A DNA stretch of 64,000 bases, from contig NZ_OY764015.1 of NCBI RefSeq assembly GCF_963667775.1, positions 2,965,001 to 3,029,000 of the forward strand, written 5' to 3'. The DNA comes from an uncultured Trichococcus sp. GTDB taxonomy: Bacteria > Bacillota > Bacilli > Lactobacillales > Aerococcaceae. Made by a program: the position numbers and the translations under genes. The first letter of the stretch is position 1, and each line of letters opens with the position of its first letter. Positions 1 to 64,000 of this stretch are shown here, in pieces. Under the pieces are notes generated by a model. It made no database searches. It was not told the origin of the DNA and saw only the letters and a list, made by a program, of their open reading frames with translations.

Positions 1-894
1 ACCATGCCGAGTGAAGTGGTGCGTTTGGCCAGCTTCTATATGAAGAACGACCGCGTTTCGGTGAAAATGGAAAGCGACGAGGCATCCAAGCCGAAGATTC
101 TGCAATCCTTCATCCGTGTCCAAGAGTCAGGCAAAGCCAAGCAACTATTGGATCTGCTGACCGTTGAGAATCCGGACAGCTGCATCATCTTCTGCAATAC
201 GCAAGAAGCCGTTAATGGACTGTACACATTCTTGAGCAAAGCCGGTTTGCCGATCGATAAGATGCACGGCGGAATGGTGCAGGATGACCGCACTGCCGTT
301 ATGGAAGATTTCCGCAAAGGCAGGCTGCGTTATTTGGTGGCTACGGATGTGGCTGCGCGCGGGATCGATGTCGATAACGTGACGCATGTCGTCAATTATG
401 ATGTCCCCGAGGAGAAAGAGAGCTTCATCCACCGTACCGGCAGAACCGGCCGCGCCGGCAAAACGGGGGTAGCCTTGACCTTGGTAACGCCTAGTGAGGA
501 AAGAAGCTGGCAGGGAGTGAAAGACTTCGCGCAGCAGGAAATCACCGAAATCGATCCGCCGAGCGCCCGCTTCGTGCAGCATCACAAAGCGGCTTTCGAA
601 AAGAAACTTCAGGAACGTCCTGTCATCAAACGCGCGCGCAACCGGGAATTGAACAAGGACATCACCAAAGTCTATTTCAACGGCGGCAAGAAGAAAAAAC
701 TGCGCGCCATCGATTTCGTAGGTACGCTGACCAACATTCCCGGTATCGATGCGGATGACATCGGCATCATCACGATCCAGGAAAACGTGACCTACATCGA
801 AATCCTGAACGGAAAAGGGCCGCATGTGATTTCTGAGATGCAGAACCGCACCGTCAAAGGCAAAGCGTTGAAAGTGCATAAAGCAAAGAAATAG
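1..894 (+). CDS. dbpA: DEAD-box ATP-dependent RNA helicase, DbpA type (5' end cut off by window)
   Basis: The 3' part of a DEAD-box RNA helicase whose N-terminal ATP-binding domain lies before the window. The first codons read T-M-P-S-E, matching the SAT-MP motif III junction, so the ATG at base 4 is probably internal. What is visible is helicase domain 2, with motif IV-like IIFCNT, motif V ATDVAARGID and motif VI HRTGRTGRAG, followed by a basic linker (KKKKLRAID). The last 75 or so residues resemble the DbpA/YxiN RRM-like domain that directs these helicases to 23S rRNA hairpin 92. The expected role is 50S subunit assembly in the cytoplasm. A terminator follows, so it ends its transcript. Confidence is high for the family and moderate for the DbpA subtype. 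Confidence 0.9.
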   Translation, partial: TMPSEVVRLASFYMKNDRVSVKMESDEASKPKILQSFIRVQESGKAKQLLDLLTVENPDSCIIFCNTQEAVNGLYTFLSKAGLPIDKMHGGMVQDDRTAVMEDFRKGRLRYLVATDVAARGIDVDNVTHVVNYDVPEEKESFIHRTGRTGRAGKTGVALTLVTPSEERSWQGVKDFAQQEITEIDPPSARFVQHHKAAFEKKLQERPVIKRARNRELNKDITKVYFNGGKKKKLRAIDFVGTLTNIPGIDADDIGIITIQENVTYIEILNGKGPHVISEMQNRTVKGKALKVHKAKK

Positions 895-920
895 ATGCAG
901 CAAAATTGAACGCTTGAATG

Positions 921-972
921 CGAAACGACCCGCATGTCTCCGTTGTAATGAGGAGCTTGTCGGGTCGTTTTC
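921..972 (+). terminator. Rho-independent terminator after the helicase gene
   Basis: GAAACGACCCG (from 922) pairs with CGGGTCGTTTTC (from 961) across a long loop and ends in a short T run. It lies 27 nt after the helicase stop. An open frame that could extend mnmH upstream runs through it, which argues against that extension being coding. Confidence 0.75.
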
Positions 973-1040
973 ATGTACTCGCTTCAAGATTTCGGGTGGC
1001 ATTCCTGACCGACAGAGGCTATACTAAGAAACAGAAAGTG

Positions 1041-2090
1041 GTGAACCAATTGAAACCAGTCGTAACGTATGAAGAAATAGAACAGCAACGCGGAGACAAA
1101 TCGATTCTGTATGTGGACGTCAGGAGTCCTTCCGAGTATGCGAAGTCAACCATACCGGGCGCCGTAAATGTGCCCGTACTGGATGATGAGGATAGGAAAA
1201 CAGTAGGAACGCTTTACGTTTCCGGCAAAATCGACGAAGCGAAAAGTCACGGCATCCAAGTCATTTCCCCAAGATTGCCTGAGATGTTCAGTCTTTTCCA
1301 GGAATATACAAAAGCCTACGATCAAGTCGTCATCTTCTGCAGCAGGGGAGGATTCCGCAGTAATTCGATTTTTTCCTTGCTCAAATCCTTGGGGATGACT
1401 GTCCATCGGATGGAAGGCGGCTACAAAAACTACCGCAGCACAATCAACAATATGATTCCCATATTGTTCGAAAAGGTTCATTTTGTGACGCTCTATGGAA
1501 ATACCGGGACCGGAAAAACAGCCATCCTGGAGGAACTGAAGAAACGTGGAGCCAATGTGCTTGATTTGGAGGCCTGCGCCAACAACAGAGGGTCCGTCTT
1601 CGGAGGTGTCGGCCTGAAGAAGAAACAGCCGCACAACCAAAAAATGTTCGAAAGTCTGTTGGTCGAGAGCGCAGCCGGCTGGAAGGAGCCGCTGATCGTC
1701 TTTACCGAAGGCGAAAGCAAGCGGATCGGACAGGCTGTCTTGCCGCCTTCGTTGATTGATGCGATGCAGAAAGGCATCAACCTGAACATCGAGGCTTCAT
1801 TGGAATACCGGATCGGACAGATCAAAAAGGATTATCTCCACAGCAATGAAACAGAGCTTCTCGCAGCGCTTGATCGCTTGAAATCTTATCTGAATGAGGC
1901 GCGTGTCGAGGGTTACAAGGAACAGGTGCGCCAGCAGGATTTCGACGCGGTCATCGCGGATCTATTGGTGAAATACTACGATCCCCGTTACAACTTCAAC
2001 AAAAAAGAATTTGCCGCCGTCTTCCGCAATGAAGACGCCGCAGCAACGGCCGAAGCCATTCTGGAATGGATGAAGCAAAGGAACGATTGA
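1041..2090 (+). CDS. mnmH: tRNA 2-selenouridine synthase
   Basis: MnmH (SelU/YbbB) converts 5-methylaminomethyl-2-thiouridine at the tRNA wobble position to the 2-seleno form, using selenophosphate from SelD and a geranylated intermediate. The N-terminal rhodanese domain carries the loop FCSRGGFRS with catalytic Cys near residue 100. A P-loop (GNTGTGKT, about 153-160) opens the C-terminal domain. At about 349 residues the length is typical. The reading frame stays open back to 918, but that stretch contains the helicase terminator, so I chose GTG 1041. TTG 1050 is an alternative and neither has a strong ribosome site. It converges on the selD cluster on the other strand, which would provide its selenium donor. 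Confidence 0.9.
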   Translation: MNQLKPVVTYEEIEQQRGDKSILYVDVRSPSEYAKSTIPGAVNVPVLDDEDRKTVGTLYVSGKIDEAKSHGIQVISPRLPEMFSLFQEYTKAYDQVVIFCSRGGFRSNSIFSLLKSLGMTVHRMEGGYKNYRSTINNMIPILFEKVHFVTLYGNTGTGKTAILEELKKRGANVLDLEACANNRGSVFGGVGLKKKQPHNQKMFESLLVESAAGWKEPLIVFTEGESKRIGQAVLPPSLIDAMQKGINLNIEASLEYRIGQIKKDYLHSNETELLAALDRLKSYLNEARVEGYKEQVRQQDFDAVIADLLVKYYDPRYNFNKKEFAAVFRNEDAAATAEAILEWMKQRND

Positions 2091-2101
2091 TCAAAAAAAC
2101 A

Positions 2102-2146
2102 AAACAGAGCAACTACCCCATTCAGGGGAAGCTGCTCTGTTTTTTT
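2102..2146 (+). terminator. Terminator of mnmH
   Basis: AAACAGAGC and GCTCTGTTT arms enclose an inner CCCC/GGGG pair and are followed by seven T residues. It lies 12 nt after the mnmH stop. Confidence 0.85.
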
Positions 2147-2191
2147 GTTCTGTAAGAAGGTATTCGTACTATTGAGCCGCTCATGCTCTGG

Positions 2192-2220
2192 TTGTCCGAT
2201 TCTTCCCGGTTATCGGACAA
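2192..2220. repeat. Short palindromic repeat, TTGTCCGAT family, copy 1
   Basis: TTGTCCGAT, 11 nt, then ATCGGACAA: a perfect 9-bp inverted repeat 9 nt beyond the stop of the minus-strand desulfurase homologue. No T run follows on either strand, so it is not an obvious terminator. A copy with the same 11-nt spacing lies at 55392-55419 and a half copy at 33396-33415. Confidence 0.6.
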
Positions 2221-2229
2221 TTTTCATTT

Positions 2230-3390
2230 TTATCCTTCTTCCGCCAAGTTCTTCAGCGCTTTGGCTGCATAGTCGATTTCCTCCACCGTATTGAAGCTGG
2301 AGAAGCTGAAGCGGACCATGCCGTTTTTTTCTGTTCCGAAAGCTTGGTGGATGAGCGGTGCGCAATGGGCGCCGGGGCGCACCGCGATCGCGTAATCCAT
2401 GAAGAGCGCATCGCTGAGGTCGCCGGAGGACCAGCCCTCCAGATTCAGCGAAACGACCGGCGCACGCTCGACGTTTTCAGCGAAGCTGCCATAGAGGATG
2501 ATTCCCGGGATGTTCTTGATCTGTTCATGGAAGCGGAAAGTCAGTTCCTGCAGGTGACGGCTGATTTCAGCCAGGCCTTTTTGCTGGATGTAATCCACAC
2601 CGGCGGAAAGGCCCGCCAAGCCGTGGACATTCTGGGTGCCGGCCTCGAAAAGAATCGGCATCGCTGTCGGGTATCGCTTGTCGAAAGAATGGAAGCCGCT
2701 GCCGCCTGTGAACACCGGCATAAAAGCTAATGTTTTTTCGCCGAGGCAGATGCCCCCGGTTCCTTGCGGGCCATAAAGTCCTTTGTGGCCGGTGAAACAG
2801 AGGACATCGATGTGCTGCTTCACCATGTCGATGGCGAGGATGCCTGCGCTCTGGGAAGCATCGACAATGAAAATCAGATTGTGCTCCCGGCAGAAGCTGC
2901 CGATCCATTCCAAATCCACGGCATTGCCGGTGACATTCGAAGCATGGTTGACCACGACTGCCCGGGTATCGGATCGCAACAGGCGCTCAAAATCGGGATA
3001 AAGGAGTGTCCCAAATTCATCGACGCCGACAAAGGACAGGGAAGCCCCCAGTTCTTCCAGTTGGTACAGCGGACGCAGAACGGCGTTGTGCTCCGTCACT
3101 GTCGTGATGATGTGGTCCGCCGGCGTCAGCAAGCCCTTCAGTACCAGGTTCAGCGATGCGGTGGCGTTGGCAGTAAACGCGACGTTTGCGGTTTCCGGCA
3201 CACGGAACAGGGCCGCCGTTTTTTGGCGCAACGTTTCCGTCAACCGCAATGCGTTCAGGGAAGCGGCATGGCTGCCACGTGCCGGGTTGCCCAGCTGAGC
3301 GTCGGCGATGGCATGATAAACAGCTTCAGCCACCGCAGCCGGCTTCTTCAGCGTAGTTGCGCTGTTGTCGAAATAATAAAGTTCACTCAT
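2230..3390 (-). CDS. Cysteine desulfurase family protein (class V aminotransferase), selenium cluster
   Basis: A PLP-dependent class V aminotransferase of the NifS/SufS-like type, in the branch often found beside selD and DUF3343. It begins LYYFDNSATT, the usual N-terminus, and carries the PLP-lysine motif CFTGHKGLYGP and the substrate-loop GAHCAPL near the C-terminus, whose Cys would carry the persulfide or perselenide. About 386 residues. ATG 3390 was chosen because GGAGG sits 8 nt upstream; the frame runs open further upstream through DUF3343. Its start overlaps the end of the DUF3343 gene by 8 nt, showing translational coupling. The likely role is to mobilise sulfur or selenium from cysteine or selenocysteine for SelD. 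Family is sure; the selenium role is inferred from context. Confidence 0.88.
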   Translation of the reverse strand: MSELYYFDNSATTLKKPAAVAEAVYHAIADAQLGNPARGSHAASLNALRLTETLRQKTAALFRVPETANVAFTANATASLNLVLKGLLTPADHIITTVTEHNAVLRPLYQLEELGASLSFVGVDEFGTLLYPDFERLLRSDTRAVVVNHASNVTGNAVDLEWIGSFCREHNLIFIVDASQSAGILAIDMVKQHIDVLCFTGHKGLYGPQGTGGICLGEKTLAFMPVFTGGSGFHSFDKRYPTAMPILFEAGTQNVHGLAGLSAGVDYIQQKGLAEISRHLQELTFRFHEQIKNIPGIILYGSFAENVERAPVVSLNLEGWSSGDLSDALFMDYAIAVRPGAHCAPLIHQAFGTEKNGMVRFSFSSFNTVEEIDYAAKALKNLAEEG

Positions 3391-3655
3391 GCCAGACCTC
3401 CACGGATTTTTTTCGGTTCTCAAAACGCACCTCGTAGCAGCCATCGTTGTAAATGGCATGTTCCGACAACAATGCCCGGACCGCGTTCAGCTCGGCGAGA
3501 TGCGTCTGCAGCACAAGGCCGCAACCTGCCGAAATCTGTTCCGGCATGGGGATCAGCCGGCATTCCCGACCGGTATCCCGGACAACGGCTTCTGCGGCTG
3601 CCGCGGCCTGGGAAGTCGGAAACGCGACGATGCCGTAATGTTTGCGGTCGATCAT
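3383..3655 (-). CDS. DUF3343 family protein, putative Se/S carrier
   Basis: A 90-residue cytoplasmic protein of the DUF3343 (putative Se/S carrier-like) family, recognisable from the start YGIVAFPTSQAAA and the central RLIPMPEQISAGCGL with a conserved Cys in the AGCGL turn. The family consistently occurs beside selenium-trait genes and is proposed to carry selenium or sulfur; no activity is established. Its ATG overlaps the yedF stop (ATGA) and its end overlaps the start of the desulfurase gene, so the genes are tightly coupled. Confidence 0.85.
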   Translation of the reverse strand: MIDRKHYGIVAFPTSQAAAAAEAVVRDTGRECRLIPMPEQISAGCGLVLQTHLAELNAVRALLSEHAIYNDGCYEVRFENRKKSVEVWHE

Positions 3656-4275
3656 GGCGATACGGTCTTGGAGGTGCGCAGGATTTCAACGATGCGGTAC
3701 ATGTTTGTGTAAGTGCCGACCGCCAATGTGTCCTTCACGCCATAGAATTCCCCGCAGATGCCGCAAGTCAGGACCTCGACGCCGTCTTCCTCCAACGCTT
3801 TGAGGTCTTCTAAAACGGCTGATCCTTCCGTCGTCAGCAGCGCGCCGGCATTGTAGCAGAGCACTTTTTCGGGCAGGACTTCCTGCTCCGTCAGGGAGAA
3901 GAGGAAGCTTTTCATCAGCGTACGGCCCAATTTCTCGCTGCCGTTGCCGATGCAGTCGCTGTTCAATGCGACGACATAGCTTGTCCCGGATGACGTCAAT
4001 GTTTCATTGGCTTGCTCCGGAAGCACAGTGTGTTCGGCGGCGTGCGGTCCGTTGTCGGATTTAGGATCCGAAAGCTGCACTTCATAAAGGGAATCGTTGA
4101 TTTTTTCGACTTGGACTGACAGTTTCAGCTGCTCCGCCATCTTGGCAAGATTCTGCGTCGCGATCTCATTGTCCACGCTGATAAGCACCGTTTCTCCGTT
4201 GCTCTCTTTCAAAGCCCGTTTGGTCAGAATGACTGGCATCGGACAAGCTTGTCCGACTGCATCTATTTTTTTCAT
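3652..4275 (-). CDS. yedF: Selenium metabolism protein YedF
   Basis: Two domains are visible. Residues 1-70 are TusA/SirA-like, with the motif GQACPMPVI whose Cys11 is the usual sulfur/selenium carrier. The C-terminal half resembles the DsrE/peroxiredoxin-like fold, with a conserved CGICGEFYGV segment. This is the domain order of YedF, found in most selenium-utilising genomes and thought to help deliver selenium to SelD. ATG 4275 follows a CAGGAGG site. It lies 227 nt after selD, separated by a structured repeat (4317-4500), so expression from the selD promoter would have to read through that element. Confidence 0.88.
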   Translation of the reverse strand: MKKIDAVGQACPMPVILTKRALKESNGETVLISVDNEIATQNLAKMAEQLKLSVQVEKINDSLYEVQLSDPKSDNGPHAAEHTVLPEQANETLTSSGTSYVVALNSDCIGNGSEKLGRTLMKSFLFSLTEQEVLPEKVLCYNAGALLTTEGSAVLEDLKALEEDGVEVLTCGICGEFYGVKDTLAVGTYTNMYRIVEILRTSKTVSP

Positions 4276-4316
4276 GCTCTTTTCCTCCTGGTTAAGTCAT
4301 AGTATTTTGAATGCAG

Positions 4317-4500
4317 AAGTGCATCACTGCAATTGCTTTACAGGTTGGTAAAATATTCCATGCATTCCAAAGTGTTGGCTAGCTTCACGGGTTAGCCCTT
4401 CGGAAATTAGATAAATCGGTCCTATTGCGCTCTTCGATGCTCAGTCGGACCGGTTTCCTAAATTTCTTTCAGGGCTGAACGAACCCGTTCCGCTTTTCTT
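4317..4500 (-). repeat. Structured intergenic repeat, about 180 nt, copy 1
   Basis: This is nearly identical to 63672-63853 read on the + strand. Positions 4381-4500 differ from copy 2 at only four bases by my count, and the rest is more diverged. On the minus strand it begins AAGAAAAGC two nt after the selD stop codon. It folds into a long hairpin: ACGGGTT with AACCCGT, AGCCC with GGGCT, an A/T-rich stem, then AAACCGGTCC with GGACCGATTT around a 24-nt loop. The distal section (4317-4365) is bounded by GTGCAT and ATGCAT. No coding capacity or T run is visible. Confidence 0.85.
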
Positions 4501-4502
4501 GT

Positions 4503-5534
4503 TCAATGGATCACCGTGATTTTCTTGGCGTCCTTCTCGGTCACTTCGCCGATGATGCCGCAGGGCAAGCCCAGTGCTTCGATTTCGGCAAGCAGCGCGG
4601 CCGCTTCTTCGACAGGAACGCTCACCAGCAGGCCGCCGGATGTCTGCGGATCAAAAAGGATTTCCTCCAAGGCATAGTCATCGATCTGGAAGTCGACATC
4701 GGTTTCCAAGTGATTGCGGTTGCGCTGTCCGCCGGCTGTGATCAGGAATTCCTGGGCTCCTTGATAGGCTCCGTGCAGGAAAGGCACGCTATCGGCGTAG
4801 ACGGTCGCTGAACAGCGGTCGCTGACCATCTCCGACAGATGCCCCAACAGGCCGAAACCGGTGATGTCCGTGCAGCTGTGGACGGTGTACTTTTTCAGGA
4901 TCTCCGCCGCATAACGGTTCAGCGTCGTCATCGAGACGACCGCCTGATCGAAGGATTCCTGCGCCATTTCCCCCGCGCTGTAAGCGGTAGTGATGATGCC
5001 GGTCCCCAATGGCTTCGTCAGCAGCAGGACATCGCCCGGGATACAGGTATCATTCCGGTAGATCCGATCCGGATGGACTCTTCCCAATACCGAAAGCCCG
5101 TATTTGGGCTGGGGGTCGTGGATCGAATGCCCTCCGACCAGCACGCCGCCTGCCTCCTGGACTTTCTTGAAGCCGCCCGCCAAAATTTTCCCGAGTGTAT
5201 CGGTGCTTTTTGTTTCGGGCCAGCAGACGATGTTCATGGCCGTCAACACTTCTCCGCCCATCGCAAACACATCGCTCAAGGCGTTGGCAGCGGCGATTTC
5301 CCCGAAAAGCGAGGCATCGGCAACCATCGCAGGGAAAAAGTCCAACGTCTGGATCATGGCCGTCTCGGCATCTATCCGGAATACCGCTGCATCATCCGAC
5401 GAATCGAAACCGACCAAAAAATTCGGATTCTCCTGTTTCGGAAACTGGCTGAGCAGATCACCCAGCACGCCGGGTCCGATTTTCGCATTACACCCCCCGC
5501 AGATAAATAGTTCATTTGATAATTCTTGTTCCAT
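4503..5534 (-). CDS. selD: Selenide, water dikinase (selenophosphate synthetase)
   Basis: SelD makes selenophosphate from selenide and ATP. The N-terminal signature ICGGCNAKIG places a Cys (residue 15) and Lys18 at the catalytic pair, so this is a cysteine rather than a selenocysteine form. LVGFDSSDDAAV gives the Mg-ATP aspartates, and DITGFGLLGHL and FDPQTSGGLL are the AIR-synthase-type C-terminal motifs. About 343 residues, normal length. A GTG at 5543 would add three residues, but the AGGAG site abuts it; that site is 8 nt from ATG 5534, so I chose the ATG. A TATAAT-like box lies at 5574-5579 on this strand. It heads the yedF-DUF3343-desulfurase row. Confidence 0.95.
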   Translation of the reverse strand: MEQELSNELFICGGCNAKIGPGVLGDLLSQFPKQENPNFLVGFDSSDDAAVFRIDAETAMIQTLDFFPAMVADASLFGEIAAANALSDVFAMGGEVLTAMNIVCWPETKSTDTLGKILAGGFKKVQEAGGVLVGGHSIHDPQPKYGLSVLGRVHPDRIYRNDTCIPGDVLLLTKPLGTGIITTAYSAGEMAQESFDQAVVSMTTLNRYAAEILKKYTVHSCTDITGFGLLGHLSEMVSDRCSATVYADSVPFLHGAYQGAQEFLITAGGQRNRNHLETDVDFQIDDYALEEILFDPQTSGGLLVSVPVEEAAALLAEIEALGLPCGIIGEVTEKDAKKITVIH

Positions 5535-5654
5535 ATTGTTCACTCCTGTAAGTCATGACGTGTTCACCTTTCAATTATATACCACGAATCAAAACATAAG
5601 GCGGATAATCTGCATATTTTATAAGTAAGGGATTCGATTTGGGGAGGTCCATGA

Positions 5655-5688
5655 CATATTTTCTGCGAAAAAAGAACTCGCAGATATG
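5655..5688. repeat. Dyad in the divergent selD-recQ intergenic region
   Basis: CATAT-TCTGCG and CGCAGA-TATG arms flank an A-rich 11-nt centre. It sits in the 261-nt region between selD and recQ and may be an operator or a leader hairpin. Nothing else in this region is clear apart from the selD -10-like box. Confidence 0.35.
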
Positions 5689-5795
5689 ATATGATGGAGA
5701 AGTCAATTCTGACGGGTTGCCGTTGCTTTCTTGAGTGAAGGCAAGTCTGTTCAGGAATATTCGGTTAACAAGAAAAGATAAACAATTAAGGATGG

Positions 5796-7991
5796 ATGCA
5801 AGTGGTTGATAAAGAAGTACTGTATGGAACACTGAAAAAATATTTCGGCTATGACAGCTTCCGGGAGGGTCAAGAGGAACTGATCACGAACACTCTGCAA
5901 GGGAAAGACGTACTCGGGATCATGCCGACAAGCGGAGGGAAATCGCTCTGCTACCAGCTGCCGGCGTTGCTGCTGGACGGCATGACGATCGTCGTATCCC
6001 CGTTGGTTTCATTGATGAAGGATCAGGTCGACAGCCTGAGGGAAATGGGGATTGCCGCGGCATACCTCAACAGCACACTCTCCCGGGAAGAGTTCCTGCA
6101 ATTGATGGACGACATGCGCTCCGGGCAGCTCAAGCTGCTCTACATCGCGCCGGAACGGATCGACAACGAATCGTTCATGAATGCCCTTCGCTTTGTGAAG
6201 GTTCCTTTGCTGGTGGTCGATGAGGCCCACTGCATCTCGCAATGGGGCAGCGATTTCCGGCCTTCCTACCAAGGTGTGGCCCGTCTCTACGATGTGTTCG
6301 ACAGACGTCCGAGGGTTGCCGCCTTCACCGCCACAGCAACCGAACCGGTCCAGGACGATATCCTGATCCAGTTGCGCCTGCAACAGCCGTTCCGCTTGGT
6401 GACGGGATTTGACCGCAGCAATTTGGCCTTCAGCGTGGAAAAGCCCGCTGATAAGTTCAAGTTCCTCGTGAAGGACCTCAACCCGAAGGAAGCGAGCATC
6501 ATCTATTGCTCGACCAGAAAAAATGTGGAATCGGTCCAGAAAAAATTGGAACAAAAAGGCTTTGCTGTGACGCTTTACCATGCCGGGCTGCCTGAACATG
6601 AGCGCCAAAGGAACCAGGATGATTTCCTGTTCGACCGCAAACCGATCATGGTTGCAACGAATGCTTTCGGGATGGGGATCGACAAAAGCAATGTGCGGAC
6701 CGTTTATCACTACAACATGCCCAAAAACCTCGAAAGCTATTACCAAGAAGCCGGAAGGGCGGGCCGTGACGGAGAGGAAGCGCGTGTCATCCTGCTGTTT
6801 TCGACGCAGGACATCATCATCAACCAGTTGCTGAACAGCAAGACGAACGACAGCGAAGCGACCAACAAATTGAACAAGATGATCAATTATTGTTATACGA
6901 ACCAATGCCTGCGCCGCTACATCCTGGAATATTTTGGCGAAACGACGGCTGAACTTGACTGCCAGCACTGCTCCAACTGCCTGCGCCGCACGGAGCAGAT
7001 AGATATCACCGAAGAAGCCCAAAAAATTCTGTCCTGCGTCGTGCGGGTGCGCGGACGTTACGGCGTCCAGAAAATCATCGGCATACTGACAGGGAGCAAA
7101 CAGAAGGGCATCACCGATTTCGGGCTGGATAAGCTCAAGACATATGGACTGATGAGCACCTATAATGATGGGGAAATCCGCGAAATGATCGGGGTATTGA
7201 TTGCGGATGAATACCTGCAGGTGACAGGCGATCAGTATCCGTTGATCCAAGTCACTCCGAAAGCGCTGGAAATCCTCAAGGAAGGGAAAAAAGTCGGGAT
7301 GTCGTATGCAATCGAGACCGGCAAGGGCACCGCCAAACAGAGCGGAGGCGGCTTGTACGATACCGAACTGTTCGACCGGCTGCGCAGTGTGCGCACGGAA
7401 ATGGCGAATGAGCACGGGATCCCTTCCTACATCGTCTTTTCGGACAGCACGCTGCATGAGATGGCACGCAATTTTCCGACAACTGATGACGCCTTCCTTC
7501 ACCTGTCCGGGGTTGGCGAAACGAAGCTCGAGCGCTACGGCAAAGTGTTCATGGGTGTCATTTCCGATTACCTGAAGGAATTCCCTGATGCCGAAGCGGT
7601 TCTGCATCAAAAACAATTGGAGCAGAAAGAACTGGCAGGCAATCCGGAACCTACGGAAAAACGACCGAAACCGGCTCAAAAAAATTACGCCGGCACCACC
7701 TTTGAGGAAACCTACCGCCTGTACCAAGAAGGCAAGACAGTCGAAGAGATCATCGCCATCCGAGGCTTGGCGCGGATGACGATCGAAAACCATTTCCGCC
7801 ATTTGGCCGAACAGTCGGCCTATGAAATGCATTTGACGGATTTCGTCACGGACGAACAGGCGGAGGTCATCACCAGCGCAATCGATGAAGCCGAGGATCA
7901 GCATCTGAAACCCCTTAAGGAAAAGCTGGGGGACGACTACAGCTATTTCCAGATCGGGATGGTGCTGGCTTTCCGGAAAAGAGAACAGTAG
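5796..7991 (+). CDS. recQ: ATP-dependent DNA helicase RecQ
   Basis: A 3'-5' DNA helicase for recombination and replication-fork repair. Order of parts: helicase core with Walker A PTSGGKS (about 44-50), DEAH box (142-145), motif VI QEAGRAGRDG; zinc-binding Cys set (C371, then CQHCSNC about 389-395); winged-helix RQC region; HRDC domain (about 530-600, FLHLSGVGETKL); and a C-terminal helix-turn-helix extension (YRLYQEGKTVEEI). At 731 residues it is longer than the roughly 590-residue Bacillus RecQ because of this last domain. ATG 5796 is close to its AAGGATGG site; GTG 5802 has better spacing and could be the true start. Confidence 0.95.
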   Translation: MQVVDKEVLYGTLKKYFGYDSFREGQEELITNTLQGKDVLGIMPTSGGKSLCYQLPALLLDGMTIVVSPLVSLMKDQVDSLREMGIAAAYLNSTLSREEFLQLMDDMRSGQLKLLYIAPERIDNESFMNALRFVKVPLLVVDEAHCISQWGSDFRPSYQGVARLYDVFDRRPRVAAFTATATEPVQDDILIQLRLQQPFRLVTGFDRSNLAFSVEKPADKFKFLVKDLNPKEASIIYCSTRKNVESVQKKLEQKGFAVTLYHAGLPEHERQRNQDDFLFDRKPIMVATNAFGMGIDKSNVRTVYHYNMPKNLESYYQEAGRAGRDGEEARVILLFSTQDIIINQLLNSKTNDSEATNKLNKMINYCYTNQCLRRYILEYFGETTAELDCQHCSNCLRRTEQIDITEEAQKILSCVVRVRGRYGVQKIIGILTGSKQKGITDFGLDKLKTYGLMSTYNDGEIREMIGVLIADEYLQVTGDQYPLIQVTPKALEILKEGKKVGMSYAIETGKGTAKQSGGGLYDTELFDRLRSVRTEMANEHGIPSYIVFSDSTLHEMARNFPTTDDAFLHLSGVGETKLERYGKVFMGVISDYLKEFPDAEAVLHQKQLEQKELAGNPEPTEKRPKPAQKNYAGTTFEETYRLYQEGKTVEEIIAIRGLARMTIENHFRHLAEQSAYEMHLTDFVTDEQAEVITSAIDEAEDQHLKPLKEKLGDDYSYFQIGMVLAFRKREQ

Positions 7992-8004
7992 AATGACTTA
8001 GAAC

Positions 8005-8047
8005 AAGTTTGGGGTCGCTTCATTTTTGAAGCGATCCTGAACTTTTT
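8005..8047 (+). terminator. Terminator of recQ
   Basis: GGGTCGCTTCA pairs with TGAAGCGATCC, extended by AAGTT/AACTT, and is followed by a T run. It lies 14 nt after the recQ stop. Confidence 0.85.
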
Positions 8048-8179
8048 GCAGTTATCCGTGTCTTTGGCCCGTTTGTGTTTTTTTTAACGGGGTATTGTTT
8101 GGTATAATGTAGAAAAGAGAGCGGTTACGAACGGACGCTCCATTTCCTGTCGCTTACAATCCTGCAGGGAGGGATTACC

Positions 8180-9838
8180 ATGAGAAGGAACAGTTTGTTT
8201 ATTCTGTTGGGGTTGTTCATTATTGCCGGATTAGCCCCTGCCCGTATCGCGGCTCCAGCATATTCTTTGGAGAACGGTGCAGTTATCGAAAAAAGTTTGC
8301 TGGATCTTTACCATCCGGCGTACATAAATCTGGGTGACACGCTTGCCGAAAACGGCAAGCATCATATCACACAACAAACAAGAAGTGTGGCTGCCCTTTC
8401 GGGGGCGCAGAAAATCCCGCTATCCCCGGCAACAGCCAGCAACGCTGAATTAGTTTATACGACTTACTTACAGGACAGCGGTTGGCAGCCCGAAGTGCAG
8501 GAAGGCGCAATCAGCGGTGGGGCGGCTTTGCCGCTCGAAGCTGTCCGGGTGCGCTTGACCCATTGGGCTGAAGCAGGCAGCGTTTCATATCGGACTTATC
8601 GTCAGGACAGCGGTTGGTCGGGCTATGCCAAAAATGGCGAGGCAGCCGGAGTGACTGGTGCAGGTGAAGCGATCGAAGCCGTTCAATTCAAGCTCACGGG
8701 TGCTTTGGCGGCTCAATACGATCTTTATTACCGGGTGCAAACGGGCCGTTTCGGGTGGCTCGACTGGGCCGGAAACGGTGAAACAGCCGGAACGGAGGGT
8801 TTCCGCTATCCGATCGAAGGGGTTGAAATCGTTCTGTTGAACAAGGAACAGGCTTTTCCAGGCAAACGTGAGCAGAGCTTCATCAAACGCACCGAACCGG
8901 TCTTGTCCTACAGCAGCTATCTGACGGATTCGGGCTGGCAGGATCCAGTCCTCAATCCGGGGCAAAGCGGATCTCCGGATTCCTCGCAATCTCTCGAAGG
9001 CCTGCAAGCAAAATTGGACTCCCAGCCCTATCCAGGATCGGTTTCCTACCGCGCTGCCACAAGTGAAAACGGCTGGTTTGAATGGACGCAGGATGGTTTG
9101 GAAGCCGGACTGCCCGGAACAGGCCAACGTATCGAGCGGATCGAAATGCAGCTGACGGATGAACTGGCTGCGTATTATGATATCTATTACCAAGTCCATG
9201 TACCGGGAGTGGGGTGGCTGGATTGGGCCAAGAACGGGGAGACGGCAGGAACACAGGGCTACGACTATGACGTCAGCGCCGTCCAGATGCAAGTGGTCCA
9301 AAAAGACGCTGCAGCACCAGGGAAGACGGCAGTAGCTTTCATGAAATATGTACCGAAACCACCGCCTGTTCCGGTTGCACCACCTGTCCCGACCGATCCG
9401 ACGGGACCCGATTGGACTGTCCAGGATGGGATCTTCCGGACGAACGCCGGCACTAACTATTATGTCGGTTCCAGCTACATCATCATCAGCATCGCCTACC
9501 AGCGCGTCTGGGCCTACATCGGCAGCCAACGGATCGTCGATGCTCCGGTCATCACCGGCCGACCTTCGATGCCGACGCCAAGAGGGCTGTTCGCGATCCA
9601 ACCGTATAAGGAATCGCCGAGCGTCCTGATCGGTGAAGATTATGAGTCGCCGGTCCAATATTGGATCCCGTTTTTGGGGAATGCTTACGGCTTGCATGAC
9701 GCCTCTTGGCAAACCCAAGGCTTCGGCGGCGACCTCTATCTTTATTTAGGATCGCACGGTTGCGTCAATACCCCGTACTATGCGGTCCAAACGCTCTACA
9801 ATACCTATTCCATCGGTACACCTGTCGTAGTATATTGA
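8180..9838 (+). CDS. Secreted L,D-transpeptidase (YkuD) with six ChW-like repeats
   Basis: The N-terminus has a signal-peptide shape (MRRNS then a hydrophobic stretch to about residue 25). Residues about 90-390 hold six hydrophobic-W (ChW-type) repeats, visible as the recurring QDSGW, FGWLDW, TDSGW, NGWFEW and VGWLDW cores with NGETAGT tails, arranged as two sets of three. A proline-rich linker (PKPPPVPVAPPVP) leads to a C-terminal YkuD domain with SHGCVNTP, whose Cys (about 528) and His are the catalytic pair. The protein should act outside the cell, making 3-3 peptidoglycan cross-links or attaching proteins to the wall, with the repeats holding it at the surface. GGGAGGGATT precedes the ATG. 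A TATAAT box lies at 8103-8108. It is a single gene between two terminators. Confidence 0.9.
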   Translation: MRRNSLFILLGLFIIAGLAPARIAAPAYSLENGAVIEKSLLDLYHPAYINLGDTLAENGKHHITQQTRSVAALSGAQKIPLSPATASNAELVYTTYLQDSGWQPEVQEGAISGGAALPLEAVRVRLTHWAEAGSVSYRTYRQDSGWSGYAKNGEAAGVTGAGEAIEAVQFKLTGALAAQYDLYYRVQTGRFGWLDWAGNGETAGTEGFRYPIEGVEIVLLNKEQAFPGKREQSFIKRTEPVLSYSSYLTDSGWQDPVLNPGQSGSPDSSQSLEGLQAKLDSQPYPGSVSYRAATSENGWFEWTQDGLEAGLPGTGQRIERIEMQLTDELAAYYDIYYQVHVPGVGWLDWAKNGETAGTQGYDYDVSAVQMQVVQKDAAAPGKTAVAFMKYVPKPPPVPVAPPVPTDPTGPDWTVQDGIFRTNAGTNYYVGSSYIIISIAYQRVWAYIGSQRIVDAPVITGRPSMPTPRGLFAIQPYKESPSVLIGEDYESPVQYWIPFLGNAYGLHDASWQTQGFGGDLYLYLGSHGCVNTPYYAVQTLYNTYSIGTPVVVY

Positions 9839-9872
9839 CCGGATTCGAAGGAATGTCAGCAATGAAACATCA

Positions 9873-9918
9873 AAAATACCGGAACAGGGATCTTGGCTCC
9901 CAACCTATTCCGGTATTT
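9873..9918 (+). terminator. Terminator after the L,D-transpeptidase gene
   Basis: AAATACCGGAAcAGG pairs with CCTaTTCCGGTATTT; only a short T run follows. It separates this gene from the ATPase operon. Confidence 0.7.
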
Positions 9919-9975
9919 GTTGCCTCGTTTGTCAGACGGGAACCACTCGTACAGTTGATTGTGTGATCTATCGAA

Positions 9976-11809
<1,834 letters not shown>

Positions 11810-11823
11810 GGAGGAATTCCGTC

Positions 11824-12120
11824 ATGACAGAGAGAGACCCATCTCCAGAAAAAGAACTGATCGACAAAGTGAAGGCGGATTCCGAAAAGAAACTGAAAAT
11901 GCAGAAAGAAGGGAAGGACATCCTTTTCGGTCTGGGCACTTTCGGTGTGGTTGGATGGTCGATCGCCGTCCCTGTATTGATCGGTATTGCGTTAGGTATC
12001 TACTTGGATGATACCTACGATCCGGAATTTTCCTGGACGCTGACGCTTTTGTTTACGGGAGTGATTATCGGTTGCATAAATGCTTGGTTATGGATCAAGA
12101 AAAAAAGTATGGGGGAATAG
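11824..12120 (+). CDS. atpQ: N-ATPase AtpQ/AtpI-like membrane protein
   Basis: A 98-residue protein with a charged N-terminus (coiled, about 1-35) and two membrane helices (about 38-60 and 70-90), including the AtpI-like motif GIALGIYLDDTY. It occupies the atpQ place of N-ATPase operons, where AtpI-like proteins help assemble the c-ring. GAGGAATTCC precedes the ATG. Identification rests on motif plus position. Confidence 0.85.
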   Translation: MTERDPSPEKELIDKVKADSEKKLKMQKEGKDILFGLGTFGVVGWSIAVPVLIGIALGIYLDDTYDPEFSWTLTLLFTGVIIGCINAWLWIKKKSMGE

Positions 12121-12131
12121 GGGGGACAGCT

Positions 12132-12416
12132 ATGGCAATCGCTTTTTTGGGAGGGGTTTTTCTCGGAATGATCTTCTTTGGCGGACTGTTGCTGACCGTG
12201 AAAAGGCTCGTCAAAGTGCGTTATCCCGCAGTGTTGATGTTGGGAAGCTTGCTGCTGAGGTTGGCTATTTTATTTGGAGGATTATACCTGCTGAAAGACG
12301 GGAGTTACCTTAATTTGCCGTTGGCTCTTTTGGGTATCCTGGTCGGAAAATTTCTTATCGTGTCGAAAGTGAAGGGTCAAAAGGAAAAACATGATGAAAT
12401 GAGCCAAGAGGGGTGA
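12132..12416 (+). CDS. atpR: N-ATPase AtpR membrane protein
   Basis: About 94 residues with three membrane helices. AtpR is specific to N-ATPases; its conserved Arg within a helix (here the LLRLAILFGG segment) is thought to meet the c-ring carboxylate during assembly. An upstream ATG at 12072 lies inside atpQ; GGGGGG sits 8 nt before ATG 12132, so the shorter form is preferred. The gene is separated from atpB by only 4 nt. Confidence 0.85.
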   Translation: MAIAFLGGVFLGMIFFGGLLLTVKRLVKVRYPAVLMLGSLLLRLAILFGGLYLLKDGSYLNLPLALLGILVGKFLIVSKVKGQKEKHDEMSQEG

Positions 12417-12420
12417 TGAG

Positions 12421-13086
12421 ATGTCAATCGATCCAAGTGATATCGTTTATTTTGAATGGCATTTCGTAAGGATCACAGCGACATTGGTCTACACATGGAT
12501 AACGTTAGCGATTCTGCTCGTAATTGCATTCCTTGTCAGAATGAGCATTCAGAAGAAAGGCGAACTGTCCAAGATTCAAAACGCTTCAGAAGCTTTGTTG
12601 ATGTTGATCAATAAACAGATAAAGGAAATCAGCCAACAAGATTCCAGCCGCTATCTTCCTTTTGTCGGAACCATGTTCATCTTTATATTTGCTGCCAATA
12701 TTCTATCGATCATACCTGGGTTCATCTCGCCGACGGGTTCTTTGAACACAACCATTGCCTTGGCGTTATGTGTTTTTTTGGCCATTCCTGCTTATGGGAT
12801 AGCCAGCCGTGGAGTGAGGGACTACTTGAAGGAATATGCCAAACCATCTGTGCTTATGCTTCCGTTCAACATAATCGGTGAATTTTCCCGCGTTATTTCA
12901 TTGGCTGTCCGCCTCTACGGAAATGTGATGAGTTCGAGCATCATCGTCGCAATTTTGTTGGGGGTCATCCCGTTATTTTTCCCCGCGGTCATGCAACTTC
13001 TGGGATTGCTGACCGGCACCATCCAAGCCTACATCTTTTCCATTTTGGCCATTGTCTATATCGCTGCTGCGACACAAGGGAAATAG
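12421..13086 (+). CDS. atpB: N-type ATPase subunit a
   Basis: A 221-residue membrane subunit forming the ion half-channels. Five or six hydrophobic helices are visible. The essential stator Arg lies in the helix motif SLAVRLYGNVMS (about residue 165), and LPFVGTMFIFIFAANILSI is the typical helix around the conserved Asn. It pairs with the c-ring encoded next. Confidence 0.93.
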   Translation: MSIDPSDIVYFEWHFVRITATLVYTWITLAILLVIAFLVRMSIQKKGELSKIQNASEALLMLINKQIKEISQQDSSRYLPFVGTMFIFIFAANILSIIPGFISPTGSLNTTIALALCVFLAIPAYGIASRGVRDYLKEYAKPSVLMLPFNIIGEFSRVISLAVRLYGNVMSSSIIVAILLGVIPLFFPAVMQLLGLLTGTIQAYIFSILAIVYIAAATQGK

Positions 13087-13124
13087 CTTTTGAACGATAA
13101 CATCTCAATAGGGGAGGAAATAAT

Positions 13125-13391
13125 ATGGACTCCATAACAATCATAGGCGCCATTTCGATCATCATGTCGGGCTTCACCATAGCGATCGGCTCCATCGGTC
13201 CGGCAATCGGTGAAGCAAACGCCGTAGTCCAAGCCTTAAAATCGATAGCACAGCAACCGGATGAATACAACACCATCTCGAGGACGCTTTTCGTAGGGCT
13301 GGCCATGATCGAATCCACAGCCATCTACTGCTTTGTCCTAGCGATGATTTTGTTGTACGCGAACCCTTTCTGGAACGCATTGGTAGGGTGA
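13125..13391 (+). CDS. atpE: N-type ATPase subunit c, two-carboxylate ion site
   Basis: An 88-residue hairpin of two membrane helices that builds the rotor ring. Helix 1 has SIGPAIGEANAV and helix 2 GLAMIESTAIY. Compared with the sodium-binding Ilyobacter subunit, the Gln of helix 1 is replaced by Glu30, giving two carboxylates (Glu30 and Glu63) together with Ser64, Thr65 and Tyr68. The E-S-T-xx-Y set belongs to sodium-type sites; two-carboxylate rings are known among N-ATPases, and their ion preference is not settled by sequence alone. GGGGAGGAAA precedes the ATG. Confidence 0.93.
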   Translation: MDSITIIGAISIIMSGFTIAIGSIGPAIGEANAVVQALKSIAQQPDEYNTISRTLFVGLAMIESTAIYCFVLAMILLYANPFWNALVG

Positions 13392-13395
13392 TAAT

Positions 13396-14151
13396 ATGAA
13401 TATCAATTGGTTTGAAGTCTTTGCTCAGATGGTCAATTTCGTCGTCCTTTTGTTCGTCCTTCAGAAATTATTTTATAAACCGCTTACTGAAGCAATGGCT
13501 GAACGGCAGCAAGCGATAGCTAAGGTTCAGGAGGAAGCTGCAAAAAAAATGATGGAGGCGGATGCAACCATCACGGACTATCATGAGAAATTGGCCGCAA
13601 TCGAAGAAACGGCACAGCAGACGTTGGAAAATGCCAAAAGAGAAGCGGAAAGCACAAAGAACGCCTTATTAAAAACCTATCGGATACAGGCGGACGAAAA
13701 AAGACAAACCTATCTGGATGAATTGGAAGATGAAAAAACGCGCATCTCAGTTGAATTGAGGGGAGTGTTGGGGAAAAGCGCAGTCGATATAGCTGAACAC
13801 ATTCTGCACATGACAATCGATGAGAGCAGCGAAGAAAGGATGTTCCGGACTTTTATCGGCAAAATCCGTTCACTGAACTCCGATTCTCCCGAGCTTACAC
13901 ACATGACTCCTCCAGTGAAAGTCAGCCTGGTGAGTGCGACCGAAATACCGATGGAAAAACGGCGAATTGTTGAAAAAGTCCTGCAGGAAAAACTAGGAAC
14001 TCCCATGGTCCTTTCCTACTTGACCGACAAGGAGCTGATGGCCGGCCATGAGCTGAAGTTCGAGACGTTTACGCTGCATCATAATATCAGGAAATATGTA
14101 GAAGAATCCGAGAAAAAAATCATGCAGACGATGGAGAAAAAATCTCAATGA
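13396..14151 (+). CDS. atpF: N-type ATPase subunit b with delta-like C-terminus
   Basis: 251 residues, longer than ordinary b subunits (about 160). An N-terminal membrane anchor (FEVFAQMVNFVVLLFVL) is followed by a long charged coiled coil (about 40-150) and a C-terminal section resembling part of delta (residues about 170-230). The operon has no separate atpH (delta), as is usual for N-ATPases, so this tail probably takes over the link to the F1 head. Confidence 0.88.
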   Translation: MNINWFEVFAQMVNFVVLLFVLQKLFYKPLTEAMAERQQAIAKVQEEAAKKMMEADATITDYHEKLAAIEETAQQTLENAKREAESTKNALLKTYRIQADEKRQTYLDELEDEKTRISVELRGVLGKSAVDIAEHILHMTIDESSEERMFRTFIGKIRSLNSDSPELTHMTPPVKVSLVSATEIPMEKRRIVEKVLQEKLGTPMVLSYLTDKELMAGHELKFETFTLHHNIRKYVEESEKKIMQTMEKKSQ

Positions 14152-14169
14152 AAGGCGGTGAGCGCTCTG

Positions 14170-15687
14170 ATGTTGGAAGATCTTTTGATCCAATTCGAAA
14201 AGTTGTTGAAGGAAGCGCTGGAACGCCCTTTGGGGGATGAGGACATCGAGGAGAGTGGGGTCGTTGTTTCGCTTGATCGAGGCATCGCAATCGTAAACGG
14301 TCTGAGCGGAGTGAAGAACCAGGAATTGATCCGTTTTCCCGGCGATGTGATGGGGATGGTCTACAATCTCGATCCGGATGATATCGGCGTCATCCTTTTG
14401 GGCGGATATGAACATATAAAAGCCGGGGATGCAGTCACCAGGACTGACCGAGTAGTCGCCATCCCCGTGTCGGAAGATTTTCTTGGGAGAGTCGTCAATC
14501 CTTTGGGAGAAGTTCTGGATGGGAGAGGAGCCGTTGAATCGAATCAAGGGTTCCCTGTCGAAAGAGAAGCTCCTCCAATCATGCATCGCGCCCCCATCAC
14601 GGAACCTTTGCAGACGGGTATCAAAGTAGTCGATGCAGCGGTGCCGATCGGGAAGGGCCAAAGGGAATTGATACTCGGGGATCGTCAGACCGGAAAAACG
14701 GCTATCGCAATCGATGCGATCATCAACCAAAAGGGTAAGGATGTCATCTGCATCTACTGTTCGATCGGTCAACAAATTTCTTCGGTCACGAAAGTGATGA
14801 ATGCGTTGAAAAATCATGATGCATTGAGCCATACGATCCTGATGGTCGCAGGGTCTGAAGATCCTCCCGGGCTGGCGTATATCGCGCCTTACGCGGCCAC
14901 AAGTCTTGGGGAATATTTTATGGAAAAAGGCAAGGATGTGCTGATTGTCTATGATGATCTCACCAAACACGCCCGTTCCTATAGGGAACTGTCTTTGTTG
15001 TTGGAGCGCCCGCCAGGAAGGGAAGCCTATCCGGGAGATATTTTTTATATCCATTCCAGACTTTTGGAGAGGGCCACTCACCTCAAAAAAGAGTACGGTG
15101 GCGGAAGCATCACAGCACTTCCGATCATTGAAACCCAGGCCGAAAACTTATCTGCGTACATACCTACAAACCTGATTTCCATAACGGATGGGCAAATTTA
15201 CGTTTCGCCCAAAATTTTCCAGATGGGAAATCTGCCTGCCGTGAATATCGGCGCATCAGTATCGCGCGTGGGAGGCAAAACACAGTTGCCTGCCTTCCGG
15301 CAAGTGACGAGTGCCTTGAAATTGACGTATTCCCAGTTTGAGGAACTAGAAATATTCGCCAGCTTCAGCGCAAGGTTGGATGATGCCACAAAACTGACAC
15401 TCGAGAGGGGCTATCGGATCCGGAAAATTTTGAACCAGCCCCAGTATTCTCCGATGGACGTTATGGAACAAATAGGTGTTTTTCTGGCTGTTGTCAACGG
15501 GGCACTGGATTTTTTGCCGCTGGAAAAGATGGAGGAAGCTGAAGAAGTCATCCGAATGCTCGTGCAGGAAGACGAAAGTTTCCGCAAAAGCATCGCAAAA
15601 GGTGAAAAAATTGAAGACGCCAGGAGAGAGGAGTTTTTGAACAGGGTAGTCGAAAAAATCAGGAAGGAGCTGGAGACAAACGGATGA
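14170..15687 (+). CDS. atpA: N-type ATPase alpha subunit
   Basis: A 505-residue non-catalytic nucleotide-binding subunit with Walker A GDRQTGKT (about 168-175) and the alpha signature [13 protein letters not shown]. The frame opens with GTG at 14158, but an almost complete ribosome site (AAGGCGGTGA, 14152-14161) is 8 nt from ATG 14170, which I take as the start. Its last bases overlap atpG (ATGA). Confidence 0.93.
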
Positions 15688-16565
15688 CCAATCTAAAATC
15701 TTTAAAGAAAAGCATAGCTTCCACTGAGAGTCTGCAATCGATCGTAACGACCATGAAGGCTCACGCTTCGACCCAAATCCACCAGTTTGAACGCGCGGCG
15801 CAAGCATCCGTAAGCTACCGGCGCGTTTTGGACACGGCCCTCTCGATTCTGTTGGCAGATGAAGAAAAGAAGATCACGAATGCCACAGATGGGGACCGGA
15901 CAATCCATATCATTTTCGGTTCTGATCATGGTTTGGCCGGCAATTTCAATGAACGGATGAGTTTCTTCGCCTCACATCACATACCTAAGGATGCGCACCA
16001 CGATATTCTCGTTGTAGGGCAACAGGTTTATGAAAGGTTGATAACGGATTATACAATCAAAGACAGATTTTCCGTCCCGCAAACCGAGGATGGGATTGTT
16101 CCTATCGTACAAAGGCTCTTGTTCAAGATAGATCAACTGAGGGATGAGGCTCCTGTGGGGAAAATTTTATTGTATTACTGCAGACCTTTGGAGAACGCGG
16201 TGCTTCAGGAAGAAATTGAATTGCTTTTTCCATTGGATCTGGAAGAATTAGCCAAAAACCACGACAGAAGAGAAACGAAAAGGATAGCCATCTATCTCAT
16301 GGATAAGGAGACACTCCTCTCGAATCTGTTGCAGCAATATTTTTTCCTGACGCTCTATCGGGCTTTTTGTTACTCGCTCGTATCCGAAAATACAAGCCGG
16401 ATCAACTCCATGAACTCAGCGGAAAAAAATATCGAAGAACGCCTGAACGAGTTCAATTTCTTGTACCGCATGAAACGGCAGACCAGCATCACTGAAGAAA
16501 TCAACGATCTGTTGTCCGGTTTCCGGTCTTTGCAGAAATCAAAGAAGGATTTGCCTGAAGAATGA
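15684..16565 (+). CDS. atpG: N-type ATPase gamma subunit
   Basis: A 293-residue central stalk subunit. Start [21 protein letters not shown] and the C-terminal coiled coil ([19 protein letters not shown]) fit the gamma family, though the protein is divergent from housekeeping gamma, as N-type gammas usually are. Last gene of the operon, followed at once by a strong terminator. Confidence 0.88.
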
Positions 16566-16609
16566 ACGGTGCCGACTCCGCACAAGAGCAGGCACCGTTC
16601 ATTTTTTTT
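16563..16609 (+). terminator. Terminator of the N-ATPase operon
   Basis: TGAACGGTGCC pairs with GGCACCGTTCA, followed by eight T residues. It begins at the atpG stop codon. Confidence 0.9.
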
Positions 16610-16688
16610 CGAAAAAATTGGTATGATCGAGGTATCAGTCGTATAATGAGGCATACAAGAAATCTGTCCACGAAAGGTAAAATTAAAT

Positions 16689-17687
16689 ATGAAAAAGAAA
16701 AAAATATTGATGATCGGAACGGGCGGGACGATCGCCTCCAAAATAACGCCGAACGGACTTGATCCCCAATTGACATCTGAAGAGATACTGGCTTATATAC
16801 CAGGCATCTCAGCAATATGCGATGTCGATACGCTACAGATCTGCAATATCGACAGCACGAACATCGCGCCTGACATCTGGGTGCTGATGACGGACACTAT
16901 CAGGGAAAAGTATGAACAATACGACGGGTTTGTCGTCACCCACGGAACCGATACAATGGCGTATACGGCTGCCGCGCTGTCCTACATGATCCAGGATTCC
17001 CCCAAACCGATCATCATTACCGGTGCCCAAAAACCGATCAACATGGAAATCACCGATTCGAAGACGAATCTCTTCGACAGTTTCCTGTATGCAGCGTCCG
17101 ATTCGGCCAGCGGTGTCCAGATTGTCTTCAACGGTAAGGTTATCCTCGGAACACGGGCAAGGAAGACGCATTCCAAGAGCTTTCAGGCTTTTTCCAGCAT
17201 CAATTATCCTTATTTGGCGATCATCCAGGACGGGCGAGTGATTTCCTACATCACAAAAGGAAAAGCGTCAGCACCGCGTTTCTATGACAGTCTGGATGCG
17301 AAGGTCGCGTTGTTCAAGCTGACGCCGGGAGTGGATTCGGAGATCCTTGCTTACATGCTTGAGCGGAACGATGCCGTCATCATCGAAAGCTATGGTGTGG
17401 GCGGCATCCCTTCGGCGCCGGAGTACGGATATTTCGAGGTCATCAACCATTGGATCGGAAAAGGCAAGACGGTTGTCATGACGACGCAGGTCCCGAATGA
17501 GGGCAGTGATATGGAAATCTACAAAGTCGGACACGAACTGAAGTCCCGGGTCAATATTTTGGAAGCCTACGACATGATCACGGAAGCGGTCTTGTGCAAA
17601 CTGATGTGGATCCTTGGTCAGACACAGGATCCGGCCCGGATAAAAGAACTGTTCTACACGACGATCAGCAACGATATCCTGTATTAA
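16689..17687 (+). CDS. ansA: L-asparaginase, type I (cytoplasmic)
   Basis: Hydrolyses asparagine to aspartate and ammonia. The two signatures are present: IGTGGTIAS with catalytic Thr14, and THGTDTMAYTA with the second Thr and Asp. There is no signal peptide, and 332 residues with the C-terminal part intact fits the dimeric cytoplasmic form. AAAGG lies upstream of ATG 16689. It is a single gene between two terminators. Confidence 0.93.
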   Translation: MKKKKILMIGTGGTIASKITPNGLDPQLTSEEILAYIPGISAICDVDTLQICNIDSTNIAPDIWVLMTDTIREKYEQYDGFVVTHGTDTMAYTAAALSYMIQDSPKPIIITGAQKPINMEITDSKTNLFDSFLYAASDSASGVQIVFNGKVILGTRARKTHSKSFQAFSSINYPYLAIIQDGRVISYITKGKASAPRFYDSLDAKVALFKLTPGVDSEILAYMLERNDAVIIESYGVGGIPSAPEYGYFEVINHWIGKGKTVVMTTQVPNEGSDMEIYKVGHELKSRVNILEAYDMITEAVLCKLMWILGQTQDPARIKELFYTTISNDILY

Positions 17688-17731
17688 AAGAGCGGAAAAG
17701 ACATCCTCTGCGATGGCTTTTCCGCTCTTTT
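17686..17731 (+). terminator. Terminator of ansA
   Basis: AAAAGAGCGGAAAAG and CTTTTCCGCTCTTTT are perfect 15-bp arms. The symmetry would allow action in both directions, which suits the convergent gene at 17800. Confidence 0.9.
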
Positions 17732-17799
17732 CTGTATTTTAGGAGTTATTTTTTTGGAAGGTCCGAACGAAGTTACCCTGAACCGGCTCCCTGAGCAAT

Positions 17800-18363
17800 T
17801 TAAAACCCGTAGCTTCCGGTCGGCATGTCCAAAAAGAGCGGCAGGGCGGGAGGCTGGAAACTGTACAGTGCAAACGCAAGCGCGAGAAGAAGACCGAGCA
17901 CGGCTGCCATTCCGATCCGAATGCGGTTAGGCTCGACATGGTGGTAGGCGCGGGAGGCGAGCCACTGACCGCTGATGATGCCGATAAAGAACAGCATCCC
18001 GTCAGTGAAAAGGGATTCGATGCCGAAAGCACCTTTGAGCGTATAGAATCCGATGACGATGAGGAGCGGGCACCACAGCATGGATACGATCCCAGCCAGC
18101 AACCAGCGGGATGACGAAAGTCGGTACTTTTTTCCGAAAAAGAGGAAAATGAAGAAAAACCACAGGAAGGTTGACCAGTAACTCATTTTCAGGTGTTCCC
18201 AGACACTCTCGTTCACTGGGACGAAAGGGGCCGCCCAACTTGCTTTTCCGAGCCAATCGAATGCGAAGTGGGTGAGGCCGCCGAATATCAGTATGAACGG
18301 GATGCCGGCAACAAAGGAACGGGAAACGAAGGCATCGGATGGGAAAATTCTCTTTTCAGTCAT
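17800..18363 (-). CDS. Small integral membrane protein, DUF6512-like
   Basis: A 187-residue protein with five or six membrane helices. The motif VNESVWEHLKMSYW between helices 1 and 2 recalls the DUF6512 family of Firmicutes membrane proteins, whose role is unknown. The frame extends upstream to 18420, but AAAGAGGT sits 8 nt before ATG 18363. It stands alone between ansA and the ABC exporter, and no function can be assigned from the neighbours. Confidence 0.75.
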   Translation of the reverse strand: MTEKRIFPSDAFVSRSFVAGIPFILIFGGLTHFAFDWLGKASWAAPFVPVNESVWEHLKMSYWSTFLWFFFIFLFFGKKYRLSSSRWLLAGIVSMLWCPLLIVIGFYTLKGAFGIESLFTDGMLFFIGIISGQWLASRAYHHVEPNRIRIGMAAVLGLLLALAFALYSFQPPALPLFLDMPTGSYGF

Positions 18364-18479
18364 CGCAAGGACCTCTTTCTCTCGGGGCAGTAATCGGCAG
18401 ATGGCAGGTGGATGGAGCATCCTTCATGATCATTTTACCACGCGTCGGCCCTGACTTCATCTAACTCGGCTGGATGAAA

Positions 18480-18535
18480 AAACGCCCCGCAGAATGGCAG
18501 GTCCCGATCGGGACCTGCCATTCTGCGGGGCGTTT
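18480..18535 (-). terminator. Terminator of the ABC exporter operon: 56-bp perfect palindrome
   Basis: Twenty-eight bases (AAACGCCCCGCAGAATGGCA onward) are followed directly by their exact reverse complement. On the minus strand the stem ends in six T residues, as a terminator should, 19 nt after the ABC gene stop. Ordinary terminators have shorter, looped stems. Confidence 0.88.
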
Positions 18536-18554
18536 CAATTTGATTCTAAAAAAT

Positions 18555-20441
18555 TTATTCGAGCTCGAATGCTCCTGTATAAAGCTGATAATATTTCCCT
18601 TGCTCGCTGATCAGTTTCTCATGATCACCGCGTTCGATGATCTGGCCTTGCTCCATCAGCATGATGACATCCGCATTCTGGATCGTGGACAGGCGGTGGG
18701 CGATGACGAAGACGGTCCGTCCGTGCATCAACGCATCCATGCCGCGCTGGACGATCGATTCCGTCCTTGTGTCGATGCTGGAAGTCGCTTCATCCAAAAT
18801 CATGACGGGAGGATCGGCAACGGCCGCACGGGCAATCGAAAGCAATTGTTTTTGTCCCTGGGATAGGCCTTCACCGTCACCGGAAATGACGGTTTGGTAT
18901 CCTTGCGGAAGACGGGAGATGAAATCGTCGGCATTCGCCAATCGCGCTGCCGCATAGATTTCTTCATCGGTCGCATGTAGATTGCCGTATCGGATGTTTT
19001 CCAGGATCGTTCCGGTGAAGAGGTTGGTGTCTTGCAACACGATACCCAAGGAACGGCGCAGGTCATTCTTCTTGATGTCTGCGATATCGATGCCGTCATA
19101 AACGATTTTTCCGTCCTGGATATCGTAGAAGCGATTGATCAGGTTTGTGATGGTCGTCTTGCCGGCGCCCGTAGATCCCACGAAAGCGATTTTCTCACCG
19201 GGATGGGCATAGAGGCTGATATCATGCAGAATCTGTTTATCGGGATTGTAGGAGAAGTCGACATCAAAGAATCGGACATCACCGGTCAGTTTCGTGTAGC
19301 GGACCGATCCGTCTGGTTGTGGCACTTTCCATGCCCAAAGTCCGGTATGGTTTTCGGCCTCCTTCACTTCGTCATCGACCATGGTTGCATTCACCAAGGT
19401 AACGGTTCCTTCATCCAACTCCGGTTGTTCATCCATCAATTCGAAAATCCGTTCAGCACCCGCCAAAGCCATCACAATCGATGAAACTTGTTGGGAAATT
19501 TGGTTGACCGGCATCGTGAAGGACCGGCTCAGTTGCAGAAAGGAAGCGATCGCCCCCAATGTCAGTCCGCCGAAACCTGCGACAGCCATGGCGCCTCCGA
19601 ACATAGCGATTAAAGCGTATTGCAGGTATCCCAGATTTCCTAAAATCGGCATCAGGATATTTGCATAGATGTTTGCGTTCGTCGCGCTCTCGCGCAACTC
19701 GTCGTTGAGTTTGTCGAAGCGTTCTTTGGATTCGGCTTCGCGTCCGAAAACTTTCACTTCTTTCTGACCATGCATCATTTCCTCGATATAACCGTTCACT
19801 TTACCGAGCGTCTGCTGCTGTTTGACGAAGTTGACGGAGCTCTTGCCGCCGATTGTTTTCGTGACGGTGATCGACAATGCCACCATCAGAACAACGATGA
19901 GCGTCAACGGCAGGCTGACTGCGAGCATCGCTGCGAATACGCTGATGATCGTGACCAGGGAAGAAAAGGCCATCGGGATACTTTGCGAAAGCATCTGGCG
20001 CAAAGTATCGATATCGTTGGTATAGCGGCTCATGACATCCCCATGCGCATGCGTGTCGAAGTACCTGATCGGTAAGGACTGCATATGCGCGAACAGCTCA
20101 TCACGGATTTTTTTCTGGATTCCCTGTGAAATCGAGACCATCAGGATGTTGTAGACATACGTCGCCACGACTCCGACCATGTAAATACCGGCCATCATAG
20201 CGATCGCTCGGTACATGCTGGTGAAGACCGGATTGGTTACACCAAGTAAAGGTGTGATATATTCGTCGATCAGCGTCTTCAGGAACAGCGAACCGGCGAC
20301 ATTTGCAAGCGCGCTGACAAGGATACAAATCAATACAAGGCTAAAAGCGAATTTGTGTCCTTGGGAAATATAGGACAGGAGTCGTTTTGTCGTTTTGCCG
20401 GCATTTTTGGCTCCGCGCCGTTTTGGTTGATTAGGCTTCAT
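18555..20441 (-). CDS. ABC exporter subunit (membrane plus ATPase domains), second of a pair
   Basis: A type IV half-transporter of about 628 residues. An N-terminal basic tail (PKRRGAKNAGK) precedes six membrane helices (about 30-330), then a nucleotide-binding domain with Walker A GSTGAGKTT, the C-loop LSQGQ and Walker B VMILDEATSS, so this ATPase site looks canonical. It is coupled to the preceding gene by an 11-nt overlap. The frame reaches 20531, but AAAGGGGG lies before ATG 20441. With its partner and the MarR gene it forms a heterodimeric multidrug-type exporter (YheI/YheH or BmrCD class). The substrate is unknown. Confidence 0.9.
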   Translation of the reverse strand: MKPNQPKRRGAKNAGKTTKRLLSYISQGHKFAFSLVLICILVSALANVAGSLFLKTLIDEYITPLLGVTNPVFTSMYRAIAMMAGIYMVGVVATYVYNILMVSISQGIQKKIRDELFAHMQSLPIRYFDTHAHGDVMSRYTNDIDTLRQMLSQSIPMAFSSLVTIISVFAAMLAVSLPLTLIVVLMVALSITVTKTIGGKSSVNFVKQQQTLGKVNGYIEEMMHGQKEVKVFGREAESKERFDKLNDELRESATNANIYANILMPILGNLGYLQYALIAMFGGAMAVAGFGGLTLGAIASFLQLSRSFTMPVNQISQQVSSIVMALAGAERIFELMDEQPELDEGTVTLVNATMVDDEVKEAENHTGLWAWKVPQPDGSVRYTKLTGDVRFFDVDFSYNPDKQILHDISLYAHPGEKIAFVGSTGAGKTTITNLINRFYDIQDGKIVYDGIDIADIKKNDLRRSLGIVLQDTNLFTGTILENIRYGNLHATDEEIYAAARLANADDFISRLPQGYQTVISGDGEGLSQGQKQLLSIARAAVADPPVMILDEATSSIDTRTESIVQRGMDALMHGRTVFVIAHRLSTIQNADVIMLMEQGQIIERGDHEKLISEQGKYYQLYTGAFELE

Positions 20442-22170
20442 CAGCAATTTTTCCCCCTTTCGTTTGTGAATAGTATACTTCTTGGTAAATGGTGTTTGTT
20501 GCCAGCAGTTCGTCATGCGTTCCGATGCCATTGATGCTGCCGCTCTCCATCACGATGATCTTGTCGGCATCCTGCACGGAAGAGATACGCTGTGCGATGA
20601 TGAATTTGGTTGTGTTAGGGATTTCTTCCTTGAAAGCAGTCCGGATCAAAGAATCCGTACGGGTATCCACGGCGCTGGTAGAATCATCGAGAATCAGGAT
20701 TTTCGGTTGCTTCACCAAAGCGCGGGCGATGCAGAGCCGTTGTCTTTGCCCGCCGGAAACGTTCGTGCCACCTTCTTCTATGTAAGTGTCGTATCCTTCA
20801 GGAAGGCGCTGGATGAATTCGTCGGCTTGAGCCTGTCGGGCCGCAATCATCAGCTCTTCATCGGTAGCGGCAGGATTGCCCCACCGCAGATTGTCTTTGA
20901 TGGTCCCTGAGAACAGGATGTTTTTTTGAAGCACCATAGCGACTTCGCCGCGCAATGTCTGCATGTCATAGTCGCGAACATCGACACCTCCGACTTTCAC
21001 CGTACCACCGGTTGCATCATAAAGACGCGGAATGAGGTGGACCAGAGAAGTTTTGGCGCTGCCTGTACCGCCGATGATGCCCACCGTTTCCCCTGATTTG
21101 ACGGAAAAACTGACATTTTTCAAAGCGAGCTTCTGCGGATCGTTGGTGTAACTGAAATCCACCTGCTCGAAACTGACCGATCCGTCTGGGATGACCATAA
21201 CTGGATCGCTGCCGTTTTTCAGGTCGCTTTCCTCGCTCAGCACTTCGACGATCCGTTCTGCTGAAGCGCGGGAGATGGTGACCATGACGAAGACCATCGA
21301 AATCATCATCAGGCTCATCAGAATTTGGGAAGCGTACGTGATCAAGCTCATCAGTTGGCCTGTCGTCATCGAACCGGAGACGATCATGCGTGCCCCCAAA
21401 AGGGACAACGTCAAAATGCTCGCGTACATCGTGAACTGCATCAAAGGGCTGTTGAACGCCAAGATTTTTTCGGCCTTGGTGAAATCAGTGTAGATTTTCT
21501 TGGAGACCGATTTGAATTTTTCGGTTTCGTGTTCTTCACGCACAAAGGACTTGACGACCCTGATGCCATAAAGATTTTCCTGTACGACACGGTTCAGCTT
21601 ATCATAGGTGCGGAAGACCTTCTGGAAAATCGGGAAGGCTTTTGACATGATCAGGTAGAGACCGATACCAAGGAAAGGGATTGCGCCAAGGAAGACCATC
21701 GCGAGTTCACTATTGATGCTCAGAGCCATCAGCAATGAGAATACGAGCATAAGTGGCGCCCGAACCATGATTCGCATGATCATCTGGTAAGAGTTCTGGA
21801 CATTCGTGATGTCTGTCGTCAGACGGGTGATCAGACTGGATGTCGAAAACTGATCAATATTCGAAAATGAAAAATCTTGGATATTGTAGTACATGTCCTT
21901 ACGGATATTTTTTGCGAATCCTGCTGAAGCTTTGGCCGCATGCAAACCGGACAGGACCCCGAAACTTAATGAGAATAGGGTGGAGACAATCAAAATCAAT
22001 CCGATTCGGATGATGAAGGGCATATCCCCTTGGCCGACGCCCCGGTCGATGATCATCGACATCAGAAAAGGGATGAGGACTTCGAGGACGACTTCCAGAG
22101 TGACATATATTGGGGCGAGGATCGAGTCTTTTTTATACTCTCGTATGCTGCCCATGAGTTTTTTTATCAT
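20431..22170 (-). CDS. ABC exporter subunit (membrane plus ATPase domains), first of a pair
   Basis: A 579-residue half-transporter. Six membrane helices are followed by a nucleotide-binding domain with the P-loop GGTGSAKTS, where the usual GxGKS/T reads GSAKT (Gly to Ala before Lys), the C-loop VSGGQ, and KILILDDSTSAVD. In the Walker B region Asp follows Asp where the catalytic Glu normally stands, so this half probably forms the degenerate ATP site seen in heterodimeric exporters. AAAGGA precedes ATG 22170. It lies 58 nt downstream of the MarR gene and is probably co-transcribed. Confidence 0.9.
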   Translation of the reverse strand: MIKKLMGSIREYKKDSILAPIYVTLEVVLEVLIPFLMSMIIDRGVGQGDMPFIIRIGLILIVSTLFSLSFGVLSGLHAAKASAGFAKNIRKDMYYNIQDFSFSNIDQFSTSSLITRLTTDITNVQNSYQMIMRIMVRAPLMLVFSLLMALSINSELAMVFLGAIPFLGIGLYLIMSKAFPIFQKVFRTYDKLNRVVQENLYGIRVVKSFVREEHETEKFKSVSKKIYTDFTKAEKILAFNSPLMQFTMYASILTLSLLGARMIVSGSMTTGQLMSLITYASQILMSLMMISMVFVMVTISRASAERIVEVLSEESDLKNGSDPVMVIPDGSVSFEQVDFSYTNDPQKLALKNVSFSVKSGETVGIIGGTGSAKTSLVHLIPRLYDATGGTVKVGGVDVRDYDMQTLRGEVAMVLQKNILFSGTIKDNLRWGNPAATDEELMIAARQAQADEFIQRLPEGYDTYIEEGGTNVSGGQRQRLCIARALVKQPKILILDDSTSAVDTRTDSLIRTAFKEEIPNTTKFIIAQRISSVQDADKIIVMESGSINGIGTHDELLATNTIYQEVYYSQTKGGKIADEA

Positions 22171-22228
22171 AGCGTTAATCCTTTCTTTTATGTAAATCAG
22201 GGTAATTTAATCTATTTATTTCAGGTAT

Positions 22229-22669
22229 TCAGCTCTCGGCATTCTTCGAAATTTTTTCAAGAATGCTCAAAAAGGTGGTGATTTCTTCTTCGGTCAAACC
22301 TTTGGACAATTGGCTCTCCACGGAATCAATCACTTGTTCCGTATTTTTTTTTGCCTGCAAAGCCTTATCCGTCAGCATCATTTTCCGCAGTCTGGCATCA
22401 TAAGGAACGGTCTCCCGCAACAGCAAGCCATCCCTTTCCATCGTATTCAGGATGCCTGTGACGGTCGATTTGCGTATGTCGAATTTCTGCTCAAGGTCTT
22501 TCTGGAAGACGTCCCGCGTTGCTGATTCTTTGGCGATGAAGGAAACAATCGCGAATTGCATACCGGTCAGGCCATAACCATCATTTTCGGTCAAGTGCCT
22601 GTTCATGAGGCGCTTAACTTGTTGCCAAACCGATCTGATCCGGAATCCCAGCAGGTCTGTGTTGCTCAT
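22229..22669 (-). CDS. MarR family transcriptional regulator
   Basis: A 146-residue winged-helix repressor. The DNA-recognition part is visible in KFDIRKSTVTGILNTMERDGLL, with the wing YDARLRKMMLT. It is the first gene of the ABC operon; the promoter carries a perfect inverted repeat over the -10 box, so it most likely represses itself and the exporter until a ligand binds. A similar regulator heads the second ABC cassette at 45943. Confidence 0.92.
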   Translation of the reverse strand: MSNTDLLGFRIRSVWQQVKRLMNRHLTENDGYGLTGMQFAIVSFIAKESATRDVFQKDLEQKFDIRKSTVTGILNTMERDGLLLRETVPYDARLRKMMLTDKALQAKKNTEQVIDSVESQLSKGLTEEEITTFLSILEKISKNAES

Positions 22670-22684
22670 AATTTTTCACCACCC

Positions 22685-22733
22685 ATATAGTTCGTGCCCT
22701 AACTATATTATGCTTGTTAAGAGGGATTGTCAA
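22685..22733 (-). promoter_or_regulatory. Promoter and likely MarR operator
   Basis: On the minus strand TTGACA (22728-22733), a 17-nt spacer and TAATAT (22705-22710) make a strong promoter. ATATAGTT and AACTATAT (22685-22692 and 22701-22708), perfect 8-bp arms with an 8-nt spacer, overlap the -10 and the start site, the classic place for self-repression. Confidence 0.8.
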
Positions 22734-22762
22734 TCACCTTGCTTACTTTTGAATCTTTTTTA

Positions 22763-22791
22763 TTTACTAACAATACCGGGTGGGGTATAAT
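22763..22791 (+). promoter_or_regulatory. Promoter of trxA
   Basis: TTTACT, a 17-nt spacer and TATAAT, about 60 nt before the thioredoxin start. It is divergent from the MarR promoter. Confidence 0.6.
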
Positions 22792-22850
22792 GTTTTTTGT
22801 CGATAGGAAATTTATGCAAAATATACAGTAAAAGGAAGGATAGATTAAGA

Positions 22851-23165
22851 ATGAGCACACAAGTAACAGATACAACATGGCAGAGTGAAGTACAAGAAGG
22901 TTTGACATTGATGGATTTTTGGGCGCCTTGGTGCGGCCCTTGCCGCATGCTCGGACCCGTTTTGGAAGAAATCGAAGAAGAGATGGCCAACAAAGTGAAA
23001 ATCGTCAAGTTGAACATCGACGAGAACCAAATGACTGCATCACAGTTCGGCATCATGAGCATTCCGACAATGGTGTTGTTCAAAGATGGACAACCGGTGG
23101 AAAAACTGACCGGCTACCATCCGAAAGATGTTTTGGTCGATTACCTGGAAACAAAATTAGCGTAA
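22851..23165 (+). CDS. trxA: Thioredoxin
   Basis: A 104-residue thiol-disulfide oxidoreductase with the active site WCGPC (Cys28/Cys31), the cis-Pro loop SIPTMVLF and a typical C-terminal helix. ATG 22851 follows AAGGAAGG; a longer frame from 22797 has no better start. Its own promoter and terminator mark a one-gene unit. Confidence 0.95.
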   Translation: MSTQVTDTTWQSEVQEGLTLMDFWAPWCGPCRMLGPVLEEIEEEMANKVKIVKLNIDENQMTASQFGIMSIPTMVLFKDGQPVEKLTGYHPKDVLVDYLETKLA

Positions 23166-23177
23166 TATAGATAGCAT

Positions 23178-23221
23178 AAATGGAGGGTTGTCTCATACCG
23201 AGGCGGCCCTCATTTGTTTTT
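23178..23221 (+). terminator. Terminator of trxA
   Basis: AAATGGAGGG pairs with CCCTCATTT (one bulge), followed by a T run. It lies 12 nt after the stop. Confidence 0.7.
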
Positions 23222-23290
23222 GTGCGGATCCTACATCAAGTTGATGGCTGGCGCTTCTTGGCGACGCGACTGTTTGCCGGCTTCCTGCTG

Positions 23291-23299
23291 TGATATAAT
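23291..23299 (+). promoter_or_regulatory. Extended -10 promoter of budA
   Basis: TGATATAAT is an extended -10 box 62 nt before the start codon; no good -35 is seen. Confidence 0.5.
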
Positions 23300-23360
23300 G
23301 GGCTATCATGATCAGGCAGAATAAAAATGATTGCTTAAAGGCACAGGAGGGCGGAAACAG

Positions 23361-24074
23361 ATGGACGAAAGTACATTGTATCAGCATCAAACGCTGGGGG
23401 ATCTGATGGCGGGGGTATTCGATGGGACACTGACATTCGAAGAACTATTGAAGCATGGGGACATCGGAATCGGGACTTTCCATGATTTTGAAGGGGAACT
23501 GATCCTGCTGGACGGCATCGCCTATCAAGCGAAGGCGGACGGCTCGATTTCGGAAGTCGATCCATCCCAGACAACGCCGCATGCTGCGGTGACTTTTTTT
23601 CAACCGGACCGAGAATACGCTATCGATCGGCCGATGACGCTGAGAAAAGTCAGGTCGGATATCGTCAAGCGCGTACGCAGCCGGAATGTTTTCTCCGTCG
23701 TCAAAATAACCGGGCATTTCGAATATATGCACACCCGGGCGGTGCCGAAGCAGCAGAAGCCGTATCCGCGCCTGATTGAAGCGACGCGCGTCCAGCCGGA
23801 ATTCGAGTCCTACGACATGCACGGCACGGCAATCGGCATCTATACACCGGAGTTGTTTGACGGCGTAGCCAAGGGAGGCTTCCACTGCCATTTCATCAGC
23901 GAGGACTGCAAATTCGGGGGGCACATACTCGATTACATAGTGGACAACGCGAAATGCGAGATCCAAACCATCGAAAGCATCACGCAACATTTCGCTGTCC
24001 AATCGGATGATTTCATGGACAAAGAAATCGATTACCATAACTTGGCGGAAGAAATGGCTGAAGCAGAAGGCTGA
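23361..24074 (+). CDS. budA: Alpha-acetolactate decarboxylase
   Basis: Converts 2-acetolactate to acetoin, diverting pyruvate to a neutral product and limiting acidification. The zinc-binding His pair appears in GFHCHFI, with the third His and catalytic Glu/Arg expected in the segments around HTRAVPKQQKPYP and EATRVQ. 237 residues is the usual length. CAGGAGG precedes ATG 23361. There is no acetolactate synthase nearby, so the gene is a single unit. Confidence 0.93.
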   Translation: MDESTLYQHQTLGDLMAGVFDGTLTFEELLKHGDIGIGTFHDFEGELILLDGIAYQAKADGSISEVDPSQTTPHAAVTFFQPDREYAIDRPMTLRKVRSDIVKRVRSRNVFSVVKITGHFEYMHTRAVPKQQKPYPRLIEATRVQPEFESYDMHGTAIGIYTPELFDGVAKGGFHCHFISEDCKFGGHILDYIVDNAKCEIQTIESITQHFAVQSDDFMDKEIDYHNLAEEMAEAEG

Positions 24075-24095
24075 TAAAGAAATGCGGAAAAAAAG

Positions 24096-24140
24096 AAGCG
24101 TTGTATAACCTCCGGATACCGGGATTATCCAACGCTTTTT
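24096..24140 (+). terminator. Terminator between budA and fruK
   Basis: AAGCGTTG and CAACGCTT outer arms enclose an inner CCGG/CCGG pair and are followed by a T run. The A run on the other side allows use by the convergent fruK too. Confidence 0.8.
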
Positions 24141-24152
24141 AAGATTGTGGAT

Positions 24153-25067
24153 TTATTCGATTTTCTCCAAAACAACGCGGGCCAATTGCGTTTCAATTTC
24201 ATCGGCGGTGGCGATATCCGGTGAGAAGGCTGTGGCAGTCCCGCAAGCGACGGCTACCCGGAAAGCTTCCAAGGGGTCCTCGGTACGGATAAAGGTCCCG
24301 ACGAACCCGGCCACCATGGAATCCCCGGAGCCGACCGGGTTGGCGACTTCACCGGATAACGGCGGTGCATAAATGACTTCATTCGCCGTGAACAGAAGCG
24401 CACCGTCGCCACCGAGGGAAACGATGGCATGCTGGGCACCCAACTCAACCAACTGCTTGCCGTAAGGGACAACCTCCTGCCAAGTGGCGAAAGTACGGCC
24501 GAACAATTCGCCGACTTCCTTCTGGTTCGGCTTCACGACCAAGGGGTGGTATTGCAGGCTGTTCCGCAGCTCCTCCTTCGTGATGTCGCAGGCAAAAGGC
24601 ACGCCTTCCTCATGCAAGGAGCGGATCAACTGTTCATAAAAATCCTTGGGCATGGATGGCAGTTTGCTTCCCGACAAAACAACGAAGTCTTGTGTTGAGA
24701 TGTCTTCGAAGCATTTCATAAAAACAGCGACTTCCTCTTCGGTCGCAGCAGGACCGTAATCGCTGATTTCCGTATCCTGATCCGATTTCAAAACCAAATT
24801 GATGCGCGTGCGCTCTTTTATCACGATGAACTGATTGATGATCTGCAATTCTTCCAAGTAATCACGGACAAATTCGCCGGTGAAGCCGCCACGGAATCCC
24901 AGTGCGATCGAAGGGACTCCGAGCGCTTTCAGAACGCGTGACACCATGATGCCTTTGCCGCCGGGAGTGATCAGTTCGTCATCCATGTGATGAGAATGCC
25001 CTAGACTAAGATGCGGAACGGAGACGATATAATCGATGGTTGGATTCAAAGTGATCGTATAAATCAT
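24153..25067 (-). CDS. fruK: 1-phosphofructokinase family (PfkB) sugar-phosphate kinase
   Basis: A 305-residue PfkB-family kinase. N-terminal TLNPTIDYIV and GGKGIMVSRVLKALG are typical of 1-phosphofructokinase and tagatose-6-phosphate kinase, and the C-terminal PVGSGDSMVAGF holds the catalytic Asp. AGGAGG lies before ATG 25067. No fruR or fructose PTS gene is adjacent, which is unusual for fruK and leaves tagatose-6-phosphate kinase as an alternative. Confidence 0.82.
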   Translation of the reverse strand: MIYTITLNPTIDYIVSVPHLSLGHSHHMDDELITPGGKGIMVSRVLKALGVPSIALGFRGGFTGEFVRDYLEELQIINQFIVIKERTRINLVLKSDQDTEISDYGPAATEEEVAVFMKCFEDISTQDFVVLSGSKLPSMPKDFYEQLIRSLHEEGVPFACDITKEELRNSLQYHPLVVKPNQKEVGELFGRTFATWQEVVPYGKQLVELGAQHAIVSLGGDGALLFTANEVIYAPPLSGEVANPVGSGDSMVAGFVGTFIRTEDPLEAFRVAVACGTATAFSPDIATADEIETQLARVVLEKIE

Positions 25068-25123
25068 TGCAATTCCTCCTGACCGAAATTCGAAAGTGAC
25101 CGATATGTACAACTGCTGTTTTA

Positions 25124-25152
25124 AGTATAGCGTTGTTTCCGGTCAAACTCAA
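25124..25152 (-). promoter_or_regulatory. Promoter of fruK
   Basis: On the minus strand TTGAGT, 17 nt and TATACT. It shows that fruK has its own promoter after the phosphate symporter gene. Confidence 0.65.
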
Positions 25153-25183
25153 AAATAAGCCGTGGGTGAGCCAGTAATGATCA

Positions 25184-26929
25184 TTATTTATCTAAAGAAG
25201 CTGCCTTGACGATTGCCTCGGCGTAGGCCTGTTCCGTTTTGCGGATGAAACGTCGACTCAGCCTCTGGTAAGGGTAGCGTGTTCCTAAAGTATGTTTAGC
25301 GATTTTTACGGAATGATCACTGATGCGCTCCAGATTGGAGACAATATCGATGAATAGGATGCCTTCGGAAGGCAAACCGATTCCGCTGTTCAACCGTTGG
25401 ATATATCTCTCGCGGATCGTCTGTTCTGCTTCATTTACTTCTTCTTCGCGCTGGATTACTTTTTCTGCCAATAACTGATTGTCTTGGACGTAGGAAGCGA
25501 TAGCCTCTTGGACATTGCGTTCAACGATAGCGAAGAGGTTGACAAGTTCTTCGTCCATCAAAATTGTTTGTACATCTTGTTGATTTTTATTGGTCCGGAT
25601 GTCCCTTTTGGCAGCCTTGGTAGCATCTTCGATATTCCGGACGATATTTTCACAGTGGTCACCGATACGTTCCAGATACTTTGTGATGTCGATCATGATG
25701 GCATGATCGTTTGAAGAATGGAACGGAAGCTCTTCCCGCGAGATAAAGGTCAAGTATTCGGTCAGTTTGTAGTCGATGGTATTGACGATTTCTTCGAGTT
25801 GGAGCGTATCCTGTTTGTAAAGGTCATTGTGATCGAGATAATACTTATAGGCCGCATGAAATTCATCCGTGACGAAAGAACCCATCTGTTCGACTTCGAG
25901 TTTAGCCTGATTCAAAGCAACAGAAGGGCTAGTTTGAATGATGGTGTAGTCCAGATTGGTGGCATCGTACTTTACGATCCGTTCTTCACCGGGAACCATT
26001 TTTGTGACCAAAACAGCCAGTTGGTGGATGAACCACATCTGGATCAATACGTTCAACACATTGAACAAGCCGTGTGCAAAGGCAAGCTGCATGGCGGGAT
26101 TGAGATTCAATGCTGTTGATAAGTTCGTTAAAACGACAGTGAATGGAGCCAAAATAAGCAGGATGAAAGCGGTCCCTGTCAGATTGAAGATGACATGGGA
26201 AGCGGCGGCACGTTTTGCGGGCAAGCTGGCCCCGATTGCGGCGAGGATTGCGGTTATTGTTGTACCGATGTTATTACCGAACAAAATCGGCAATGCCGCG
26301 TCCAAGGCAATGCTGTTTTGGGAATACAGTTCCTGCAGAATGCCGACCGTGGCACTGGAACTTTGAACTACTAGAGTCATTCCGGTACCAGCAAGTACAC
26401 CATAGAATGGATGGTCGGAAAGATCCGTCATCAAAGATCTGAACTGAGGAAGTTGTTCAAGTGGTTCCATACCTGTACCCATCAAGTCCAACCCATAGAA
26501 AAGACAGCCGAAACCGAAAATTATTTGGCCGATACTGTTCATGAAAGAATTTTTTGTGAAGAAGAGCAGCATGGCCCCTATTGCCATGATCGGAAGTGCG
26601 TAGGCACCTACGTGGAACCCGATGATGAAAGCTGTGATCGTCGTCCCGATGTTCGCTCCCATGATGACCCCAATGGCTTGTTCCAGATTCATAAATCCGG
26701 CACTGACCAATCCAACGGCCAGGACGGTCGTTCCTGAACTGCTTTGGATCAATACGGTCACCAAAATTCCGGCCAATACCGATCGTAAAGGGGTGGAAGT
26801 AAATTTGTTCAAAATATTGCGTAAATTGTCTCCTGCACTACGCTGCAAGCCATCCCCCATGTATTTCAATCCGAATAAAAAAATGCCTAACCCACCAAAA
26901 AATTGGAATAACATACTTTGCCAATCCAT
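25184..26929 (-). CDS. Na/phosphate cotransporter family protein with PhoU-like domain
   Basis: About 581 residues. The N-terminal membrane part (about 1-310) contains two inverted Na/Pi repeats with the signature QSSSGTT and QSSSATV; the cytoplasmic C-terminal part (about 340-560) is a helical PhoU-like domain. This is the NptA/YjbB-type layout for sodium-coupled phosphate movement, and in some bacteria it acts in export. AAGGAGGAAC precedes ATG 26929. The 288-nt divergent region upstream (26930-27217) contains a CGCTCT/AGAGCG hairpin (26986-27008) and no clear promoter. Confidence 0.9.
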   Translation of the reverse strand: MDWQSMLFQFFGGLGIFLFGLKYMGDGLQRSAGDNLRNILNKFTSTPLRSVLAGILVTVLIQSSSGTTVLAVGLVSAGFMNLEQAIGVIMGANIGTTITAFIIGFHVGAYALPIMAIGAMLLFFTKNSFMNSIGQIIFGFGCLFYGLDLMGTGMEPLEQLPQFRSLMTDLSDHPFYGVLAGTGMTLVVQSSSATVGILQELYSQNSIALDAALPILFGNNIGTTITAILAAIGASLPAKRAAASHVIFNLTGTAFILLILAPFTVVLTNLSTALNLNPAMQLAFAHGLFNVLNVLIQMWFIHQLAVLVTKMVPGEERIVKYDATNLDYTIIQTSPSVALNQAKLEVEQMGSFVTDEFHAAYKYYLDHNDLYKQDTLQLEEIVNTIDYKLTEYLTFISREELPFHSSNDHAIMIDITKYLERIGDHCENIVRNIEDATKAAKRDIRTNKNQQDVQTILMDEELVNLFAIVERNVQEAIASYVQDNQLLAEKVIQREEEVNEAEQTIRERYIQRLNSGIGLPSEGILFIDIVSNLERISDHSVKIAKHTLGTRYPYQRLSRRFIRKTEQAYAEAIVKAASLDK

Positions 26930-27217
26930 ATAGTTCCTCCTTATGTTAATCGATTCATGTAAATGTAATGCTGCATCAGGGGAGACGCTCTCTGAATGGA
27001 TAAGAGCGATTCCCACCATGAATAAGAATAGAAGAAAGAATTAACTTTGTACAGAGCTTTTTGCATTAGAATATGGAAAAAACTATTTCAGATTCTGATA
27101 TTCAAGCAAACCGGAAAGGAAATACGGTATAGATATGATAAAATAATCCTAATTGCCGCATACCGAACGATCAAACAGAACACATTGTGAATACAAAATG
27201 GAAGGAAGAATTTCCTG

Positions 27218-29605
27218 ATGACAGACGAAAGCCTAACTGAAAATATCGACGAGAGGTTAAAAGGGATCGAGAACAATATCAGAAAAAACATGTCCTTGAG
27301 CAGCGTCCCGGTCTTGATGGAAGCCATCCGGACGCATCCAGATCATCCACATGTGAATTACTTGTTGGGGCTCAGCCACTACAAGAACCGCAATCTCGAA
27401 AAAGCGATGCACTACGCACTGCGGGCGGTGGAATTGGATGGCACCGGCGATGCCTATTTGACGCTGCTGGCGAAGCTGTATGCGGAGGACGGCGATGACA
27501 AGGCAGCGGAGAGCTATGCGCAAGCCGCCTTCGCCCGCAACCCCGCCAATTGGGAAGCGGCCCTTGTGCTGGCGAAGATGGCCTTCGAAAAGAACGACCT
27601 CCCACGGGCGCTGGAACTCGTCGAGCAGGTGCTCAAGCACACCCCGAAATCCTTCGCGGCTTTGCGTTTGAAATCGAAAATCTACCTGCAGCAGGAAGAG
27701 GAGCTTGATACGATCCTGGCATCCATCGAAGAGTCCGAGAAATACGGCTATGACGATGCCATCGAATACGACCGCGTCTATGCCTATTACATCCACGGCC
27801 GTTTCGACGAATGCCGCCGCATCCACAAGGAATTGGAACGGACGCGGCCGCTTTCGCACAGCACCGAAAAAGTCGGCAAGCTGATCGCGACTATGCAGTC
27901 GAGCCGGATGGCAAGAAGGGCCCCTCATGCCGACTACTTTCATATGGATGCCGCCCATTCCAACCGGAAAGTCAAAGTCTCTTTGGAAGAGTCTCTGGCC
28001 GAACTGAATGATCTGATCGGTCTGGCGGAAGTCAAGGAGACCATCAACCGGATCGTGAAATTGGTCGAATACGACAAAAAACGGGCCTACATGCTGTCGA
28101 TCGAAAAGAATGAACAGCCTTCCTATCATTTCGCCTTTTCCGGAAATCCCGGCACAGGGAAAACGACGGTCGCCAGGATTCTGGGGGACATCTTCTATTC
28201 CTTGGGCATCCTTGAATCGGGCCAGTTGGTGGAAGTCGATCGCTCGGATCTGGTCGGCGGCTACGTCGGCCAGACCGCCCAGAAGACCAAGGCTGTGATC
28301 GAATCGGCCATGGGCGGCGTGCTGTTCATCGATGAAGCCTATTCCTTGGCATCCTCGGACAGCGATTCGCTCGATTACGGCTCCGAAGCCATCGATACGT
28401 TGATCAAAGCGATGGAAGATCACCGCAATGACTTTATCGTGATCTTGGCGGGTTATGACACCGGCATGAAGCAACTGCTGAAATCGAACCCCGGCTTGTC
28501 GAGCCGTATCAACATGCAGATCGATTTCGAGGACTTTTCCGACCAGGAACTGTTGGAAATCGCCAAGGCGCAAGCCAAGGATAATCATTATACGCTGACC
28601 GAGGAAGCGGAGCAGGCTTTCAGGGTCAAAATCAACCAGGAAAAAGTCGTCCCGCAGTTCGCCAATGCCCGTGCCGTCCGGAACATTATGGAAGAAGCGA
28701 TGCGCGAACGGGCCTTCCGCTTGAGCGAAAAGCCGGTGACGAAGGATGATCTGGTCATCCTCGAGCCGCTCGATTTCGGCATCGACCCGAACCAGCTGTT
28801 CGGGGATAATATTGAGGACTTGATGGCACAGCTGCGCAATCTGGTTGGGTTGAAGGACGTCAAAAAACAGGTCAGCTCGATCATGAACTATGTGCGCGCC
28901 GAGAAACGCCGCGAAAAGATGGGTCATCCGATGAGCGATTTGTCCTTGCATATGGTCTTCACTGGAAACCCCGGCACAGGCAAGACCACCATCGCGCGGC
29001 TGATCAGTCAAATCCTGAAATCCATCGGGGTGCTGAAGCGCGGACACATGATCGAAGTCACAAGGGAAGAGCTGGTCGGGCAGTACGTCGGCCAGACCGG
29101 ACCGAAGACATTGGAGAAAATCAAGGAAGCGTACGGCGGCGTCTTGTTCATCGATGAAGCCTACTCCCTGTATTCCGCCTCCGAAAACGACTTCGGTTAT
29201 GAAGCCATCAGTACGCTGATCAAGGAGATGGAGGACAACCGCGACAAGCTGGTCGTCATCATGGCGGGCTATCCTAGCGAGATGGAGCAGATGCTCAGCA
29301 TGAACTCCGGTATCCGCAGCCGGATCGCCTACACGGTCGATTTCCCGGATTACGACAGCGAAGAACTTACGGAAATTTTCCACATGGCCGCCACCCAGCA
29401 AGGTTTTGTGCTGACGGAAGAAGCCCAGGAGAAAGTGAAGAATCTGTTCTTACAGTCCTATACGACGCGCGACAGCCATTTCGGAAATGCCCGTACGGCC
29501 AGGAGCCTCTTCGAGAAGGCGAAGCTGCACCAAAGTAACCGCTTGGCCGAAGATGAGGATGCAGATCTGTTCACAATCCTGCCGGAAGACATCGAAGAAA
29601 TGTAG
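27218..29605 (+). CDS. TPR protein with two CbbX/SpoVK-type AAA+ ATPase domains
   Basis: 795 residues. Residues about 30-230 read as TPR-type helical repeats (LLGLSHYKNRNLEKAMHYAL and similar). Two AAA+ domains follow, each with Walker A GNPGTGKTT (about 309-317 and 583-591), Walker B GVLFIDEAYSL, sensor-1 ILAGYDT or IMAGYPS, and an R-finger-like SRI. Both belong to the CbbX/SpoVK/EccA group. EccA of type VII secretion has TPR plus one such domain; here there are two, and no secretion genes are near. Probably a remodelling ATPase with an unknown target. GGAAGG precedes the ATG. It is a single gene ended by a terminator. Confidence 0.88.
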   Translation: MTDESLTENIDERLKGIENNIRKNMSLSSVPVLMEAIRTHPDHPHVNYLLGLSHYKNRNLEKAMHYALRAVELDGTGDAYLTLLAKLYAEDGDDKAAESYAQAAFARNPANWEAALVLAKMAFEKNDLPRALELVEQVLKHTPKSFAALRLKSKIYLQQEEELDTILASIEESEKYGYDDAIEYDRVYAYYIHGRFDECRRIHKELERTRPLSHSTEKVGKLIATMQSSRMARRAPHADYFHMDAAHSNRKVKVSLEESLAELNDLIGLAEVKETINRIVKLVEYDKKRAYMLSIEKNEQPSYHFAFSGNPGTGKTTVARILGDIFYSLGILESGQLVEVDRSDLVGGYVGQTAQKTKAVIESAMGGVLFIDEAYSLASSDSDSLDYGSEAIDTLIKAMEDHRNDFIVILAGYDTGMKQLLKSNPGLSSRINMQIDFEDFSDQELLEIAKAQAKDNHYTLTEEAEQAFRVKINQEKVVPQFANARAVRNIMEEAMRERAFRLSEKPVTKDDLVILEPLDFGIDPNQLFGDNIEDLMAQLRNLVGLKDVKKQVSSIMNYVRAEKRREKMGHPMSDLSLHMVFTGNPGTGKTTIARLISQILKSIGVLKRGHMIEVTREELVGQYVGQTGPKTLEKIKEAYGGVLFIDEAYSLYSASENDFGYEAISTLIKEMEDNRDKLVVIMAGYPSEMEQMLSMNSGIRSRIAYTVDFPDYDSEELTEIFHMAATQQGFVLTEEAQEKVKNLFLQSYTTRDSHFGNARTARSLFEKAKLHQSNRLAEDEDADLFTILPEDIEEM

Positions 29606-29615
29606 CGGACAAACA

Positions 29616-29662
29616 AAAAAACTTCTGCACCGGGGATGATTACCCTAGGCAGAAGTTTTTTT
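29616..29662 (+). terminator. Bidirectional terminator between the AAA+ gene and degV
   Basis: AAAAACTTCTGC and GCAGAAGTTTTT, with T runs on both strands. Convergent genes flank it. Confidence 0.88.
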
Positions 29663-30532
29663 CTATTGATCATCGTTTTTTGATTTCTCGATCCCGGCAA
29701 TACCGAAAGCGCCTGGTCCGCCATGGGAAGTGATGACGCCGCCGGTCTGGACCCAAGTGACGTCCTGGAAACCTTTTTCCTTCGCGTAGTTTTCCATTTG
29801 GGTCATGATTTCTTCATCCAAGCCAAGCGATTGGATGAGGTACAGCTTTTTGTCATCGATGGCGTAAGCTTTCAGGTAGTCATCAAAAAAATCGACAACA
29901 ACACGGCTCATCTTGCCGCGGTATTTTTTTGTGGAAACCAATTTGCCGTCAATCAATTCGATTGTCGGTTTGATCTTCAGCAGCGAGGCCCCCAGATAGG
30001 TTGCGTTGGAGACGCGGCCGCCTGCCCGCAGGAACTCGAGACCGGATGGCATGAATGAGAAGTGCGTGCGCGGCACAACTGCTTCGATGGCGGAAACCAG
30101 TTTTTCGACTGCTATCTCCGGCTCCCTTTCGAGCAGATCAGCGGCATAAAGCACGATAGCGGCCAAGCCACCGGATACGTTCAGGGCATCGATAAGGTGA
30201 ATGTCCCCGAAATCTTCCGCCGCCAACACGGCACTCTGGAATGAGGAAGAGGCCTTGGAGGTGTAGCCGATATGCACGATGACGCTGTCAGGATGCTCAG
30301 CGCGGATTTTTTCGAAAAAGGAGGCATATTCATTCGGATTGGTTGCGGTCGTGGAAGGCGTTTTTTTGGTCCGCTCGTAATAATCATACAGAACTGTGAC
30401 CGGGAAAGATCCATCCAGATGATCGATATCATCCATGATGACGTGCATCGGCACAATCCGGATATTGTGTTTCTTTGCCAAATCAGTGGGGATATCCGCG
30501 CCGCTTTCAGTCGTAAGGATTACTTTGCTCAT
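29663..30532 (-). CDS. DegV family fatty-acid-binding protein
   Basis: A 290-residue cytoplasmic DegV/FakB-type protein. It begins SKVILTTESGADIPTDL with the conserved DSG/ESG-type turn, and contains the TSTTATNPNEY-like lipid-site segment (here PSTTATNPNEY) and a basic stretch near RGKMSR. Members bind single fatty acids and hand them to the kinase FakA. ATG 30532 has GGAGG 8 nt upstream; the frame is open further to 30619. No fakA is nearby. Confidence 0.9.
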   Translation of the reverse strand: MSKVILTTESGADIPTDLAKKHNIRIVPMHVIMDDIDHLDGSFPVTVLYDYYERTKKTPSTTATNPNEYASFFEKIRAEHPDSVIVHIGYTSKASSSFQSAVLAAEDFGDIHLIDALNVSGGLAAIVLYAADLLEREPEIAVEKLVSAIEAVVPRTHFSFMPSGLEFLRAGGRVSNATYLGASLLKIKPTIELIDGKLVSTKKYRGKMSRVVVDFFDDYLKAYAIDDKKLYLIQSLGLDEEIMTQMENYAKEKGFQDVTWVQTGGVITSHGGPGAFGIAGIEKSKNDDQ

Positions 30533-30666
30533 GCTGTTCCTCCGTCTCCAATGGTCAAATATGTTATTGCCAATGGACTCAATTTGTTGGTTCCAATATA
30601 CCACACTTTTAGTGCCCAACCAAAAAGTGTTATGATGGAATCAGAAACAGAAAGGGATGATGAGGC

Positions 30667-31005
30667 ATGGCCAAGAGAGGTAAAAACCGTAAATCGGATG
30701 TTGTGACGATGCTTGCGGTTGCAGGGTATGTGCTGATCTTGGTGTTTGGTTTTCCAGCAGCTGAGAAAGCGGGCGATTTTTATCCGGCGTTGATGGTTTT
30801 GGCGGGAATCGCCGTTCTGTTCGCGATTGTCTACTACCATTCGCGCGTGAATGCGTACGTCTGCCCACAATGCCGGCGGAAATTCAAAATCAACTTCCTG
30901 ACGGATTTGCTGTCGCTGAACGGAGGCAAGCAAGGCAAACGCTTGACTTGCCCGCATTGCGGCTTCCAAGGTTGGATGCAGGAGACGGCGTCTGACGAAA
31001 AATAA
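30667..31005 (+). CDS. Small membrane protein with C-terminal zinc ribbon
   Basis: 112 residues: a basic N-terminus, two membrane helices (about 13-32 and 40-60), then a CPQC ... CPHC pair (residues about 69-100) that should bind one zinc. The ribbon faces the cytoplasm if the N-terminal K/R-rich tail does. I recognise no named family. It is divergent from degV and has its own ribosome site (AAAGGGATGATGAGG). Confidence 0.75.
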   Translation: MAKRGKNRKSDVVTMLAVAGYVLILVFGFPAAEKAGDFYPALMVLAGIAVLFAIVYYHSRVNAYVCPQCRRKFKINFLTDLLSLNGGKQGKRLTCPHCGFQGWMQETASDEK

Positions 31006-31007
31006 TA

Positions 31008-31039
31008 AAAAAGCAACCTCATTTTACCGAGGTTGCTTA
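31008..31039 (+). terminator. Bidirectional terminator before the rlmN end
   Basis: AAGCAACCTC and GAGGTTGCTT arms with an 8-9 nt loop, between two convergent genes. Confidence 0.8.
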
Positions 31040-31051
31040 GTGAAAGGTCAA

Positions 31052-32116
31052 TTATTTAGCTGCTTTTTCCAGATGCTTGCTGCGCAGTTGGCCACAGGCG
31101 GCATCGATGTCGGTGCCGTGTTCCTTGCGGATGACGCAGTTGATGTTGTTCTTTTTGAGGATATCGTAGAATGCCAGAATATCCTTTTTGGTGCTGCGCT
31201 CGTATTTGATGTGCTCGGCAACCGGATTGTAAGGGATCAGGTTCACATAGGACAGGTGACGCTTATCCTTCAATAAGGCGACCAATTCGTGCGCTTGCTC
31301 CGGTCTGTCGTTAACACCAGAGATCATGATATATTCGAAAGTGATGCGGCGGTTTGTCTTTTCCAGATACTCATCGATGGCGGACATGACTTCCTTCAGC
31401 GGGTGTTTGCGGTTGATGCGCATCATGCGGCTGCGGATTTCGTCGTTCGGTGCGTGTAGGGACAACGCCAAGTTGACTTGCAGTCCGTTATCAGCGAATT
31501 CGCGGATCTTCGGAGCCAATCCGCTGGTGGAAACGGTGATATGGCGCGCGCCGATTGCCAACCCTTTGGCATGGTTGACGATGTTCAGGAAGGCGATGAC
31601 ATTGTCGTAGTTGTCGAACGGTTCGCCGATGCCCATCACAACGATGTGGCTGACGCGTTCGCCGTTGCCTTTTTCATCCAAGTAATGCTGGATCTGCATG
31701 ATCTGGGCAACGATTTCGCCGGCAGTCAGATCGCGTTGTTTGCGTTTCAGGCCGCTTGCGCAGAATGTGCAGCCGATATCGCAGCCGACTTGCGTTGTGA
31801 CGCAGACGGACAGCCCGTATTCCTGACGCATCAGGACGGTTTCGATCATCAGCTTGTCTTCCAGTTGGAAGAGATATTTCGTGGTGCCGTCCGCCGATTC
31901 CTGGACGACCACTTGATTCAGGGGCTGCAGCAGGAAGTTGTCGGAGAGAAGGGCAACCAAATCTTTTGACAAATTCGTCATTTCCGAGAAATCGAGGACG
32001 CGTTTGATATAGAGCCAGTCCCAGATTTGTTGGGCACGGAATTTTTTCTGGCCTTGTTCCAACAACCAAGCTTCCAGCTGATCCAAAGTCAATCCATAAA
32101 TAGAAGGTGTATTCAT
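31052..32116 (-). CDS. rlmN: 23S rRNA (adenine2503-C2)/tRNA methyltransferase RlmN
   Basis: A radical SAM dual-specificity enzyme that methylates C2 of A2503 in 23S rRNA and of A37 in certain tRNAs. The CxxxCxxC cluster is Cys112, Cys116 and Cys119 (GCDIGCTFC); Cys341 near the C-terminus is the expected methyl-carrying Cys. [12 protein letters not shown] is the usual SAM motif. 354 residues, full length; GAAAGGAAAG precedes the ATG. Confidence 0.95.
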
Positions 32117-32240
32117 TTTACTTTCCTTTCTTTACCGTTCAAATTTTCAATCCATATCATAACATATTTTTCTGAAAAGGGAATGACTTCCGTAAAAGAA
32201 GTGAAAGCCAGTTTTCAATACAGGGATAGGAGTGGCTAAA

Positions 32241-32615
32241 ATGGAAGAAAAAAACCAAACAACAACGATTGACGACTACATCAACCAATACCCGGAGGAC
32301 GTCAGGGTGATTTTGGAGGAAATGAGGCAAGCCATCAAGGAAGAGGCGCCAGATGCGACCGAGAAAATCAGCTATCAGATGCCGACCTTCTACCTGAACG
32401 GGAACCTGGTGCATTTTGCTGTGCAGAAAAATCATATCGGCTTCTATCCGGCACCGAGCGGCGTTGCGGCATTCAAGCAAGAACTGACGGATTACAAGAC
32501 CTCGAAAGGTGCCATCCAATTTCCGCTGACGAAACCTATCCCATACGAGCTTGTGCGCCGGATCGTCCGCTTCCGGGTCGAAGAAGCAAGGGAGAAAAAG
32601 AAACGGGCTAAGTAA
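32241..32615 (+). CDS. DUF1801 / YdhG-like protein
   Basis: A 124-residue cytoplasmic protein of the DUF1801 family (YdhG/iron-chaperone-like fold). Typical features are TIDDYINQYPEDVRVILEEM, the core ISYQMPTFYLNG and HIGFYPAPSG. Some members have been linked to iron handling, but the role is not settled. A GTG at 32232 abuts the AGGAG site, so ATG 32241 (8-nt spacing) is the better start. Confidence 0.85.
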   Translation: MEEKNQTTTIDDYINQYPEDVRVILEEMRQAIKEEAPDATEKISYQMPTFYLNGNLVHFAVQKNHIGFYPAPSGVAAFKQELTDYKTSKGAIQFPLTKPIPYELVRRIVRFRVEEAREKKKRAK

Positions 32616-32773
32616 AGAACGGATTATTTACCAAATTTGATATGGGAAAAGGAGAAGTGATGAAAACGTTCTCTTTTCGCCCCGGTTTTGCCATGTTTTC
32701 GCCACACTTCTTTTCTATACTGAACCTGTAGAAAAGAAGATCACGAAACATACAAAAAAGGGAGCGAATCGAA

Positions 32774-33316
32774 ATGAAAAAATGGCGGAACGGAATTGTA
32801 GGCGGAGCTTTGGCAGTCTTATTGTTCAGCGGCACAGGCATCATGGCATCCGAGGACGAAGAGTTATATGGAGCAGCAGCGGTCAGCGAAGGCGAAACCT
32901 ATACAATGGAAGAAATGTTGCTGTATGCCATCCAGGATGAATACATGGCCGAAGTTTCCTATGACGCGATCATGGAGGCGTACGGAACAGTTAAACCGTT
33001 CACGAACATCGCCAAGGCGGAAGGCACACACATCTCCTTGCTGTTGCCGCTGTTCGAGACTTACGGGTTGGAAGTTCCTGAAAACGAAGCGGTTGAGCAT
33101 ATTGAACTGCCTGCGACTTTGGCTGAGAGTTTTGAAGAGGGCGTGGCAGGCGAAATCAAAAACATCGCTATCTATGAGCAGTTCCTGCAGAACGAAGAGT
33201 TGCCGGATGATGTCAGAAGCGTCTTTGAACGTCTGATGGCCGCATCCGAAAACCATTTGGCCGCTTTTGAACGCGGAGTTGCCGGAAATCCCGACGGAGT
33301 CGGCAGAAAAAAATGA
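32774..33316 (+). CDS. Secreted DUF2202 ferritin-like protein
   Basis: 180 residues with a signal peptide (MKKWRNGIVGGALAVLLFSG, cleavage probably after IMA near residue 25). The mature part is a four-helix ferritin-like DUF2202 domain: EEMLLYAIQDEYMAEVSYDA supplies Glu residues, KAEGTHISLL the E..H pair, and AGEIKNIAIYEQF and AASENHLAAF a second set, which together could form a di-metal site. Some relatives are lipid-anchored; there is no lipobox here. GGGAGCG precedes the ATG. Function is unknown. Confidence 0.82.
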   Translation: MKKWRNGIVGGALAVLLFSGTGIMASEDEELYGAAAVSEGETYTMEEMLLYAIQDEYMAEVSYDAIMEAYGTVKPFTNIAKAEGTHISLLLPLFETYGLEVPENEAVEHIELPATLAESFEEGVAGEIKNIAIYEQFLQNEELPDDVRSVFERLMAASENHLAAFERGVAGNPDGVGRKK

Positions 33317-33330
33317 ATGTGAATTCCATA

Positions 33331-33374
33331 CAGAATAAGCCCCGCGCAGAATATTTTGCGCGGGGCTTGTTCTG
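33331..33374 (+). terminator. Terminator of the DUF2202 gene
   Basis: CAGAATAAGCCCCGCGC pairs with GCGCGGGGCTTGTTCTG, a 17-bp stem with one mismatch and few Ts after it. Confidence 0.8.
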
Positions 33375-33395
33375 TATATGTGTTTAATCTGCCGG

Positions 33396-33415
33396 TTGTC
33401 CGATAACCGCGAAGA
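33396..33415 (+). repeat. TTGTCCGAT-family repeat, partial copy
   Basis: TTGTCCGATAACCGCGAAGA matches, with one change, the minus-strand reading of the 2192-2220 palindrome; the second arm has decayed. It again lies just downstream of a gene end. Confidence 0.45.
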
Positions 33416-33496
33416 CCTGTACGGAAAAGCGTGCGAAAAAAATCAGAAAAAAATATGAAAACTGACAGGAGAGGCTAAAACCGCAGTGATCGGGTG

Positions 33497-33550
33497 TATA
33501 ATGGAGGTGTGGGTAGCATAAAATCAGTTCGCAAAATGTAAGCGCTGTTA
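33497..33550 (+). promoter_or_regulatory. -10 box and cre-like site of the molybdenum hydroxylase operon
   Basis: TATAAT at 33497-33502 lacks a good -35. TGTAAGCGCTGTTA at 33537-33550 matches 13 of 14 consensus positions of a CcpA site and lies between the -10 and the first gene, where a bound repressor would block elongation. Confidence 0.6.
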
Positions 33551-33570
33551 TCTTTGGAGGGGATGATGTG

Positions 33571-34155
33571 ATGGGAACGGAAGGCGTCATCTTGGCCGCC
33601 GGGAGGTCCTCCCGGATGGAAGGAAGAGTTAAAATGGTGATGGATTTGAATGACAGGACTGTAATCGAAAGAAGCATCGATAGTCTGTGTCCGTTCTGCA
33701 GCCGCATCGTTGTCGTGACGGGGTTCCATGCCGAAACAGTGATGGAATCGGCCGGCCACTACCGGGAAGTCGACCTCGTGCACAATCCGGATTGCGAAGA
33801 AGGCATGTTCTCCTCCTTGCGATTGGGTTTGCGGCATACGGAAGGGGAACGTGTCCTAATCCTGCCGGGCGACTGTCCGTTCATTCCCAATGAAATCTGT
33901 GAAAAACTGCTGCAAAGTAAAGGGGATATCGTGTTGCCTGCCTATCACGGAAAGAATGGACACCCGGTTCTGTTGAGCCGTCGGGCGATAGAGGACCTGT
34001 TGGCGGATGAGTGCTGCCAAAGCCTGCAGGAATATATAAGCGCAAACAAAGCGGAAATCATCACAGTGGACAGTCCGGAGATTCTTTGGGACATCGATAC
34101 GCTGGAGGATTACGCTAAGGCAGTGAACTATTTTCAAGAGAAAGAACAGAGGTGA
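33571..34155 (+). CDS. mocA: MocA-like molybdenum cofactor nucleotidyltransferase
   Basis: A 195-residue NTP transferase of the MobA/MocA group. ILAAGRSSRMEG is the nucleotide-binding loop, LPGDCPF holds the metal-binding Asp, and GHPVL is conserved in this group. In this setting it probably attaches CMP to molybdopterin, making the cytosine dinucleotide form used by hydroxylases of this family; YgfJ-type proteins of selenium-dependent hydroxylases look alike. GGAGGGG lies 8 nt before ATG 33571; GTG 33568 is also possible. It is 4 nt from the Mo subunit gene. Confidence 0.82.
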   Translation: MGTEGVILAAGRSSRMEGRVKMVMDLNDRTVIERSIDSLCPFCSRIVVVTGFHAETVMESAGHYREVDLVHNPDCEEGMFSSLRLGLRHTEGERVLILPGDCPFIPNEICEKLLQSKGDIVLPAYHGKNGHPVLLSRRAIEDLLADECCQSLQEYISANKAEIITVDSPEILWDIDTLEDYAKAVNYFQEKEQR

Positions 34156-34159
34156 AGAG

Positions 34160-36292
34160 ATGGAAACCATAAGTAAATCCATCAAGCGTTTCGATTTTGA
34201 CGATAAGGTGGAAGGGAAAGCCAAATACTGCGCCGATCTGCATCCGGAGGGGATGCTCTACGCAAGGACTTTGCGCTCCGGGGTTCCGCGCGCAAAAATT
34301 CGTGCGGTCCGTTTACCGGAACTGCCGGAAGGGTACACGATCATTGATCACCATGATATCCCCGGCAAGAACATCGTGCCGATCGTCTACGAGGATCAGC
34401 CGTTTTTGGCCGTGGATGAAGTCAATTACATCGGGCAGCCGATCCTTTTGGTTGTCGGTGCGGATAAGGAAGTCATCTTCGACATCATCGGAAAAATAGA
34501 AGTGGACTACGAATTGCTGCCACCGATCCTGTCGATCGAGGACGCCATGGAACGAACGGATTCTTTCATTTACGGCGATAAGCCTTATTTTGTTGCTTAC
34601 GATTATGCAAAAGGCGATCCGGATAAAGCCATCAAACAGGCAGTCCGGGTGATCGAAGATGAATTCCGAACTGGCTACCAGGAGCATGTCTATCTGGAAA
34701 CACAGGCGATGTTGGCAATCTATGACGGCGAACGCGTTTCCGTCTATGGCTCGATGCAATGTCCGTATTACATCCATAGCGGTCTGAAGCAGGCACTCGG
34801 CTGGAGGGACGACCAGGTGCGTGTCGTCCAGTTGCCTACGGGCGGAGGCTTCGGAGGCAAGGAGGAGTATCCTTCAATCCCGGGAGTCCACGCTGCTTTG
34901 GCAGCCATCAAGACGGGCAAACCGATCCAATTGGTGTTCGATCGGCCGGAAGACATCCGCGCTTCGACCAAGCGCCACCCCAGCATCATCCGGATCAAGA
35001 GCCATCTGGATGCGGAAGGGCGCATCATCGCCAGGGAATTCGACGTCAAGTTGGATGCCGGAGCCTATGCGGGCCTTTCCAGCATCGTGTTGCAACGTAC
35101 AATCTTCTCTGTTTGTGGCGTTTATGATATTCCGAATCTGAAAGTTACGGGGAAAGCCTATGCGACCAACAACATCGTGACCGGCGCTTTCCGCGGCTTC
35201 GGCGGACCGCAGGCATTCTTTGCCATCGAAATGCATATGGAACATATCGCAACCGAATTGGGCGTCGATCCGCTGGAATGGCGGAGGAGATATTTCCTGA
35301 AAAAAGGGGACACCTCCTCGACCAGCGGCATTTTCTATTCAGACATCAAACTGGCTGAAATCGCCGATGCTGTGAACCGACTGTCCGATTATCAGAAGAA
35401 GCATAGCGCATTCGGCTCCGACGAGCGGAAGGATTCCTTGCAGGGAATCGGCTGCTCATTCTTCTTCCATGGCTGCGGCTTCACAGGAGCTGGCGAAGCG
35501 GAACTGCTGAAATCAAGAGTGAAACTGAAGAAGTATGCGGACGGAACGGTGGGGATTTTTGTATCGAGTACGGAAATCGGCCAAGGGGCTCTGACCACCT
35601 TGCGTAAAATCGTCGCTGAAGCCTTGGGAATTCCGATCGGAAAAACCAAACTGACCTATCCCGACACGGCGGACTGTCCCGATTCCGGCCCAACTGTCGC
35701 ATCGCGGACGGTCATGATCGTCGGCCGGTTGCTGCAGGAATGCGCCGGGGAGGTCAAGAGACGGTGGACTGAGGAAACATTCGAAGTGTTGAAGGATTAT
35801 GTTTATCCGGAACAGCTTTCCTGGGACAGCGAGAAGTTGACCGGGAATGCTTATCCGGAATATTCCTGGGGAGCTAATGTCGTCGAAGTGGCAGTCAATC
35901 CGCTGACGTATGAAGTCGAAACCAAAGGCGTTTGGGCGGTTTACGATATCGGAACGCCGATAGACGAAAAAATCGTACAAGGACAGATTGAAGGTGGCAT
36001 CGTGCAAGGATTGGGGTACGCAGCCATGGAAAGGCTGCAGACCAAAGAAGGCAGACTGCTGCAGGACAGTCTTTCCGAATATCTGATTCCAGCAGCTGTG
36101 GATTTTCCGCGGATTGTCCTTGAATTGATCGAAAACCCTTATGCAGGAGGGCCGTTCGGTGCCAAAGGATTAGGGGAGTTGCCGATGGTCGGAACCGCTC
36201 CGGCATTTGCGGCCGCTGTGGAACAGGCAATCGGCAAAAAAATCGATTGTATCCCGGTGACCCCGGAATACATAAGGGAGCTGATGACATGA
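34160..36292 (+). CDS. Xanthine dehydrogenase family, molybdopterin-binding subunit
   Basis: A 710-residue large subunit. It contains GGGFGGKEE (about 234-242) and AFRGFGGPQ, both cofactor-contact loops, a GCGFTGAGE segment, and near the C-terminus AKGLGELPMVG with Glu673 as the catalytic base. It catalyses hydroxylation of a purine, aldehyde or heteroaromatic substrate using water as the oxygen source; the substrate cannot be told. The next gene overlaps by 4 nt. The family includes enzymes with an extra labile selenium; selD is present 30 kb away, but yqeB/yqeC are not in the window. Confidence 0.92.
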   Translation: METISKSIKRFDFDDKVEGKAKYCADLHPEGMLYARTLRSGVPRAKIRAVRLPELPEGYTIIDHHDIPGKNIVPIVYEDQPFLAVDEVNYIGQPILLVVGADKEVIFDIIGKIEVDYELLPPILSIEDAMERTDSFIYGDKPYFVAYDYAKGDPDKAIKQAVRVIEDEFRTGYQEHVYLETQAMLAIYDGERVSVYGSMQCPYYIHSGLKQALGWRDDQVRVVQLPTGGGFGGKEEYPSIPGVHAALAAIKTGKPIQLVFDRPEDIRASTKRHPSIIRIKSHLDAEGRIIAREFDVKLDAGAYAGLSSIVLQRTIFSVCGVYDIPNLKVTGKAYATNNIVTGAFRGFGGPQAFFAIEMHMEHIATELGVDPLEWRRRYFLKKGDTSSTSGIFYSDIKLAEIADAVNRLSDYQKKHSAFGSDERKDSLQGIGCSFFFHGCGFTGAGEAELLKSRVKLKKYADGTVGIFVSSTEIGQGALTTLRKIVAEALGIPIGKTKLTYPDTADCPDSGPTVASRTVMIVGRLLQECAGEVKRRWTEETFEVLKDYVYPEQLSWDSEKLTGNAYPEYSWGANVVEVAVNPLTYEVETKGVWAVYDIGTPIDEKIVQGQIEGGIVQGLGYAAMERLQTKEGRLLQDSLSEYLIPAAVDFPRIVLELIENPYAGGPFGAKGLGELPMVGTAPAFAAAVEQAIGKKIDCIPVTPEYIRELMT

Positions 36293-36765
36293 TGGAAGTC
36301 ATTTCTTTCAAACTGAATGGGCAAGCAGTCGAGCTGAAGACGGAACCTGCCAGAAGGCTGCTCGATATCATCAGGGAGGATTTTGATTGCAAAGGAGCCA
36401 AGGAAGGCTGCGGGGAAGGAGAGTGCGGCGCCTGCGCCGTGCTGCTGGATGGCCGTTTGGTCAATTCCTGTCTGATCACGGCAGCTATGGCGGTCGGAAA
36501 AGACATCTGGACCATCGAAGGCTATCGGGAGACGGAAAGGTTCCAACTGCTGAAGAACAAGCTGGCGGAGCACGGCAGCGTCCAATGCGGTTTCTGCACG
36601 CCAGGCATCATCATGGCGGCGGAGGCACTGCTGTCGAAGACCCCTCATCCTAGTGAAGAGGAAGTAAGGGAAGGCATTTCCGGGAACCTGTGCCGTTGTA
36701 CCGGCTATACGATGATCGTAGATGCCATCCTGGCCGCAGCAAGGGAAGGTGAAGGATTATGGTGA
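36289..36765 (+). CDS. Molybdenum hydroxylase 2Fe-2S subunit
   Basis: A 158-residue small subunit with two [2Fe-2S] clusters: Cys41, 46, 49 and 61 in the plant-ferredoxin-like N-domain (EGCGEGECGACAV), and Cys100, 103, 135 and 137 in the C-domain (CGFCTPG, NLCRCTGY). It passes electrons from the Mo site to FAD. The start ATG overlaps the stop of the large-subunit gene, and the frame upstream of it is the reverse side of that gene's end. Confidence 0.93.
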   Translation: MMEVISFKLNGQAVELKTEPARRLLDIIREDFDCKGAKEGCGEGECGACAVLLDGRLVNSCLITAAMAVGKDIWTIEGYRETERFQLLKNKLAEHGSVQCGFCTPGIIMAAEALLSKTPHPSEEEVREGISGNLCRCTGYTMIVDAILAAAREGEGLW

Positions 36766-37607
36766 AAGTGTTCACTCCGGATACGCTGGCGGAGGCGCTC
36801 AGCATCAGGAATTTGCACGAGACCCTCATCATCAATGGCGGAACTGATGTGATGGTGAAATACAGATGCTGGAACGGCATGAAGCCGGATTTTCCGCTGG
36901 ATGTGCTCCATATCGGAAACCTTCCGGAACTTAAGCGTATCGAAATCTCAGAAGGGAGCCTTACGATCGGCGCAGCTGTAACGCTTGCCGACCTGTTGGA
37001 GCATCCGCTGGTGCCGGAATACATCAAACTTCCGATTCGTCAATTGGCTTCCCCTGCGATCCGCAACATGGGAACACTCGCAGGGAACCTCTGCAATGCC
37101 TCTGCATCGGCAGACAGTCTGCCGATGCTGTATGCGCTCGATGCGGAGGTAACGTTGGCATCCGCGTGCGGAACGCGCAAGCTTCCGGTCAAACAATTTA
37201 TCACCTTTGCTAAACAGACGCTGCTCCATCGCGATGAACTGATGACGGAGATCACAATTCCGCTTGCCGACTACACAGTCTCCTATTACAGGAAAATCGG
37301 CGGCAGGAAAGTCAATGCCATTTCTAAAGCGAGTTTCTATGCTGTGGGAATCAAGAAGGGCGGTATCGTCGAAGACGTGCGGATTGCATTCGGTTCCGTA
37401 GCTCCGACTGCCGTCAGGGACAGGGCCTGCGAAGAGATTTTGATGGGGACAGCGGAAACGGAACTGGATGCAAAAATAGAACCGTTGCGCACGCGATACG
37501 GGGAGTTGTTTGCACCGTTGGATGATAGCCGCTCCACGGCGGACTATCGGCGGCACGTATCGCTGCAGTTGTTGGAGGATTTCATCGGGAGGGGGCTGGC
37601 GAAATGA
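36759..37607 (+). CDS. Molybdenum hydroxylase FAD-binding subunit
   Basis: A 282-residue FAD subunit of the CoxM/XdhB type. IINGGTDVMVK and NMGTLAGNLCNASASAD are the two FAD-contact loops, and the C-terminal CO-dehydrogenase flavoprotein domain runs from about 170. Overlaps on both sides (7 nt before, 4 nt after) place it firmly in the operon. The order Mo, Fe-S, FAD is one of several known. Confidence 0.92.
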   Translation: MVKVFTPDTLAEALSIRNLHETLIINGGTDVMVKYRCWNGMKPDFPLDVLHIGNLPELKRIEISEGSLTIGAAVTLADLLEHPLVPEYIKLPIRQLASPAIRNMGTLAGNLCNASASADSLPMLYALDAEVTLASACGTRKLPVKQFITFAKQTLLHRDELMTEITIPLADYTVSYYRKIGGRKVNAISKASFYAVGIKKGGIVEDVRIAFGSVAPTAVRDRACEEILMGTAETELDAKIEPLRTRYGELFAPLDDSRSTADYRRHVSLQLLEDFIGRGLAK

Positions 37608-38218
37608 ATAAAAAAGCCATTCAGATTGTCTATTGGGGTTCGCTGTGGGGGTTAGCCGAGGCGACGCTGGGATATGTGCTGCATATGGCCGCGATCCAAT
37701 TGCCCGGCGTTCCGGGATTCGTGATGTTTCCTGTTGCTTTTTATTTTATGAGGAAGGCTTACTTAGCTACAGGAAAGCCCGGGGCGGTCTTTCAGGTGGC
37801 GCTGGTGGCGGCTTTGATCAAGTGCTGCGATTTCCTGATTCCGGGAAACATCCCAATCAGGATACTCAATCCGGCCTTGTCCATCTTGTTGGAAGGCCTG
37901 GCCGTGGCATTCGTATTCGTCTATGCCGAAAGGAGGAAAACTGCTGTCGGATTTGCATCGGTTTTTTCGATGGGTGTCCTGTGGCGTTCGGTCTTTCTCT
38001 TCTATCTCTTCCTGATTTCGATGATCGATCTCCCGGCCGCGCTTGTGACGGACGGATTGCAGGTAAGCCTGCGCTTCCTGCTCTTGGAAAGTCTCGTGAA
38101 TGCGATTTTGATGGTTGCTTATCTGAAATTTGAAAACACAGAGCACAGGGGCGCTGTACGCCCCGTGGTTGCATATGCGGTGCTGGCTGCGGCCATTATC
38201 CTGACACTTGTACTGTAG
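37604..38218 (+). CDS. Membrane protein of the molybdenum hydroxylase operon
   Basis: 204 residues with six or so membrane helices; helix 1 contains VYWGSLWGLAEATLGYVLH, and there are short cytoplasmic loops (YAERRK). The size and the Gly/Trp-rich first helix recall ECF-type substrate-binding (S) components, but I cannot assign it to one. It overlaps the FAD subunit gene by 4 nt and is followed after 10 nt by an NTPase gene. Candidate roles are uptake of the hydroxylase substrate or of a metal. Both are inference. Confidence 0.7.
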   Translation: MNKKAIQIVYWGSLWGLAEATLGYVLHMAAIQLPGVPGFVMFPVAFYFMRKAYLATGKPGAVFQVALVAALIKCCDFLIPGNIPIRILNPALSILLEGLAVAFVFVYAERRKTAVGFASVFSMGVLWRSVFLFYLFLISMIDLPAALVTDGLQVSLRFLLLESLVNAILMVAYLKFENTEHRGAVRPVVAYAVLAAAIILTLVL

Positions 38219-38228
38219 AGGTAACAAC

Positions 38229-38729
38229 ATGGGACAAGTGACTATCATCACCGGTGAAATGGACGCCGGGAAAACAACTGAATTGATTCGACGCTACCAT
38301 GAGTTGCCCGGCGGTACGGCCGACGGTTTCGCCAGCATCAAAGTTTTTTCGAAGCAGGGCGGGTTTGAAGGGTATGATCTGAAGCGGTTGGCGACCGGAA
38401 AAACCGTTCCTTTCATCAGATTGAGCAGGCCTGCTGAAGTGCCATCTCAGCAGGACAGCTTCATATTTGACCGTTTTACATTCCTGAGGGAGCCCCTTGC
38501 GGCTGCCGAACAAGTCATTCGGGACAGCCTTTCCGATTCGTCTATCCGGACCGTCCTGCTGGATGAAATCGGGCCGGTCGAACTGCAAGGGAAGGGCTTC
38601 TGCGGGGCGTTGAAGGTTCTGTTGGAGAGCGACAAGGAGCTTTACCTGTGCGTCAATCGAAAGAATCTGGATCCGGTGAGTTCATACTTTGAGATAAGAG
38701 ATTACAGTCTGGTTGAAGCGAATAACTGA
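38229..38729 (+). CDS. THEP1-like P-loop NTPase of the molybdenum hydroxylase operon
   Basis: A 166-residue single-domain P-loop protein. Walker A ITGEMDAGKTTEL (Lys15) and Walker B VLLDEIGPVELQG (Asp112-Glu113) match the NTPase_1/THEP1 group. The reading frame begins at 38208, but GAGGT sits before ATG 38229. It ends the hydroxylase operon. Neighbours suggest a maturation role (cofactor or metal insertion) or energising the adjacent membrane protein. It differs from XdhC and from YqeC (no GAGGKTT motif), which are the usual helpers and are missing here. Confidence 0.75.
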   Translation: MGQVTIITGEMDAGKTTELIRRYHELPGGTADGFASIKVFSKQGGFEGYDLKRLATGKTVPFIRLSRPAEVPSQQDSFIFDRFTFLREPLAAAEQVIRDSLSDSSIRTVLLDEIGPVELQGKGFCGALKVLLESDKELYLCVNRKNLDPVSSYFEIRDYSLVEANN

Positions 38730-38757
38730 TTGACTTGCCAAAAAAATGACTCTATAG

Positions 38758-38793
38758 AGAGATCGGGACGACAAAACGTCTCGGTCTCTTTTG
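38758..38793 (+). terminator. Terminator of the molybdenum hydroxylase operon
   Basis: AGAGATCGGGACG pairs with CGTCTCGGTCTCT (two G-T pairs), followed by TTTT. Confidence 0.75.
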
Positions 38794-38855
38794 CATGATA
38801 ATCAAGTTTCGACAAGAGTGAAATGACTCTTTACGTATTTAAGCAGTGAAAAGAT

Positions 38856-38880
38856 GTAAGAGTGAAGATATGACCACTCT
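38856..38880 (+). other. Hairpin in the PTS leader region
   Basis: AAGAGTG and CACTCTT arms with an 11-nt loop, then TATTTATT. A second small hairpin (AAGAGT/ACTCTT) lies at about 38815-38832. They may be transcription attenuators; I found no clear antiterminator (RAT) sequence. Confidence 0.35.
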
Positions 38881-38887
38881 TATTTAT

Positions 38888-38901
38888 TGTAAACGGCATC
38901 A
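38888..38901 (+). promoter_or_regulatory. cre-like site upstream of the beta-glucoside genes
   Basis: TGTAAACGGCATCA has 13 of 14 consensus positions. It lies about 150 nt before the PTS gene. Confidence 0.55.
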
Positions 38902-38985
38902 TATGGTTCGAAACGTTACATAAGGAATGCTTTAGTAATTAAATAACTGGAAGTGATTTAATGTGATTAGGGGTAATATTGTTAT

Positions 38986-38999
38986 TGTAAACGCTGCCT
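38986..38999 (+). promoter_or_regulatory. Second cre-like site upstream of the beta-glucoside genes
   Basis: TGTAAACGCTGCCT has 12 of 14 positions and lies 38 nt before the PTS start codon, so it is probably within the transcript. Confidence 0.5.
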
Positions 39000-39036
39000 T
39001 TCGCGAAGCTAGTGTAAAAATATGGAGGTGTCTGTG

Positions 39037-41914
<2,878 letters not shown>

Positions 41915-41951
41915 AGATGGCTGCATGAAATAATCGTCAAATTTATGAATG

Positions 41952-41993
41952 CTGGGACAGGTATCTCTCGAGGATTCCTGTCCTGGTTTTTTT
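41952..41993 (+). terminator. Terminator of the PTS/GH1 operon
   Basis: GGACAGG and CCTGTCC arms followed by seven T residues. Confidence 0.75.
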
Positions 41994-42115
41994 ATATTCG
42001 AGTTTTTTGAAATATGGGCGGAATGCCTGAATCCAACTGCATGCACTTTCAGTATTTTAATTATGGATTCTTGGATATAATGAAGTGAAAATAAAATTGT
42101 TTAGGAGGAACTTCG

Positions 42116-44530
42116 ATGTTGATGACAAACCCTTGGGACAATATAGAATTAGAACTAGTACGAGAAGACAAGGAGTTCCATTATGAAGATTTGGACGTCC
42201 ACATCATCTATGTAGTCCTGGGTGAGGCTTTGGCTGTCCTTGAGGATGACCGAAGCGTACTGAAGCAATCCGACTTCATTATTTTGAACAATAAGAAACT
42301 CCGCATTGAATTGAATAACAGTAAAGTGGTACATTTTCGTTTGAAATACAATTCGAACAGTATGGAAAAGACAAGATATTCTTTCTATTTTCAAGGCGAT
42401 TCTCAGTCAGTCGGGCGAAATATCGCCCAGACTTTTTCCGGTTATCTGCAACAACTAATTGATTTATTTGTATTTAGGGACAATAAAAAGTATTCATTTG
42501 TATTGCATAGTTATTATGGAATAATTGCTTACTTAGAAGAATATTTCAGTACGATCGTGAAAATTTCCAATAAAGGGACTACCCGCGAAAAAATACTTGA
42601 ACTGCAATCCTACATAGATAACAACTATTATATGGAAATACGGCTGTCCGATATTTCCAATCAATTTTTTATTTCGGAGCAGTATCTATCCAAAATATTT
42701 TACGAAGAGACCGGGAAAACTTTTACTGCATACCTGATTGAGCGGCGTTTGGAGCAGGTAAAAAGAATATTGCTCAATACAGATTTATCGATTACCGATG
42801 CAGCCTACTCGTCCGGTTTCAATAATGTGAATTCATTCAATAAGTTGTTTAAGAAACATTTCCATACAACGCCCAGCCTTTTCAGAGAGCAAAATAGGAA
42901 ACAGGAAGAAGTACATCAAATGATGGAAGGCGATCAGAGCGAGATGAAGCAACTTTTGACAAGCGGAAAGCGTCATGGCGTTGATCAGATCACTATTGAT
43001 TTATCAGGAGAGGCCGTAAATTATCAGTCTGAACTTATGATAAATTTAGGCTATGCCGGAGATCTCTTATTATCTGATCTATCCGATCAAATGACAAGAA
43101 TTCAGGAGTTGCCATTTAGATACGGCAGAACGTGGGGAATCATCAATGATGAAATTCTTCAAAGGGAAGGTCCAATCTTTGATTTTTCAAAGGTTGATAG
43201 GATAATCGATACGATCCTATCTGCCGAACTGATTCCGTTTCTTGATATAGGCTTCCTAGGGAAAATGATAGCGACGTCTTATTCTACGATAAAGATAGTG
43301 AAGAATTTTAAGCTCCCAAGCTACAGGATGGAAGATGTTCTGGAACGTTATGAAGCCTTATTCAATCATTTTTTGGATCGCTATGGTGCCCAAGAAGTCA
43401 GTCGATGGATGCTGGAAATGTGGAAGCCTAATCCACTAGTCGTTGAACATACAAGAGCCGAGGAGTCTGTAATGGTTCATACCGATAACGGGATGCTGAA
43501 CCTGCTCAGCAACAACGGCTACATTACTTTTTTTGGTTCAGTCAAACAAATAGTCAAGAAACTGTTTCCTGCTATCAGATATGGTGGGTGCGGACTCAGT
43601 ATTGACATTGAAGATTCTTCGTACAAAGTTTTTTTGACCGATTGGTTCAAAGACAGAAAAAATAGTCCTGATTTCATAAGTATCAAGACTTTTCAGATTA
43701 CCCTCCATAACCAAAATGCGTATACAGGCAAACTTAAAAATCCTATAGATTCGAACGAAAATTTTATTCTGGAACAAGTATCCGCATTCAAAGAAACATT
43801 AAAAGCAATAAACGATGGAATTCCATTAGTCATTTCGGAATTGAATGTGACGACGTCCAGTAGAGATGGAATCAATGATACGGGATTCAAAAGTACCTAC
43901 CTGATCAAGAATCTGATGGATATCTTTACAAAATGCAGTATTGTAGGGTACTGGTACTACAGTGATGCGACAGTTGTGGACGCTTCATTGGAAAATAAGG
44001 AAATATTTGGTGGGGCCGGTCTTTTGACAAGGAACGGTATTGCTAAAAATAGTTTCACTGTGTTCCATTTTCTCAGTATTTTGAGCGAAAATATCATATA
44101 CATCGGCAATGGTGTCTGCGTCACCAAGACAAATATGGACGTATATCATGTTTTGATTTATAATTTCAGTCAACTGAATTCTAATTATTACTATAACTAC
44201 AACAACGTAAACAATTTCAATGAAGAATCACTCTATTCCATATTTACAAGTAAACGTCCCAGCGAAATAGAGATTAAACTTAACAACATATCGGCTTTAC
44301 GGGAACAAGTGCACATCAAAGAATACCGCTTGGACTCATCAGACAATGATTTGGCCAAAGAAATTTATCAGTTAGGACATGTAAAGAAATACACACCGGA
44401 ATTGGTGGGCTACTTGGAAAGCAAAATAAGTCCCAAAATTAATATGTATTGTACTGAAATAGTTGACAAGAGTATCGTATTGAACAAAAAGCTTCAGGTG
44501 CACAGTTTGATTTATTTGGAAATCACTTGA
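42116..44530 (+). CDS. AraC-type regulator fused to a GH39-like domain
   Basis: 804 residues. Residues 1-150 form a cupin-like sensor, 160-258 the two helix-turn-helix motifs of AraC/XylS regulators (LSDISNQFFISEQYLSKIF, DAAYSSGFNNVNSFNKLFK), and about 285-760 a beta-xylosidase-like (GH39) barrel plus C-terminal sheet. In active GH39 enzymes the acid/base Glu sits in a WNEP motif; here the site reads LEMWKPNP (436-439) with that Glu gone, while the nucleophile region keeps SELNVTT (Glu575). It is therefore more likely a sugar-sensing regulator than an enzyme. GGAGG is 7 nt from the ATG. It probably controls the PTS/GH1 genes just upstream. Confidence 0.87.
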   Translation: MLMTNPWDNIELELVREDKEFHYEDLDVHIIYVVLGEALAVLEDDRSVLKQSDFIILNNKKLRIELNNSKVVHFRLKYNSNSMEKTRYSFYFQGDSQSVGRNIAQTFSGYLQQLIDLFVFRDNKKYSFVLHSYYGIIAYLEEYFSTIVKISNKGTTREKILELQSYIDNNYYMEIRLSDISNQFFISEQYLSKIFYEETGKTFTAYLIERRLEQVKRILLNTDLSITDAAYSSGFNNVNSFNKLFKKHFHTTPSLFREQNRKQEEVHQMMEGDQSEMKQLLTSGKRHGVDQITIDLSGEAVNYQSELMINLGYAGDLLLSDLSDQMTRIQELPFRYGRTWGIINDEILQREGPIFDFSKVDRIIDTILSAELIPFLDIGFLGKMIATSYSTIKIVKNFKLPSYRMEDVLERYEALFNHFLDRYGAQEVSRWMLEMWKPNPLVVEHTRAEESVMVHTDNGMLNLLSNNGYITFFGSVKQIVKKLFPAIRYGGCGLSIDIEDSSYKVFLTDWFKDRKNSPDFISIKTFQITLHNQNAYTGKLKNPIDSNENFILEQVSAFKETLKAINDGIPLVISELNVTTSSRDGINDTGFKSTYLIKNLMDIFTKCSIVGYWYYSDATVVDASLENKEIFGGAGLLTRNGIAKNSFTVFHFLSILSENIIYIGNGVCVTKTNMDVYHVLIYNFSQLNSNYYYNYNNVNNFNEESLYSIFTSKRPSEIEIKLNNISALREQVHIKEYRLDSSDNDLAKEIYQLGHVKKYTPELVGYLESKISPKINMYCTEIVDKSIVLNKKLQVHSLIYLEIT

Positions 44531-44644
44531 GCTCATCGTTGAAAAAACAAATTGCAAAGGTAGTCTCTCCTGCAAGTAGAATGAGGACATTACAGAAACG
44601 CAGCATCATAAAAGTTGAATGAAGTAGGGAAAGGAAGAGGATGG

Positions 44645-45364
44645 ATGCGATTGGACAAACTGCTCAGCGAATGCGGCTACGGTTCGCGAGGACAAGTGAA
44701 AAAATTGATCAGAAGCAAACAAGTCAGCATCGACGGTGAAATCGTGCTGGCGGACAGTCACAATGTCGATCCGCAGCTCCAGACGGTCATCGTCTCGGGG
44801 AAAACGTTGACGCGCCGCACCAATGTCTACTATATGCTGCACAAACCGGCCGGGGTCGTGACGGCGGTATCCGATGAAGGCAACCGGACCGTCATCGATC
44901 TGATCGATCCGTCCGACCGCAGACCGGGCCTCTATCCTGTGGGACGGCTGGACAAGGACACGGAAGGGCTGCTGCTGATCACGGACAACGGGCAGCTGGG
45001 CTATCAGCTGTTGCTGCCGCATAAAAAAGTGACGAAGCGCTATGAAGTCGTCGTGAACGAGTTTGTTACCGCTGCCGACCAGGAAGCTTTCGCCGAAGGG
45101 ATCGTCTTCCATGGCGGGACGACCTGCAAGCCGGCCCATTTGACCATCCTCAGCCACGGAGATGATGAGAGCCGCGTGCTGCTGGACATCAGCGAGGGAA
45201 AATTTCATCAAGTGAAGAAGATGTTCCTTTCGGTCGGCAAGAAAGTCACCTACCTGAAACGCCTCACGATGGGACCGCTCGAATTGGATGAGTCGATTCC
45301 TCCGGGCAGCTATCGGCCGCTCAATGAAGCGGAATTGGAACAACTGAAGCCGTATTTCCGCTAG
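44645..45364 (+). CDS. rsuA: 16S rRNA pseudouridine synthase, RsuA family
   Basis: A 239-residue enzyme with an S4 RNA-binding domain (1-60, MRLDKLLSECGYGSRGQVKK) and a catalytic domain carrying GRLDKDTEGLLLIT with the essential Asp. The family modifies a single uridine in 16S (U516) or 23S rRNA, and the RsuA assignment is the likeliest. AAGGAAGAGG precedes ATG 44645; the frame opens 30 nt earlier. Confidence 0.9.
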   Translation: MRLDKLLSECGYGSRGQVKKLIRSKQVSIDGEIVLADSHNVDPQLQTVIVSGKTLTRRTNVYYMLHKPAGVVTAVSDEGNRTVIDLIDPSDRRPGLYPVGRLDKDTEGLLLITDNGQLGYQLLLPHKKVTKRYEVVVNEFVTAADQEAFAEGIVFHGGTTCKPAHLTILSHGDDESRVLLDISEGKFHQVKKMFLSVGKKVTYLKRLTMGPLELDESIPPGSYRPLNEAELEQLKPYFR

Positions 45365-45383
45365 GAAGAAGGCAAGTCCAACC

Positions 45384-45421
45384 AAAAAGAGGAGGAGCTG
45401 ATCACAGCTCTTCCTCTTTTT
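45384..45421 (+). terminator. Bidirectional terminator between rsuA and the YjbR gene
   Basis: AAAAAGAGGAGGAGCT pairs with AGCTCTTCCTCTTTTT. T runs occur on both strands, and its right arm is part of the convergent gene's last codons. Confidence 0.85.
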
Positions 45422-45788
45422 GGCGTGCCAAGGCTTTTTTCCTCGGTTTTGATTGAGTCAACCGGTAGCTTTCTGTGATGATGCGGTCAGCAATCGGGTA
45501 AAGCTCCTCGGAGACGAGCCTCAGGGTGATCCAGTGGGTCTTGTTCATGTGATAGGCTGGCATGATTTCCAGAATCGTCTCGCGCAGATAGTCGTTCCGC
45601 TCGGGAGTGTTCTTCACGTTCAGCCAAATTTCACCGTTCCGTTCATAGATGTAGGCGAAAGTTTTCCGGTTGCCTTCGTGGCGCATGACGGTCCATTCGG
45701 AATCGCCGAAAGGGTAATCTTCGATGACGTGCGCGTGCTCTTGGCAAAGGGCGATCAGCCGATTCCGGACAGTGATTTGGGGTTCCAT
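45402..45788 (-). CDS. MmcQ/YjbR family protein
   Basis: A 128-residue cytoplasmic protein with the CyaY-like fold of the YjbR family. Signatures are YPFGDSEWTVMRH, KTFAYIY and NKTHWITLRL. Members are annotated as DNA-binding, without proven physiological role. GAAGGAACG precedes ATG 45788; the frame extends 8 codons upstream. Confidence 0.85.
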   Translation of the reverse strand: MEPQITVRNRLIALCQEHAHVIEDYPFGDSEWTVMRHEGNRKTFAYIYERNGEIWLNVKNTPERNDYLRETILEIMPAYHMNKTHWITLRLVSEELYPIADRIITESYRLTQSKPRKKALARQKEEEL

Positions 45789-45872
45789 ATACGTTCCTTC
45801 TTTCCTGTTCATTTGCTGCTCCTTTTATTATATTAAATTTTCCTGAAAATGGCTCGCATCGGGTCGGATCTA

Positions 45873-45914
45873 TTGACATACGGATGGATCATGCGATAAT
45901 AGATAGCGTGCTAT
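45873..45914 (+). promoter_or_regulatory. Promoter and likely operator of the second MarR-ABC cassette
   Basis: TTGACA (45873-45878), a 16-nt spacer and GATAAT (45895-45900). ATAGC-GT-GCTAT at 45903-45914 covers the expected start site and is a good operator candidate. Confidence 0.65.
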
Positions 45915-45942
45915 GTATAACTATCCGGAAGGAGGAAACATT

Positions 45943-46416
45943 TTGATATCACGCGAGATGATGGGAGCCTATATCCCGATGCTCCATAACCAATTCAAGG
46001 AGCAGATGAACCGACTTGTTGGTAAAATCGATCTGACCACTTCCCAGATCCACGTCCTTTTCTATCTGAAGAGCCGTGGCGACGAGGAAGTGATCCAAAA
46101 AGACATCGAAGAGAAGTTCAACCTTACGAATCCGACCGTGACCGGAATCATCAAACGGCTGGAAGCGAAGGGATTCGTCACGCGCACGGTAAGTTCGAAG
46201 GATGCCCGCTCCAAGAGCATCCATCTGACCGAAAAAAGCATCGCCGCCTCGAAGGAGATGAAACGGGCTTTGCAGGAGGCCAACAAAAAAGTTTTCGAAG
46301 GCTTCACCGCGGAGGAACTGGATGTACTGGAAGGATGCTTCAAAAGGATGCTGCACAATCTGGAAGGCGGCTGCGGCCACCAACACGGGCATGTGCATAA
46401 AAAAGAAAACAACTAA
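45943..46416 (+). CDS. MarR family transcriptional regulator (second cassette)
   Basis: A 157-residue winged-helix regulator (recognition segment FNLTNPTVTGIIKRLEAKGFV, wing SKDARSKSIHLTE). It starts with TTG 45943: GGAGG is 7 nt upstream, and the ATG at 45913 would lie at the transcription start. The C-terminus ends with a His-rich tail (GCGHQHGHVHKK), unlike the first cassette's regulator, which may bind metal. It heads an operon with two ABC genes. Confidence 0.9.
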   Translation: MISREMMGAYIPMLHNQFKEQMNRLVGKIDLTTSQIHVLFYLKSRGDEEVIQKDIEEKFNLTNPTVTGIIKRLEAKGFVTRTVSSKDARSKSIHLTEKSIAASKEMKRALQEANKKVFEGFTAEELDVLEGCFKRMLHNLEGGCGHQHGHVHKKENN

Positions 46417-46440
46417 ATTAGGAAAGAAAAGGGAATGCAG

Positions 46441-48669
46441 ATGAAAGTGATAATGAAATACCTGAAACCTTTTGCCGGCACGATCCTGGTCAGCCTGCTG
46501 ATTTTGTTCGGTCAGGCAATCGGTGAATTGAGCCTGCCGAATCTGATGAGTGATATCGTCAATACCGGCATCCAGAACGGAGGCGTCGAACAGGAAGCGC
46601 CTGAAGCACTGCCGTCCGAAGGCTTCGCGCTTATGACACTGTTCATGGCTGAAGAAGACAAGGAAACGTTCCAGAACAGCTATCAGCTGATCGAGGGCGG
46701 ATCATCGGAAGCCGAAGCCTACAGCACAGAATTTCCGGATAGCCAGGAAGCGGATTTCTACGTGCTGGATGAAACCAATCCGGAACGTTTGTCCTCGCTG
46801 GAGAGTATCTTCAGCAAGGCAAGCTACAGTTTTGTGACGTTCATGAAGGAAATGTCCGCTCAGCAAGGCAATGCCGCAGCAGTCGATGCCGAGAGCGGCT
46901 TCGCGGATGCTGATATGATCCAACTGTACGCACTGCTGCCGCAATTGCAGCAGTTGCCGAAGGAAGCTTTCACGGCATCCATGGATGTTGCCGAGGCTGC
47001 CGAACCGATGCTTTACAGCCAAATCGGGATCCTGTTTACGAAACTGTTCTATGAAGACTTGGGGGCGGATATGGATGCGCTCCAAAACCAATACATTATG
47101 ACGAAGGGCGCACAGATGCTCGCCATCGCTCTTGCGGTGTCCGTTGCTTCCGTAGCGGTCGCATATTTCTCTTCACGTATCGCCTCTAAAGTATCCGGCA
47201 GGATGAGAAGGGATGTCTTCGCCAAAGTCGAAAGTTTTTCCAACGCCGAGTTCGATAACTTTTCGACCGCTTCCCTGATCACACGCACGACCAATGACGT
47301 GCAGCAGATACAGCAACTGATCACAATCGGTATCCGCATGCTCTGCTATGCACCGATTTTGGCTACTGGTGGCCTGATCATGGCAATCGACAAGAGCGTT
47401 TCGCTGGCGTGGACAATCGCTGTTGCGGTTATTGCGCTTGTCGGCATCATGATGTCAATCCTGTCGATTGCGATGCCGAAGTTCAAAGTGCTGCAGAGTT
47501 TGACGGACAGACTGAATCTGGTCAGCCGCGAGAATCTTTCCGGTATGATGGTCATCCGTGCTTTCGGAAATGAACCGTTTGAAGAAAACCGCTTCAACGA
47601 TGCCAATGAAGACTACACCTACACAAACCGCTTTGTGCAGCGTTTGATGTCCTTGTTGATGCCGGCGATGATGCTCGTCATGAACGGAGTTTCATTGCTG
47701 ATCATCTGGTTCGGAAGCCAGCAAGTCGCCGATTCTGCCCTGCAGATCGGGGATATGATGGCCTACATCCAATATGTGATGCAGATCATCATGGCCTTCT
47801 TGATGATATCGATGATGTTCATCTTCCTGCCGCGTGCTTCTGTATCGGCAACCCGGATCGGGGAAGTGCTGGATACGGATCTGAGCATCACGGATCCGAT
47901 TGACGCGCAACTAAGCGTAAAAAATGAAGGCCTCATCACCTTCAACCATGTTTCCTATCATTATCCGAAGGCGATCGAAAATGTCTTGACCGACATTTCC
48001 TTTACGGCCAGACCAGGTGAAACAACGGCGATCATCGGATCGACCGGTTCCGGTAAATCGACATTGATCAATCTGATTCCGCGCTTCTATGATGTGACGG
48101 ACGGCGCCATCGAAATCGACGGCATCGACATCCGCAAAATGACACAAGCCGATCTGCGCCGCAACATCGGCTATGTTCCGCAGAAGGGGATGCTTTTCTC
48201 CGGAGACATCACCTCAAACGTTCTGTACGGAAAAGATGACGCTTCGACGGATGAAATCATGAAAGCTCTTGAAGTCGCCCAAGCGAAAAACTTCGTATCT
48301 GAGATGGAAGACGGTGTTGAAACTGCCATCGCACAGGGCGGCGGTAACGTCAGCGGCGGGCAGAAACAGCGCTTGTCGATTGCCCGCGCCTTGGTCAAAA
48401 AAGCGCCGATCTATATTTTTGACGACAGCTTTTCGGCCTTGGACTTCAAAACGGATGCGGCATTGCGTTCCGCGCTGCATGCCTACACGGACAACGCAAC
48501 CGTTCTGATTGTGGCGCAACGGATCAGCACCATCATGGATGCGGAACAGATCATCGTCCTCGATAAAGGCAAAATCGTCGGGATAGGGACTCACGATGCG
48601 TTGATGAAAAACTGTGAGACTTACCAAGAAATTGCTAAATCTCAGCTTTCAGAGGAGGAATTAGCATGA
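46441..48669 (+). CDS. ABC exporter subunit with large extracellular insertion
   Basis: 742 residues, about 160 more than its counterpart at 20431. After helix 1 comes a long acidic, mostly helical insertion (about residues 40-205) that should lie outside the membrane between helices 1 and 2. The remaining helices and a nucleotide-binding domain follow with GSTGSGKST, VSGGQ and IYIFDDSFSALD; as in the other cassette, Asp stands where the catalytic Glu is expected, so this site is probably degenerate. ATG 46441 has AAGGGA 6 nt upstream; ATG 46435 is possible. It overlaps the next gene by 4 nt. Confidence 0.9.
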   Translation: MKVIMKYLKPFAGTILVSLLILFGQAIGELSLPNLMSDIVNTGIQNGGVEQEAPEALPSEGFALMTLFMAEEDKETFQNSYQLIEGGSSEAEAYSTEFPDSQEADFYVLDETNPERLSSLESIFSKASYSFVTFMKEMSAQQGNAAAVDAESGFADADMIQLYALLPQLQQLPKEAFTASMDVAEAAEPMLYSQIGILFTKLFYEDLGADMDALQNQYIMTKGAQMLAIALAVSVASVAVAYFSSRIASKVSGRMRRDVFAKVESFSNAEFDNFSTASLITRTTNDVQQIQQLITIGIRMLCYAPILATGGLIMAIDKSVSLAWTIAVAVIALVGIMMSILSIAMPKFKVLQSLTDRLNLVSRENLSGMMVIRAFGNEPFEENRFNDANEDYTYTNRFVQRLMSLLMPAMMLVMNGVSLLIIWFGSQQVADSALQIGDMMAYIQYVMQIIMAFLMISMMFIFLPRASVSATRIGEVLDTDLSITDPIDAQLSVKNEGLITFNHVSYHYPKAIENVLTDISFTARPGETTAIIGSTGSGKSTLINLIPRFYDVTDGAIEIDGIDIRKMTQADLRRNIGYVPQKGMLFSGDITSNVLYGKDDASTDEIMKALEVAQAKNFVSEMEDGVETAIAQGGGNVSGGQKQRLSIARALVKKAPIYIFDDSFSALDFKTDAALRSALHAYTDNATVLIVAQRISTIMDAEQIIVLDKGKIVGIGTHDALMKNCETYQEIAKSQLSEEELA

Positions 48670-50531
48670 GCGAAATGAAACAAAGAAGACCGCAAGGCGG
48701 TCCGGGCGGAGGCCACGGTCCGATGGGCGGGATGAGCGCACCGGTCGTGAAAGCGAAGGACTTCAAAGGCGGATTCAAAAAATTGGCCGCTTATCTGTCA
48801 CCGTTCAAATGGCTGATGGCAGTCGTCTTTATTTTGGCGGTCGCCTCCTCCTTGTTCGGGATTGTCGGACCAAAAATCATGGCTTTGGCCATCGATAAAT
48901 TGGTCGCCGGCATCATGCTGAAATTCACAGGCGGATCCGGAGAAATCGATTTCGATTACATCGGAACCGTACTGTTGGGGCTCTTGGGCCTGTATGTGCT
49001 GAGCGCCTCATTCTCTTATCTGCAAGGATTTCTGATGTCGGGTGTCTCCGCAAAAGTTTCCTATAAACTGCGAAAAGACATCATGGAGAAAATAAACAAA
49101 TTACCGCTGGCCTATTTCCACAAGAACAGCCAAGGGGATGTGCTTTCCAGAATCACGAATGACGTGGACACTCTGAACACCAGCCTGAATCAGAGTCTCA
49201 CCCAGATCATCACATCGATCACGACACTGGTGGGTGTCTTCATCATGATGCTGACGATCAGCTGGTCGCTGACGCTCGTCATCCTTGTCGTGCTGATCGT
49301 GTCCATGATGCTCCTGATGCTGATCATGTCGAAGTCGCAGAAGCACTTTGCCAATCAGCAAAAATATTTGGGTGCGGTCAACGGCCATGTCGAAGAGATG
49401 TACGGCGGACATGTGGTCATGAAAGCCTTCAACGGAGAAGCGAAATCCGTTGCCGCTTTCGACAAAGAGAACGATCAATTGATCGAAGCCGGCTTCAAGG
49501 CGGAATTCCTTTCCGGGTTGATGATGCCTTTGTTGAGCCTGATCGGAAATCTTGGCTATGTCGTGGTCTGCATCATGGGTGGCGCGATGGCTGCTGCCGG
49601 AAACATGACAATCGGGGATATCCAAGCCTTCCTGCAGTACGTTCGCAACTTCACCCAGCCTTTGACGCAAGTCGCTCAAGTGGGAAGTCAATTGCAACGG
49701 ATGGTTGCCGCTTCTGAACGGATCTTCGAGTTCCTGGAAGAGGAAGAAGAGACCGTGACCGAAGCGAGAGTCGAAATGGCGACGGCCGATGTTAAAGGGA
49801 ATGTCCGCTTCGACCACGTCAAGTTCGGTTATGAACCGGAACATCTGGTCATCAAGGACTTCTCCGCGGATGTCAAAGAAGGGCAAACTGTCGCGCTCGT
49901 CGGGCCTACTGGAGCCGGCAAGACGACGATGGTGAAATTATTGATGCGTTTCTACGACTTGACGGACGGAGCCATCTACATCGATAACCATAGCCTGACC
50001 GATTTCACGCGCAGCGATCTGCGGACGGAATTCGGAATGGTGCTCCAGGATACGTGGCTTTACAACGGTACCATCATGGAGAACATCCGCTACGGGAAAC
50101 TGGATGCGACGGATGAAGAAGTCATCGCGGCTGCAAAAGCTGCGCAAGTGGATCACTTTGTCCGGACATTGCCGGATGGCTATAACATGGTCCTGAACGA
50201 GGAAGCAAACAACGTTTCGCAAGGAGAAAAACAATTGCTGACGATCGCGCGGGCAATCCTTGCCGATCCGCAGATCATGATCCTGGATGAGGCAACAAGC
50301 TCGGTCGATACGCGGACGGAAGTGCTGATCCAGAAAGCGATGGAAACCTTGATGCACGGAAGAACAAGCTTCATCATCGCGCATCGCCTGTCGACCATCA
50401 AGAATGCCGACCTGATCCTCTGCATGAACAACGGGGACATCGTCGAACAAGGAACCCACCAAGAACTGCTGGCGAAAGGCGGCTTCTACGCCGACCTCTA
50501 CAACAGCCAATTCGACGAAGGCGAAGAATAA
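48666..50531 (+). CDS. ABC exporter subunit, partner of the preceding gene
   Basis: A 621-residue half-transporter. A Gly/Arg-rich N-terminus (QRRPQGGPGGGHGPMGG) is followed by six helices and a nucleotide-binding domain with GPTGAGKTT, VSQGEKQLL (in place of the usual LSGGQ) and MILDEATSS with the catalytic Glu. It completes a heterodimeric exporter with the gene before it, in the same order as the first cassette. Confidence 0.92.
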   Translation: MSEMKQRRPQGGPGGGHGPMGGMSAPVVKAKDFKGGFKKLAAYLSPFKWLMAVVFILAVASSLFGIVGPKIMALAIDKLVAGIMLKFTGGSGEIDFDYIGTVLLGLLGLYVLSASFSYLQGFLMSGVSAKVSYKLRKDIMEKINKLPLAYFHKNSQGDVLSRITNDVDTLNTSLNQSLTQIITSITTLVGVFIMMLTISWSLTLVILVVLIVSMMLLMLIMSKSQKHFANQQKYLGAVNGHVEEMYGGHVVMKAFNGEAKSVAAFDKENDQLIEAGFKAEFLSGLMMPLLSLIGNLGYVVVCIMGGAMAAAGNMTIGDIQAFLQYVRNFTQPLTQVAQVGSQLQRMVAASERIFEFLEEEEETVTEARVEMATADVKGNVRFDHVKFGYEPEHLVIKDFSADVKEGQTVALVGPTGAGKTTMVKLLMRFYDLTDGAIYIDNHSLTDFTRSDLRTEFGMVLQDTWLYNGTIMENIRYGKLDATDEEVIAAAKAAQVDHFVRTLPDGYNMVLNEEANNVSQGEKQLLTIARAILADPQIMILDEATSSVDTRTEVLIQKAMETLMHGRTSFIIAHRLSTIKNADLILCMNNGDIVEQGTHQELLAKGGFYADLYNSQFDEGEE

Positions 50532-50561
50532 TAAAGACAATAAAACTGCATCATGCAACCT

Positions 50562-50610
50562 AAAGAAGATGATCCCGATACGTAATCGGGCTCGTCTTCT
50601 TTATTTTTTT
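50562..50610 (+). terminator. Terminator of the second ABC cassette
   Basis: AAAGAAGATGATCCCGAT pairs with ATCGGGCTCGTCTTCTTT (small mismatches), then a run of Ts. Confidence 0.85.
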
Positions 50611-50766
50611 TGCCCGTTTCGCAAAGAATAGTCATGAAAGCGAATTTGTCAACCTCGGATTTAAAAAATCCCCATCGAAGAGTTTGTAAATAAAAATCAG
50701 ATCATCGTCAGGAAGGATCGAAAGCATGAATGAACGGCATCGCAGCACACTTATCCCAGTAAACAT

Positions 50767-50828
50767 GATAGCGTTCACAAAGTATTAACAATAAAAAAGT
50801 TGTAACCGGTTACCACCGATGGTATTAT
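50767..50828 (+). promoter_or_regulatory. Promoter with cre-like boxes before the GPH symporter unit
   Basis: TTGTAA (50800-50805), 17 nt and TATTAT (50823-50828) form a promoter. The palindrome GTAACCGGTTAC (50802-50813) lies on its -35 and spacer, inside TGTAACCGGTTACC (13 of 14 cre positions). A second cre-like box, read on the minus strand as TGTGAACGCTATCA, is at 50767-50780. A LacI-type repressor other than CcpA is equally possible. The rest of 50611-50940 shows nothing I can name. Confidence 0.6.
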
Positions 50829-50950
50829 TTCCTTAGTTATTATAACTTGGTTTTATTAATGTCGTTTCAATCGTTTTTTAATGTAACTTAGTACCACAAT
50901 GCGATACAAGGCGGTAAGTCAGTTCAGAAAATTATAATTTGGAGGGGGAA

Positions 50951-51123
50951 ATAAAAAAACTAAAATTTCGGACAAAAAAAACTATTTAAAAGCCCTGCAG
51001 TTGCAGTATCTTCAAGCGCTAAATTTCCCGGATAAAATGCCTGCGTTGCAAAAAATATCTACTTTTTTAAGGAATATAGAATCAGCTGATTTGAAAAATA
51101 TGAATTCAACTTATGTAGAATAG
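50951..51123 (+). pseudogene. Small reading frame with ribosome site but no standard start
   Basis: GGAGGGGG (50941-50948) stands at the right distance from ATA 50951, which opens a short frame (IKKLKFRTKK...) that stops after 12 codons. The neighbouring frame is open from 50938 to the TAG at 51121 and encodes a basic, then mixed helical peptide including LKALQLQYLQALNF. The two frames join at an A8 run (50974-50981), so a -1 shift would give about 57 residues. It lies 36 nt before the GPH symporter start. It could be a decayed small gene, a frameshifted one or a sequence error. Confidence 0.35.
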
Positions 51124-51158
51124 TCCACCAATTATTATAGAGAAAAGAGGAAAATCTA

Positions 51159-52631
51159 ATGGCAGAAGAAAAGGTTGTCAAGCAGCAAAATTCAGCAAAT
51201 GACATGAAAAGTAAGTTAAGCTTGAAGCACAGATTAGCTTATGGTGCCGGAGATGCAGGTGGGGTTGTTACCCTTGTGTTGATCGGAACGTTTATGAACC
51301 GGTACATTACAAACATATTGGGAGTATCATTTGCGACGCTATCTATACTGTTGCTCGTTTGGAATATTTGGGATATGGTCAATGACCCAATGATGGGTAC
51401 TTTTATGGATAAGTCTTTCTCTAAGGTCCAAGGCAAAAAAGATAAGTTCCGTCCTTGGATGTTACGCTCTATACCCTTGATTGTAATCGGTCTCATTGCA
51501 TTCTTCTCTGTGCCATCCATGTTTGAAGGAACCATGCGTTTGGTAGCTATTTTTCTGTTGAAAATTATTTACGAATTAGGTTATACCATGATGAATATTG
51601 CCATGGGATCCGTTCTTGGGGTTATGGCCTTAAACGATAAAGAGAGAACTACTTTATCATCCGCTCGTGGTATGGGATCAACACTTGGTGGTCTGATCGG
51701 TTCTATGGCTATACCGGTGATTCTTGCGCGTTTAGGTGAAAATACAACAGGCTATATGGTTGCAGGTATCTTCGCAGCTGTATTAGGTGGGTTACTTATC
51801 TTCTTCCACTATTGGGGAACTGAGGAACGGAATGTTGCAGCAAAACTTGCCGCAGAGGAACAAACAGAACCGACAAAAGTCACAGATATTTTTGTTACAT
51901 TAGCTAAAAATAAAGCTTTCTTGTCACTTTGCTTACACTCAATTGTGATTGTATTTGGTCAAAACCTATTCAATGCAACGCTTCCTTACATTTACGGCGA
52001 TGTATTTGGAGATTTGGGCTTGATGGCATACGCTTCTGCGATCGGTATGGGTTTACCAGTAGTACTATTGCTTATCGCTCCAAAATTGGTAACAATAATT
52101 GGGTCTACGGTTAAGGTAATCCGTACTTATTTATTGCTGAGTACCGTTATCTTTGTTGGTTTATACGTTTGGAAATTAGTGGGTGACTTACCACCTTTCT
52201 TCTACATGATTTTTGCCAGCTTAGGGATTGCCTTCATGATGATGTCCGTTCAACTGCAATGGGGTCTTGTTTCAGAGTCGATTGACTACAACGAATACAT
52301 CACAGGAAAACGTTCAGAAGGTTCAATCTACGGGAACTTCTCACTGACAAGACGTGTCGGCCAAATGTTGGCGCAATCACTCGTTGTCTTGATGATCGGT
52401 TGGATTGGCTATAGCCAACAGGCCGCTCAAACTGGACAAGCACAATCAGCTGAAACTGTTGAAGGGCTAGTACTATTGAATCTTATTGGCCCTGCAGTGT
52501 GTGCCTTATTATCATGGGCTTCATTCAAATTTATTTGGAATATCACCGATGAAACACGTATGGATATGACAACAGCTCGTCAAGCAAGACTTGATGAATT
52601 TGCTAAGAAACACGATGAACCAGAAGTATAA
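51159..52631 (+). CDS. GPH family sugar:cation symporter (MFS)
   Basis: A 490-residue transporter of the glycoside-pentoside-hexuronide:cation symporter group. It has about twelve membrane helices, with GAGDAGGVV in helix 1 and WDMVNDPMMGTFMD after helix 2, the cation-site signature. Uptake of a sugar or glycoside with Na+ or H+ is expected. AGAGGAAAA precedes the ATG. Codon choice is AT-richer than the trp genes nearby. The next gene follows after 18 nt and is probably co-transcribed. Confidence 0.9.
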   Translation: MAEEKVVKQQNSANDMKSKLSLKHRLAYGAGDAGGVVTLVLIGTFMNRYITNILGVSFATLSILLLVWNIWDMVNDPMMGTFMDKSFSKVQGKKDKFRPWMLRSIPLIVIGLIAFFSVPSMFEGTMRLVAIFLLKIIYELGYTMMNIAMGSVLGVMALNDKERTTLSSARGMGSTLGGLIGSMAIPVILARLGENTTGYMVAGIFAAVLGGLLIFFHYWGTEERNVAAKLAAEEQTEPTKVTDIFVTLAKNKAFLSLCLHSIVIVFGQNLFNATLPYIYGDVFGDLGLMAYASAIGMGLPVVLLLIAPKLVTIIGSTVKVIRTYLLLSTVIFVGLYVWKLVGDLPPFFYMIFASLGIAFMMMSVQLQWGLVSESIDYNEYITGKRSEGSIYGNFSLTRRVGQMLAQSLVVLMIGWIGYSQQAAQTGQAQSAETVEGLVLLNLIGPAVCALLSWASFKFIWNITDETRMDMTTARQARLDEFAKKHDEPEV

Positions 52632-52649
52632 TAGAGGGGTGCACTTGTC

Positions 52650-53504
52650 ATGAAATTAAGAAGTCATTTATTGAATGTTTTGATCAATGATGAAGTGGAA
52701 GCTTATTTAAAGGAGAACGATGTCATCATCGTGCCTTTTGGACCAACCGAACTCCATGGCGGGCTGCCATTGGATTGCGAAACAATATTGGCTGAGGGGA
52801 TTGCCTTATTGATGGCTGAAAGGACAAATTCACTTGTCCTTCCGCATGTGCCTTACATTTATTCAGGGGCAACCGCCTCCGGTAAGGGAACCATCCAATT
52901 AACCGTTAGGGAAAGTGCTGATATGTTGCAAGGTCTGGCACATTCCTTATTGCGATCAGGATTCAAAAAACAAATCTATATCAGTCTGCATGGCCCAGCC
53001 CATATCTCAATGAATCCGGTTGTTCGTGATTTTTTTGATGAAACAGGAGTAGCTATTCTCTATATCGACGGCATGATAACAGCCCAGAAATCCGGAGTCT
53101 TTTCAGATCCGAAAGAGATGATGCTTCATTTGGATAAGATGATTCTAGGGGCTTACAAGTTACGTAATCGGTTGGATGATATATTGCTGACTTCTGATTA
53201 TGCAGAGCCCGTTACCCAGACACCATCGGTTTTCGGCAACCTAAGCGCCCAAGCCTTCCAATCTGGAGCAACCGGTTATTATTTCAAGGAACATTCAGAC
53301 CATATGGCAACCTCTGCCATACCTGATGTTGAAACCCGGGATCGAATGGCAGAAGAGGGATTGGTACTGTTGAATAAGATGGTGGATGCAATTGATTTTC
53401 CGACGTTACTGAAGGAAATGGCGATTCAGGAAGATTATCTTGAAGAGGTTTACGAACGTTACCCGCACGTGCCGGCTGCCTACAAGCGACACAAAAACAG
53501 TTAA
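52650..53504 (+). CDS. Divergent creatininase family amidohydrolase
   Basis: A 284-residue member of the creatininase fold family. GPTELHGGLPLDCET (residues 31-45) matches the metal-binding G-S-T-E-x-H-G-x-x-L-P-L-x-x-D segment, with Glu34 and His36 kept. The later motifs are altered: NGHGGN reads SLHGPAH, and HAGE-ETS reads HSDHMATS, losing the Glu. The substrate is therefore likely to differ from creatinine. Being behind a sugar symporter, it may cut an amide or lactone in an imported sugar derivative; that is inference. AGAGGGG precedes the ATG. Confidence 0.75.
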   Translation: MKLRSHLLNVLINDEVEAYLKENDVIIVPFGPTELHGGLPLDCETILAEGIALLMAERTNSLVLPHVPYIYSGATASGKGTIQLTVRESADMLQGLAHSLLRSGFKKQIYISLHGPAHISMNPVVRDFFDETGVAILYIDGMITAQKSGVFSDPKEMMLHLDKMILGAYKLRNRLDDILLTSDYAEPVTQTPSVFGNLSAQAFQSGATGYYFKEHSDHMATSAIPDVETRDRMAEEGLVLLNKMVDAIDFPTLLKEMAIQEDYLEEVYERYPHVPAAYKRHKNS

Positions 53505-53515
53505 ATAGTTTCACA

Positions 53516-53548
53516 GACTGCTCCCCGTAATGTGGGGCAGTTTTTTTG
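53516..53548 (+). terminator. Terminator of the GPH/creatininase unit
   Basis: CTGCTCCCC pairs with GGGGCAG (one bulge), then seven T residues. Confidence 0.85.
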
Positions 53549-53574
53549 TGGAATGCTCAAGCCGATATAAATGT

Positions 53575-53603
53575 TTGACAAGGTGAGAAACGGATGTTAT
53601 ATT
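53575..53603 (+). promoter_or_regulatory. Promoter of the metY T-box unit
   Basis: TTGACA, a 17-nt spacer and TATATT: near consensus, starting transcription at about 53610. Confidence 0.8.
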
Positions 53604-53611
53604 TAATTAAA

Positions 53612-53903
53612 TTTTAATAGAAGAGCGATGAAGAGAAGAGTACCTTTCAATCGTCATTCCAGAGAGCCCCGGCAGGTGAAAAGGGGTATGATGAAAAAAA
53701 GCGAAGATGGTCTCGGAGCAAAGCAATGCGGATAGTGTTGCTTCGGTTTGTGCACGATAACGCACAAGAGTATAACAAGCGGGAGCTTGCGTACTTTTTA
53801 AGGTATGGATCGCGAGGTCCCTACGAACATGGGTGGTAACACGAAGAGCTTTCGTCCCTGTATTTCAATCAGTTGGAATACAGGGACGAGGGCTTTTTTT
53901 TCT
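53612..53903 (+). promoter_or_regulatory. T-box leader, probable methionine specifier
   Basis: A T-box riboswitch that reads uncharged tRNA. Landmarks: AGCGATGAAGAGAAGAGTA at the start of stem I, AGAGAGC, GGTGAAAAGGGG, the specifier region GCGAAGATGGTCTCGG with ATG at 53707-53709, the T-box core GGGTGGTAACACG at 53831-53843, and a terminator (GTCCCTGTATT/AATACAGGGAC plus T run, 53854-53903). The ATG codon and the sulfhydrylase gene that follows agree on methionine. Confidence 0.88.
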
Positions 53904-54012
53904 TTTTGCAAAATCAGAGTAATGAACAGAAGCAACCTCGGCCAATCAGCAATGACACTATGAGCAACTGCCATGCAAGAATAGATCTAAAACCAGAAGG
54001 GAAAGATGAAAA

Positions 54013-55293
54013 ATGACAGAGAAAAATTACAGTTTTGAAACGTTGCAAGTACATGCAGGCCAAGCGCCGGACCCCGTTACCGGAGCCCGCGCAGTGCCGA
54101 TCTACCAGACGACCGCTTTCGTCTTCGACAGCGCGGAACAGGCTGCCGGCCGCTTCGCCTTGACGGATGCCGGAAATGTCTACACCCGTTTGACGAACCC
54201 CACCACTGCAGTCGTGGATGCGCGGGTTGCTGCGCTTGAAGGCGGCACCTCCGCGGTTACGGTCGCTTCAGGTTCGGCGGCGATCACGTACGCCATCCTG
54301 AATGTTGCGCATGCGGGCGATAAAATCGTCGCTGCCAGCACGCTTTATGGAGGCACCTATAATCTTTTCAGCGCGACCTTGCCTAATTTGGGCATCCAAA
54401 CAACTTTCATTGATCCTGAAGATCCGGCCAACTTCGAAGCGGCCATCACGGAAAAGACGAAAGCCATCTTCATCGAATCGATCGGAAACCCGAGCACCAA
54501 CCTGATCGATATCGAAAAAGTCGCTGAAATCGCGCATAGCCATGGCATCATTTTGATCGTGGACAACACCTTCGGCACGCCTTACCTGATCCGTCCGTTC
54601 GAATTCGGCGCCGATGTAGTGGTGCATTCCGCCACTAAATTCCTGGGTGGGCACGGCACAACTATGGGCGGCGTCATCGTCGAATCCGGCAAGTTCGATT
54701 TCGCAGCCAGCGGAAGATACCCTGGCTTCACGACGCCGGATGCGCATTACAACGGGTTGGTCTATACCGATCTGGGACCTGTAGCGTTCACGACCAAAAT
54801 CCGCGTGCAGTTGCTGCGCGACACCGGAGCCTGCATCGGACCGATCGATTCCTTCCTGTTGCTGCAAGGAATCGAAACGTTGTCATTGCGCGTCGAACGC
54901 CATGTGGAAAACACCCGCAAGGTCGTCGCTTATCTTGCGAACCACCCGAAAGTTTCCTGGGTGAACTATCCGGAACTGCCGGATAGCAAATACAAGGGAC
55001 TTGCCGATAAATACTTCCCTAAAGGCACCGGTTCGATCTTCACTTTCGGCATCGAGGGCGGCAAGCAAGCCGGCATCGAGTGGATCGATAAGTTGGAGTT
55101 GTTCTCGCTGCTTGCGAACGTTGCCGATGCGAAATCCTTGGTCATCCATCCGGCCAGCACGACCCACGCGCAATTGAGCGACGAAGATCTTGTCGCTGCC
55201 GGCGTTTCCGGGGACATGATCCGTCTGTCCATCGGGATCGAAAATGCCGATGACATCATCGCCGACCTGGATCAAGCTTTCGGACAAATTTAA
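54013..55293 (+). CDS. metY: O-acetylhomoserine aminocarboxypropyltransferase (sulfhydrylase)
   Basis: Makes homocysteine from O-acetylhomoserine and sulfide, the direct-sulfhydrylation route to methionine. It is a PLP enzyme of the Cys/Met metabolism family with Lys209 in [13 protein letters not shown], an N-terminal [12 protein letters not shown] and 426 residues, the longer size that separates MetY from MetB/MetC. The T-box in front, reading ATG, supports a methionine role. It is a one-gene unit closed by a terminator. Confidence 0.94.
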
Positions 55294-55300
55294 ATAATCG

Positions 55301-55346
55301 AAAGCCCCTCGAGCAGAAATTTGTTTCTGTTTGAGAGGCTTTTTCT
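55301..55346 (+). terminator. Terminator of metY
   Basis: AAAGCCCCTC...GAGAGGCTTTTT with inner AGCAGAAA/TTTCTGTT pairing and a T run. Confidence 0.85.
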
Positions 55347-55358
55347 ATGGGGACATTA

Positions 55359-55419
55359 ATCGGACAACGAGTGGCCACGCCGGACAGCGGATGTCCGATT
55401 CAATGGCGATATCGGACAA
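55359..55419. repeat. TTGTCCGAT-family palindromic repeat, copy 2 with an extra half-site
   Basis: TGTCCGAT, 11 nt, ATCGGACAA (55392-55419) has the same arms and spacing as 2192-2220. A further ATCGGACAA lies at 55359-55367 and CGGACA-GCGGA-TGTCCG at 55381-55397. Like copy 1, it lies beyond the end of a minus-strand gene in a convergent gap. Confidence 0.55.
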
Positions 55420-55448
55420 CTTAGGCTATCTTCCGACTTTCTCCTTGA

Positions 55449-55931
55449 TCAAAGATACTCCGCCAGCATCGACCAAGCCTCCAGTTTCTCCGGCAGTGTT
55501 TTGACATGCTTGCCGCGCATCGGGCTGGTCGAGGGGAGCGGCAGGTAGACCAAGCCGGAGTCCTCATTCAGTCCGAAATGCTTTTTGTAGCTGCGGTAAG
55601 CTTTTCCGCCGTTGAAGGCGATGACCCTGATCTGGGGATGTTCGCGCAGCAGAGTCTTCAAGTCGTTCGGATGTTCCTCTTTGATGGCCGAATCGAGGCT
55701 ACCTTCGCGGTAACAGGAATGGATGACATCCCAGAGGGCGACATGATGTTTTTTCAGAAGCGAAAGGCGATCTTCGTAGGCCATCGGATCCTCTTCCCCG
55801 AGAAGGGAGAAAATGATTTCCCAGAAATGGTTCCTCGGGTTCCCGTAATAGTGCTGTGCTTCCAGCGACTTCGCGCCGGGCATCGATCCCAGAACCAGGA
55901 CCTTGGCATGCGGATCAATGACAGGTGCCAT
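55449..55931 (-). CDS. DNA-deoxyinosine glycosylase (UDG superfamily family 6)
   Basis: A 160-residue base-excision repair enzyme that removes hypoxanthine (deaminated adenine). Recognised by VLVLGSMPGAKSLEAQHYYGNPRNHFW-type motifs split as LGSMPGAKSLE and YYGNPRNHFWE, and by LPSTSPM near the C-terminus. ATG 55931 has no good ribosome site; the frame stays open upstream without a standard start codon, so the N-terminus is uncertain. Confidence 0.82.
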   Translation of the reverse strand: MAPVIDPHAKVLVLGSMPGAKSLEAQHYYGNPRNHFWEIIFSLLGEEDPMAYEDRLSLLKKHHVALWDVIHSCYREGSLDSAIKEEHPNDLKTLLREHPQIRVIAFNGGKAYRSYKKHFGLNEDSGLVYLPLPSTSPMRGKHVKTLPEKLEAWSMLAEYL

Positions 55932-56056
55932 CGAGTAAAGTTTGTCGGATTGTTTCAGTCGGAACGCATCCTTTCGAAGTTGATTTGTTTCTATTCTACC
56001 AAAACCGCGCCGGAGCGGGAAACATTCGAGCTTGTCAAAAAAATTAAATAAAACAG

Positions 56057-56085
56057 TTGACGGAAGGATAGCGATGCGTTAAAAT
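56057..56085 (+). promoter_or_regulatory. Promoter of the trp T-box unit
   Basis: TTGACG, a 17-nt spacer and TAAAAT, about 340 nt before trpD. Confidence 0.75.
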
Positions 56086-56091
56086 AATCCC

Positions 56092-56394
56092 AATATTAAG
56101 AAATCGTTAGAAAAATCATTTCCATCTAATGAAACCGATAATCAAGAGGAGTACGCATCATACCTTGTTTCCAGAGAGTCGCCGCCAGTGAGAGTGCGAT
56201 AGCGAAGGGGATGCCGAATGGACTTGAGAGGGTTGCCTTGAAAAGAGTAGGGGCAAACGGGGAACCTGATCCGTTAACAGACAGGCACATATGTTGGTAT
56301 GTGAACGAGTGGGCGATTATTATCGTCAATTTGGGTGGTATCGCAGGAGAATACAAGCTCTTGTCCCTTTAAAGGGGGACAAGGGCTTTTTTTG
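56092..56394 (+). promoter_or_regulatory. T-box leader with tryptophan specifier
   Basis: T-box riboswitch controlling the trp genes. Landmarks: AGAGAGTC, GCCAGTGAGAGTG, the specifier GCCGAATGGACTTGAG with TGG at 56219-56221, the core GGGTGGTATCGCAGG (56333-56347) and the terminator CTTGTCCC/GGGGACAAG followed by Ts (56359-56394). Low charged tRNA-Trp should open the antiterminator. Confidence 0.93.
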
Positions 56395-56421
56395 TACACA
56401 AAAAATGATGAGGTGAATGAA

Positions 56422-57489
56422 ATGCTAGAGATAAAAGAGACGAAACAGACCGAAGAAATTCTCCCGCAAGACAGCATGAAAGCCGCTATCGATAAACTAG
56501 TGAAAAAAGAAGAACTTTCCCCGCAATTGACGAGGACCATCATGCACCAGATCATGAGCGGTCAAGCTAGTCCGGTCCAGATCGCATCTTATCTGACTGC
56601 TATGCGCATGAAAGGCGAGACGGCCGGAGAAATCAGCGCTTCCGCTGAAGTGATGCGGGATTTTTCCAATAAAGTACGGACCAAGAAGACGGCATTGGAC
56701 ATCGTCGGAACCGGTGGCGATCAAGCCTTCACTTTCAATATCTCAACCGTCTCTTCCTTTGTTATCGCAGCCGCAGGGATCCCGGTGGCGAAACACGGTA
56801 ACCGCAGTTCCTCAAGCAAATGCGGCAGCGCGGATGTGCTGGAAGAACTAGGTGTGAACATCGAAGCCAGCGCGCAGCACAGCGAAACGATGCTGGAAGA
56901 ATTCGGGATGTGTTTCATGTATGCCCAAAAATATCATCCTTCAATGAAGCATGCGGCACCCGTCAGGAAAGAAATGGGCGTCCGGACGATCTTTAACGTC
57001 CTTGGGCCATTGGCGAATCCTGCCAATGCGAATATGCAATTGCTCGGTGTATACGATGTTGCGTTAGTGGACACGATGGCCGAGGTGCTGAACCAATTGC
57101 AGATGGAACGGGCGCTTGTCTTCGGCGGCAATGACGGTCTGGATGAAATCACTTTGACCACAACATCGGAAGTCGCGGAGCTGCGCGACGGCAAGGTCAC
57201 CCACTTCACGTTCGATCCGAAAGACTATGGTTTCGAGTACTGCACGAGCGAAGATCTCGTAGGCGGTGAACCATCTGAGAATGCCGCAATCGCCTTGGCT
57301 ATCTTAAGTGGCGAAAAAGGACCAAAGCGCGATACCGTGCTTTTGAACGCCGGTATGGCCATCTATTTGGCCAATGACGATTACACGATCGCTGACGGCA
57401 TCAAGCGCGCTGCTGAATTGATCGACAGCGGAGCGGCACTTGGGAAATTAAAGCAATTCATCACTGCATCACAGGAGGCGACAAAATGA
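56422..57489 (+). CDS. trpD: Anthranilate phosphoribosyltransferase
   Basis: Second step of tryptophan synthesis from chorismate: joins anthranilate to PRPP. The PRPP loop is DIVGTGGDQAFTFNIST, followed by the KHGNRSSSSKCGSAD segment typical of TrpD. About 355 residues. The frame begins at 56335, but that part is the T-box terminator; GAGGTG precedes ATG 56422. It is the first gene of the operon: no trpE or trpG lies between the T-box and trpD. Confidence 0.95.
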   Translation: MLEIKETKQTEEILPQDSMKAAIDKLVKKEELSPQLTRTIMHQIMSGQASPVQIASYLTAMRMKGETAGEISASAEVMRDFSNKVRTKKTALDIVGTGGDQAFTFNISTVSSFVIAAAGIPVAKHGNRSSSSKCGSADVLEELGVNIEASAQHSETMLEEFGMCFMYAQKYHPSMKHAAPVRKEMGVRTIFNVLGPLANPANANMQLLGVYDVALVDTMAEVLNQLQMERALVFGGNDGLDEITLTTTSEVAELRDGKVTHFTFDPKDYGFEYCTSEDLVGGEPSENAAIALAILSGEKGPKRDTVLLNAGMAIYLANDDYTIADGIKRAAELIDSGAALGKLKQFITASQEATK

Positions 57490-58268
57490 TATTGGACGAC
57501 ATCATAGCAGCGACAAAGATACGGGTGGAAAAAGCCAAACAGGCCATCCCACTGGAAGAAATGAAGCAAGCCGCCTTGGCGTTGCCGATCAATCGGGATT
57601 TCCCATTCCAAAAGGCGCTCTCCGGAGACGGGATCCGCTTCATCTGCGAATGCAAGAAGGCATCCCCTTCGAAAGGCGTGATTGTGGAAGATTTCCCTTA
57701 CCTCGAAATCGCCAAGGCCTACGAAGCAGCAGGTGCATCCGCAATCTCGGTATTGACGGAGCCCGATTTTTTCCGAGGCGAAAATCGCTTCCTGACGGAA
57801 ATAAAACAGGCCGTATCTCTTCCGGTCATCCGCAAAGATTTCATCATCGACGCCTACCAGATCTATGAGGCGAAGGTCATCGGCGCGGATGCGGTGCTGT
57901 TGATCGCGACCATCCTGACGGAAAAAGAGTTGGACGCCTTCCAGCGCTTGGCCCACGAACTGGGGCTTTCGGCCCTGGTGGAGGCACACACCGAAGAAGA
58001 GCTCCTGAAAGCGTTGCGGACGAATCCGAAAATCGTCGGTGTCAACAACCGCGATCTGAAGACTTTCAAAGTGGACATCCAGCAGTCCATCAGGCTGCGC
58101 GCGCTGGTGCCGGATGATATCCTTTTCGTGGCCGAAAGCGGCATTTCGGAAAGGCAGCAAGTCATCGAATTGGAAGAGGGCAACGTCGATGCCATCCTGA
58201 TCGGCGAAACGATGATGGTCTCGCCGGACAAAAAAGGCATGCTCGATCGCCTGCGGGGAATCGGCTGA
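57486..58268 (+). CDS. trpC: Indole-3-glycerol phosphate synthase
   Basis: Fourth step of the pathway. A 260-residue TIM barrel with catalytic Lys/Glu motifs CECKKASPSKG, VLTEPDFFRG and VIRKDFIID, and the phosphate-binding loop VAESGIS. It overlaps trpD by 4 nt and touches trpF by 1 nt. Confidence 0.95.
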   Translation: MILDDIIAATKIRVEKAKQAIPLEEMKQAALALPINRDFPFQKALSGDGIRFICECKKASPSKGVIVEDFPYLEIAKAYEAAGASAISVLTEPDFFRGENRFLTEIKQAVSLPVIRKDFIIDAYQIYEAKVIGADAVLLIATILTEKELDAFQRLAHELGLSALVEAHTEEELLKALRTNPKIVGVNNRDLKTFKVDIQQSIRLRALVPDDILFVAESGISERQQVIELEEGNVDAILIGETMMVSPDKKGMLDRLRGIG

Positions 58269-58875
58269 TGACCAAGGTGAAAATCTGCGGCCTGAAGCGC
58301 GTCGAGGATGCCGAAATGCTGAACGAGCTGAACCCGGATTTTGCGGGCTTCATTTTCGCCCCCAGCAAGCGCCAGATTTCGTTGGAGCAGGCGCTGAAGA
58401 TCAGGGCAGCTCTGGATGAAGCCATTCCGGCAGTCGGCGTTTTCGTCAACGAACCGATTGAAAACATCGTCACCATTGTGGAAAGTCGAGCGATCCAAAT
58501 CGTGCAGCTCCACGGCGATGAGGATGATAATTATATAGAAGAGTTGGGCAAGCGGATCACGCTTCCGATCATCAAAGCGGTCGCGGTCAAGGACGCCGCT
58601 GATGTCAAGAAGGAATACGCTGCCGATATCCTCCTCTATGACACGTACCAGAGCGGCGTGGCTGGCGGGACCGGAAAGACATTCAACTGGGACTTGCTGA
58701 AAGAAGCCACGCACCCATTCTTCCTGGCGGGAGGCCTGCATGCAGGCAACCTCGAAGCGGCCATCCGACAGGTGCAGCCATACGCAGTGGACATCTCGAG
58801 CGGTGTCGAAACGGACGGCGTGAAGGATTTTGAAAAAATCAGAGCAGTAATGGAAATCATTGGGAGGTCAATAAA

Positions 58876-58879
<4 letters not shown>
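58268..58879 (+). CDS. trpF: Phosphoribosylanthranilate isomerase
   Basis: Third step, an Amadori rearrangement. A 203-residue TIM barrel that begins [14 protein letters not shown] with catalytic Cys6; the general acid Asp lies in LLYDTYQSG (D in LLYD), followed by phosphate loops FLAGGL and [13 protein letters not shown] overlap with trpC and a 4-nt overlap with trpB. Confidence 0.95.
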
Positions 58880-60049
<1,170 letters not shown>

Positions 60050-60057
<8 letters not shown>

Positions 60058-60835
60058 GATCACAGCTGCCTTCAAGCACAAGGCATTCATACCTTTCGTG
60101 ACGGCGGGGGATCCAGACTTGGAAACAACGAAGGCAATCATCAGGGAAATCGTTGCGAATGGAGCGGACATCGTCGAAATCGGCATCCCGTTCTCCGATC
60201 CGGTTGCGGAAGGTCCTGCCATCCAAAAAGCCGATGAGCGAGCTTTGGCGAACGGCATCAATACGGACGATATTTTCCAGATGGTGGCTGAATTGCGCAC
60301 CGAAATCGATACGCCTTTCGTCTTCATGACCTACATCAACCCGGTGTTCGTCTATGGCATCGATAAATTCATGGCGCGCTGCAAAGAGACCGGCATCGAT
60401 GGTGTCATCATCCCGGACGTTCCGTTCGAAGAGAAGGGCTTCATCCAGGAAGCCTGCCGGAAACATGGCATCACTTACATTTCCATGGTGGCACCTTCCT
60501 CTGCGGAACGGATCGCCATGATCGCCAAGGAAGCGGAGGGTTTCCTGTATGTCGTTTCTTCTTTGGGAGTCACCGGCGTCCGCAGCGATATCACGACCGA
60601 TATCGGCAGCATGCTGGCCGAAATCCGCAAAATCAGCGACATCCCTTGCGCCATCGGCTTCGGGATCTCAAACGCGCAACAAGCCAAAGCGATGAGCGAA
60701 GTTGGGGATGGCGTCATCATCGGTTCGGCGATCATCAACATCATGGAAAAATATGGGAAAGATTCGCCCAAACCGGTAGGAGCTTTCGTAGCGGAAATGG
60801 TGGGGGCCATCCGCAGCGGCACACCATCCGCCTGA
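60050..60835 (+). CDS. trpA: Tryptophan synthase alpha chain
   Basis: Splits indole-3-glycerol phosphate and channels indole to TrpB. A 261-residue TIM barrel with catalytic Glu in [15 protein letters not shown] and Asp in [14 protein letters not shown] is the phosphate loop. The frame opens upstream in trpB, but [16 protein letters not shown] is the normal beginning. Last gene of the operon. Confidence 0.96.
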
Positions 60836-60848
60836 CAATTACGTTTTT

Positions 60849-60900
60849 GAGCAAGCAGAAAAGGTCCTGCATAATGACAGAACCTCACTGCTTGCTTTTT
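60849..60900 (+). terminator. Terminator of the trp operon
   Basis: GAGCAAGCAG pairs with CTGCTTGCTTTTT, with an inner AGGT/ACCT pair. The right arm is made of the last codons of the convergent NRDE gene. Confidence 0.85.
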
Positions 60901-61676
60901 GTGTGTTTCGGCTGTTCCAATTGAAAGCTGAAGCGGACATCACTGCTGGTCCCGTCCGGCAGGTAAGATCTATCCACAAAAGTCACCCGGTTGGAATGGT
61001 CGATGATGATCAGCGTGGTGGAGCGGGTGCCATAGCGTTCCGTTCGGATGAAATTGGCGGAGACGGCACGCAAAATCGGCAACGGCAGCGCCAAATCAGG
61101 CAGTTGGTCATCCGGAGGGGGTGTCCGATCCGCCATGATGCGGAAGATGGCTTCTTCGTCCAGCGTTGCTGAACCAGTCAGTTCGGCCATCACCGCTTTT
61201 GTACGGGTTACTTTCGGCCACGGCGTATCAAGCGTGGCATTGCTGACGGCATGATTGCCTGCTTGATTGATGCGGATTTCGTCCAATATGTTGTTGTAAT
61301 GATGGAGACTGTCGCTCGAGCCGACAATCAGGTTGAAACCGTTGTAGTCGGTCCGCTGCTGCCTGACTTGCTCCAAATATTCGTTGGGACCCATGCTGCC
61401 GGTCAAGAAATCCATCACCAGGTTGCCGCGGGACAGTTTTTTGTCCGATTCCTGATCGGTCGTCAGATAGCTGTTGGTCACAGCGGCGATCCTGCCTTTT
61501 TTGGTGATCCCAAGCCAAGTGCCGCGAGCGGTCAAATCTTTCCCCGCCAACAAATCGGGATATTCCGGCCAGAAGTGCGCAGGCAAGGATGGCCGGTCAT
61601 ATTGCTCGTCCCGATTGGCCACGAGCACCAATTTGTAGGTTGCGTGTTGACCGAGTTGCAGTGAAATCAGGCACAT
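60885..61676 (-). CDS. NRDE family protein (TANGO2-like)
   Basis: A 263-residue cytoplasmic protein beginning MCLISLQL with Cys2, and with the naming motif ANRDEQYDRPS (about residues 20-30) and GTWLGITKKGRIAAVTN. The fold belongs to the Ntn-hydrolase group; TANGO2 has been linked to haem and lipid handling, but the bacterial role is unknown. GGGGGAA precedes the ATG. Confidence 0.88.
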   Translation of the reverse strand: MCLISLQLGQHATYKLVLVANRDEQYDRPSLPAHFWPEYPDLLAGKDLTARGTWLGITKKGRIAAVTNSYLTTDQESDKKLSRGNLVMDFLTGSMGPNEYLEQVRQQRTDYNGFNLIVGSSDSLHHYNNILDEIRINQAGNHAVSNATLDTPWPKVTRTKAVMAELTGSATLDEEAIFRIMADRTPPPDDQLPDLALPLPILRAVSANFIRTERYGTRSTTLIIIDHSNRVTFVDRSYLPDGTSSDVRFSFQLEQPKHTKSKQ

Positions 61677-61905
61677 AGTTATTCCCCCAGTAAGATGATC
61701 TTGTTTTCAACAGTATAACACGCAGCTGGCGCTAGGCTGAAGTGAAGAAACCTCGTTGGGGCAAGAGCTTCTTTAGGCTGCTCGAACACTAGTGCCAAAT
61801 TTCAAAACGCGTTGGATTTGAGCTATAATAAAGATAACAGTAACGTCAACAGGCCAATCGGAATTGCAACGACAGGATCATCACTATTTGAAGGAGTTGT
61901 TCAGG

Positions 61906-62628
61906 ATGCTAAAGGGTAGAAAAAAATATTGGACAGTCTTGCTGGTCAGCCTTTTTCTGGCAAGTTGCAACCAAACACAGGAAACAGCTGAAGAAGAAAG
62001 TTCATCGCAAACGACAGCGCAGAGCAGTTCGACAGCAAAGACCGCGAGTAGCGAAACGGAAGAATCCGCGGGTGAATCCACTGAAATAGGGGATCGTCTC
62101 GGCAAACTCTCAAAAGGCTACATCGATATCATGGAAAGCGGCACTTACTATATGTCTTTCCGCTCCACTGCAACATTTGAAGGCGAAGTGATGGAATCCG
62201 AAACGGCGATGGCCATTTCAGGTGAAAAGACATCGATCCACTCCACATCATCCGAAATGGACACAACCCTCTTGATGATGGAAGACAACACCTATATGAT
62301 CGACCATATCAGCAAAATGGTGATGGTCCTGCCTGTGTCTGTTACGGAAGACGAGGCTGCGGTGCCGGAAATACCGGAATCAGGCGAGCCGGTCGAAGTG
62401 GATGGCATCGAATATATCGGCAGCGGCGAGGAAGATGGGTTGATTTACGAGGAATATCGTGCGGAGAGCGGAACGCAGATTTTCTATTATTTTGATGGCT
62501 CCGATCTGAAGAAAATCAAGACGATCGATGAAGGGTTTGAATCGGTCATGGAAATTCTGGAATTGTCCGGCAACATTCCGGAGGATGCTTTTGAAATACC
62601 AACGGATTATCAGCAACTATCGTTCTGA
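61906..62628 (+). CDS. Putative lipoprotein
   Basis: 240 residues. A lipoprotein signal peptide ends with LFLASC (Cys21 is the lipid-carrying residue). A Ser/Thr/Glu-rich linker (about 25-60) precedes a domain of repeated beta-type strands (about 65-235) that resembles LppX/LolA-like or DUF4412-type folds only loosely; I cannot assign it. AAGGAG is 9 nt before ATG 61906. It is 46 nt upstream of the antiporter gene and may share its transcript. Confidence 0.78.
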   Translation: MLKGRKKYWTVLLVSLFLASCNQTQETAEEESSSQTTAQSSSTAKTASSETEESAGESTEIGDRLGKLSKGYIDIMESGTYYMSFRSTATFEGEVMESETAMAISGEKTSIHSTSSEMDTTLLMMEDNTYMIDHISKMVMVLPVSVTEDEAAVPEIPESGEPVEVDGIEYIGSGEEDGLIYEEYRAESGTQIFYYFDGSDLKKIKTIDEGFESVMEILELSGNIPEDAFEIPTDYQQLSF

Positions 62629-62674
62629 TTTGGATTAGCGCACAATCAATTTTTATCAAAGGGAGTGGAGGACT

Positions 62675-63670
62675 ATGCAATTGCTGTTGGAGCAAATGAA
62701 CGGATATGTGCTGGCGGCAGTACTTGTCCTCTGCATTTGGGTGCTGTCCAAGGCGACGGATATTTTGGTCGATGAAGCCATTTCGCTGTCTTTGGAGTGG
62801 GGGATGTCAGAACTGGTGATAGGCGCCACGATTGTTTCTTTGGGAACTTCGCTGCCGGAATTGGCGGTATCGATTTCCTCGTCCATGAAGGGCAACGGAA
62901 TTCTGGCTTTGGGGAATGTCGTTGGATCGACATTCGTGAATACCAGCTTCATTTTGGGGGTCGGCGCACTTTACGGAAGCATACCTGTCAACCGGAAAAC
63001 TGCTCATAAACACAGTGTTTTGTCGGTGCTTTCGCTCTTGTTGATACTCTCATCGTTGCCGATTTTTCATGCGGATGGACAAGGCAAGATACCGCAGTGG
63101 CTAGGTCTTGTCTTCCTAGTGTTGACTCCCGTTTACTTCTATTGGACGGTGAGGGAGGGGAAGCTGTACGGTGATGAGGCTATCATAGAAGAAGACAAGG
63201 AAAAAGGCATGCCGATTCTGATCAAATTGACAAAGTTGCTCGTCAGCGCGGTTTTTGTTATTGCGAGTGCTTCTGTACTGGTAAGTACGGTGGAAATCGG
63301 TGCTGCCCGAATCGGTATCCCAGATTCGGTCATCGCATCCACGGTCGTAGCCTTCGGGACCGGATTGCCGGAAATAAGCACAACCATCGTTTCCGTGAAA
63401 AAAGGCTACGGTGCTCTGGCGATGGGGAATATCATGGGTTCCAACCTACTGAACACTTTGCTCGTTCTTGGCGTGGCATTAGGATTTTCTCCTGGAGGAA
63501 TGGTCGTCAGTCCGGATTTCTACCAGATCCATTTCCCGGCTTTGGCTATTTTGCTGGCAGTTTTGGGATACTTTTCCTACAACAACAAAAGGGATGCCAT
63601 CAGCAGAAAAGAAGGGCGGATCTTGATAGTGTTCTATCTCGTGTATCTGATAGGAAACTATTTTCTGTAG
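62675..63670 (+). CDS. CaCA family Na+/Ca2+ exchanger-like protein
   Basis: A 331-residue antiporter with ten or so membrane helices in two halves. Each half carries an alpha repeat: GATIVSLGTSLPELAVS with GNVVGSTFVN, and ASTVVAFGTGLPEISTT with GNIMGSNLLN, whose Glu and Asn/Ser residues form the cation sites. An acidic/basic cytoplasmic loop (AIIEEDKEKG) separates the halves. This is the YrbG/NCX_Mj type. GGGAGTGGAGG precedes the ATG. The structured repeat begins 1 nt after its stop. Confidence 0.92.
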   Translation: MQLLLEQMNGYVLAAVLVLCIWVLSKATDILVDEAISLSLEWGMSELVIGATIVSLGTSLPELAVSISSSMKGNGILALGNVVGSTFVNTSFILGVGALYGSIPVNRKTAHKHSVLSVLSLLLILSSLPIFHADGQGKIPQWLGLVFLVLTPVYFYWTVREGKLYGDEAIIEEDKEKGMPILIKLTKLLVSAVFVIASASVLVSTVEIGAARIGIPDSVIASTVVAFGTGLPEISTTIVSVKKGYGALAMGNIMGSNLLNTLLVLGVALGFSPGGMVVSPDFYQIHFPALAILLAVLGYFSYNNKRDAISRKEGRILIVFYLVYLIGNYFL

Positions 63671-63671
63671 T

Positions 63672-63853
63672 AAGAAAAGCTGAACGGGTTCGTTCAGCCC
63701 TGAAAGAAATTTAGGAAATCTGTCCGACTGAGCATCGAAGAGCGCAATAGGACAGATTTATCTAATTTCCGAAGGGCTAACCCGTGAAGCTGGACATCAT
63801 TTTAGGTGCATGAAACATTTTGCAAACTTGTGAAACACCTACGGTGATGCACT
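63672..63853 (+). repeat. Structured intergenic repeat, about 180 nt, copy 2
   Basis: Same element as 4317-4500, here on the + strand and beginning AAGAAAAGC 1 nt after the antiporter stop. In this copy the upper stem is AAATCTGTCC with GGACAGATTT, fully paired; copy 1 has C-G and wobble pairs at the differing positions. The start also allows a local TGAAC/GTTCA hairpin. The distal part is bounded by ATGCA-type inverted ends (GTGCAT at 63808-63813, ATGCAC at 63847-63852). Confidence 0.85.
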
Positions 63854-63890
63854 TTTCACTCTGGAAAATTTTATAAATTCCTATATGTCA

Positions 63891-63930
63891 AAAAAAGGTT
63901 CGCGATCCCCTCGGGGTCACGAACCTTTTT
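63891..63930. terminator. Bidirectional terminator at the right edge
   Basis: AAAAAAGGTTCGCGATCCCC pairs with GGGGTCACGAACCTTTTT, T runs on both strands. It lies between convergent genes. Confidence 0.9.
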
Positions 63931-63932
63931 GA

Positions 63933-64000
63933 TTATCGTTCTTCTTTATCGCTTTCGTTATCCGGGACATCCCGGGCCACATCAACAGTCGCGAAATCTT
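63933..64000 (-). CDS. C-terminal end of an unidentified protein (cut by window)
   Basis: On the minus strand a frame enters from the right edge and ends at a TAA (63933-63935) 3 nt after the terminator stem. The 22 visible residues are charged and hydrophilic (DFATVDVARD, ending NESDKEER). They are too few to name a family. Confidence 0.55.
   Translation of the reverse strand, partial: DFATVDVARDVPDNESDKEER

Follow-up and report, generated by a model that had tools for sequence, protein, structure and literature searches.

The structured repeat behind the selD-like gene is one copy of a family of small palindromic elements, which, with a probability of about 0.85, are non-autonomous mobile elements that are mobilised by way of their hairpin, insert near transcription terminators and exchange modules afterwards. 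The repeat was followed through the window (the whole 64,000-nucleotide stretch of Trichococcus DNA), through the chromosome that carries it and through related genomes. The copy number, the fold and its covariation, three sites that are empty in sister species, the statistics of the target and the different module states at one site were observed directly and are presented below.

In the window, the core hairpin of the selD copy occupies positions 4375–4500 of the minus strand (126 nt, module-free; match to the core model R1 at G000:C1:2969375-2969500, 151.8 bits). It is continued by a diverged 3′ tail (4310–4374, minus strand) whose right junction was placed near the A-tract CAAAATA by means of the empty sites, and the whole copy runs from 4500 down to about 4310. 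It starts 2 nt past the stop TGA (4505–4503) of the selD-like gene (4503–5543, minus strand) and lies in the gap between this gene and the next ORF downstream, which is co-directional and 207 aa long (3652–4275, minus strand). The core hairpin of the CaCA copy was found at 63672–63797 of the plus strand (126 nt, module-free; R1 match G000:C1:3028672-3028797, 159.2 bits), 1 nt past the stop TAG (63668–63670) of the CaCA antiporter gene (62675–63670, plus strand). Its intact 3′ tail (63798–63888, plus strand) ends in ..TTATAAATTCCTATATGT, and the copy extends from 63672 to about 63888. The target flank outside this copy (63889–63930, plus strand) consists of a C, an A-tract, a terminator-like hairpin and a T run.

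A preliminary description had reported two look-alike elements at these positions, on these strands, each starting just after a stop codon and in the sense of the gene. Our analysis agrees with it on these points, Pfam agrees with its gene labels (AIRS/AIRS_C for selD and Na_Ca_ex for CaCA), and the four differences that it counted within the first 120 nt were recovered at element positions 10, 48, 50 and 83. The compensatory change is real, pair 50-83 reading G-C at selD and T-A at CaCA. The supposed change from a wobble to a full pair has to be corrected, as position 48 forms a C48.A85 mismatch in the selD copy versus a T48-A85 pair in the other. The element was also said not to be a plain terminator, and both cores are indeed followed by GGACAT or AGCCAA and by no T run. 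The absence of a T run holds inside the element, but the CaCA copy is directly adjoined by an A-tract, then by a hairpin of the terminator type and its T run (63890–63930). Both window copies are predicted to fold into the core hairpin and the tail hairpins, that is, two adjacent stem-loops. Compared with 200 shuffles each, the 63660–63900 region gave a z of −5.4 (0/200 as good) and the selD copy a z of −3.2 (2/200 as good).

A BLAST search with the CaCA copy gave 71 pieces in the own 3.3-Mb chromosome; together with one further place that came from the search across genomes, they were merged to 42 copies. R1, which was built from 12 own-genome copies, exceeded 50 bits at 27 sense-strand places of the same genome, and its weaker matches were not added to the 42. 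The repeat is present in 13/13 Trichococcus genomes, the own genome included; outside the genus, 1/28 other genomes matched, by module fragments only. The names within this genus set are inferred and comprise T. pasteurii (G011), T. flocculiformis (G010), T. patagoniensis (G001), T. paludicola (G006), T. collinsii (G003), T. palustris (G009) and Trichococcus sp. K1Tr (G002). The case considered in the preliminary description, in which only two copies would exist and no pairs would covary, is contradicted by the 42 copies and by the covarying pairs described below.

The 126-nt core folds into a single long, imperfect hairpin with 34 pairs in three helices. Its internal loops (GAAAG/CCGA and TAGGAAA/TTTATC) and its tip (GAGCATCGNAGAGCGCAAT) are near-invariant, and its ends, AAGAAAAGC.. 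and ..CTATATGT, do not form an inverted repeat. Module-free cores measure 125–127 nt, or about 217 nt together with an intact 3′ tail. Core sizes are modular and range from 62 to 445 nt, with optional modules at fixed points of the core: A between about 32 and 37, B at 54/56 and C at 77/95. Among 39 own copies classified by motif, 23 have no module, 7 have B, 3 have B+C, 2 have C and 4 have A+B+C, under a rule that overlooks the short A of L044b as well as forms that are truncated or partial (for instance L029 and L036). By eye, the three modules have parts that resemble one another. The long A+B+C core of L045 folds better than its shuffles, with a z of −6.6 as DNA and −5.7 as RNA. At the other extreme, a minimal copy of about 62 nt (L025, G000:C1:1941972-1942034) has arms that are near-perfect complements, which looks as though its 3′ arm had served as the template that overwrote the rest. 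Rfam searches with the core and the long forms returned no relevant family, the matches being to miRNA models, at palindromic terminators, and to unrelated RNAs, and a known RNA family was ruled out on these grounds. Elsewhere in the window, the Rfam search identified a T-box leader (56129–56371, plus strand).

Covariation was evaluated in two alignments. The first one, A2, contains 43 distinct gapless Trichococcus copies aligned with MAFFT, structure not being used. In A2, 12/34 pairs change on both sides and 96.9% of the cells pair. None of 500 shuffles reaches any of the observed values, in a test where related sequences can outdo shuffles without any structure, and slid structures give 1–4 such pairs. 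Of the 12 two-sided pairs, eight depend on L032, a single divergent copy, and another depends on three copies. The signal is mostly found at the P4 tip, where pairs 50-83, 51-82 and 52-81 are supported by 15–19 copies each; the poor pairs are 10-117, unpaired in 19/43 copies, and 19-108, unpaired in 14/43. The second alignment, A3, has 82 distinct Bacilli rows; two-sided changes are seen in every one of the 34 pairs, and pairing is kept in 94.8% of the cells. These figures are to be read with the facts that A3 was fitted to R1, and hence leans towards the model, and that it includes array neighbours and one antisense row among its 85. The cells of A2 comprise 1396 Watson-Crick, 21 G-U (19 of them in one pair) and 45 mismatched ones, and those of A3 2545, 83 and 141 respectively. 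That G-U is rarer than mismatch may be taken as a weak hint that pairing at the DNA level fits at least as well as pairing at the RNA level.

Three sites were compared between sister species. The selD site is filled in 2/12 genomes with a match (the own genome and G001, T. patagoniensis) and empty in the other ten, where a gap of roughly 25–45 nt is found instead of the element; the genome G007, which is about half complete, gave no match at this site. At C1:1319768, the element is present in 1/13 genomes (the own genome only), and the closest empty sisters read CTGTTTTTTT^CGAAAAAAG straight through. In the filled site this same sequence is split at the mark, nothing is duplicated and the target is fully kept. 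The junction is unambiguous at this site only, the other two examined sites having drifted. The third site, C1:1321061, is filled in 5/13 genomes at the same point and in three module compositions: core only in G001, G005 and G011, core with B in G010, and short A with B in the own genome. Since these differing states share one site, modules have been gained or lost in a resident copy. The empty sites in sister species at all three examined positions indicate that the element is mobile.

In order to describe the target, 39/42 own copies and 60 related ones were placed in their gene context; 4 related copies were dropped as duplicate flanks and the remaining 95 were merged to 76 sites, a low count because a cluster of 12 was joined by shared tail sequence and not by orthology. 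One site had no left gene, which leaves 75. The related copies were the top-listed model matches, so module-free copies are favoured. Genes came from our own ORF caller (at least 60 aa), whose calls seem wrong for at least L015, L041 and L073, lowering the stop count, and the background was the 64-kb window only. A sense stop was found within −12 to +15 nt of the element start at 39/75 sites versus 5.6% of the intergenic positions of the window, the other 36/75 sites not being at a sense stop. According to the ORF calls, 24 copies lie in sense and 19 in antisense in co-directional gaps, 26 lie in convergent and 6 in divergent gaps. The element had been described as fixed to stop codons: the link to stops is real, but the word overstates it in view of the 39/75 sites and of the 24 sense and 19 antisense copies.

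The right flank of the 24 tail-intact copies, not all of which are independent, defines the target more closely. A T immediately precedes the element in 17 of them and a Y immediately follows it in 21; positions 2–8 of the flank are mostly A, and position 5 is A in 24/24. An A-rich right flank was scored in 17/24 versus 27/1000 intergenic stretches. A hairpin of dG ≤ −18 kcal/mol occurs within the next 60 nt in 17/24 versus 83/1000 window intergenic stretches, 7/24 missing this cut-off, and a strict terminator rule is satisfied in 10/24 versus 16/600. The laxer cut-off of −10 discriminates poorly (22/24 versus 351/800). Among the 22 copies with a −10 fold, the first paired G or C lies at 6–12 nt in 17 and at exactly 8 nt in 9. 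One of the 24 right flanks is itself another copy of the element (L004). The selD site is exceptional, consisting of an A-tract between two co-directional genes where no terminator was seen. Terminators are found a few nt past stop codons, so that insertions next to them often have a stop immediately before their start. In L247, an element copy (1501–1622) that directly precedes a terminator-like hairpin was also found inside an Rfam match to the sRNA family BsrG (L247:1367-1742), which spans 117 nt more than the model.

These observations can be arranged into the following mechanism. The long imperfect 126-nt hairpin of the core would be what a spreading activity acts on, presumably as the substrate of a mobilising enzyme. 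The element would insert at (R)T^YAAAAAA without target duplication, with some 8 nt most commonly separating it from the base of a terminator-like hairpin that follows. Once in place, a copy would acquire or shed modules A, B and C at their fixed positions, through recombination with other copies or through nested insertion. Copies inside transcripts would affect mRNA 3′ ends only incidentally. Among the three identities proposed in the preliminary description, a MITE/RUP-like element is the best supported, by the number of copies, the empty sites, the preference for gene ends and the kept hairpin, but it is not a classical MITE since its ends are not inverted repeats and no duplication is seen at the one clean empty site. 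A search for a mobilising protein or an autonomous copy found none.

The other two proposals, a functional 3′UTR RNA or a transcript-stability element, would have the hairpin kept after stop codons as RNA, where it would protect mRNA 3′ ends or tune expression of the upstream gene. The very stable RNA fold, the covarying pairs of A2 and A3 and the 39/75 sites directly behind a sense stop fit such a role. Yet about half of the sites (36/75) are not behind a sense stop, orientation in co-directional gaps is mixed (24 sense, 19 antisense), the three examined sites are not conserved between sister species and, in both alignments, G-U cells are fewer than mismatched ones, which is a weak test. A dedicated 3′UTR element, weakened by the orientation counts and the empty sites, is hence not the leading explanation and appears quite improbable to us; transcript stability would be influenced only as a side effect, wherever transcription happens to run through a copy. 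A different question is whether the compensatory changes reflect structural selection at all, since they could also come from hairpin-templated correction (quasi-palindrome conversion) together with recombination between copies. The sides of the P4 tip do change together, with GC in 28 copies, UA in 13, AU in 2 and nothing else at pair 50-83, and the inner part of L025 is replaced by a near-perfect complement of its 3′ arm. Such correction would, however, erase the internal loops and the tip, which hardly vary in Trichococcus and can still be recognised in further genera, and all 34 pairs vary across Bacilli while remaining paired. We consider this origin of the covariation doubtful, though worth keeping in mind.

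As for the mobilising activity, the element could be moved in trans by a Y1 transposase of the IS200/IS605 type. Its reverse strand ends in a hairpin and TTTTCTT, like the stem and T run of the target, a resemblance that would account for head-to-tail arrays, and arrays with a spacing of about 120–127 nt do occur in other genera. The lack of inverted-repeat ends and of a duplication at the clean empty site points the same way, as does a 752-bp IS200-like element of the own genome that directly adjoins one element copy. Three of four readable left flanks, a small number, consist of a hairpin and a T-rich run, one of these three being the adjoining element copy itself. The own genome contains four Y1_Tnp (PF01797) matches. 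This domain is nevertheless absent from 9/22 other element-bearing genomes, among them four Enterococcus genomes with at least 7 or 8 element matches listed each; in the 13/22 that have it, several matches are fragments or contain stops, and it is present in 3/8 genomes without the element. No tail-only BLAST piece, as expected of an IS that shares the right end, was found in the own genome. A transposase of this type is thus weakened as the sole mobiliser and remains an unlikely one, and a host or reverse-transcriptase route is possible. A further proposal, which we consider improbable, couples insertion to transcription termination in a hairpin class that would be Bacilli-wide, with no transposase of a known type and with modules exchanged afterwards. 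Entry would then occur 6–12 nt, most often 8 nt, from the base of the terminator stem, at a point whose opposite strand is where the terminated RNA would be released, and insertion would perhaps exploit the 3′ end of that RNA or the bubble still open there. The IS200-like element itself (L178) exists in two identical copies (G000:C1:1611718-1612469 and 1856895-1857646), one of which abuts the 5′ end of the palindromic element exactly, after a hairpin and TTTTCTT.

The family extends beyond Trichococcus. With R1, matches at E ≤ 0.001 were found in 101/395 Lactobacillales genomes (22/80 genera), and at E ≤ 1e-6 in 35/398 Bacilli genomes (19/146 genera; 27/35 outside Lactobacillales), at most 8 candidates per genome being scored in both tallies; as a score of 30–45 bits may be reached by any long palindrome (38.6 bits for the antisense strand of true copies), these tallies include doubtful genomes, Streptococcus above all. 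By eye, the stronger matches in Lactobacillales share the frame AAGAAAAGC..TAGGAAA..TTTATC..AGCTAGACA, with variants, and those of other Bacilli the frame AAGAAAAGCGGAA..GACAAGC..CTCGAG..AGCTGGACAA, with a best score of 63.7 bits. The head-to-tail arrays were seen in several genomes of other genera. Among 65 non-Trichococcus loci, oriented by a rough rule and with arrays included, 11 begin at a sense stop, a weaker link than in Trichococcus; the 3′ tail motif is present in 5/65 only, and a conserved tail outside Trichococcus was rejected. Plasmid or phage cargo was rejected as well, blastn searches of plasmids and phages with different family members having found nothing. Among the matches listed, the family pattern occurs in several Enterococcus species, e.g. 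E. moraviensis, E. ureilyticus and E. termitis, and no E. faecalis record is among the 120 stretches listed in the pattern scan.

In the literature searched, the family was not found described in Trichococcus, which is no proof of absence. REP/BIME sequences are extragenic hairpins that form arrays, are non-autonomous and are associated with RAYT, a Y1 transposase. The present element is likewise extragenic, hairpin-shaped, found in arrays and non-autonomous, and differs in the missing Y1_Tnp of 9/22 element-bearing genomes. Stand-alone HEARO/omega RNAs are mobile structured elements with variable stems; no Rfam family matched the Trichococcus core or long forms, which sets them apart. The Enterococcus faecalis repeats (EFAR) of Venditti et al. 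2007 are said to be modular, to measure 42–650 bp and to be aimed at stem-loops, most of the target stem-loop reportedly being deleted upon insertion, whereas a strong right hairpin is kept here in 17/24 tail-intact copies. Compared by description and not by sequence, EFAR and Efa-1 resemble the Trichococcus element in being intergenic repeats of the same order, in their two adjacent stem-loops and, reportedly for EFAR, in being modular. The Trichococcus element is somewhat longer, about 217 nt with its tail (core 125–127 nt) against about 163–170 bp for EFAR (as reported) and Efa-1. Since the family occurs in several other Enterococcus species, EFAR is probably a branch of it, as far as descriptions can be compared.

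Efa-1 of E. faecalis is 163 nt long, has 65 copies and forms a pair of adjacent stem-loops (PMC2267715). BOX of S. pneumoniae is described as modular, structured and interspersed, 67–637 bp long and over-represented between convergent genes (PMC3049150). BOX differs in its terminal inverted repeats and target duplications (PMC3049150), neither of which was seen in the Trichococcus element, duplication having been judged at the one clean empty site. SPRITE of S. pneumoniae lies near gene 3′ ends and has an 18-bp duplex, a U-rich tract and AAAA/TTTT ends (PMC3049150). The Trichococcus core shares the location near gene 3′ ends and has 34 pairs and no T run. On their described anatomy, identity with BOX or SPRITE was set aside. 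One common hairpin frame, covered by no Rfam family, is suggested for scattered repeats of low-GC Gram-positives. The empty sister sites and the three module states at one orthologous site make movement and change of such a repeat directly testable, and a mobilising activity that chooses its target near terminators is a testable question as well.

Some related sequences deserve mention. In Streptococcus and Lactococcus (L263–L336), the inner motif TAGGAAA..TTTATCT is common, the outer stems and ends differ (about AAGATAC..TTCAATTA) and some elements adjoin another copy; these elements are possibly a sister family. One genome from another family of the order (G025; L072–L088) carries long mosaic intergenic repeats with units such as GGATGCGGAGCGAGG, which share a piece of module A. 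In the pattern scan, matches in a record titled Lokiarchaeota (L273), without the element frame by eye, and in one titled Pelagibacteraceae (L370) are likely due to chance. The pattern scan of IMG/VR gave matches in three stretches (L380–L382) on two viral contigs.
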